Source: an uncultured Pseudomonadota bacterium (GTDB lineage Bacteria > Pseudomonadota > Alphaproteobacteria > Rs-D84). Taken from it: a stretch of 34,275 nt of DNA. The notes under the pieces were generated by a model. It did no database searches. It saw nothing but the letters and a program-made list of their open reading frames with translations, and was not told the DNA's origin. Location: the NCBI GenBank assembly GCA_902793005.1, contig CADBBQ010000009.1, forward strand, positions 1-34,275, read 5' to 3'. Below, piece by piece: positions 1 to 34,275 of the stretch. The position numbers were made by a program, and so were the translations under genes. How positions within the stretch are numbered: position 1 is the first letter of the stretch; each line of letters starts with the position of its first letter.

Positions 1-27
1 CAGGGCACGGCCCGAGCGAATACGAAA

Positions 28-95
28 ATACACAATTAGAAAAATATTAAAAAATTGAAGTTTACGAAATTTTTTTAATTTTTATTATTGTGTAT
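28..95. repeat. AT-rich long inverted repeat
   Basis: ATACACAAT at 28-36 is the exact reverse complement of ATTGTGTAT at 87-95. The inner arms (A-rich with a TTAAAAAATT core at about 48-56, T-rich AATTTTTTTAA on the other side) continue the pairing, leaving a loop near 57-66. It forms one long hairpin. No gene is visible in 1-154. It may be the tail of a transcript entering from the left or a small palindromic repeat. Confidence 0.5.
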
Positions 96-130
96 CGAGG
101 AAAAGGTCGCCCGCCCCATAAATAAAAAAA

Positions 131-151
131 CGCCCAAATGGGCGTTTTTAT
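131..151 (-). terminator. Intrinsic terminator after the 165-region orphan
   Basis: CGCCC AAAT GGGCG hairpin (131-144) flanked by an A-run on the left and a T-run on the right, so it can work in both directions. It sits directly after the stop of the minus-strand gene at 155. Confidence 0.8.
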
Positions 152-154
152 TTT

Positions 155-604
155 TTACCTAATATTTGCCAATGTTTCCAAGACAGCCTTTCTGGCCTCG
201 TTTGCTCGTAATTCTTTAGCAACAGTTTCGTTTTGTTTATCTTGTTCTTTTTGAATTTTTACCCATTCTTTCAGCTTCGAACATATATGAGTCGCTTCCC
301 AATCGCTAAAATGAAAACCACTTATCAGTTCATCGTTATCTAATAGCGGTGTTATTCCAGGAACGAATATGCCATGAGTATTATCCATGGTTTCGTACAG
401 AAACAACATAAAGACGTTTTTGTTAGAAATATTTGAATTTACCCAATAACAAGAGTGATACGACGACATACCTGGATTTACACGATACTGTTCGCCAAAA
501 TTAGGGTCATCAACCATTTTTGTTAACTTATTAATGACTTCTCTTCTGACTGTTTCGTCGTATCTTACATCATAATCTTGTGTGCGTATTCCAACACTTT
601 GCAT
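155..604 (-). CDS. Hypothetical protein, 149 aa
   Basis: I do not recognise this family. The ATG at 604 is preferred to the upstream in-frame ATG at 652 because an AAAGGAT ribosome binding site lies just upstream of it and the first 16 residues of the longer form read like untranslated leader. The product is soluble, without signal peptide or membrane segment. It has a hydrophobic core around residues 60-80 (FMLFLYE) and a charged, probably helical C-terminal third rich in Lys, Glu and Gln (KEWVKIQKEQDKQN). It is monocistronic: a terminator follows the stop, and 120 bases of AT-rich sequence separate it from the rne terminator upstream. Function unknown. Confidence 0.7.
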   Translation of the reverse strand: MQSVGIRTQDYDVRYDETVRREVINKLTKMVDDPNFGEQYRVNPGMSSYHSCYWVNSNISNKNVFMLFLYETMDNTHGIFVPGITPLLDNDELISGFHFSDWEATHICSKLKEWVKIQKEQDKQNETVAKELRANEARKAVLETLANIR

Positions 605-719
605 AATTATATCCTTTTTTATTATCAACCGATGATTATGTTTATAGCACAATATTTTAAAACGTCAAGTTTTTTATCTGGGTTTCCCCAATGTATTTAA
701 TAACTCTTTTTGTATCATG

Positions 720-756
720 CAAAAACAAACCCGGCGATTGCCGGGTTTGTTTTTTT
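720..756 (-). terminator. Terminator of rne
   Basis: An 11-bp perfect stem, ACAAACCCGGC (725-735) and GCCGGGTTTGT (740-750), with a GATT loop. T-runs lie on both sides, so it can stop transcription in either direction. It overlaps the last codons of rne. Confidence 0.85.
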
Positions 757-2551
757 AACCAACCAATTTTTTCCAAATGGATTTCTTTTGTGGTTGTTTC
801 TTTTTTGCACGTCTGCGTGGTGCGGTCGTTGTTGTGCGCTTGGCCTCCACGTGTTGTGCATTTTTCTTTTTCGCATCTGTTGATGGTGCGTGTGCCGACA
901 AAACATCGTCTGTTTTGACCTGTTCTGGGGCAACACGTTGTATAGAATATTGATCAATATTCATCAAACTGTCGTCGCCAACAATTACGATTTCGGTTTC
1001 AAATTCGGCCTCCATCGCCGCCAATTCTGCGCGTTTTTGATTAAGTAAGTAAATCGCGACATCGGTCGGTACGGTCATAATGATTTTCTGGGCCGATTTT
1101 GCCAGCAATTTTTCCTGTAAATGACGGAACAGAATAATCGACGCGGTTTGAATACTGGGGACGACACCGGCGCCCATACAATGTGGACACGCCACATATG
1201 ATGATTCAATAAAACTGCTGCGCATACGTTGACGCGACAACATCATAACACCGAACGCATTGATTTTTGCAACCTGAGTTCTGGCGCGATCGCGTTTCAT
1301 AATTTCGCGCATTTTCATTTCCAGTTTGCGATTGTTCTTTTCTTCTTCCATATCGATAAAGTCAATCGCCACAATTCCCGCTAAATCGCGCAGACGCAAT
1401 TGCAACGCGATTTCTTCGGCGGCCTCTAAATTGGTATTCAGTGCCGTTTGTTCGATATCTTTTTCTTTGATTGCGCGTGACGAGTTAACATCGATTGTCA
1501 CCATTGCCTCGGTCTGGTTAATAACAATAGACCCGCCCGACGGCAACACAACATACGGCCCGTGCAAGCCTTCCAATTGTTTTTCAACACCGGCCTTGAC
1601 CATCAATGGCATTGCAACATCTTTATACAGTGTGATTTGTTTGCGCGGTGGGCGACCATACATTTGTTGGAAATAACCCTTGGCGGCATCATATGCTTCT
1701 TCGCCTTGGATGACCATTGTATCGGTTTTATCGGAAATGAAATCACGAACAACACGGCGCAACAGTGAATCTTCGGCGTGGATAATAACCGGTGCGACCG
1801 ATTCCAATGTTGTTTTGCGAATGTCGTTCCACAAATTCACCAAATAATCATAGTCTTTGGCAATGTCTTCCCCGGATGCGCCGGCGGCCGCAGTCCGCAA
1901 CACAACGGTCATCCCACGTGGAATTTTCAAATTATGCAATATTTCACGCAAACGTGCGCGTTCAGCCTTGTCAGATATTTTTTTAGAAATACCATAACTG
2001 TTGCGCTTGCGCGAATTTGGCATCAATACGGCAAAACGTCCCGCCAAAGACAGGTATGTTGTCATCGACGCACCTTTGCACCCACGTTCTTCTTTGACGC
2101 CTTGAATTAATAAAATTTGTTTAGGCTTAATAACATCCTGGATTTTAAATTCACGGGTATGTTTCAAAAATTCTTTATTATCTTCACCGGCACTGTTATC
2201 GTCATAATCTGCGACCTCATCGGCCTCGTCATCGGGGTCGGTATCGTCATCAACGATATTAGCGTGTGCCAATTCCAATAATTTCTTTTTTTGTTCCGCA
2301 CTGATTTGATAATAATCAGGATGAATTTCCGAAAACGGCAAAAATCCATTTTTACCGGTTCCATAATCGACAAAGGCGGCCTGGAGTGATGGTTCAACCC
2401 GAATAACCTTGGCCAGATAAATATTTCCCTTTATCTGAGGTTTTGTGGTTGTTTCAACATCAAAATCAGAAACACGTCCCGTGTCAGAATCCACAACGAC
2501 GACGCGTGTTTCTTCCGGGTGGACTGCGTCCACATATATCTTTTTTGACAT
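755..2551 (-). CDS. rne: Ribonuclease E/G
   Basis: Endoribonuclease of the RNase E/G family, acting in mRNA decay and rRNA/tRNA processing. The N-terminal S1 domain carries the family signature (KGNIYLAKV, RVEPSLQAAFVDYG, FSEIHPDYYQI). After that it holds an acidic insertion of about 30 residues (DDDTDPDDEADEVADYDD), the kind of S1 insertion found in alphaproteobacterial RNase E. The DNase I-like catalytic part (DVNSSRA, AIDFIDM) and the zinc-link CPHCMGAG follow. At 598 aa it ends soon after the catalytic core in a basic tail (RRRAKKKQPQKK, then IWKKLVG) without the long degradosome scaffold of E. coli RNase E, so it could equally be called rng. AAAGGA precedes the ATG. It lies downstream of an M48 protease and recG on the same strand, 237 bases away. 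Confidence 0.93.
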   Translation of the reverse strand: MSKKIYVDAVHPEETRVVVVDSDTGRVSDFDVETTTKPQIKGNIYLAKVIRVEPSLQAAFVDYGTGKNGFLPFSEIHPDYYQISAEQKKKLLELAHANIVDDDTDPDDEADEVADYDDNSAGEDNKEFLKHTREFKIQDVIKPKQILLIQGVKEERGCKGASMTTYLSLAGRFAVLMPNSRKRNSYGISKKISDKAERARLREILHNLKIPRGMTVVLRTAAAGASGEDIAKDYDYLVNLWNDIRKTTLESVAPVIIHAEDSLLRRVVRDFISDKTDTMVIQGEEAYDAAKGYFQQMYGRPPRKQITLYKDVAMPLMVKAGVEKQLEGLHGPYVVLPSGGSIVINQTEAMVTIDVNSSRAIKEKDIEQTALNTNLEAAEEIALQLRLRDLAGIVAIDFIDMEEEKNNRKLEMKMREIMKRDRARTQVAKINAFGVMMLSRQRMRSSFIESSYVACPHCMGAGVVPSIQTASIILFRHLQEKLLAKSAQKIIMTVPTDVAIYLLNQKRAELAAMEAEFETEIVIVGDDSLMNIDQYSIQRVAPEQVKTDDVLSAHAPSTDAKKKNAQHVEAKRTTTTAPRRRAKKKQPQKKSIWKKLVG

Positions 2552-2726
2552 CTGATAATCCTTTTATGTTAAAAACGTAAACATTGGATGCAACCCGTCC
2601 CCATGGGGCAACCACGCCCATGCCAAGGGACAGCGCCACGAACCCAATCAGCACTATGCGAATTGCAGAAATCAGTGATAATATAAACATTAAAACTAAC
2701 CCCATTGTTATACGATACACCCACAT
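2484..2726 (-). CDS. Possible small membrane protein overlapping the start of rne
   Basis: The 2552-2788 gap holds one hydrophobic minus-strand frame of about 80 codons. It has two adjacent apolar stretches (TMGLVLMFILSLISAIRIVL and GFVALSLGMGVVA) and then a polar tail that runs 68 bases into rne. Several ATG codons and one TTG could start it, but none has a convincing ribosome binding site. The hydrophobicity is what makes it noticeable; the long overlap and weak start argue against it. It could be chance. Confidence 0.22.
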   Translation of the reverse strand: MWVYRITMGLVLMFILSLISAIRIVLIGFVALSLGMGVVAPWGRVASNVYVFNIKGLSDVKKDICGRSPPGRNTRRRCGF

Positions 2727-2788
2727 TACCAAACCCAAATTTCAAAAGCAAGCCAAAACGAAAAATGTCATCAATTGAACTCTGAAAG

Positions 2789-4072
2789 CTATTTTTCCAA
2801 TATATCGCCAGATTTAATATATTCGGGTGAATCTTTGTCTAATTTTTGTTGCGCGCGTTTGGCAAATGTGCGTGCCTTTTTTGTATCCCCGTTCAAATTA
2901 TAAAATTCTGCCAGTGCCCAATATTCACGTCCGTCATTATACAGTTTTGCCAATACCCAATACGTCAATGGCGCGGGCGTCGCCAACAATGATGTTTTGC
3001 ATAATTCAATCGCCTGTGCGTTGTCGCCAGGTTTTCCCCGTTCGGCCAGTACCAACGCCAACGCGGTTTGAATCTGGGGCGCTTTTTTATTTAATTTCAA
3101 TGCGTGTTCATAGGCCGCCACCGCATCATCATAATGCCCCATTTGATATTCAATATCGCCCAGCAATTCATAATAATACGGATTTTTCTTGTTGCGCTGG
3201 ATTAAATTTTGGGTAGCATCCCGTGCCGCCGTCAATGCCCCACCACGCATATTTCCAATCGCGCGTGCATAAATTGCCGCATCGTCCGTCGCACGATACG
3301 GGTATTTATCCAGTATTTGTCGTTCGTTATATAAATACCCAATCAATTTCGCCCGTACCAATTCGTATTCTTTATCATCAAACGCATCGTATTTTCTGTT
3401 GCGTTTAATCTGGGCAATTTTTTCGCGTGCATTTTTTATTCGTTCAACTGTCAATGGGTGGTTGGAGCGATTTTTGTTTGTTTTTGCCTCGGCCGCCCCA
3501 GTTATATTTTGCATTTGTTCAAATACGGTTATTAAACCCGTCGGATTAATATTGGCATCAACCATTAAATCAACCGCAAATTCGTCCGCCACCCGTTCTT
3601 CGTCGCGTGAAAAAGACAATAATGACTGTTGCGCAACGCCACCGGCCCCGGCCAAAACCCCGGCGCCCAATGACGGATTTCCGCCGGCAACCATTAAACC
3701 GATACCCAATGCTTGTATAATCAGCGTGCGTTTTAATTCGGCCTCCATCCGGGCCGACATTTGTGCCATATGTCCGCCAATCATATGTCCTAATTCGTGT
3801 GCCACGACGGCTTGTAGTGCATTTGTATTTTTTATGCGTGTCAATAACCCGGTATAGATAAACACATCTTCGCCGCCCGATACAAAGGCGTTAAAATCAT
3901 CGTCATTTACAATATGAATTTTTAATCGGTTTTCCGGTATGTCTGCCGCCAATGCTACGGGCATAATAATCTTGCGCAGGACGCTTTCTGTTTCGGTATC
4001 ATTTATCACAGACAACGCACGCGCCGGTACGCAGAAAAATACAGCAATTAAAAACACAAATATTTTACGCAC
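2789..4072 (-). CDS. M48 family metalloprotease with TPR repeats (BepA-like)
   Basis: Predicted periplasmic zinc metalloprotease of the kind that maintains outer-membrane protein assembly (BepA/YfgC family). A signal peptide covers about residues 1-19 (hydrophobic IFVFLIAVFFC, then ARA-L). The zinc site is HELGH at 92-96 with the third ligand in ERVAD (159-163). A glycine/alanine-rich hydrophobic stretch lies at 113-148 between them. The C-terminal half is TPR-like, for example YYYELLGDIEYQMGHYDDAV followed by a second helix pair. It starts with GTG at 4072, overlapping the end of recG by 8 bases, with GGAGA upstream, so it is probably translationally coupled to recG. BepA is a good family match, but I give no symbol because alphaproteobacteria often have several such proteins. 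Confidence 0.88.
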   Translation of the reverse strand: MRKIFVFLIAVFFCVPARALSVINDTETESVLRKIIMPVALAADIPENRLKIHIVNDDDFNAFVSGGEDVFIYTGLLTRIKNTNALQAVVAHELGHMIGGHMAQMSARMEAELKRTLIIQALGIGLMVAGGNPSLGAGVLAGAGGVAQQSLLSFSRDEERVADEFAVDLMVDANINPTGLITVFEQMQNITGAAEAKTNKNRSNHPLTVERIKNAREKIAQIKRNRKYDAFDDKEYELVRAKLIGYLYNERQILDKYPYRATDDAAIYARAIGNMRGGALTAARDATQNLIQRNKKNPYYYELLGDIEYQMGHYDDAVAAYEHALKLNKKAPQIQTALALVLAERGKPGDNAQAIELCKTSLLATPAPLTYWVLAKLYNDGREYWALAEFYNLNGDTKKARTFAKRAQQKLDKDSPEYIKSGDILEK

Positions 4073-6128
4073 TGATATGTTCTCCGCAATTGAATATTCC
4101 CATTAAATCGCGTGTCCAAGTGTCCACATCGTTATCACACGCCGCACGTGCCGCCAATTTGAATAAATCCCTGTGGTCGCGCCAATCGGCGAAATGATAT
4201 TGAATCCAGCCACTTTGTCGTGTCCCCAACAATTCGCCAACGCCGCGCATCATTAAATCTTGTTCGGCGATTTGAAATCCGTCGTCTGTTTCGCACAACA
4301 CATCCAGCCGTTTTAATCCATCCACACTGACATTAAAACCATATAATAAAATACAGAACGATTGAATTTTCCCACGCCCCACGCGTCCACGCAATTGGTG
4401 CAGGGCGGCCAATCCGAATTGTTCCGCGTTTTCAATCACGATAATAGATGCCCGTGGTACATCGATTCCAACCTCGATAACGGTGGTTGCCACCAACAGA
4501 TTCATTTTTGAATTATCATCTGCAAATTCGGCCATAATTTTATCACGCTCGTCTTTTGGCATTTGACCGTGTACCAAACCAGCGGTCGGGAAAATTTGTT
4601 TTAACATCTCAAACCGTGCAACCGCTGCACCAACGCCAATTCCGTTTTCATCCGCCACCAATGGACAAATCCAGAACACCTTGGCCCCATTATTGATTTG
4701 TGTTTTTATGCGTTCTATCAATTCATTAGTCTTGGAAATTGGTAATTTGGTTGTGCGTATCGGCAACCGCCCGGCGGGCTTTTCATTTATAATAGATACA
4801 TCCATATCCCCATACATTGTCATCGACAGTGTTCGTGGTATTGGTGTTGCTGATAATGCCAACAAATCGACATTTGCACCCTTGGCACGCAGTGCCTCGC
4901 GCTGGTTCACGCCGAACCTGTGCTGTTCATCAACAATAACCAAACCCAAATCTTTGTATTCGACATCGTCCGAAAATAATGCGTGTGTTCCAATGATGAT
5001 TTTTGTTCGTCCCGACCGAATTGATATCAATTTTTCGCGTCGCGCCACGCCTTTATCACGGCCAGTTAACACATCCACAACAATACCCAAATTTTCGCAC
5101 ATTTGACGGATTTTTGCAAAATGTTGTTGCGCCAATGTATCCGTCGGCGCCAGCAGGGCGGTTTGCCCCCCGGATTCTGCCATTTTTAACGCCGCAATCA
5201 GTGCGACAATCGTTTTTCCCGAACCAACATCCCCCTGGACCAGGCGCATCATTGGTATGTCCCCATCCATATCTTGGAATATTTCGTTCACCACGCGTTG
5301 TTGTGCTTTGGTTAAATTATACGGCAATGTGTTCCAGAATTTTGTTAAATAATCGCGGGTTTTAATTCTTTTTTGTTTTTTATTGCGTTGAGTTGTACGG
5401 TTGCGCCGACTGATTGCGATTGCCACTTGGTGTGCCAATAATTCACAATAGGCCAATTTTGCAACATATGTTGCGTTTGGTAATAAATCATCAGACGATT
5501 TTGCAAAATGCACGTGATGCAATGCATCAAAAAATTCCACCAACCTTGCATCGTCGTATGTATCAGATATGATTGTTGTCAGTTTTGCAAAAATTTGGTC
5601 ACGAACCGACGCGAATTGTTTTTGTGTTAATCCCATACCGGCCGGATAAACCACCTGGGCGGACGGAATTTTATCGGCCGCATCCATTGTTTCAATAAAT
5701 TCAGGGTGATTTATAACCGGTATTTTCCCAGCCTCAATCTTTCCACTGACCATACGCCATTGGCCAACGGGCAGTTTATTCAGCCAATATTCGGTGTATT
5801 TTGAATTAAAGAATTGAATTGCAACCTGGTATCCCAATTTATCAACACATAAAACGCGTGTTGCGCGTGCGCGCCGCAACCAAGGTGGGTTTTTCCCCGG
5901 GCTTTTATGAGATTTTACCATTAACGGTATGGTAATTGTTGTGCCGGTGTCAACATTGGCAATGGACTCATTTATTTCACGATTGCGGACATATGCGGGT
6001 TTGTGCAGTAAAAAATCCAATACGCGTCGTCCACCCAACACATCACAGAACCGTTCGGCCAAAACCGGCCCAACGCCCCGGATGTATTGCAAATCAGTAT
6101 TCAAAAATTCGGCAATTTCTCGTCTCAT
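4065..6128 (-). CDS. recG: ATP-dependent DNA helicase RecG
   Basis: Branch-migration helicase that reverses stalled forks and processes recombination intermediates. From the ATG at 6128 it is 687 aa, normal for the family. The start MRREIAEFL followed by the helix-hairpin-helix-like IRGVGP fits known RecG N-termini better than the ATG at 6182. An OB-fold wedge region follows. The helicase motifs are Walker A GDVGSGKT (299-306), DEQH box (400-403), SATPIPRTL, HGQM and RGRVGRG near the end. No Shine-Dalgarno sequence is visible, and a TATACT lies only 9 bases upstream of the ATG, so the mRNA may be nearly leaderless. The stop overlaps the M48 protease start. Divergent from the MprF-like gene. 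Confidence 0.95.
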   Translation of the reverse strand: MRREIAEFLNTDLQYIRGVGPVLAERFCDVLGGRRVLDFLLHKPAYVRNREINESIANVDTGTTITIPLMVKSHKSPGKNPPWLRRARATRVLCVDKLGYQVAIQFFNSKYTEYWLNKLPVGQWRMVSGKIEAGKIPVINHPEFIETMDAADKIPSAQVVYPAGMGLTQKQFASVRDQIFAKLTTIISDTYDDARLVEFFDALHHVHFAKSSDDLLPNATYVAKLAYCELLAHQVAIAISRRNRTTQRNKKQKRIKTRDYLTKFWNTLPYNLTKAQQRVVNEIFQDMDGDIPMMRLVQGDVGSGKTIVALIAALKMAESGGQTALLAPTDTLAQQHFAKIRQMCENLGIVVDVLTGRDKGVARREKLISIRSGRTKIIIGTHALFSDDVEYKDLGLVIVDEQHRFGVNQREALRAKGANVDLLALSATPIPRTLSMTMYGDMDVSIINEKPAGRLPIRTTKLPISKTNELIERIKTQINNGAKVFWICPLVADENGIGVGAAVARFEMLKQIFPTAGLVHGQMPKDERDKIMAEFADDNSKMNLLVATTVIEVGIDVPRASIIVIENAEQFGLAALHQLRGRVGRGKIQSFCILLYGFNVSVDGLKRLDVLCETDDGFQIAEQDLMMRGVGELLGTRQSGWIQYHFADWRDHRDLFKLAARAACDNDVDTWTRDLMGIFNCGEHISA

Positions 6129-6137
6129 AATAATAAA

Positions 6138-6143
6138 AGTATA
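6138..6143 (-). promoter_or_regulatory. Possible recG -10 element giving a near-leaderless mRNA
   Basis: Read on the minus strand, TATACT ends 9 bases before the recG ATG at 6128. TTGCTT lies 15 bases further upstream as a weak -35. Initiation at the usual distance would leave a leader of only about 0-3 nt, which fits the missing ribosome binding site. Confidence 0.4.
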
Positions 6144-6176
6144 AAATTTCGCTTTTTTAAGCAAGTGAATTAAAAT

Positions 6177-6205
6177 TTGCATTTCATTTTATATGTTGAT
6201 AACAT
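6177..6205 (+). promoter_or_regulatory. Candidate promoter of the MprF-like gene
   Basis: TTGCAT (6177-6182), 17-base spacer, TAACAT (6200-6205). It lies 24 bases upstream of the ATG at 6229, which has its own AAAGGGGA ribosome binding site. Confidence 0.4.
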
Positions 6206-6228
6206 AACATTTCGCCAAAGGGGAAATT

Positions 6229-7308
6229 ATGTCTGCACGTGCAAAAAGACTTTTTAAAAAAATTATCAGTTATGCCGGGATTTTCTTTTTTATCTTGGCG
6301 GTGGGGATGTTATGGTGGCAACTGCGTAATTACAGTTTTTCTGACATTTTAAATGCGATATTTTCAATTCCGAAACGTAATTTAATTGCGGCGTGCCTTG
6401 CGTGTTTTGCGGGGTATTTGGCATTGTCTTTATATGATTTTTTGGCATTAAATTATGTTGGCGGTCGTGTCACGTGGTGGAAATGGATGTTGGCGGGGAT
6501 GTTGGGTTTCGCAATCAGTAATAATGCCGGTCACGCGGTGGTGTCGGGTGGTGCGATACGTTATCGGTTATATACGCGTTGGCGTATTCGTGGTGGCGAC
6601 ATTGTGAAAATGTTGACCTTTTCCGGATTTACATATTTTTTGGGTTGTGCCGCAATCGTGATTATTGGGTTCTTTTTAATTCCAGACGATATTTTGTCAA
6701 ACACATCCGGGGCCAGTGTTGGGTTGGGTGCGTTATTTATATTCTGTTTGGGGGTATTGCTGGCATATTTCGGAATGACGGCATTGTTTCACGATAAACG
6801 TGTTAAAATAGGCGGCCTGACATTTCGCGTGCCTGAAACAAAAACTGCTTTTTTACAAACTGTATTGGGCATAACCGACAGTGTTCTGGCCGGAATGGTA
6901 TTGTATTTTTGTTTAACGCCATTTTGGCATATATCGTTCGGCACATATATTGGATTGTTTGTAATCGCCCAAACCACCGGCGTATTCAGCCAGGTTCCCG
7001 GTGGTATTGGTGTTTTTGAAACAATATTCTTGCTGGCATTACCGGATGATGTGGACAAAGCCAGTGTTTTCGGCGCATTATTGGCGTATCGTATAATATA
7101 TTATGTGTTGCCATTGATTGGGGCGGGGGGATTGTTTATCATATATGAACGTTGGTTGCGTGCGCGTATTAAAAAATGGCGTGCAATGGCACACGATACG
7201 GGTGCGGTTGTTGTAGAGAAAATCAAAACGGTCACGCATAATGTGGCGGAAAATGTTGCAAACAAAATCCCGCATAAACCCCAGCGTCGTCACCACAGAA
7301 AAAAATAA
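6229..7308 (+). CDS. LPG synthase transmembrane domain protein (UPF0104 / MprF N-terminal-like)
   Basis: Polytopic inner-membrane protein of 359 aa with about 8 hydrophobic segments. The central YDFLALNYVG, then FAISNNAGHAVVSGGAIRYRLYTRWRI, is the hallmark of the UPF0104 / lysylphosphatidylglycerol-synthase transmembrane family, the flippase half of MprF. A second conserved block is QVPGGIGVFE near 265. There is no C-terminal tRNA-dependent aminoacyl-transferase domain, so it is a stand-alone membrane part, probably moving or sensing a lipid or lipid-linked substrate; the substrate cannot be told. The C-terminus is basic (KPQRRHHRKK) and cytosolic by the positive-inside rule. AAAGGGGA sits 5 bases before the ATG. 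No terminator is obvious before the next promoter at 7323. Confidence 0.85.
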   Translation: MSARAKRLFKKIISYAGIFFFILAVGMLWWQLRNYSFSDILNAIFSIPKRNLIAACLACFAGYLALSLYDFLALNYVGGRVTWWKWMLAGMLGFAISNNAGHAVVSGGAIRYRLYTRWRIRGGDIVKMLTFSGFTYFLGCAAIVIIGFFLIPDDILSNTSGASVGLGALFIFCLGVLLAYFGMTALFHDKRVKIGGLTFRVPETKTAFLQTVLGITDSVLAGMVLYFCLTPFWHISFGTYIGLFVIAQTTGVFSQVPGGIGVFETIFLLALPDDVDKASVFGALLAYRIIYYVLPLIGAGGLFIIYERWLRARIKKWRAMAHDTGAVVVEKIKTVTHNVAENVANKIPHKPQRRHHRKK

Positions 7309-7322
7309 TTCTACACAAATAC

Positions 7323-7350
7323 TTGATTTTGTCAATTTTTGTACTATATT
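7323..7350 (+). promoter_or_regulatory. Promoter of the 279-aa orphan
   Basis: TTGATT (7323-7328), 16-base spacer, TATATT (7345-7350), 31 bases before the ATG at 7382. A good sigma-70-like pair in the 73-base gap after the MprF-like gene. Confidence 0.55.
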
Positions 7351-7381
7351 AGTATAGAAAGCGAAAACAAGAGAGTGTAAA

Positions 7382-8221
7382 ATGACACATTTAGATTTAG
7401 AAAATTTTTTGGCGGATTTTATATCCCAGGATAATACCAGTCCATATTTTTGGAATCTGGTCAGTTTATCATCGGGCAATTTATCGCGTTATACCGGCCC
7501 AAAAACCGAAGATGAATTTTGGAACAATGTAAAAAATCGTAAAGCATATGGTCAAACCAGCAAAGAAAACGATGAAACTTTATTGAATTTTTATTTAAAT
7601 TTAAGCTCGCCGGATGTAAAACGTTATATGTATGCCGTTCGGTTATTTGCACCATTGGTTGCACGTTTTGATCAAATGCCGTCATTATTGCAAAACACAG
7701 GGCGCACAGAACTGGATTGTTATAACGAAATTGTTTTAGGAAATGCTAAAATTCAAAATCAAAAATTGCGCTATGACATTTTAACTCGCGTTTTGGAAAA
7801 AACAAAATCCAGAACCAATGGCAACAGTATTGAATCAGAACAATATAAAATTTTGTATAATGTTGCACGGTTCTTTCGTTCTATATGTGATTGGGCAAAA
7901 ACATCCACTGATTCAACAGTTCGTGAAAATTTGATTGCCGATAAATTATTTATAATCCGTAATCATCAAACCGTGCCTGGAAAATTAAAACTGTCCCAAG
8001 ACGTAATGAATTTAATGATGCAAAAATTGGAAAACACAATAAAAACCGCGGCCCCACAAGATCAACAATCGTCCATTCGTGCCGTCTGTCAAGAGGCGTA
8101 TCATTATGTTTCATATGCGGGTGCGGGAAACCAAGATTTTGTGAATAAAATGTGGGATGTGTTTAATTGGCGTGATATTGTAAATGTTCCCGCCGTCGCC
8201 GCCAAGGCAATCAAACGATAA
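7382..8221 (+). CDS. Hypothetical protein, 279 aa
   Basis: I do not recognise this family. It is a soluble, mainly helical-looking protein with no signal peptide or membrane span. Noticeable stretches are the aromatic N-terminus (DLENFLADFI, PYFWNLVSL), a helix-rich middle (YMYAVRLFAPLVARF; IQNQKLRYDILTRVLEKTK) and a C-terminal VFNWRDIV. GAGAG precedes the ATG by about 7 bases. It has its own promoter and is followed at once by a structured region that ends in a terminator at 8457, so that region could be its 3-prime UTR. The convergent 721-aa orphan has similar lysine/asparagine-rich composition. The two may be lineage-specific partners, but that is only proximity. Confidence 0.8.
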   Translation: MTHLDLENFLADFISQDNTSPYFWNLVSLSSGNLSRYTGPKTEDEFWNNVKNRKAYGQTSKENDETLLNFYLNLSSPDVKRYMYAVRLFAPLVARFDQMPSLLQNTGRTELDCYNEIVLGNAKIQNQKLRYDILTRVLEKTKSRTNGNSIESEQYKILYNVARFFRSICDWAKTSTDSTVRENLIADKLFIIRNHQTVPGKLKLSQDVMNLMMQKLENTIKTAAPQDQQSSIRAVCQEAYHYVSYAGAGNQDFVNKMWDVFNWRDIVNVPAVAAKAIKR

Positions 8222-8457
8222 TACTGCAACCGTAGTTTGTATGGAATACCATCCCATAGCAAGACTTTCTTCCTTGTGGCATAATAGACATCGGATAAAT
8301 CAGGATGCTTAGGGCCTCCTTAGGCTCCTGGAAAAAACTGGGATAATCCAATTGGGCTTTCGTGAATAGCCCACCGGATTCAACTCCCACTATTTCCCGG
8401 TTCTTTTTATGATCCACCAGAAAAACAACGGGCTGAATTTTTATCCAGCCCGTTTTT
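8222..8457 (+). ncRNA. Candidate structured non-coding RNA or 3-prime UTR
   Basis: The 240-base gap is not coding in any convincing way but folds in nested fashion. The outer helix pairs AACCG (8228-8232) with CGGTT (8398-8402), and GGAATA (8243-8248) with TATTTCC (8391-8397). Inside are CAGGA/TCCTG (8301-8305/8326-8330) capped by GCCT/AGGC, and a three-part stem TGGGA, AATCC, GGGCT (8339-8358) with AGCCC, GGATT, TCCCA (8368-8389). The plus strand is preferred because it ends in a terminator with a T-run. Its size and rod-like shape resemble 6S RNA, but I do not recognise 6S sequence, nor RNase P, SRP or tmRNA signatures. It could be a processed 3-prime UTR of the upstream gene. Confidence 0.45.
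8428..8457. terminator. Bidirectional terminator between convergent orphans
   Basis: ACGGGCTG (8428-8435) pairs with CAGCCCGT (8446-8453). A T-run follows on the plus strand and an A-run precedes the stem (T-run on the minus strand). Confidence 0.85.
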
Positions 8458-8461
8458 ATTT

Positions 8462-10627
8462 TTACGCTGCTTTCTGATATTTTTTCAAATATTGCGCTAA
8501 ATATTCATCAGACATTTTCTTGGCTTTCGACCGTGGTTTTCCGTCCTTGTCCAAATATTCGGCATCGTTGCGTTCCTTCAAGAAATTATCGCGCATTTTA
8601 TTTGCGGCAAATGTCAACTGATGTGATTTCCAGAATGATTCCAACATATCCCAAAACGCCATCAGTTCCATATATTTATCGGTATGTTTGTCATCCCATT
8701 CTTGCGCGTTGTTTTCTAATTTTATTTTTTGCGCTTTCAGTGTTTTTTCACCAAATTGCAAATCGTTATAATTTTGTAATAATCCTTGATTTTTTCTTAT
8801 TCTATCTTGAATTACCGGAATTGCTGTTGGAAGGGTTGCCGGATTATTCAGCAATGCAATATCGTTATTTATTTCATCAGACAAATCATCCAGCATCCCT
8901 TTTTTCCATCTGGTACCAACGACACCCAATGCCTCTTTGATATCTTTTCTTGCCCGGGTGATATCGCGTTTGTTTGCGCGCATAGATGTGTCCAACCCGG
9001 CCAATGCGGCATTTGTATCATCAACACTGTTTTTGTCCTGCCAATTTTTGTGTGCTTTTTCAAGGGTTTTTGTTTTGCCACGGAACTTCAGGTTATTGCG
9101 AAATCCAAATTGATTCCACGTGGCGGCAACAATACGCCCCGCGCCCAGCATTGCGAATTTTGCGGTTTTATCCGTTGCCGTTGTCACAAACTTTACGCCT
9201 TCGTATTTGTTCCAAGACAAACCTTTGTCGGACAATACGGACATATCTTCTTTGCCCAGCGCGTCAACTGTACGACTGTGCATAATACCGTATTTCATTG
9301 TGGATAAAACTTCCAACGCGCTTTTGGCTTCATCGGCTTTGCCTTCGTTTATTGCGTCAACGATAATTTGTGAAACGATTGCACGCATTTGCTTTGGGTT
9401 ACGAAATGCGCCATCAAACGCCTTGGGCATTTTATCAGAATAAATTTTTAATTTTTTTGCAAACCAATCAAAATGTCCTGTGGCCTTTGGCGATTTTTCT
9501 TGCAGTTTCCCTTTGATAGTTTCTGCATTATCCAAAATACCCTTTAATCCATCGGTTGGTTTAATTTTGTGCGTCTTGCCGTCTTTTTCTTTTATTTTCA
9601 CAGACGCCACGGCCTCGATTACATTGCGTGCGAACGGTGAAAAATATCTGCGAGAGCCGCGCAAAACATTTGCCCACGGGTCAATTTGGTTTTCTTTGAA
9701 TTTATCCAGTTTATCATCAACCCGTTGCCAAACATTTTTCTGGTCGTCATAAACCGGCGGAACGAAATCTTTACTTTCTTTATTGGCATAGTCCGTCCCT
9801 GCAATCGCCTTGTTTACCTGACCAGAAATTGTGCCTTTGTAATCATATTTTTGGAAATCCTCACGCACGGCCGAACTGGTCAGCAATTTATTAAAGATTG
9901 TTTTTATATGGGCTTTGAATCCGGGGTTATACGTGATTTTAAACCATTTGTTTTCTATGTCTGCATCTAATGCAGGAACCCCGGGTTTTGGTGTTGTTAC
10001 ATCGTATGGTGCCATCCCTTCGGGCCAATACTGTGGACCATAACCCGCCGCAGAATAGGTCTGAGCATGATTTATTGCCGCCAACAGCGCATCACGAAAC
10101 TTTCTATCTGTCTTATAGTCGCCTTTTTTTGCTTTGTCGACAAATTCATCATACGTCATATCATCAGGGATTATACGATAACTACCGTTTTTACCCTCAA
10201 ATATAGTGCTTATCTGGTTTTTTAATACTGTGTTTGGGTTGTCCAAAACTGTTTGAACAAAATCATTAATTCGTGCCTCTACACCGGCCACAGGTTCTGA
10301 TATACGAAACAATTTATCATCAGAATCCCCATACCATTCTTTAAAGAAATCATTTACGGCCTTTTTATCTGCAAAATTTTTTTGATTTTGCGACATATTT
10401 TCAAAGACGGCCTGGAACAAATTATACAGGTTTTTCAGTTTCGCATCAGACAATTCCGGCAATTCCGCATCCAGCAAATCCGGCCACTTTTTCATATTTC
10501 CGGCGAAATCTTTGGTTTTTGCGTATTTGTCGAACCGTGCGCGCACATTGGTCGGCATATTAGCCAAGTGCAGTATTTTACAATACTGTTCGATAAAATC
10601 TTTTACATTGTCCATAACTTCTGCCAT
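8462..10627 (-). CDS. Hypothetical protein, 721 aa, lysine-rich
   Basis: I do not recognise this family. It is a large soluble protein, without signal peptide or transmembrane segment, rich in Lys, Asp and Asn. Short hydrophobic stretches lie near 480-500 (KFAMLGAGRIVAATW). The C-terminal third (about 520-721) is highly charged and probably coiled-coil or helical bundle (TSMRANKRDITRARKDIKEAL; KTLKAQKIKLENNAQEW), ending SDEYLAQYLKKYQKAA. The ATG at 10627 follows a perfect AAGGAGG and a good promoter lies 57 bases upstream, so it is probably well expressed. A structural or host-interaction role is conceivable but unsupported. The terminator at 8428 is shared with the convergent RNA. Confidence 0.8.
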   Translation of the reverse strand: MAEVMDNVKDFIEQYCKILHLANMPTNVRARFDKYAKTKDFAGNMKKWPDLLDAELPELSDAKLKNLYNLFQAVFENMSQNQKNFADKKAVNDFFKEWYGDSDDKLFRISEPVAGVEARINDFVQTVLDNPNTVLKNQISTIFEGKNGSYRIIPDDMTYDEFVDKAKKGDYKTDRKFRDALLAAINHAQTYSAAGYGPQYWPEGMAPYDVTTPKPGVPALDADIENKWFKITYNPGFKAHIKTIFNKLLTSSAVREDFQKYDYKGTISGQVNKAIAGTDYANKESKDFVPPVYDDQKNVWQRVDDKLDKFKENQIDPWANVLRGSRRYFSPFARNVIEAVASVKIKEKDGKTHKIKPTDGLKGILDNAETIKGKLQEKSPKATGHFDWFAKKLKIYSDKMPKAFDGAFRNPKQMRAIVSQIIVDAINEGKADEAKSALEVLSTMKYGIMHSRTVDALGKEDMSVLSDKGLSWNKYEGVKFVTTATDKTAKFAMLGAGRIVAATWNQFGFRNNLKFRGKTKTLEKAHKNWQDKNSVDDTNAALAGLDTSMRANKRDITRARKDIKEALGVVGTRWKKGMLDDLSDEINNDIALLNNPATLPTAIPVIQDRIRKNQGLLQNYNDLQFGEKTLKAQKIKLENNAQEWDDKHTDKYMELMAFWDMLESFWKSHQLTFAANKMRDNFLKERNDAEYLDKDGKPRSKAKKMSDEYLAQYLKKYQKAA

Positions 10628-10683
10628 TTGTGCCTCCTTGTGTGTCAGGTTTTACCGATGCGCCCCTCTACCCACATCATACT

Positions 10684-10711
10684 ATTATAGCACTTTTTGA
10701 CAAAATTTCAA
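10684..10711 (-). promoter_or_regulatory. Promoter of the 721-aa orphan
   Basis: On the minus strand: TTGAAA (10711-10706), 16-base spacer, TATAAT (10689-10684). A leader of about 50 nt precedes the AAGGAGG and the ATG at 10627. Confidence 0.6.
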
Positions 10712-10736
10712 GTGGTGAAAGTTTGTTCTCGGGTGT

Positions 10737-10796
10737 CCCCTTCTTTCACAAAGAAGGGGTGGATTGCGAGGCGCTAGCGAGCAAGACGGGGTAATT
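10737..10796. repeat. Palindromic repeat, CCTTCTTT type
   Basis: CCCCTTCTTT (10737-10746), loop CAC, AAAGAAGGGG (10750-10759) is a perfect 10-bp stem. A second GC-rich palindromic part, GCGAGGCGCTAGCGAGC, and ACGGGGTA follow. The same stem with one changed base pair (CTCCTTCTTT / AAAGAAGGAG) occurs at 34249-34271, so this is a dispersed element rather than a local terminator. Confidence 0.6.
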
Positions 10797-10817
10797 TGAA
10801 CATAATTGAACACCTCC

Positions 10818-10848
10818 ACAAAAACACACCCCGCCGAAATGGCGGGGT
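10818..10848 (-). terminator. Terminator of tRNA-Lys
   Basis: CCCCGCC (10829-10835) and GGCGGGG (10841-10847) with a GAAAT loop. On the minus strand it is followed by GTGTTTTTG. It starts 8 bases after the tRNA CCA end. Confidence 0.8.
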
Positions 10849-10855
10849 ATATTTT

Positions 10856-10932
10856 TGGTGGAGACACAGGGATTCGAACCCTGGACCCACTGATTAAAAG
10901 TCAGTTGCTCTAGCCAGCTGAGCTATGTCTCC
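10856..10932 (-). tRNA. tRNA-Lys (anticodon UUU)
   Basis: On the minus strand the acceptor is GGAGACA paired with TGTCTCC. The D-arm is AGCTCAGCTGGCTAGAGC, and the anticodon stem ACTGA/TCAGT holds loop CTTTTAA (anticodon TTT). The T-arm is CAGGGTTCGAATCCCTG, the discriminator base A, and CCA is encoded. All arms pair fully. Confidence 0.97.
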
Positions 10933-11064
10933 AAAACTGATATGTTTTTCAACAGGTCGGCACCAATTCTGACACAAAAAAAAGACAAATGCAAGAATTT
11001 TTTTCTGTAATTGAAAAAAACTCGCAAAATTCCTCACCAAACCCAACTAATAACATTTTATAGG

Positions 11065-11093
11065 TTGATTTTTTGTTATCAAAGCCCTAAACT
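11065..11093 (+). promoter_or_regulatory. Promoter of the polysaccharide operon
   Basis: TTGATT (11065-11070), 17-base spacer, TAAACT (11088-11093), in the 182-base gap between the divergent tRNA-Lys and the aminotransferase. AAGGG precedes the ATG at 11115. Confidence 0.5.
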
Positions 11094-11114
11094 TGGAATA
11101 AAAAGGGTTTTCCG

Positions 11115-12194
11115 ATGTCAGTATATGTAACAAAATCATTTATGCCGCCAATTGACGAGTACAATAAATATGTAAAAAAAATCTTTGAAAGCGGTGTTTT
11201 AACTAACCAAGGTCCGTGTGTCCAAGATTTACAGAAAAAATTATCTGCATATTTGGGTGTTGATAATTTTCATTATGTTACAAATGGGACGATTGCGTTG
11301 CAATTGGCGTTGTCGTCATTGGATATAAATGACGGGGAAATAATAACAACACCGTTTTCTTATGTTGCCACAACTTCGTCTGTTTTATGGCAACGGTGCA
11401 AACCCGTATTTGTGGATATAGAACCGGACAATTTTACAATTGATGCAAATAAAATTGAATCTGCGATAACCGATAAAACGCGTGCAATAATGGCGGTTCA
11501 CGTATTTGGATATGCGTGTAATGTTGATAAAATTCAACAAATTGCTAATAAATATAATTTAAAAGTTATATACGATGGTGCGCACGCATTTGGCAGCAAG
11601 TATAAAAATAAATCCTTGTTGTCATATGGGGATGTATCGACTTGTTCCTTTCACGCGACAAAATTATTTCATACGGTCGAGGGCGGGGCCTGTATCGTTC
11701 GTGATAAATCTGTATCAGATAAATTGGAATATCAAAAACGTTTTGGACACCAAGGCGACACGCATTATATGTTGGGCATAAATGCCAAACAATCAGAATT
11801 TCACGCGGCAATGGGATTGGCAAATTATCCGTATATTGCCGATATTATTGCGGACCGTAAACGTGTATCTGATATGTATGATAACGGTTTGGGAGGATGC
11901 GTTGTGCGCCCAAAAAAACAATCAGATCTGGAATACAATTACGCATATTATCCGGTTGTATTTAAAAGCGAGGCGGAATTATTAAACGTGTTTTCTGCAT
12001 TAAACGCCCAAGACATTTATCCGCGTCGTTATTTTTATCCATCATTAAATAAATTGCCATATGTAAACGGGGAAAAATGCCCCATATCCGAAGATATATC
12101 AAAACGGATTGCGTGTCTGCCATTGTATGTCGGATTGGAAAACGAAACAATTCAAAAAATATCACAGGTAATAAAGGCTACATTATGCCGGTAA
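11115..12194 (+). CDS. DegT/DnrJ/EryC1/StrS-family sugar aminotransferase
   Basis: PLP-dependent aminotransferase that adds an amino group to a keto nucleotide sugar, giving an amino-deoxy sugar for a surface polysaccharide. The family signatures are all visible: LTNQGP near 30, NGTIALQLAL (57-66), VDIEPDNF, AVHVFGYACNVDKI, IYDGAHAFG with the PLP-nitrogen-binding Asp (154), and SFHATKLFHTVEGG with the Schiff-base Lys (183). At 359 aa it is full length. It resembles the VioA/FdtB/QdtB type making 3- or 4-amino-dideoxy sugars, but the position cannot be told from sequence alone. First gene of the operon; its stop overlaps the next start by 10 bases. No sugar dehydratase lies in the window, so the keto-sugar supplier must be elsewhere. 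Confidence 0.92.
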   Translation: MSVYVTKSFMPPIDEYNKYVKKIFESGVLTNQGPCVQDLQKKLSAYLGVDNFHYVTNGTIALQLALSSLDINDGEIITTPFSYVATTSSVLWQRCKPVFVDIEPDNFTIDANKIESAITDKTRAIMAVHVFGYACNVDKIQQIANKYNLKVIYDGAHAFGSKYKNKSLLSYGDVSTCSFHATKLFHTVEGGACIVRDKSVSDKLEYQKRFGHQGDTHYMLGINAKQSEFHAAMGLANYPYIADIIADRKRVSDMYDNGLGGCVVRPKKQSDLEYNYAYYPVVFKSEAELLNVFSALNAQDIYPRRYFYPSLNKLPYVNGEKCPISEDISKRIACLPLYVGLENETIQKISQVIKATLCR

Positions 12195-13153
12195 AGGTTT
12201 CCATTATATGTGTTGCATATAACCAGGCTGAATTTATTCGGCAAACGCTGGATGGTTTTATTATGCAAAAAACGAATTTTCCGTTTGATGTTATCATCCA
12301 CGATGACGCATCAACCGATGGCACGGCGGACATAATTCGCGAATACGCAAATAAATATCCAAAAATTATAAAACCAATTTTTCAAACCGAAAATCAATAT
12401 TCTAAAAATACACCAATATTATCAAAATATGTTTGGCCAAAAATACGCAGTAAATATGTGGCGATGTGTGATGGTGATGATTATTGGTGTAATGAAAATA
12501 AATTACAAAAACAGGTTGATTTTTTGGATTCTCATCCGGATTTTTCAATTTGTTTTCATCCGGTTTCTGTGTTTTGGAATGATGGTTCCCAACCGGACAG
12601 TGTATGGCCCGGGGCGGCGGAACTGCATCATAAAAATTTAAAGACATTAATGCAACGCAATTTTATTCCGAATTGTTCGGTTATGTATCGTTGGCGCGCG
12701 GGCGGAATGAATATAACCAAAGAATACCCATCGGGAATTTATCCGTGCGATTGGTTTGTTCATTTATTACACGCCCGACACGGAAAAATCGGTTTTTTAC
12801 CAGATATTATGTCGCGGTATCGTCGACACAGTGGCGGAATATCTTTTGTCAGTGAATATGGTGACGATGCGTTGCATATGAAATATGGTACGGCCGAGTT
12901 GAATTTTTTTATTGCGGTTGAAAAACAAATTGCGCCAAACCCACAAAAATATCATCGATTTGTGCGTAATCGTGCGCGACAAATATTAAGAACATACCTT
13001 GGACACCAAGATTATGACAATGCGATATATGTATTAAAAAAATGTCCTGATTTAATAGATTTTGATTTTTGGGATTTGGTAAATCGTCGGCATCGTCGTT
13101 GGTTTTTTGCAATATTAATTATTGTTCTAATCGGACTGGGGGGAATTTTATGA
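12185..13153 (+). CDS. Glycosyltransferase family 2
   Basis: GT-A fold inverting glycosyltransferase, 322 aa, cytosolic side of the membrane. The N-terminus is VSIICVAYNQ, followed by IIHDDASTDGT (nucleotide binding) and AMCDGDDYW with the metal-binding DXD. A C-terminal hydrophobic stretch of about 17 residues (FFAILIIVLIGLGGIL) could anchor it. The ATG at 12185 is chosen because AAAGG stands before it, it overlaps the aminotransferase stop, and the family starts right at VSIICVAYNQ. The longer frame from 12077 lies inside the aminotransferase. Its stop overlaps the next gene as ATGA, so translation is coupled. Donor and acceptor sugars are unknown. Confidence 0.9.
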   Translation: MPVKVSIICVAYNQAEFIRQTLDGFIMQKTNFPFDVIIHDDASTDGTADIIREYANKYPKIIKPIFQTENQYSKNTPILSKYVWPKIRSKYVAMCDGDDYWCNENKLQKQVDFLDSHPDFSICFHPVSVFWNDGSQPDSVWPGAAELHHKNLKTLMQRNFIPNCSVMYRWRAGGMNITKEYPSGIYPCDWFVHLLHARHGKIGFLPDIMSRYRRHSGGISFVSEYGDDALHMKYGTAELNFFIAVEKQIAPNPQKYHRFVRNRARQILRTYLGHQDYDNAIYVLKKCPDLIDFDFWDLVNRRHRRWFFAILIIVLIGLGGIL

Positions 13154-14034
13154 AAAAAGATTTTATTCGTTTTAACACCAGGGAATACAACCCAAAACAT
13201 CAATTGACGGTGTTTTTGATTGCGTATAATCACGAAAATACAATACGCGATACAATTGAAAGTATTTTAACGCAAAAACAAAATTGTAAACACAATTTTA
13301 TTGTAAAAATTCTTGAAGATTGTTCTACGGACAATACATTAAAAATTTGCCAAGAATATGCAAGAAAATATCCTGATTTATTTGAATTATTTGCCCAGCC
13401 AAAAAACACACATTGCGAACATATAAAAACCGCATTGATAAATAATCTTGATACACCATATTGGTGCTTTATCGAAGGCGACGATTATTATACAGACAGT
13501 GCATTTTTTGACAAAGCAATTGATTTTTTTGAAAAACATCCAGATTATAATTTGTTTGCTGGCAAACACAAATTAAACACATTAAATAACGAATTTACGA
13601 ACACATTTAAAAATCAATTGTTTGAACCGAACAAAGATTTGTCACTGGATAATTATGCGTATTGTCAAACCTCGGCCCGGATTTATAGAAACATATTTGA
13701 TTTTGCCAATATGCAAGAGTATCCGTTTATATACGATATGTATTTGTATGTTTTGTATTTATATGTCGGTAAATCGCATTTTTACAATAAATTTGTTTCT
13801 GTATATCGTCAAACAATTACCGGTTCGTGGACACAATTAAATGACAAGCAACAAAAATTGGCTGGTCGTGCCGTTGTAAAAAAGTTAATAAGTTTTTACG
13901 GATTTGGACCGGCAACAATGTTTGTAAAATTGTATCCAAAACGCACAATGCAAAGATTAAATCGTGTGTTTGGCGCAAAAATAACAATCAGAATAATAAA
14001 AATTTACGAAAGTATATTCGGTAAAAATTTATAA
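13150..14034 (+). CDS. Glycosyltransferase family 2
   Basis: Second GT2 enzyme of the operon, 294 aa. The N-terminal LTVFLIAYNHENT, then LEDCSTDNT and CFIEGDDYY (DXD region) place it in the family. It is a paralogue of the preceding gene by order of motifs, though clearly divergent, for example EDCSTD in place of DDASTD. The start is the ATG of the ATGA overlap with the previous stop. The longer upstream frame is the previous gene read out of frame. Base composition is very AT-rich with heavy use of TTA, ATA and AAT, more than in the surrounding housekeeping genes, as is common for transferred polysaccharide genes. Confidence 0.88.
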   Translation: MKKDFIRFNTREYNPKHQLTVFLIAYNHENTIRDTIESILTQKQNCKHNFIVKILEDCSTDNTLKICQEYARKYPDLFELFAQPKNTHCEHIKTALINNLDTPYWCFIEGDDYYTDSAFFDKAIDFFEKHPDYNLFAGKHKLNTLNNEFTNTFKNQLFEPNKDLSLDNYAYCQTSARIYRNIFDFANMQEYPFIYDMYLYVLYLYVGKSHFYNKFVSVYRQTITGSWTQLNDKQQKLAGRAVVKKLISFYGFGPATMFVKLYPKRTMQRLNRVFGAKITIRIIKIYESIFGKNL

Positions 14035-14053
14035 CAAACAAAAGGATATAAAA

Positions 14054-14614
14054 ATGTCAAGTTTTTATGATGAACAAGAATTACAACAAATCGGTTTTAA
14101 ATCTATTGGTAAAAATGTTTTAATATCGCGTAAAACATCAATTTACGGGGCCCAGAACATAACAATTGGCAACAATGTCAGAATAGATGATTTTTGCGTT
14201 TTATCTGGAAATATAAAAATTGGTAATAATGTACATATTGCTGTTGCGGCGTTATTGTTCGCCGGTGATGCCGGTATAGAAATGCGTGATTTTAGTGGTT
14301 TGTCATCACGGTCTGCGATTTACGCCGTGTCCGACGATTATTCTGGGGAATATATGACAAATCCAACCGTTCCAGACGAAACAAGAAATATAATTTCTGG
14401 CAAAGTTGTGATTGGTAAACATGTGGTTATTGGAACTGGCTCAACGATTTTGCCAGGTGTGATTGTGGCCGATGGGGGGTCTGTTGGCGCAATGAGTTTG
14501 ATAAATAAATCAACCGAACCATATAAAATATATGTTGGCATTCCCGCCAAAGCGATATGTGAAAGAAAGCGAAATTTTGAAATTATGGAACAAAAATTAA
14601 AAAATCAAAGATAA
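14054..14614 (+). CDS. Left-handed beta-helix (hexapeptide) acyltransferase
   Basis: Predicted O- or N-acetyltransferase acting on a sugar of the surface glycan, 186 aa. Hexapeptide turns run through the protein: IGKNVLISRKTSI, IGNNVRIDDFCVL, IKIGNNVHI, then VVIGKHVVIGTGSTILPGVIVADGGSVGAMS. The C-terminal VGIPAKAICERK is the usual end of the WbbJ/LacA/CysE-like group. AAAGGA lies 8 bases before the ATG. It is the last gene of the operon, 19 bases after the second glycosyltransferase, and is followed by a strong terminator. Together with the amino-sugar transaminase it may N-acetylate the new amino sugar (as VioB or QdtC do), but O-acetylation fits too. Confidence 0.9.
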   Translation: MSSFYDEQELQQIGFKSIGKNVLISRKTSIYGAQNITIGNNVRIDDFCVLSGNIKIGNNVHIAVAALLFAGDAGIEMRDFSGLSSRSAIYAVSDDYSGEYMTNPTVPDETRNIISGKVVIGKHVVIGTGSTILPGVIVADGGSVGAMSLINKSTEPYKIYVGIPAKAICERKRNFEIMEQKLKNQR

Positions 14615-14629
14615 CATTTTTATTGTTCT

Positions 14630-14669
14630 ATTCACTCCAACAAATAAATTGTTGGAGTGAATTTTTTTA
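14630..14669. terminator. Bidirectional terminator
   Basis: A 14-bp perfect stem, ATTCACTCCAACAA (14630-14643) and TTGTTGGAGTGAAT (14649-14662), 5-base loop, then TTTTTTT. It ends both the polysaccharide operon and the convergent fibre-like gene. Confidence 0.9.
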
Positions 14670-14672
14670 TAT

Positions 14673-15488
14673 TTATGCCATAAAACCTTTGACACACCAA
14701 GACCAACTTTGATTGGTGTCGCCATAATGATAATGTATAAAAGATGTTGTTGTGCAATTTACCGCACCTGTATTGCATTGCCCGCCAAAGTTTGCGAAAC
14801 GTGATTGTATGTGAATATCATAATATTTGTTTGCCATCTCTATGGGTAAATTTATTGTTGTACCATTTTGTGTATTTGCGGCATATCCCCCTTGTTCGAC
14901 CCAGCCGGATTTGTATTTGCGGTACCAAGTATAATTATTTTCTGCCGTGGGCGTTTGTGATTCAATCACATAATCCGTAATCCCCGATGTTCGTGTGTCG
15001 ATAGTGTTTATATGTGGCGCAATGCCATTTATTCCGCCTATGCTGGCCGTGGCATTATTCAACCCGTCCAGGCGTTCGTTTATCGCGTCTATTTTTTGTT
15101 TTACTTCGTTCAGTTTATCTGTGTCGGTTGTTTCTTGGATTTCATCCAGTTCTTCATTTAAATCATCCAATACTTGCTTGATATAATTCATATCCATATT
15201 TAATGTTTTTGGATCAATCTGAACCATTTGTTGATAATCCACAACGCGGCTTAACGGCAATACGCGCGAAATAGTGATTACATCTGTGTCGCCGGGGGCG
15301 TTGTCAAACGCGATATGCCCGCCAATAAACGGAAAATCTGCGTTTATGCCGCCCGGATTTCCAACGACTTCGACGCCAGAGGCGACCGCACCGTTGACGG
15401 TCACGACTATGTTCGATTTTTCATAGTATGGAAACGAAAAATAAAATATCGTCGTTTCATCGTTCCCAATATAAGAAACTTTTTTCAT
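14673..15488 (-). CDS. Phage tail-fibre-like protein (T7-fibre N-terminal-like), 271 aa
   Basis: The N-terminal 100 residues read like the N-terminal domain of T7-type tail fibres. They have a YIGNDETTIFYFSFPYYEKSN opening with a second beta block (VVTVNGAVASGVEVV), ITISRVLPLSRVVDYQ and then a helix-prone NMDMNYIKQVLDDLNEELDEI. A coiled coil covers about 100-145. The C-terminal 100 residues are beta-rich and aromatic (SGWVEQGGYA; SFIHYHYGDTNQSWSWCVKGFMA), like fibre tips or host-adhesion domains. No other phage gene is adjacent, so it looks like an orphan fibre or a domesticated adhesin. AAAGGAG precedes the ATG. There is no signal peptide, so secretion, if any, would need another route. Confidence 0.7.
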   Translation of the reverse strand: MKKVSYIGNDETTIFYFSFPYYEKSNIVVTVNGAVASGVEVVGNPGGINADFPFIGGHIAFDNAPGDTDVITISRVLPLSRVVDYQQMVQIDPKTLNMDMNYIKQVLDDLNEELDEIQETTDTDKLNEVKQKIDAINERLDGLNNATASIGGINGIAPHINTIDTRTSGITDYVIESQTPTAENNYTWYRKYKSGWVEQGGYAANTQNGTTINLPIEMANKYYDIHIQSRFANFGGQCNTGAVNCTTTSFIHYHYGDTNQSWSWCVKGFMA

Positions 15489-15510
15489 TAAAACTCCTTT
15501 TTGTTATAAC

Positions 15511-15538
15511 AAAAAATCCCTCAGCCATTGGCCAGGGA
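15511..15538 (-). terminator. Terminator-like hairpin just upstream of the fibre-like gene
   Basis: On the minus strand TCCCT, GCC, AAT loop, GGC, AGGGA (15538-15517) then TTTTTT. It lies between the htpX terminator and the ribosome binding site of the fibre-like gene, so it either reinforces termination or acts as an attenuator in that gene's leader. Confidence 0.6.
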
Positions 15539-15540
15539 AC

Positions 15541-15571
15541 AAAATAAAAAACCGGGCAAAATCCGCCCGGT
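15541..15571 (-). terminator. Terminator of htpX
   Basis: ACCGGGC (15551-15557) pairs with GCCCGGT (15565-15571). On the minus strand it is followed by TTTTTATTTT. Confidence 0.85.
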
Positions 15572-15624
15572 TGATGAATCTATTATATCATAAACGGCAC
15601 AAAAAATCAACGGTTAAATTGTTT

Positions 15625-16551
15625 TTACATCGATTCCAGCCGCCGTATGCGCTCTGCCGTGGATGGATGCGTCGAAAACAAATCCGACATAAATGCCTTA
15701 CTCGGTTCTGCGATACACGCAATTGCCATAGACCGTGAATTCGCCAGCGATTTCACATCTGCGTGTCCCGAAATTTTACGCAGCGCCGACGCCAACGCCC
15801 GCGGATTGCGCGTAATCTGTGCGCCACAGGCATCCGCCGCAAATTCGCGCTTGCGCGATACCGCCAATTGCAATAACGGCGACACAATCACATTAAACAC
15901 CGTGAACGCCAACCACACCATCAGTATCACCAAGCCCGTATTATTCTTGCCATTATCGTCGCGAGAATTTCCGCCATATATCGCCATACGCGCCAAAATG
16001 TCCGCCGCAAATACCGTCACCCCAACACCCGTAATCAACAGCATATCCAGCCGAATATCACGATTGCCAATGTGCGACATTTCGTGCGCGATAACGCCCT
16101 GTAATTCATCGTCATCTAATTTGTTGATAATGCCGCGCGTCAATGCAACCGACGCATCCGCGGGCGTGCGTCCCGTGGCAAACGCGTTTAATCCGTCATC
16201 CGGTATAATATAAACCCGCGGAGTGGGCAACCCAGCCGCCAGTGCCACATTTTCAACCAATCTGAAAATTTTTTTATGCGCCGCATCATCGTCACGAATT
16301 TGCTGTGCCCCGGCCGCCGACATCATCATAGAATCGCCAAACGCCCACGATATAATCATCCATACCATACACACAATAAATGTTGGAATTGCAACCTGGG
16401 CCGTGGTGACCGCGGCATCCCCCGCCGGCATAATAATCCAGCAAAACAAAAACACCAACGCGATAAAAGATATCGGAAACATCATCACCAAAATCGCAGT
16501 CTTGATATTATTCGAACGAATATGATCATACACAGTTTTAATTTTTTTCAT
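15625..16551 (-). CDS. htpX: Protease HtpX
   Basis: Inner-membrane M48B zinc protease for membrane-protein quality control. The two N-terminal hydrophobic segments (about 17-42 and 52-72) are followed by LPTPRVYIIPDDGLNAFATGR, a stretch diagnostic of HtpX. The zinc site is HEMSH (156-160) and SRKREFAADA with Glu 236 as third ligand. Two further membrane segments lie between them (170-190 and 206-230). The end is THPSTAERIRRL, also typical. It is 308 aa, within the usual range. GGGGTG sits upstream of the ATG. It is 22 bases downstream of the Smr gene and probably co-transcribed; a strong terminator follows. Confidence 0.95.
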   Translation of the reverse strand: MKKIKTVYDHIRSNNIKTAILVMMFPISFIALVFLFCWIIMPAGDAAVTTAQVAIPTFIVCMVWMIISWAFGDSMMMSAAGAQQIRDDDAAHKKIFRLVENVALAAGLPTPRVYIIPDDGLNAFATGRTPADASVALTRGIINKLDDDELQGVIAHEMSHIGNRDIRLDMLLITGVGVTVFAADILARMAIYGGNSRDDNGKNNTGLVILMVWLAFTVFNVIVSPLLQLAVSRKREFAADACGAQITRNPRALASALRKISGHADVKSLANSRSMAIACIAEPSKAFMSDLFSTHPSTAERIRRLESM

Positions 16552-16573
16552 ATCACACCCCGTATTTTATCTG

Positions 16574-16936
16574 TCAGTTTTGTTTTTTGAATTTGACGGA
16601 AAAACTGCCGTTGTTCAGTGGCACGCATTGCACGATATACCGGGAAATCAGACTATCCGCCACCCAATTTTGGAATTTTATTTTTAGTATTCCACTGGCG
16701 CCCGTGATAACGGTTGCGCTGCGTGCGCCCGATTGCGCCGCCGCCATAATCATATCCCAGGCCTCTTCCTCGGTATGCTGATGAAAATCCAGTACGATAT
16801 GTTCCGCCGCCGGCGTTATCTGCGGAATACGGCGCGATAAATGCAATTCCCGGCGCACATCCGCCGCACCCGCCGCATCCGGCACAAAATCGACACCCGC
16901 CATATTTGCAATATCTTTATCAGTTAATTGTTTCAT
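16574..16936 (-). CDS. Smr-domain protein
   Basis: Small Smr (MutS2 C-terminal-like) protein, 120 aa. The C-terminal 75 residues follow the Smr pattern: VLDFHQHTEEEAW in place of the canonical LDLHGxTxxEA, then VITGASG in place of the TGKG loop, then a helix (LKIKFQNWVADSL) and a closing beta strand. The first 45 residues are a linker rich in Ala and Arg, as in stand-alone alphaproteobacterial Smr proteins. The His of LDxH is kept, but the glycine after it and the Lys of TGKG are lost, so nicking activity cannot be assumed. It starts only 13 bases after the T-run of the ssb terminator. Likely co-transcribed with htpX. Confidence 0.72.
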   Translation of the reverse strand: MKQLTDKDIANMAGVDFVPDAAGAADVRRELHLSRRIPQITPAAEHIVLDFHQHTEEEAWDMIMAAAQSGARSATVITGASGILKIKFQNWVADSLISRYIVQCVPLNNGSFSVKFKKQN

Positions 16937-16949
16937 TGTTTGCCCTGGT

Positions 16950-16979
16950 AAAAAAACAGCCCCATTTATCCCATGGGGC
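16950..16979 (-). terminator. Terminator of ssb
   Basis: GCCCCAT (16959-16965) and ATGGGGC (16973-16979), with TTTTTT following on the minus strand. Confidence 0.85.
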
Positions 16980-17002
16980 AGGGAACATTTATTTTTTCTC
17001 CA

Positions 17003-17449
17003 CTAGAATGGAATTTCATCGCCCGCCAAATCACCGACCGAAATCTCTTCGTGTTTTGGTGCCGGTGCAGAATCCGCCACCGAACCATCAACGGCCTTGG
17101 CACCACTTAAAATAACCATTTGCCCACCGAACGGATTTAATGTGACCTCGGTTGTGTATTGATCTGCGCCGGCTTGATTTTGCCATTTACGAGTCCGTAA
17201 TGCGCCTTCGATATACAATTTTGTTCCTTTTTGCACCATACGTTCAACGACATCAACCAATCCCGGCTGAAACACGACGACACGATGCCATTCGGTTTGT
17301 TCTTTTTGTTCGCCAGACGTCCGGTCGCGCCACCGGTCAGATGTGGCAAGTGAAAAACTTGCAACCTTTTGTCCATTGTTCATTTGACGGATTTGTGGTT
17401 CTTGGCCCACATTACCGACCAAGATAACTTTATTTATGCTGCCAGCCAT
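17003..17449 (-). CDS. ssb: Single-stranded DNA-binding protein
   Basis: Homotetrameric SSB, coating single-stranded DNA in replication and repair, 148 aa. The OB fold starts SINKVILVGNVGQEPQIRQM and includes VASFSLATSD, TEWHRVVVF and LYIEGALRTRKW. A short disordered linker rich in Ala, Pro, Ser and Glu leads to the acidic C-terminal tip DEIPF, which binds partner proteins such as RecG and other repair factors. The ATG at 17449 is used because AAAGGAAAG precedes it and the OB fold begins there; 48 upstream in-frame codons are leader. It is divergent from ligA with facing promoters in a 131-base gap. Confidence 0.96.
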   Translation of the reverse strand: MAGSINKVILVGNVGQEPQIRQMNNGQKVASFSLATSDRWRDRTSGEQKEQTEWHRVVVFQPGLVDVVERMVQKGTKLYIEGALRTRKWQNQAGADQYTTEVTLNPFGGQMVILSGAKAVDGSVADSAPAPKHEEISVGDLAGDEIPF

Positions 17450-17481
17450 TTTTCTTTCCTTTATTATGTTTTTATATATGC

Positions 17482-17511
17482 ATTGTAAGCATTTTCCGTA
17501 ATATTTTGCAA
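17482..17511 (-). promoter_or_regulatory. Promoter of ssb
   Basis: On the minus strand TTGCAA (17511-17506), 18-base spacer, TACAAT (17487-17482), about 32 bases before the ATG. Confidence 0.55.
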
Positions 17512-17544
17512 GTTTTTTATTACACAGTATATTTGCATCATTAA

Positions 17545-19520
<1,976 letters not shown>

Positions 19521-19523
19521 ATT

Positions 19524-19558
19524 CCCCGCCCCAAAGGGGAGGACCGCGTAGCGGTGGG
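19524..19558. repeat. Short palindromic repeat, ATTCCGCCCC family
   Basis: Starts 4 bases after the ligA stop as ATTCCCCGCCCCAAAGGGGAGG, then ACCGCGTAGCGGTGGGCAG. It has the same beginning and the same ACCGCG-AGCGGTGG end as the longer copy at 19570-19620. It may also serve as the ligA terminator, although no T-run follows. Confidence 0.6.
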
Positions 19559-19569
19559 CAGTTGTGATT

Positions 19570-19620
19570 CCGCCCCAAGCGATAGCGTGGGGAGGGGGAC
19601 CGCGAAGCGGTGGAGGGGGT
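19570..19620. repeat. Palindromic repeat, ATTCCGCCCC family
   Basis: CCGCCCCAAGC-GATA-GCGTGGGGAGG forms one hairpin, and ACCGCGAAGCGGT a second, ending GGAGGGGGT. The opening and end match the copies in queA (27297) and after HU (34085). The middle part is shorter here. Confidence 0.7.
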
Positions 19621-19630
19621 AAAAATATTC

Positions 19631-19660
19631 TTGCAATAAATAAATTTCATTTTCTATAAT
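19631..19660 (+). promoter_or_regulatory. Promoter of the 350-nt structured RNA
   Basis: TTGCAA (19631-19636), 18-base spacer, TATAAT (19655-19660). The -10 is perfect. It points into a non-coding stretch that ends in a terminator 330 bases later. Confidence 0.65.
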
Positions 19661-19666
19661 ACCCTT

Positions 19667-20013
19667 GTGAATCCGAAAACAAGGGAGTTGGATTCCGGTG
19701 GCTTTAGCAGGCCAAATCGTTCCGGTGCAAGGTTTACATCGTGACGCTCCCAATCTGAAACGATTCGTTTTTTGAATCTGGTGATTGTGTTTGTCACATT
19801 TTGATTTTGCACCGACATTTATTCATCGTCGGTAAATTTTTTACCCTCCGATTTATAAGTGTGAATTTTATCCCATATATGATAACGCCCCGATGCCCGT
19901 ATTTGGTCTGGCGGGGGTGCCGCGGTGTCGGACAGAAACGCCCGCGGAATCATTGAACGATTGATTTGCTAACACCCCGGCCATATTCCCGTTGGATTCC
20001 CAGCGGTTTTTTT
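19667..20013 (+). ncRNA. Structured RNA of about 345 nt, unknown class (stand-alone or leader of the 474-aa gene)
   Basis: This fills the 535-base gap without a recognised gene. Helices visible by eye: GAATCC/GGATTC (19669/19690); a long nested stem of CGGTGCAA/TTGCACCG (19723/19807), GTGAC/GTCAC (19741/19793), CAATC/GATTG (19751/19783) and GATTC/GAATC (19762/19774); GGTAA/TTACC near 19840; GGCGGGGGTG/CACCCCGGCC (19910/19973), enclosing AATCA/TGATT (19948/19962); then the terminator stem. It lacks the RNase P GAGGAAAGUCC core, the SRP loop and a tmRNA tag sequence. It ends 42 bases before the 474-aa gene, so it could be a long attenuating leader. A 25-codon GTG frame (19698-19775) with AAGGGAG upstream lies inside it. 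Confidence 0.6.
19989..20013 (+). terminator. Terminator of the structured RNA
   Basis: CCGTTGG (19989-19995), ATTC loop, CCAGCGG (20000-20006), then TTTTTTT. Confidence 0.85.
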
Positions 20014-20055
20014 ATTTCATAAAAACAAAAAAACCAACAGAACGGGAGAAAAACT

Positions 20056-21480
20056 ATGAGAAAAACGACAAAATTGTTGGGTGCCATATTTGGCATACTG
20101 TGGGCTGTGCCCGTATGGGGCGCGTGTTATGATTATACATCTGCGACGGGAACAGTCGTGCAAGACGGAACCCCAACACCAGACAATCCAATTGAACCGG
20201 TATTCTATCAACAGGGTAATATGATTCTGCGTGCGGTTGGTGATGTTGCAGATAGTTACGATGCAACAACGGGAAAGATCACCCGCAGAATAAAAGAAAC
20301 AAAGCTAACACCAGATGGTGGTTTTGGTTTTCGTATTGTTGGCGATGGAGTGTGTACAGTTATGTTGCCAGTAAAAGCACGCACCACAATTATGTCAACT
20401 CACTTTGCTAACGACACACCGGGAGCGCCATCTTTGACAGCAACAAATCATATATCAACTCATTCTAGCCAAGATAATAATGTATATTTTAGAATAGACG
20501 GAGGTTTTGCTACTACTACGGATTGTATGAATTGGGCGCAAGAACAAATTAATGCAGGCACCCCGGTTATGATTTATTCAATTATGCCAACAGAAACAGA
20601 AGAAACAATTGGAACACAGTGGTGCGATAAAATCAAAATCGCAACGATGAAGTATAACGAGAGTGCTTTCAGTCCGTTGAATACTGCGTTGGCGAATGCG
20701 ATTAGTGTTGTGGATACGGTGGTGTCGAACACGATAACTCAGGCCGGCCGCATTGCAACTTTGCAGGCACAAAAACAAACCCGTCCGAACGACATTGCGG
20801 ATGATAGCGAAAAATGCCCCGCCGGCAAAAAGTGCCTGCTGGTCGAGGACGCCAGTGGCACCCCGCATTGGTACGAGATTGTGGAAAACGCCTGGGACTT
20901 GCCCGTGGGATACACTCAGTTGCAGTATATCGAAAGTACAGGAACACAGTACATTGATACGGGTTTTTCACCTGATGCAAATACCAGGGTTGATTATAAA
21001 GGTCAACTTTTACAATTTGCATCATCTGTGCCATTGTTAGGAGCTAGACTCGGCTCAGATAACCCTGGACGTTTTTTTCCACTCGCTTGGTATACAAATG
21101 CCAATGCTGGTCGTATTGTTTATGGAGACAAAGACGTGATGTTTAATATATCGACATCTACAATATATACAGGGACGTTTATTCCTGCCCAGGAAAAAAC
21201 AATTATAAATGGCATAACATATGATATATCTGGTGCTAATTTTACAAAAACAGCAGACAATAACTTTTATTTATTTGCTACCAGTGGTTATGTAGGGAAT
21301 TTGTATAATTCTGTTGGCAGAATATGGTATGTAAAAATCTGGGACAATGATACTTTGGTTCGCGATATGGTTCCTGCGAAAAATTCAAGTGGCGTTGTTG
21401 GTATGTACGATACTGTAAACAATCGGTTTTACACGAACGCTGGCACTGGGGAATTTGTCGCGGGGCCGGTGGCGGAGTGA
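20056..21480 (+). CDS. Secreted modular protein with phage-like domains, 474 aa
   Basis: A Sec signal peptide covers about 1-22 (RKTT, hydrophobic LLGAIFGILWAVPV, cut near WG-AC). The next part has the phrase GTVVQDGTPTPDNPIEP, familiar from structural proteins of gut phages, and a beta-rich domain to about 190. A helical linker (PLNTALANAISVVDTVV) and a Cys-containing segment (SEKCPAGKKCLLVED) follow. The C-terminal 180 residues begin GYTQLQYIESTGTQYIDTGF, a laminin-G/concanavalin-like domain opening very common in gut phage and Firmicutes surface proteins. So it is probably an exported adhesin or glycan-binding protein built from phage modules. GGGAG lies 9 bases before the ATG. Preceded by the structured RNA; the composition is close to its neighbours. 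Confidence 0.75.
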   Translation: MRKTTKLLGAIFGILWAVPVWGACYDYTSATGTVVQDGTPTPDNPIEPVFYQQGNMILRAVGDVADSYDATTGKITRRIKETKLTPDGGFGFRIVGDGVCTVMLPVKARTTIMSTHFANDTPGAPSLTATNHISTHSSQDNNVYFRIDGGFATTTDCMNWAQEQINAGTPVMIYSIMPTETEETIGTQWCDKIKIATMKYNESAFSPLNTALANAISVVDTVVSNTITQAGRIATLQAQKQTRPNDIADDSEKCPAGKKCLLVEDASGTPHWYEIVENAWDLPVGYTQLQYIESTGTQYIDTGFSPDANTRVDYKGQLLQFASSVPLLGARLGSDNPGRFFPLAWYTNANAGRIVYGDKDVMFNISTSTIYTGTFIPAQEKTIINGITYDISGANFTKTADNNFYLFATSGYVGNLYNSVGRIWYVKIWDNDTLVRDMVPAKNSSGVVGMYDTVNNRFYTNAGTGEFVAGPVAE

Positions 21481-21528
21481 CCCGTCCCGCCTCGCCACAG
21501 GGGCGAGCCGCGGCCGCGGCTTCGTACC

Positions 21529-21557
21529 GCCGTGGTTTACCAAATGTAAACCACGGC
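21529..21557 (+). terminator. Strong hairpin after the secreted protein gene
   Basis: A 12-bp perfect stem, GCCGTGGTTTAC and GTAAACCACGGC, with a 5-base loop. A T-rich stretch follows after 12 bases. A CTCGCC/GGCGAG hairpin (21491-21507) and a CCGCGGCCGCGG palindrome precede it. Together they may be another palindromic repeat rather than a simple terminator. Confidence 0.5.
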
Positions 21558-21631
21558 AATACTCGGTTTTGATTTTTATTTGGTGGCCCCGAAACCAACT
21601 CCCAATTAGAACAGGCTACACCAGATAAAAT

Positions 21632-21667
21632 CAAAAAAACACCTCGATAATTCGAGGTGTTTTTTTC
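21632..21667. terminator. Bidirectional terminator
   Basis: ACACCTCGA (21639-21647) and TCGAGGTGT (21652-21660), with A-run before and T-run after. It separates the secreted-protein gene from the convergent rlpA. Confidence 0.88.
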
Positions 21668-21685
21668 TCAGAAGAAACAATTTAA

Positions 21686-22564
21686 TTAAATGCTGTCGGC
21701 ATTGACCCAGCGACCATTTTTCAACAATCCCGGTGCCATACCTTCGTTTGTGCGCAATGCATTGATAACATTACGTGCACGTGTGGCATCCAAATTCACA
21801 ATACGAACTTTGTACATACCACCTTCGTTTACGACAACCGCATCACCGTATGATTTCATACGTTGCGCCATTGCATCCGCACTGTCTTGGGCATAAAATG
21901 CCGCCAATTGAATTGTATAATCACCCGATGCCGCAACCGGTTCTGGTTGTGGTGCAGGGGCCGGTGCCTCGGCCGGTGCAACGGTGACCGATGTTTCTGT
22001 GACCGCGGTATCGTTCGGGGTGCCAATTGTTGCGTTTTTAACCATTACCGATTGTTCGGTTAAAACTTGGACCTGGACTTTGGCCTGGGAATTCAGACCG
22101 ATTTTTTGTGCCGCCGCCGGTGATAAATCCATAATACGGGTGTTTACAAATGGACCACGATTATTCACACGCACAATAACCGATTCACCGTTATCCAAAT
22201 TTGTGACCTTGGCAATTGTGGGTAATGGTAATGTTTTGCTGGTTGCGACCATTTGTGATGCGTCGAACACTTCGCCATTTGTGGTTTTTTGACCGTTCAA
22301 TTCCGCCGGGATAATGCCCGCGATACCGGTTTGGTTGTATGTTAAATCCTCGGACGGGATGTATTGAACATCGTCAACTTTGTACGCATTACCGATATAA
22401 TACTTCGGTGCCGCCGCCATCAAATACGAATCATTTAATACCGCAGAATTTGTGGACAAATCTTCCTCGGCCAAGGATTCTGTTCCATAAATATTTGCAT
22501 CGTTGCCGGTTGCGCAACCCGCCAGCACAGCGACCAAAGCCGCAAGTGATACCAATTTTTTCAT
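21686..22564 (-). CDS. rlpA: RlpA-like septal lipoprotein with SPOR domain
   Basis: Outer-membrane lipoprotein of the RlpA family, which works on glycan strands at the division septum. The lipobox LAGC has its Cys at 17. The double-psi beta-barrel domain (about 75-170) shows TTNGEVFD, TLPLPTIAKVTNLDNGESVIVRVN and NRGPFVNTRIMDLSPAAAQKIG. An Ala/Pro linker (195-212) leads to a SPOR domain (about 214-292, GDYTIQLAAF ... YKVRIVNL) that binds denuded peptidoglycan. Odd: the usual AAH-TLP histidine is Ser 109, the Asp of NDRGPF is Asn 135, and the GIASWYG motif reads GIAGIIP, while Glu 98 is kept. Catalysis is therefore doubtful, and a septal binding role may remain. AAAGGAG precedes the ATG; its own promoter lies at 22635-22663. 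Confidence 0.88.
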   Translation of the reverse strand: MKKLVSLAALVAVLAGCATGNDANIYGTESLAEEDLSTNSAVLNDSYLMAAAPKYYIGNAYKVDDVQYIPSEDLTYNQTGIAGIIPAELNGQKTTNGEVFDASQMVATSKTLPLPTIAKVTNLDNGESVIVRVNNRGPFVNTRIMDLSPAAAQKIGLNSQAKVQVQVLTEQSVMVKNATIGTPNDTAVTETSVTVAPAEAPAPAPQPEPVAASGDYTIQLAAFYAQDSADAMAQRMKSYGDAVVVNEGGMYKVRIVNLDATRARNVINALRTNEGMAPGLLKNGRWVNADSI

Positions 22565-22634
22565 TTTTGTTTCTCCTTTTAGCGTATGTTAAAGGGAGTA
22601 AATTTTTTGGAAACTCCCTACATTCTCAAGAGAC

Positions 22635-22663
22635 ATTTTATCATAAATTTAGTATAGTTTCAA
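22635..22663 (-). promoter_or_regulatory. Promoter of rlpA
   Basis: On the minus strand TTGAAA (22663-22658), 17-base spacer, TAAAAT (22640-22635). It lies right after the murJ stop, so rlpA can be expressed on its own. Confidence 0.6.
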
Positions 22664-22670
22664 CTTTATT

Positions 22671-24131
22671 TTATGCGTGTTTTTCTATTAAATATGCCGC
22701 CGGCAAATATAAAATTCCAAACACACCAATCGCAATACATAATGATAATATTCCATCCACCGGCGCAAACCATAATCCGGCCCCCAGCACACCGGCCCAA
22801 ACCGCAAACCCCACCGTTGCGCGAATTGTGCGTCCATCGATTTTAATTAAATTGCGTTGTCTGCACGCGCGTGCCAACAGTATGTTTTTGACATATCCCG
22901 ATACAACCACGCCAACCGGAATCGCCAAATATCCCAAATGGTAAAACAGTGCGACATACAACACCGTCGCCACCGCCAATGAAGTAATACTGGTTTTGAC
23001 GGGTGTTTTGACGTCCTGGGACGCATAGAGTGTTTTACTGTAAATCTGGCTGGTTAACATTGCGGGCAATACCAGGCATTGAATCATAATTGCCACCGCC
23101 ACCGCGTGGGTTGATTGTGCCGTCCACGCACCATATTGAAACAGATTTTTTATAATTGGTTCCGCCAATACGAATAACCCCACCATACTTGGTATAATCA
23201 ACATTAACGAACGCCGCATAGATGCGTTTTGCTGAATATAAACACTGCGCATATTCTTTTCGGCAATTGCATTTGATATAGACGACATCAATACCGTGCA
23301 CACCGCCAAACCAATCATTGCAAATGGTAATTGAACAATTCTGTCCGCGTAATACAGCCACGATACCGCGCCGGATTGGAAACTGGCGACCAGGGTGCCG
23401 ACGATAATTGTGATTTGGTAAAATCCACTGCCAACCAAACTTACGCCAAATCGTTTCAGCATAGATTTAATTTTGTCGTTCCATTTGGGGATTATTAAAC
23501 GCAGTCCGAAATTACCCGCCCGAATACGTCCCCATAATACGGCGCACTGGATAACGCCCGATGCCACAACGGTGACCGCCATAATGTATAAAACCGTTGT
23601 CGGTGCATAAAATGCCGACATCAGCAATGCACATATCAACATTATGTTTAACATCACCGGCATAAACGCCGCCAATATAAAGCGCGAGAACGCATTTAAC
23701 ACCGCCGATAAAAATGCCGCCGCACAGATAAAAATAACATACCAAAACATTATGCGCGAAATAACGGTCGTCATTTCCAACTTGCCGGGGTCTGATGCAA
23801 AGCCTGGTGCCAAAATCGTGATAAATGCCGGCATAAATATTTCAAATATAATCGTTATGCCCAATAATACCACAACCAACCAAGAAAACACATTGTTGGC
23901 GAAATTCTTGTCGCGCCGGGAATCGGCAAACATCGGGATAAATATCGCGGACAGGGCGCCTTCGCCAAGTAAATCTCGAAACAGGTTCGGTAATTTAAAC
24001 GCCGCCAAGAAAATGTCAGACAATCGTCCCGCACCCAATACGCGTGCAATCAACATATCGCGTATAAATCCGAAAATACGACTGATGCCGGTCATTGCGC
24101 CGACGCCGAAAATATTCCGCCCCAGTTTCAT
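22671..24131 (-). CDS. murJ: Lipid II flippase MurJ
   Basis: Polytopic inner-membrane MOP-family flippase that moves lipid II to the periplasm, 486 aa with about 14 hydrophobic segments. N-terminal signatures are GAMTGISRIFGFIRD, ARVLGAGRLSDIFLAAFKLPNLFRDLLGEGALSAIFIPMF, the most conserved MurJ stretch and the site of its essential arginines. Later come YYADRIVQLPFAMIGLAV and KTLYASQDVKTPV, both typical. The ATG at 24131 is used because AAAGGA precedes it and the family starts MxLxRN; 21 further upstream codons are leader. It is divergent from bamD over 75 bases. Downstream is rlpA, so three envelope genes cluster here. Confidence 0.96.
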   Translation of the reverse strand: MKLGRNIFGVGAMTGISRIFGFIRDMLIARVLGAGRLSDIFLAAFKLPNLFRDLLGEGALSAIFIPMFADSRRDKNFANNVFSWLVVVLLGITIIFEIFMPAFITILAPGFASDPGKLEMTTVISRIMFWYVIFICAAAFLSAVLNAFSRFILAAFMPVMLNIMLICALLMSAFYAPTTVLYIMAVTVVASGVIQCAVLWGRIRAGNFGLRLIIPKWNDKIKSMLKRFGVSLVGSGFYQITIIVGTLVASFQSGAVSWLYYADRIVQLPFAMIGLAVCTVLMSSISNAIAEKNMRSVYIQQNASMRRSLMLIIPSMVGLFVLAEPIIKNLFQYGAWTAQSTHAVAVAIMIQCLVLPAMLTSQIYSKTLYASQDVKTPVKTSITSLAVATVLYVALFYHLGYLAIPVGVVVSGYVKNILLARACRQRNLIKIDGRTIRATVGFAVWAGVLGAGLWFAPVDGILSLCIAIGVFGILYLPAAYLIEKHA

Positions 24132-24206
24132 AAAAAATCCTTTATAAAAAACTTCTTTTATTTTTAACGAATATATTATACTGTGATAGCACAAGGGAAT
24201 TCAAGT

Positions 24207-24926
24207 ATGAAAAAATTTTTGATTTTAACTGCGCTGGCATATGTATTGGCGGGTTGTGGTGGGACCGATGTTGCACCGGAACGTTCTATGGCTGATATTT
24301 ATGCCGAGGCTTACGAAAATTTTAATGATGGTGATTATGCGGATGCGGCGGAATTATTTACCGAGGCCGAGGCTGAGCATTCAACCGACCCATATGCACC
24401 GGATGCGCTGGTTATGGCGGCGTATTCACGGTATATGGATGACGATTTTTCGGGGGCTCTGATTGCAACCGACAGATTTATGCGTTTTCACCCCGGACAC
24501 CAAGACGCACCGTATATTTTATACCTGCGCGGAATGTGTTATTATCGCCAGGTCAGCGATGTTCGTCGTGAACCGGGTATGTCGGTGTATGCGTTGCAAC
24601 AATTTGAACAACTGCGCGAAAGATTCCCATCGTCAGAATATGCAAAAAATGCCGAAAACAAAATTAATATCTTGAAAAACTATATCGCGGGCAAGGTTAT
24701 GTATTCCGCGCGTACCGATATGAAACGCGAAAATTGGACATCGGCGATTACGAAATTGCAATCGGTCGTGCAAACCGCGGCCGAGACCGTTATGACGCCC
24801 GAGGCACTGTATCGCCTAACGCAATGTTATGATGCAATCGGCCTGCCAAAGCAAAGCAGCGGTTATGCCGATATGTTGCGTAAAAATTACCCCGATAACC
24901 AATGGACAAAAAAATTAGATAAATAA
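24207..24926 (+). CDS. bamD: Outer-membrane assembly lipoprotein BamD
   Basis: Essential lipoprotein of the BAM complex that recruits and folds outer-membrane beta-barrel proteins with BamA. The lipobox LAGC has its Cys at 17. TPR repeats cover the rest: AYENFNDGDYADAAELFTEA, VMAAYSRYMDDDFSGALIATDRFMRFHP, LRGMCYYRQVSDV, FPSSEYAKNAENKI, YRLTQCYDAIGL. 239 aa is normal. The ATG at 24207 is chosen because AAGGGA precedes it and the signal peptide starts there; the ATA at 24183 is not needed. A TATACT lies at 24177-24182 with only a weak -35. Terminator at 24931. Confidence 0.93.
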   Translation: MKKFLILTALAYVLAGCGGTDVAPERSMADIYAEAYENFNDGDYADAAELFTEAEAEHSTDPYAPDALVMAAYSRYMDDDFSGALIATDRFMRFHPGHQDAPYILYLRGMCYYRQVSDVRREPGMSVYALQQFEQLRERFPSSEYAKNAENKINILKNYIAGKVMYSARTDMKRENWTSAITKLQSVVQTAAETVMTPEALYRLTQCYDAIGLPKQSSGYADMLRKNYPDNQWTKKLDK

Positions 24927-24930
24927 AAAT

Positions 24931-24957
24931 CCCCGGAACCCCGGGGTGTTTTTTATT
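24931..24957. terminator. Bidirectional terminator of bamD and the deaminase gene
   Basis: CCCCGG (24931-24936), AACC loop, CCGGGG (24941-24946), then TGTTTTTTATTT. The left side is A-rich, so it can serve the convergent gene too. Confidence 0.8.
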
Positions 24958-25483
24958 TCAAATTCATCATTTGTTTATTTCTGATTGCGTCCAACTGGGC
25001 CTTGGTGAACAAGTATTTTTTTGAAATTGCTTTGTTCGGTATGCCAACCTCATCGAACATATCAAAAGAAATATTTAATTCATCGCGCCAACCCGGAATC
25101 TTTTTTGTTTTGTCTAAATCAATATACAAAATTTCACGAATACCGGCCTGGACAATCATTTTTGCGCATGTCGGGCACGGTGGTGCTGTCACAAACAAAA
25201 TTCCACCATCGATTTTTGCGCCATTTCGACCTGCGTTAACAATTGCATTGGTTTCCGCGTGCACAACGCGCGGGTATTTTAATGCACGATCGTGTAATCT
25301 TTCATATGTATCGGCAATGCCGTGTGGAAAACCGTTATAACCTTCGGATAAAACAAAGCGGTCTGGGGAAACGATGATGCAACCAACGCGCGTACTGGGG
25401 TCTTTGGACCACGTAGAAATTATTTGCGCCTGTTGCATAAAGCGGATGTTCCACTTGTCATCAAATGTGAAAGAGTTCGACAT
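24953..25483 (-). CDS. dCMP deaminase-like zinc-dependent cytidylate deaminase
   Basis: Cytidine/deoxycytidylate deaminase fold, probably converting dCMP to dUMP for thymidylate synthesis, 176 aa. The zinc site is HAETNAI with the catalytic Glu, and PCPTCAKMI with the two Cys ligands. The N-terminal DPSTRVGCIIV and EGYNGFP match the ComEB/dCMP deaminase group, as does VTAPPCPTC. The C-terminus has an extra acidic/lysine stretch of about 50 residues with no known role. The ATG at 25483 follows AAAGGA; 15 upstream codons are leader. It is divergent from era. A late competence role (ComEB) is not expected here. Confidence 0.88.
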   Translation of the reverse strand: MSNSFTFDDKWNIRFMQQAQIISTWSKDPSTRVGCIIVSPDRFVLSEGYNGFPHGIADTYERLHDRALKYPRVVHAETNAIVNAGRNGAKIDGGILFVTAPPCPTCAKMIVQAGIREILYIDLDKTKKIPGWRDELNISFDMFDEVGIPNKAISKKYLFTKAQLDAIRNKQMMNLK

Positions 25484-25590
25484 TGTGTTTGTCCTTTGTG
25501 TTGCTCTCTCTCGGGTGAATTTTGCCATAATATATTATTTTTGCAAGGTTTTTTATTGCCTTTTGAAATTGGTGTGCTATGGTTTTGTGT

Positions 25591-26484
25591 ATGACAAATA
25601 CATATTCTGGATTTATTGCAATTTTGGGACCGACAAACGCCGGAAAAAGCACCCTGATAAATCAAATTATGGGGCGCAAGGTTTCAATCGTATCGCACAA
25701 GGTTCAAACCACACGCACAAATTTGCGCGCGGTGAAAATGGTTGGGGACCGTCAATTGATTTTTGTTGATACGCCGGGCGTATTCAAAGCAAAACGCCGC
25801 CTGGACCGGGCAATGGTTGGTGCCGCGATGGATGCGTTTGGCGACGCGGATGCGGTGTTGTTGCTGGTTGATGCGACGCACGGTGTGACCGACACAATCC
25901 GTGGTTTGATTGAAAAAATCAAGAACCATAAAAATCTGTTTGTTGCACTGAACAAGGTTGATGCGATATCGAAATCTAAATTATTGCCAATGGTTGCAGA
26001 ATTGTCATCTTTGGCTAATTTCAATGAAATATTTATGATTTCTGCATTGAAAAATGATGGAATAAACGAAATGTTAAACGCATTGGCGGCGGTGATGCCG
26101 GCGTCCCCTTATTTGTTTGATGCTTCTGACGCGGTGGATGTGCCGGACAACCTGTATTTGGCGGAATTGACCCGTGAAAAGATTTATAAATATATTCACC
26201 AAGAATTACCGTATCACATCAATGTCGTGACCGAGAAAGTTGATGTGGACGCGGACGGTGTTTTGGATATTTATCAAAAAATAGTTGTGGCATCCGAGGC
26301 ACATAAAAAAATAGTAATTGGTCGTGGTGGCGAACAATTAAAGAAAATCGGCACCGCCGCCCGTCACGATATCCAGGACCAATGGGGCGTAAACGCGCGC
26401 CTGCATTTATTTGTGCGTACGGAAGAAAATTGGGAAGAAATGGCCGAAAACTACACCGACCAGGGTCTGGAGTTTAAAAAATAA
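25591..26484 (+). CDS. era: GTPase Era
   Basis: Ribosome-assembly GTPase that binds the 16S rRNA 3-prime end. G motifs: GPTNAGKST (G1), TTRT (G2), DTPG (G3), NKVD (G4) and SALK (G5). The C-terminal KH domain shows VASEAHKKIVIGRGGEQLKKIG. 297 aa. Two starts are possible, ATG 25579 and ATG 25591. I prefer the second because alphaproteobacterial Era proteins begin with about four residues before SGFIA. Neither start has a good Shine-Dalgarno sequence, and a weak TATGGT lies 6 bases before 25591, so it may be leaderless. The stop overlaps the queA start as TAATG, so queA is coupled. Confidence 0.95.
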   Translation: MTNTYSGFIAILGPTNAGKSTLINQIMGRKVSIVSHKVQTTRTNLRAVKMVGDRQLIFVDTPGVFKAKRRLDRAMVGAAMDAFGDADAVLLLVDATHGVTDTIRGLIEKIKNHKNLFVALNKVDAISKSKLLPMVAELSSLANFNEIFMISALKNDGINEMLNALAAVMPASPYLFDASDAVDVPDNLYLAELTREKIYKYIHQELPYHINVVTEKVDVDADGVLDIYQKIVVASEAHKKIVIGRGGEQLKKIGTAARHDIQDQWGVNARLHLFVRTEENWEEMAENYTDQGLEFKK

Positions 26485-28193
26485 TGCTGCATACATCCGA
26501 TTTTGATTTTGAATTGCCCGCCGAATTGATTGCGTCACATCCTCTTGAACGCCGCGATGCTTCACGTATGTTGGTTGTTTTGCCACATGGCACTGCAAAT
26601 ATTCAACCCCGCCCTTGCGGCGGGGTCGCAGAGCATGCACAATCGTGCAATGCGATGCGGGGGCGGGTTAATAACGAAATTCATCATCAATATCGAAATG
26701 GAAATATTAAAGAGTTAGCGTCAAATATGCGAAAAAATATGACTGACGCAGAAAAAAAATTATGGTATTGTATAAATAATAAACAATTGGGTGTTCAGTT
26801 TCGTCGTCAGTATGTTATTGATAATAAATATATTGCTGATTTCGTGTGTTTAGAAAAAAAACTGATAATAGAGGTTGATGGCAGTCAACACATTGAAAAC
26901 AAGAAAGACGAAACGAGAACGCAATATCTGAATCAATCTGGATTTAATGTAATACGATTTTGGAATTGGGATATTTTAGAAAATGTTGCCGGGTGTTTGG
27001 ATATAATAATTGATGTGTTGAATAATGACTCTTTTGAAAAACGACTTGCAAAATTCAAAGAACAATTTGTACCCGCCCCCGGCTCGACAAATGTTGCACA
27101 TTGTCTTGCCGACCCCGCCGCAAGGGCGGGGTTGGACCCCACACATGAAGTCAAATTTTATCCTGCCAACGGAGGGGAACTTGTCCTGCACGACAAACAT
27201 ATTCGTGATTTTTTGGATTATCTGCGTCCGGGTGATGTTGTTGTGTTTAATAATTCGCGCGTGATTCCGGCACGTTTTAATGCGTATAATAAAATTCCGC
27301 CCCAAGCGCAGCGTGGGGAGGGGGGACTATGGGCCTGTCCCACGAAGCCTTGGCGAAGTGGGGTGGCGGGGGTTGAAATTACTCTGCATACATCGGTCAA
27401 CGACCACGATTGGTGGGGGCTGTGTAAAAAGTTTAATAAAATAAACATTGGCGATATATTGACAATGGACGACGGCACAAAAATTCGTGTGCTGGATAAA
27501 GACGATGAAAGCGGTCTGTTGTTGCACTTTGATTGTGACAATGTTTTTGATGTTTTGAATAATGTTGGCAAAATGCCACTGCCACCATATATGAAACGCG
27601 ATGAAGAAATTGCCGACCGCGAACGTTATCAAACGGTGTATGCCGAACCACTGGGATCAATGGCGGCACCAACGGCGGGATTGCATTTTACCCCAGAATT
27701 GATGAGTGAGATTGAGGCGCGCGGTGCGAAAATTGTAAAAATCACTTTGCACGTTGGCGCGGGAACATGGATGCCGGTTAAAACAGAAAACCTTTCCGAA
27801 CATAAAATGCACAGTGAATGGTGCTGTATCACACCCGAACAAGCCGATATAATCAACAACGCAAAACGCGTAATTGCCGTCGGCACAACATCAATGCGAA
27901 CATTGGAAAGTGCGGCAATACGTGCACGTGAATCCGGTGCGGATACGCGTGTTGTTCCAATTTGTGATAATACAAATATTTTTATCACGCCGGGATATAA
28001 ATTTGGTGCGGTGGATGTTTTACTGACCAATTTTCATCTGCCAAAATCAACATTGTTTATGTTGGTGTCGGCATTCGCGGGGCTTGACGAAATGAAATCC
28101 GCATATGCCCACGCGGTTGCGGAAAAGTATAGATTTTTCAGTTATGGCGATTGTTGTTTGTTGTTCAAAAAGGACGCACATGATAAAAGATAA
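26484..28193 (+). CDS. queA: QueA, tRNA preQ1 34 S-adenosylmethionine ribosyltransferase-isomerase, with two in-frame insertions
   Basis: Makes epoxyqueuosine in tRNA wobble position 34 by transferring the ribosyl part of SAM to preQ1; acts after Tgt. QueA signatures are intact at the ends: SDFDFELPAELIASHP, GDVVVFNNSRVIPAR, GKMPLPPYMKR, QTVYAEPLGSMAAPTAGLHFT, THLHVGAGT-like ITLHVGAGTW, VGTTSMRTLESA, TNFHLPKSTLFMLVSAFAG, EKYRFFSYGD. At 569 aa it is about 210 residues longer than the family. The surplus lies in two blocks, residues about 41-217 (a DUF559 cassette) and about 270-296 (a palindromic repeat), both open in the queA frame and both in loops between conserved QueA segments. It could be functional with insertions, or a recent pseudogene that happens to stay open. 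Confidence 0.93.
   Translation: MLHTSDFDFELPAELIASHPLERRDASRMLVVLPHGTANIQPRPCGGVAEHAQSCNAMRGRVNNEIHHQYRNGNIKELASNMRKNMTDAEKKLWYCINNKQLGVQFRRQYVIDNKYIADFVCLEKKLIIEVDGSQHIENKKDETRTQYLNQSGFNVIRFWNWDILENVAGCLDIIIDVLNNDSFEKRLAKFKEQFVPAPGSTNVAHCLADPAARAGLDPTHEVKFYPANGGELVLHDKHIRDFLDYLRPGDVVVFNNSRVIPARFNAYNKIPPQAQRGEGGLWACPTKPWRSGVAGVEITLHTSVNDHDWWGLCKKFNKINIGDILTMDDGTKIRVLDKDDESGLLLHFDCDNVFDVLNNVGKMPLPPYMKRDEEIADRERYQTVYAEPLGSMAAPTAGLHFTPELMSEIEARGAKIVKITLHVGAGTWMPVKTENLSEHKMHSEWCCITPEQADIINNAKRVIAVGTTSMRTLESAAIRARESGADTRVVPICDNTNIFITPGYKFGAVDVLLTNFHLPKSTLFMLVSAFAGLDEMKSAYAHAVAEKYRFFSYGDCCLLFKKDAHDKR
26604..26669 (+). repeat. Left terminal inverted repeat of the DUF559 cassette
   Basis: It begins CAACCCCGCC. 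The outer 25 bases are identical to the reverse complement of the right end. Inside, CCCCGCC/GGCGGGG, then CGCA, GCATGCAC / GTGCAATGC, TGCG, form two stacked hairpins. The last bases GGGGGCGGGTT can pair back with the first AACCCCGCCC. Confidence 0.8.
27071..27134 (-). repeat. Right terminal inverted repeat of the DUF559 cassette
   Basis: Reverse complement of the left repeat at its outer 25 bases and its inner end (ACCCGCCCCC). The inner hairpin differs in sequence but not in form: GGC, GACAAATG / CATTGTC, GCC. Structure kept with changed bases suggests the fold matters. Confidence 0.8.
27297..27373 (+). repeat. Palindromic repeat, ATTCCGCCCC family, in frame inside queA
   Basis: CCGCCCCAAGCGCAGCGTGG and the end GTGGCGGGGGT match the copy after HU at 34085-34164 almost base for base, including the shared middle GGCCTGTCCCACGAAGCC followed by TTGGCGAAGTGGG. 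It encodes about 26 residues (PPQAQRGEGG, LWACPTKPW) between FNAYN and VEITLH of QueA, where other QueA proteins have only a short turn. Confidence 0.85.
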
Positions 28194-28611
28194 AAAATAT
28201 CCAATTGATTACAGATATGGCAGTTTGGATTGTCCAAACATAGAACAGCGTATTGGCACGTGCTTATCTAGTCATATGCATTCATTTGGGTGTGATTTTG
28301 GTTGTGATGGTTTTTATGAATCTGATATACAATGGCTGGAAAACAATATTACAAAAAATTCAACAAATAACATCAGGGATATATTTTGGCGGCTTGATAG
28401 TTGGGAACGTGGAAAAAATATATCGCCATATTATTTGGATTATGCAGCTACATTTTTTGAACAATTTATTGATGTGCCTGGTATTCCACGTAATGTAAAG
28501 AGGTTGTTAATTTTTATTGTTGGACATATACGGGCATCTTATTTTATACAAAAAAAAGTGGCTCCGTATCAACATTTTTTTGTAGAAAGGTGGATGGAAA
28601 TATGTCGTTAA
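28180..28611 (+). CDS. Hypothetical protein, 143 aa, between queA and tgt
   Basis: I do not recognise it. The ATG at 28180 is chosen because AAAGGA stands 6 bases before it. It overlaps the queA stop by 14 bases and its own stop overlaps the tgt start by 10, so the three are translationally coupled. The first 40 residues hold two Cys clusters (SLDCPNIEQRIGTC; FGCDFGCDG). The rest is aromatic and helical (DIFWRLDSWERG, YYLDYAATFFEQF, VKRLLIFIVGHIRASYFIQ), possibly soluble. No signal peptide. Lying between two queuosine genes suggests a link to tRNA modification, but position is the only evidence. Confidence 0.7.
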   Translation: MIKDKKYPIDYRYGSLDCPNIEQRIGTCLSSHMHSFGCDFGCDGFYESDIQWLENNITKNSTNNIRDIFWRLDSWERGKNISPYYLDYAATFFEQFIDVPGIPRNVKRLLIFIVGHIRASYFIQKKVAPYQHFFVERWMEICR

Positions 28612-29714
28612 AATTTGATTTGTTAAATACTGATGGCACCGCGCGTCGCGGATGCGTGCATACGGCGCATGGGGATTTTGAAACCCCTGCATTTATGGCG
28701 GTGGGAACCGCGGCCACGGTCAAGGCGCTTACTATGGAACAAGTGGCGGCGACCGGAACCCAGGTAATTCTGGGCAACACATATCATTTAATGATGCGCC
28801 CAGGTGGTGATTTGGTGGAACAAATGGGTGGTCTGCACCGGTTCAGTGGTTGGACGGGCCCAATTTTAACAGATTCCGGCGGATTCCAGGTTATGTCGCT
28901 GTCAAACCTGGTTAAAATGCGTGCCGATGGTGTCGAATTTACATCACACATTGACGGTGGTATTAAACACTTTATGCGGCCCGAAGATTCTGTTCATATT
29001 CAACATCAACTGGATTCTAATATCACAATGGTTTTGGACGAGTGTTTAAAATTACCCACAACGCGTGCGCGTGCAGAAAAAAATGTCGATATGGTGACCG
29101 AATGGGCACGCCGCAGCAAAGCCGCATTTATCGACCGCCCGGGTTATGGTATTTTTGGTATTGTCCAAGGTGCCGATTTTCCGGATTTGCGCGAAAAATC
29201 GGCGCGCGAACTTACCGAAATTGGTTTTGACGGATATGCGATTGGGGGCCTGGCGGTGGGTGAATCCCAAGAAGTAATGTTCAATATGATTGCAACAACA
29301 ACGCCACATTTACCAACCGACCGGCCGCGTTATTTAATGGGCGTTGGAACGCCATTGGATATATTGGGTGCGGTTGAACGCGGCGTCGATATGTTCGATT
29401 GCGTTATGCCAACACGCGCCGGCCGCACGGCCCAGGCTTTCACCCGTCACGGCACAATGAATATGCGCAATGCAAAGTTCCGGGATGACCCGTCGCCATT
29501 GGACGACAAATGCGAATGCCCGGCGTGCAAGTTATCGCGTGCATATTTGCATCATTTGATTAAATGTAATGAAGTTTTGGGCGCAACATTATTGACTCAA
29601 CACAATTTATGGTTTTACCAGGATTTAATGCGCGACATCCGCACCAGTATAGAGCAGGGCCGTTTCGCCGAATTCAAATCAGAATTTATAAAAAAATATA
29701 CAGGAGAAAATTAA
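28602..29714 (+). CDS. tgt: Queuine/preQ1 tRNA-guanine transglycosylase
   Basis: Exchanges guanine 34 of GUN-anticodon tRNAs for preQ1, the step before QueA. Signatures: AVGTAATVKALT, LGNTYHLMMRPG, LTDSGGFQVMSL with the base-binding Asp, FGIVQGADFPDLR, IGGLAVGE, MGVGTPLDILGAVERGVDMFDCVMPTRAGR with the nucleophile Asp, and the zinc site CECPACKLSRAYLHH. 370 aa is normal. ATG 28602 is used rather than GTG 28590 because the family starts SLKFDLL; GGATGGA stands upstream. Last gene of the era-queA-orphan-tgt run. Confidence 0.96.
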   Translation: MSLKFDLLNTDGTARRGCVHTAHGDFETPAFMAVGTAATVKALTMEQVAATGTQVILGNTYHLMMRPGGDLVEQMGGLHRFSGWTGPILTDSGGFQVMSLSNLVKMRADGVEFTSHIDGGIKHFMRPEDSVHIQHQLDSNITMVLDECLKLPTTRARAEKNVDMVTEWARRSKAAFIDRPGYGIFGIVQGADFPDLREKSARELTEIGFDGYAIGGLAVGESQEVMFNMIATTTPHLPTDRPRYLMGVGTPLDILGAVERGVDMFDCVMPTRAGRTAQAFTRHGTMNMRNAKFRDDPSPLDDKCECPACKLSRAYLHHLIKCNEVLGATLLTQHNLWFYQDLMRDIRTSIEQGRFAEFKSEFIKKYTGEN

Positions 29715-29747
29715 ATAAAAACTTCTTGAATCTAAATATCATAATTT

Positions 29748-29776
29748 AATAAAATCTCCATAAAGGAGATTTTATT
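29748..29776 (+). promoter_or_regulatory. Perfect inverted repeat hiding the ribosome binding site
   Basis: AATAAAATCTCC (29748-29759), loop ATAAA, GGAGATTTTATT (29765-29776). The right arm contains the GGAG ribosome binding site and ends on the base before the ATG at 29777. No T-run follows, so it is not a terminator. In RNA the hairpin would block translation unless opened. Confidence 0.65.
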
Positions 29777-30760
29777 ATGGCAAAAAAAGAAGTTGAAGTT
29801 ATCGATATGCACGGCGCAAAAACCGTCGCAAAAAAGGCCTCTGTAATAAAGGGCGCAAAACGCACATTTGCGATTGTGTCGGTTATTTGGTTGGCATTTG
29901 TATTCAGTTTTCCATTGTATGTAAAACATAATTACGCGGGTCCGATAAAAAAATCGATGGTTGTGTCGATGTTCTTTGACCTGCAAAGAAATATCCAAGA
30001 ACAATATGCAAAATTGTTGGGGGGTATCAAGGATGCAATCAACCTGGAAAAGCCGGTTGCAATGGCAATTGACAAGGTTAAATTAGCCCAGGATAAAGTG
30101 AACAAGGTGTCTGATACTACGGCGCGCGCCAAAGATACCACGGCCAAGGCGTCCCAAACCACCGGCAGTGTAAAAAAATTAACGGGCCTGGCAAATATGT
30201 TTGGTGTTAAAACCGATGCCGTGGACAAGGTTGTGGACCAGGCTGACTCTGGCATTGCCCAAGCAAACAAGGGTATTGCCAAAGTAGATGATACGGTTGA
30301 GTTGGTAAACAAACAATTGGACAAAGTTCAAACAGAACTGGTCAAAGTCACCCAGATAGAAATCGATAAAATGATTGATGCCGCAATCAAACAGCAACTG
30401 GATAAATCATCTGGCGGATTGGGCACAACATTGTTGACCAATTACGGAATCAAACACGTATATCCGTGGCGTCCGTCCAGCTGGCCTGTTGCGGTTAAAA
30501 TTTACAATGATTTGGAAAAATCAAATCTGGGGGTTGTGCAAATTTTGACACGCACGGTTGATAAATATTTCGGATATGTGGCGTGGGGGTTAGTGATTGC
30601 CGCGTGGGTTGCCGGATTGTTTGTTTGGAATATGATATTTAAAAAATACAAAATGGTTGTTGCGCCGTTCTTGGTGTGTCCGCGTTGTGGCCATACATAT
30701 GCCGACAAACGTACCGCGATGAGTTTGCTCAAAGCCCTGCAACCGTGGAAATGGTTTTAA
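29777..30760 (+). CDS. Membrane-anchored coiled-coil protein with C-terminal CxxC knuckle, 327 aa
   Basis: I do not recognise this family. A basic N-terminus (about 1-27, with KGAKR) precedes a membrane span at about 29-48 (FAIVSVIWLAFVFSFPLYV). A long polar region follows with low-complexity, heptad-like repeats of Lys, Asp, Thr and Val (about 85-215: DKVKLAQDKVNKVSDTTARA; TGSVKKLTGLAN; DKVVDQADSGIAQANKG). A second membrane span lies at about 265-285 (VAWGLVIAAWVAGLFVWNMIF), and a cytosolic end carries CPRCGHTYADKRT, half of a zinc ribbon. The middle part would be in the periplasm. It might be a spacer or envelope-spanning protein. Translation start lies in a strong hairpin. Shared terminator at 30762. 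Confidence 0.78.
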   Translation: MAKKEVEVIDMHGAKTVAKKASVIKGAKRTFAIVSVIWLAFVFSFPLYVKHNYAGPIKKSMVVSMFFDLQRNIQEQYAKLLGGIKDAINLEKPVAMAIDKVKLAQDKVNKVSDTTARAKDTTAKASQTTGSVKKLTGLANMFGVKTDAVDKVVDQADSGIAQANKGIAKVDDTVELVNKQLDKVQTELVKVTQIEIDKMIDAAIKQQLDKSSGGLGTTLLTNYGIKHVYPWRPSSWPVAVKIYNDLEKSNLGVVQILTRTVDKYFGYVAWGLVIAAWVAGLFVWNMIFKKYKMVVAPFLVCPRCGHTYADKRTAMSLLKALQPWKWF

Positions 30761-30761
30761 C

Positions 30762-30794
30762 AAAAAAAACACCGCAATTGCGGTGTTTTTTTTA
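30762..30794. terminator. Bidirectional terminator
   Basis: ACACCGCAA (30769-30777) and TTGCGGTGT (30778-30786), A-run before, T-run after. It overlaps the alaS stop codon. Confidence 0.88.
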
Positions 30795-32873
30795 TTCAGC
30801 CAGATTTCCAACCGACATTGTGATTCTGCGAATACCTGATGCCACGGATTTTTCTTTGTTTATACGCGCCCGGATAATTTCGCCGGTATGATAAACGTGC
30901 GTTCCACCACACAGTTCACACGACACATCGCCCGCGGTAATTACGCGCACAATATCACCATATTTTTCGCCAAACAATGCCATTGCGCCACGTGATTTTG
31001 CCGCATCCAAAGACATTTCTTCGTGTTTGACGTCCATATCTTGTTTAATCCAATCGTTGACGATATTTTCAACAGCCGTTTTTTCGTCATCCGTCATTGC
31101 GCGCCCAAATGAAAAATCAAATCGCACAGAATCCGGTGCAACACGCGAACCGCGTTGTTCCACATCGGTATTTAAAACACGTCGCAATGCCGCCTGTAAT
31201 AAATGTGTCGCCGTGTGTGCACGTGTTGTCTGTTCACGCACGATTGGGTTTATAACAGATACAACTTTGTCGCCGACATTAATTGGTTTTTGAACAGTGC
31301 CTTTGTGAATAACGATATTTCCGGCGCGTGCGGCCTCGGCCACGGTGACCACGGTATCCGCACCGATACGTAATTCGCCAGTGTCGCCGACTTGGCCCCC
31401 TTGGGTGCCATAAAAGTTTGTTTTATCCAATGCGATTTCGACATTATCACCCGGCACGGCCGAATCCACAAATTCACCGTTTCGTAAAATTGCCAAAACT
31501 TTTGACGACATATCCGCCACAGGTGCATATTTTGTTGTATCATCGGTTGCCGGCACTTTATCAGAAACCGATTCCCACAATACCTTGGTGCCACGAGTAT
31601 CGGCGCGACTGCGTTCTTTTTGTTCACGCATAGCGGCATCAAATCCATCAACATCAACGGTCATCCCACGGTCGCGCAAAATCATTTGCGTTAAATCCAG
31701 TGGAAAACCATATGTATCAAACAGTTTAAATGCAACCGCACCCGGCAAAACCGAGTTTTGAACATTTGGCAATTCACTGTCTAATAATTTCAATCCGTTT
31801 TGCAACATATCCCGGAACGCATTTTCTTCGTTTTTGATTATTTCAACAACGTGTTTTTCTTCGCGTGCCAATTCCGGATACGCCGCGCCCATCTCACGAA
31901 CCAATGCGGGATACAGCGCACTTAACAACGGGCCGTTATGTCCCAACAATTGTCCGTGCCGCATTGCACGACGCAAAATACGACGAATAACATATCCGCG
32001 GTCGGTATTGCTGGGGATTACACCATCAGCAATTGCAAAGCCCACCGCCCGCAAATGGTCGGCAATAATCTTGAAAGACGGCGTATTATCTGCATTGCGC
32101 GCAACGTGCACCACATCGGATGTTGCATCCATTAAATGTTGGAATAAATCCGTGTCGTAATTATCGCGCACCCCTTGCATTACCGCGGCCCACCGTTCCA
32201 AACCGGCACCGGTATCAACATTGCATTTTGGCAGGTTCGTTAAATTCCCATTTGCATCACGATTGTATTGCATAAACACATCGTTCCAGATTTCGACATA
32301 ACGGCCACCGTCTTCGTTTGGTGAACCCGGCAAGCCACCCGGCAAATCTGCACCCATATCATAGTGCATTTCCGTACACGGCCCACACGGACCCGTATCC
32401 CCGGCCGACCACCAATTATCTTTGTCCAATCGAATTGCGTCTTTGCCGGCAATTTTTTTCCAAAGTGCCGTTGCCTCGTCATCGGAAATATGCGTTGTGA
32501 CAACAATGCGATTTGGATCCAATTTCAAAACATTGGTCAGCAAATCCCACGACATTTTGATTGCTTCTTCTTTGAAATAATCGCCGAACGACCAATTGCC
32601 CAACATTTCAAAGAAAGTATGATGACGACCGTCGAAACCAACCTCGTCCAGGTCATTATGTTTACCACCGGCGCGGATACATTTTTGCACATCGGCAACA
32701 CGCGGAAATTCAGGTGCCGCATTTCCCAAGAATATATTTTTCCACGGCACCATACCGGCAACCGTAAACAATAATGTTGGGTCATCCGGTATCAGCGACG
32801 CCGACGGTACGATTTTGTGTCCGTGTTGTTCAAAATAATTTAAAAACAATTTTCTGATTTCATCGTAATTCAT
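30792..32873 (-). CDS. alaS: Alanyl-tRNA synthetase without the C-Ala domain
   Basis: Charges tRNA-Ala and clears mischarged Ser/Gly. The class II core starts FLNYFEQHGHKIVPSASLIPDDPTLLFTVAGMVPWK, with GRHHTFFEMLGNWSFGDYFK, GPCGPCTEMHYD and VDTGAGLERWA. The editing domain keeps HTATHLL and CELCGGTH, its zinc/active-site set. The protein is 693 aa and ends GIRRITMSVGNLAE, where E. coli AlaRS (about 875 aa) continues with the coiled coil and DHHA1-like C-Ala domain. A terminator follows at once and no C-Ala remnant is visible downstream. The ATG at 32873 follows AGGAT; the 78 codons upstream overlap a divergent promoter region and are not AlaRS-like. Confidence 0.94.
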   Translation of the reverse strand: MNYDEIRKLFLNYFEQHGHKIVPSASLIPDDPTLLFTVAGMVPWKNIFLGNAAPEFPRVADVQKCIRAGGKHNDLDEVGFDGRHHTFFEMLGNWSFGDYFKEEAIKMSWDLLTNVLKLDPNRIVVTTHISDDEATALWKKIAGKDAIRLDKDNWWSAGDTGPCGPCTEMHYDMGADLPGGLPGSPNEDGGRYVEIWNDVFMQYNRDANGNLTNLPKCNVDTGAGLERWAAVMQGVRDNYDTDLFQHLMDATSDVVHVARNADNTPSFKIIADHLRAVGFAIADGVIPSNTDRGYVIRRILRRAMRHGQLLGHNGPLLSALYPALVREMGAAYPELAREEKHVVEIIKNEENAFRDMLQNGLKLLDSELPNVQNSVLPGAVAFKLFDTYGFPLDLTQMILRDRGMTVDVDGFDAAMREQKERSRADTRGTKVLWESVSDKVPATDDTTKYAPVADMSSKVLAILRNGEFVDSAVPGDNVEIALDKTNFYGTQGGQVGDTGELRIGADTVVTVAEAARAGNIVIHKGTVQKPINVGDKVVSVINPIVREQTTRAHTATHLLQAALRRVLNTDVEQRGSRVAPDSVRFDFSFGRAMTDDEKTAVENIVNDWIKQDMDVKHEEMSLDAAKSRGAMALFGEKYGDIVRVITAGDVSCELCGGTHVYHTGEIIRARINKEKSVASGIRRITMSVGNLAE

Positions 32874-32907
32874 AATATGTATCCTGTTTTTTTTGATTAC
32901 ATAGCGC

Positions 32908-32936
32908 ATTTTATAAACAAAGGTGGACATTTTCAA
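32908..32936 (-). promoter_or_regulatory. Promoter of alaS
   Basis: On the minus strand TTGAAA (32936-32931), 17-base spacer, TAAAAT (32913-32908), 34 bases before the ATG. Same pattern as the rlpA promoter. Confidence 0.6.
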
Positions 32937-32977
32937 TCTTATTTTGAATTTTTTTATAAAACATAGGCCTAAATTTA

Positions 32978-32986
32978 TGATATAAT
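32978..32986 (+). promoter_or_regulatory. Extended -10 promoter of the 171-aa membrane protein
   Basis: TGATATAAT: a perfect TATAAT with the TGn extension, 27 bases before the ATG at 33014. No good -35 is visible, as is common with extended -10 elements. Confidence 0.5.
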
Positions 32987-33013
32987 AATTACGATTAAAC
33001 CTGGGGAACGAAT

Positions 33014-33529
33014 ATGAAACCGACAATGATTTTTGCACTGGCAATGGTGACATTGATTGCACTGATGGCGTCGTTTGATGTTCATTTGGGCAACATTGTG
33101 CCAACAATACGCGTTCCCGAAAATATGCTGGGTGATGTTTTGTACATATGTCCGGCGGTATCCAGTGGTTGGGATTCGGCGGCGGAAATTTTGCGCACTA
33201 TTCAAACCCCGATAACAATTGCCGTGTTTTTTGCTATGACAATGTTGTTATTTACGTGGGGATGGGCACTGTATCAAAATTTATTAAAGGATAAATTCAA
33301 CAGAAATATGTTTTTAAAACCGTGGGGATTTACCAAGTTGCTGTTTTGGGCGGTTGTAATATTGCTGTTGGCGACAAACACACCGAATCATTATCGAACC
33401 GTTCATATTCGTGGGGTGGCTGGGAATTTTGTATTATGCGAAAACAACACGCCAAATCGTGCAGAATGGAAAGATGTTTTGGATGGTCGCTGGCCCAAGG
33501 CGGCATTATATAAAAATGTGACAAAATAA
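33014..33529 (+). CDS. Hypothetical membrane protein, 171 aa
   Basis: I do not recognise this family. Three hydrophobic segments are seen at about 3-20 (TMIFALAMVTLIALMAS, perhaps an uncut signal anchor), 68-87 (ITIAVFFAMTMLLFTWGWAL) and 110-120 (LLFWAVVILLLAT). Between the first two is a polar loop with one Cys (LGDVLYICPAVSSGWDSA) and after the last a tail of about 48 residues with another Cys (FVLCENN), so a disulfide between the two is possible if both face the periplasm. GGGGAACG precedes the ATG. Monocistronic, divergent from alaS. Function unknown. Confidence 0.75.
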   Translation: MKPTMIFALAMVTLIALMASFDVHLGNIVPTIRVPENMLGDVLYICPAVSSGWDSAAEILRTIQTPITIAVFFAMTMLLFTWGWALYQNLLKDKFNRNMFLKPWGFTKLLFWAVVILLLATNTPNHYRTVHIRGVAGNFVLCENNTPNRAEWKDVLDGRWPKAALYKNVTK

Positions 33530-33591
33530 CTACTTATTTATATATAAAACACGTTTTTTGCAAAGATTTACGGGAAAAATTCACTTTGCCC

Positions 33592-33620
33592 TTGACTTGA
33601 ATTGCGGGATTCTCTATGAT
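33592..33620 (+). promoter_or_regulatory. Promoter of the HU gene
   Basis: TTGACT (33592-33597), 17-base spacer, TATGAT (33615-33620). Close to consensus, as expected of an abundant protein. It leaves a leader of about 140 nt. Confidence 0.75.
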
Positions 33621-33634
33621 TCGGTTGAACAGAA

Positions 33635-33723
33635 CGAGCAATGTCCTTGGAATTAGCCGACCACACGCGTTGCGTATGGCAAAAGTGGCGGAAATAAAGG
33701 CTTGATTTCAAAGGCATTGCTCG
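33635..33723 (+). ncRNA. Structured 5-prime leader of the HU gene (or small RNA)
   Basis: CGAGCAATG (33635-33643) pairs with CATTGCTCG (33715-33723). The helix goes on with CCTT/AAGG, GAA/TTC and AGCC (33655-33658)/GGCT, and an inner CCAC/GTGG. It sits between the promoter and the AAAGGAG of HU. No T-run follows the helix, so it is probably a leader element. Confidence 0.5.
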
Positions 33724-33765
33724 ACCACTGTCAGTAAAATAAAAAACCTATGAAAGGAGAAACAT

Positions 33766-34038
33766 ATGAACAAACAACAATTGATTGAAGCAATTGCAAA
33801 CGAAGTTGAAGTTACCAAGGCAACTGCCGCTTCTTGCTTGGATGCATTTATCAACACAGTTACCAAAGTTTTGAAAAAGAAAGGCGAAGTTCGCTTGGTT
33901 GGTTTTGGCACATTTACATCTGCAAAACGCAAAGCAACAACTGGCCGCAATCCTCAAACTGGTGCTGCGATTAAGATTCCTGCTTCTGTTCAACCAAAAT
34001 TCAAACCTGGTAAAGCTTTGAAAGATGCTTTGAACTAA
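33766..34038 (+). CDS. hup: DNA-binding protein HU
   Basis: Small dimeric nucleoid protein that bends and compacts DNA, 90 aa. It reads as a canonical HU: MNKQQLIEAIANEVEVTK, LVGFGTFTSAKRKATTGRNPQTGAAIKIPA (beta-arm and GRNPQTG) and PKFKPGKALKDALN. Proline of the DNA-intercalating arm tip is in place (NPQTG). Codon use leans to GTT, GCT, CGC and AAA with few of the rare codons seen in its neighbours, in line with high expression. AAAGGAG lies 8 bases before the ATG; promoter, structured leader and terminator make a complete single-gene unit. Confidence 0.96.
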   Translation: MNKQQLIEAIANEVEVTKATAASCLDAFINTVTKVLKKKGEVRLVGFGTFTSAKRKATTGRNPQTGAAIKIPASVQPKFKPGKALKDALN

Positions 34039-34056
34039 AGAGCAATCGAAATAAAA

Positions 34057-34081
34057 AAAACGCCCAATCGGGCGTTTTTTT
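34057..34081 (+). terminator. Terminator of the HU gene
   Basis: CGCCC (34061-34065), AATC loop, GGGCG (34070-34074), then TTTTTTT. Same type as the one at 131. Confidence 0.88.
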
Positions 34082-34084
34082 ATT

Positions 34085-34164
34085 CCGCCCCAAGGGCTCT
34101 GCCCGTGGGGAGGGGGACCAATGGCCTGTCCCACGAAGCCTTGGCGAAGTGGGATGGCGGGGGT
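34085..34164 (+). repeat. Palindromic repeat, ATTCCGCCCC family
   Basis: An intergenic relative of the copy inside queA. It starts TTCCGCCCCAAGGGC, has a CTCT loop, GCCCGTGGGG, then ACCAATGGCCTGTCCCACG and ends GGATGGCGGGGGT. 80 bases; it differs from the queA copy mainly in the first loop. Confidence 0.85.
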
Positions 34165-34248
34165 ATGGTCAGAGTGCAGTTTTCAGAGTGCAGAGTTCAG
34201 TTGATGTGTCGGCGCAGCCGACGACAAAACCACGGCGCGCCGCGCCGT

Positions 34249-34271
34249 CTCCTTCTTTATGAAAGAAGGAG
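34249..34271. repeat. Palindromic repeat, CCTTCTTT type (probably cut by the window end)
   Basis: CTCCTTCTTT, loop ATG, AAAGAAGGAG: the same stem as at 10737-10759 with one compensated base pair. The 34165-34248 stretch before it holds an imperfect direct repeat (CAGAGTGCAG twice near 34170-34195) and GC-rich palindromes (TCGGCGCAGCCGA; GGCGCGCC), but no gene. Confidence 0.55.
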
Positions 34272-34275
34272 TACC

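Follow-up and report, generated by a model that had tools for sequence, protein, structure and literature searches.

A terminator-bearing leader RNA of the sRNA-Xcc1 superfamily in gut Alphaproteobacteria

The window, a 34,275-nucleotide stretch of DNA from an uncultured alphaproteobacterium, raises the question of what kind of RNA is made immediately ahead of a gene for a secreted protein, and whether this RNA governs the gene. The original prediction for the region, made from the sequence, was an RNA of unknown class that is structured and has a promoter and a terminator of its own, and in which a 5' element could pair with the terminator and so switch between termination and read-through.

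The locus in the window

As had been predicted, the locus (19661–20013) combines a promoter, of the sigma-70 kind, with a transcript that folds strongly and a terminator. The promoter, read from the sequence as TTGCAA and TATAAT with an 18-nt spacing (19631–19660, + strand), keeps the position of its -10 box across the copies of the element described below. The structured RNA is ~345 nt long in the window, with a folding energy of -125 kcal/mol as against -97.6 ± 4.7 kcal/mol for shuffled sequences (z = -5.8), and the + strand of the region has no long coding frame, in agreement with the earlier view that no protein-coding frame of note lies here. The transcript ends in an intrinsic terminator, CCGTTGGATTCCCAGCGG-T7 (19989–20013, +), with its stem at 19989–20006 and its T7 tract ending at 20013. 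The secreted-protein gene (20056–21480, +), which encodes 474 aa with the signal peptide MRKTTKLLGAIFGILWAVPVWG, begins 43 nt past this terminator; in the window no promoter was seen between the terminator and its start codon, and the protein has no Pfam match. An Rfam search with the window copy returned nothing relevant, even at E 10. RNase P, SRP and tmRNA were set aside, as the prediction had done, given that none of them matched the window RNA in Rfam and that RNase P lies elsewhere in the genome (G000:C7).

Recurrent GC-rich palindromic intergenic repeats (for example GGACCGCG..GCGGTGG and GAAGGGG blocks) adjoin the RNA at 19520–19625, and are likewise seen upstream of many other copies. 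The preceding ligA (17581–19520, +) is split into two overlapping frames, 17581–18912 and 18771–19520, by a frameshift that is either genuine or assembly-derived. Further along, the queA frame (26484–28193, +) appears by eye to contain an in-frame insertion of ~180 aa that looks like a DUF559/Vsr-like endonuclease domain.

The pseudoknotted fold

The fold was sampled in 105 copies from >70 genomes; their compact core measures ~190 nt, and the window's subtype has a long insert in addition. The window RNA (all features on the + strand) opens with the P1 hairpin (19669–19695), formed by GAATCC (19669–19674) and GGATTC (19690–19695), whose loop contains GGGAGTT (19683–19689), complementary to the terminator loop. 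It is followed by the P2 hairpin (19700–19713), by X (AATCGTTC, 19715–19722), a copy-specific linker strand, and by P3 (19723–19741; CGGTGC.../...ACATCG), for which the sequence also offers an alternative, as its strand GGTGCAA could pair with TTGCACC at 19807–19813. The 3' domain includes the P6 hairpin (19920–19947), the P7 hairpin (19948–19966; AATCA...TGATT), whose loop contains X' (GAACGATT, 19955–19962), the partner of X, and the downstream strand of P5 (CACCCCGGCC, 19973–19982).

The complementarity between X, which lies between P2 and P3, and X' in the P7 loop was found unguided in 95 of the 105 copies, and at a constant position. Among 22 trimmed sequences the 7-bp helix is Watson-Crick in 154/154 cells, with zero G-U pairs; 7/7 of its pairs are altered on both sides, its covariation score is reached by 0/500 shuffles, and sliding the strands reduces pairing to 34–40%, these controls leaving some relatedness among the copies in place. 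Over a larger sample, of 163 copies, 39 of the 1334 pairs are G-U. The P2 loop (TTAGC in the window, 19704–19708) similarly pairs and covaries with J, the strand preceding P5 (GCTAA, 19968–19972), with CG, AU, GC and UA all being used at one pair. As P5 crosses X/X', the core is pseudoknotted. Comparison with relatives, which had been proposed alongside the prediction, thus yielded compensatory changes and conserved pairing that back the structure besides its folding energy, and we regard the fold as near certain. Most copies carry a conserved internal loop in P6 (UAUR..CA/AAAG), whereas in the window's subtype P6 is the least conserved part.

The sequence of X is distinct in nearly every copy within a genome (20/21, 18/19, 10/10 and 7/7). 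Identical X pairs between genomes number 56, as against 7.6 by chance, a recurrence that may be explained by common descent. We considered X as a limited code and rejected it: identity within genomes is no rarer than between genomes, so that the data do not demonstrate a fixed code, nor diversity that is forced.

Distribution and relation to sRNA-Xcc1

At the DNA level, a search across 40 related genomes recovered 8 matches in the window's genome, 14 in a second species and short versions in a third; the window's genome has about ten copies of the RNA. Using 18 copies, we made a covariance model, R1, for the 3' domain; it matched 130/156 genomes of the genus and 155/201 of the order, spanning 16 of its 23 genera. 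The order consists of uncultured Alphaproteobacteria from gut and rumen, with UBA3635 among its named records, and the highest copy numbers, 37, 35 and 51, occur in three ~1 Mb genomes. A second model (R2), for which 34 diverse copies served as input, matched 35 of the 385 genomes of the class plus two genomes outside it, and the window copy was scored by both models. The leader RNA is real and widespread, and the full RNA was not described in the literature that we searched.

All copies examined are co-directional, each standing before a gene. In the compact copies the ORF begins 33–60 nt past the 3' domain, a spacing that leaves little space for another promoter; where the gene is 150–450 nt away, another promoter is possible. 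The products encoded downstream mostly have signal peptides, and most copies precede secreted-protein, glycosylation or restriction-modification genes. Other downstream products are EcoRI-type methylase, HsdM, C5 methylase, GmrSD, polysaccharide pyruvyl transferase, FkbM methyltransferase, glycosyltransferase-like proteins and type IV pilin. Some gut bacteria have dozens of copies ahead of surface and defence genes, which would amount to an RNA-based control layer, with up to ~50 copies per ~1 Mb genome, ahead of genes facing phages and hosts.

The known family that these RNAs resemble is sRNA-Xcc1 (RF02221), whose curated gathering score is 53 bits. The window copy does not match it at E<=10, and the best copy in the same genome attains 39 bits. 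Nine gut copies, including one in the window's genome and L007, a relative that was aligned with the window copy, match RF02221 over its full length (positions 1–87) with E 1e-4 to 0.09, and four of the distant copies found with R2 match it full length with E 0.006–0.06, in each case below the cut-off. Since all the matches are below the curated cut-off, the window copy is a superfamily relative and not a member of RF02221. The covariance-model search against known families, fruitless for the window copy itself, was informative through its relatives, and the earlier "class unknown" gives way to a new terminator-type variant within the sRNA-Xcc1 superfamily.

sRNA-Xcc1 was found in Xanthomonas as a stable 88-nt RNA (PMC2996969), and it has been reported upstream of symE in Xanthomonas integron cassettes, with no mechanism given (PMC12444791). 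It shares with the window RNA the 3' domain (P5, P6 and P7 with X' in its loop) and a location just upstream of a gene. Unlike it, the window copy has ~345 nt, a long insert and an intrinsic terminator and lacks an X copy at the ribosome-binding site (RBS), and its type is multi-copy and found before secreted-protein genes. We read 20 RF02221 loci above the cut-off, and most of them carry the 5' half, which the Rfam model leaves out; as in the window, P2 and X lie upstream and the P2 loop pairs with J. In these loci X is complementary to its own X' (6.50 vs 5.27, 0/5000, with a few loops misparsed by the script), and X' is complementary as well to another X copy, located at the Shine-Dalgarno site (own 6.53 vs 4.98 permuted, 0/5000). 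The orphan 88-nt sRNA-Xcc1 is thereby recast as one half of a knotted leader RNA that is widespread, and it has a large group of relatives that is mostly unrecognised.

Genes next to the RF02221 loci include those for SymE, Bro-N, P22_AR_N and KilA-N proteins. In a Rac-type phage (Rac-SA53) the RNA before ant has X TACAAG, X' CTTGTA and TACAAGAGG ahead of the start codon, and the X'/RBS-copy arrangement was also read directly in Vibrio phage VPBES. That X' is complementary to the RBS of whichever gene follows, be it symE or a phage antirepressor gene, suggests a mode of action for sRNA-Xcc1. In the C4 antisense RNA of phages P1 and P7, an upstream segment of the same transcript is complementary to the ribosome-binding region of the antirepressor gene. 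The phage members of the superfamily, complementary to the antirepressor RBS region in the same transcript, could be seen as analogous; the C4 fold (RF01695) differs from that of the leader RNA, and RF01695 gave no match in the Rfam searches of the window and its relatives. IsrK of the Salmonella Gifsy-1 prophage is reported to have a short RNA isoform and a longer mRNA isoform from one locus (PMC4825925), which to that extent resembles the leader RNA; the IsrK family is unrelated, its sole match, near one relative, being sub-threshold and at chance level.

A relative was detected in 169 of 5426 E. coli genomes. A single E. coli chromosome has up to 13 similar places, and prophages may bear several copies. 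The sRNA-Xcc1 loci L253–L272, L273 and L274 have a conserved hairpin and U-run (GCGGTATTTTTGTGCC) between X and the 3' domain, resembling an internal terminator.

Termination and its possible control

The RNA contains a G-rich strand, GGUCGGGG(U/A)G, that has two mutually exclusive partners, one upstream (P4) and one downstream (P5). In the window this G-strand, GGGGTG (19914–19919, +), is common to P4, with the upstream strand CGCCCC (19886–19891, +), and to P5. The base after GGGG is paired in P5 in 119/119 copies (U-A 70, A-U 38, G-U 10, G-C 1); P4 could form in all 119, and the variable base there is paired in 64% vs 43% by permutation. A terminator follows 107/120 copies, as against 2/120 in shuffled sequence, and -10 boxes cluster 50–54 nt upstream of X across copies, which puts the transcript start at P1.

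As originally noticed, GGATTCC occurs twice in the window, at 19690–19696 and inside the terminator at 19993–19999, and GAATCC (19669–19674) is pairable with each. Across 90 copies the P1 hairpin matches its own terminator better than those of others (0/5000 permutations), and 0/3000 swaps within a genome were as good. The level of the 5' strand of P1 alone was reached in 22/3000; across the family at large it is usually the P1 loop, rather than the GAATCC strand alone, that partners the terminator. The proposed switch between a 5' element and the terminator therefore stands in kind, with a different usual partner. The last bases of P5 double as the first of the terminator stem in many compact copies, and in the window the two do not overlap (19982 vs 19989); with an overlap of few bases or none, their competition may be indirect. 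We consider the exchange between P4 and P5, which was not part of the original prediction, a better candidate for the switching element than the pairing of the 5' element with the terminator.

Taken together, we think it probable that the window RNA, as a distant relative of sRNA-Xcc1, is a cis-acting leader of the secreted-protein gene that chooses between termination and read-through, and cis-control of termination is likely for the leader RNA in general. Transcription would begin at P1, and P4 could form first in the nascent RNA, sequestering the G-strand. Formation of the pseudoknotted core (X/X', P2 loop/GCTAA and P5) would then move the G-strand out of P4 and onto the strand that directly precedes the terminator, and the core together with the P1-terminator pairing would decide whether the polymerase stops at 20013, releasing the ~345-nt RNA, or reads through into the gene. 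We infer that this exchange controls termination, in one direction or the other, and that a trigger may exist in the form of a ligand, a protein or the speed of transcription. The mechanism is testable, phage antirepressors and SymE included.

Alternatively, the terminated ~345-nt transcript could itself be the product, a small RNA acting in trans on other mRNAs via exposed loops, in which case the following gene would simply be a neighbor. The stable 88-nt form of sRNA-Xcc1, which the title of Chen 2011 calls trans-acting, would fit such a role, as would the conserved terminator, the presentation of X' in a hairpin loop fit for pairing and the presence of the P1 antisense (CCGAATCCAACTCCC) in the mRNA leader of long-spacer copies. 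Nevertheless, we find it doubtful, given that the copies examined lie co-directionally ahead of a gene, in many cases no more than 60 nt away and without any visible promoter in between, and given that X' in 93 gut copies has no specific match to the downstream leader or RBS (345/3000). It is improbable that the RNA is a metabolite riboswitch of a new class with the P6 internal loop as its putative binding site: the loop is kept in most copies, and the leader position, mutually exclusive helices and terminator recall riboswitches with intrinsic terminators, but, unlike in these, one helix is copy-specific and no metabolite is common to the downstream genes (envelope, restriction-modification, phage, toxin), and P6 is poorly kept in the very subtype of the window. 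Occlusion of the RBS, with X' pairing with X or with a second X copy at the next gene's Shine-Dalgarno site, fits the RF02221 and phage loci above but is very unlikely for the window, whose leader lacks the X copy; the gut copies have a terminator in place of the RBS match. Least of all would we expect a processive antitermination element that depends on a specialised, RfaH/LoaP-like NusG: although the polysaccharide and surface genes are similar targets, each of 21 genomes has exactly one NusG and no second.

Beyond the cis-acting leader favored for the window, we tentatively raise the possibility that the superfamily is a mobile control cassette of self-addressed switches, in which each copy-specific loop X' fits the X strand of its own leader as well as, in the phage and integron members, the RBS of its own gene. 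In gut Alphaproteobacteria these might have multiplied to 10–50 individually coded switches that set the state of surface and defence genes.

In copies located 150–450 nt from the gene (L006, L009–L020), the mRNA leader carries, past the terminator, a second hairpin element that exposes the same antisense of P1 and often also GCTAAGGCC, the antisense of the P2 loop. This hairpin shows partial covariation (L025: AGCGGG / CCCGCT).
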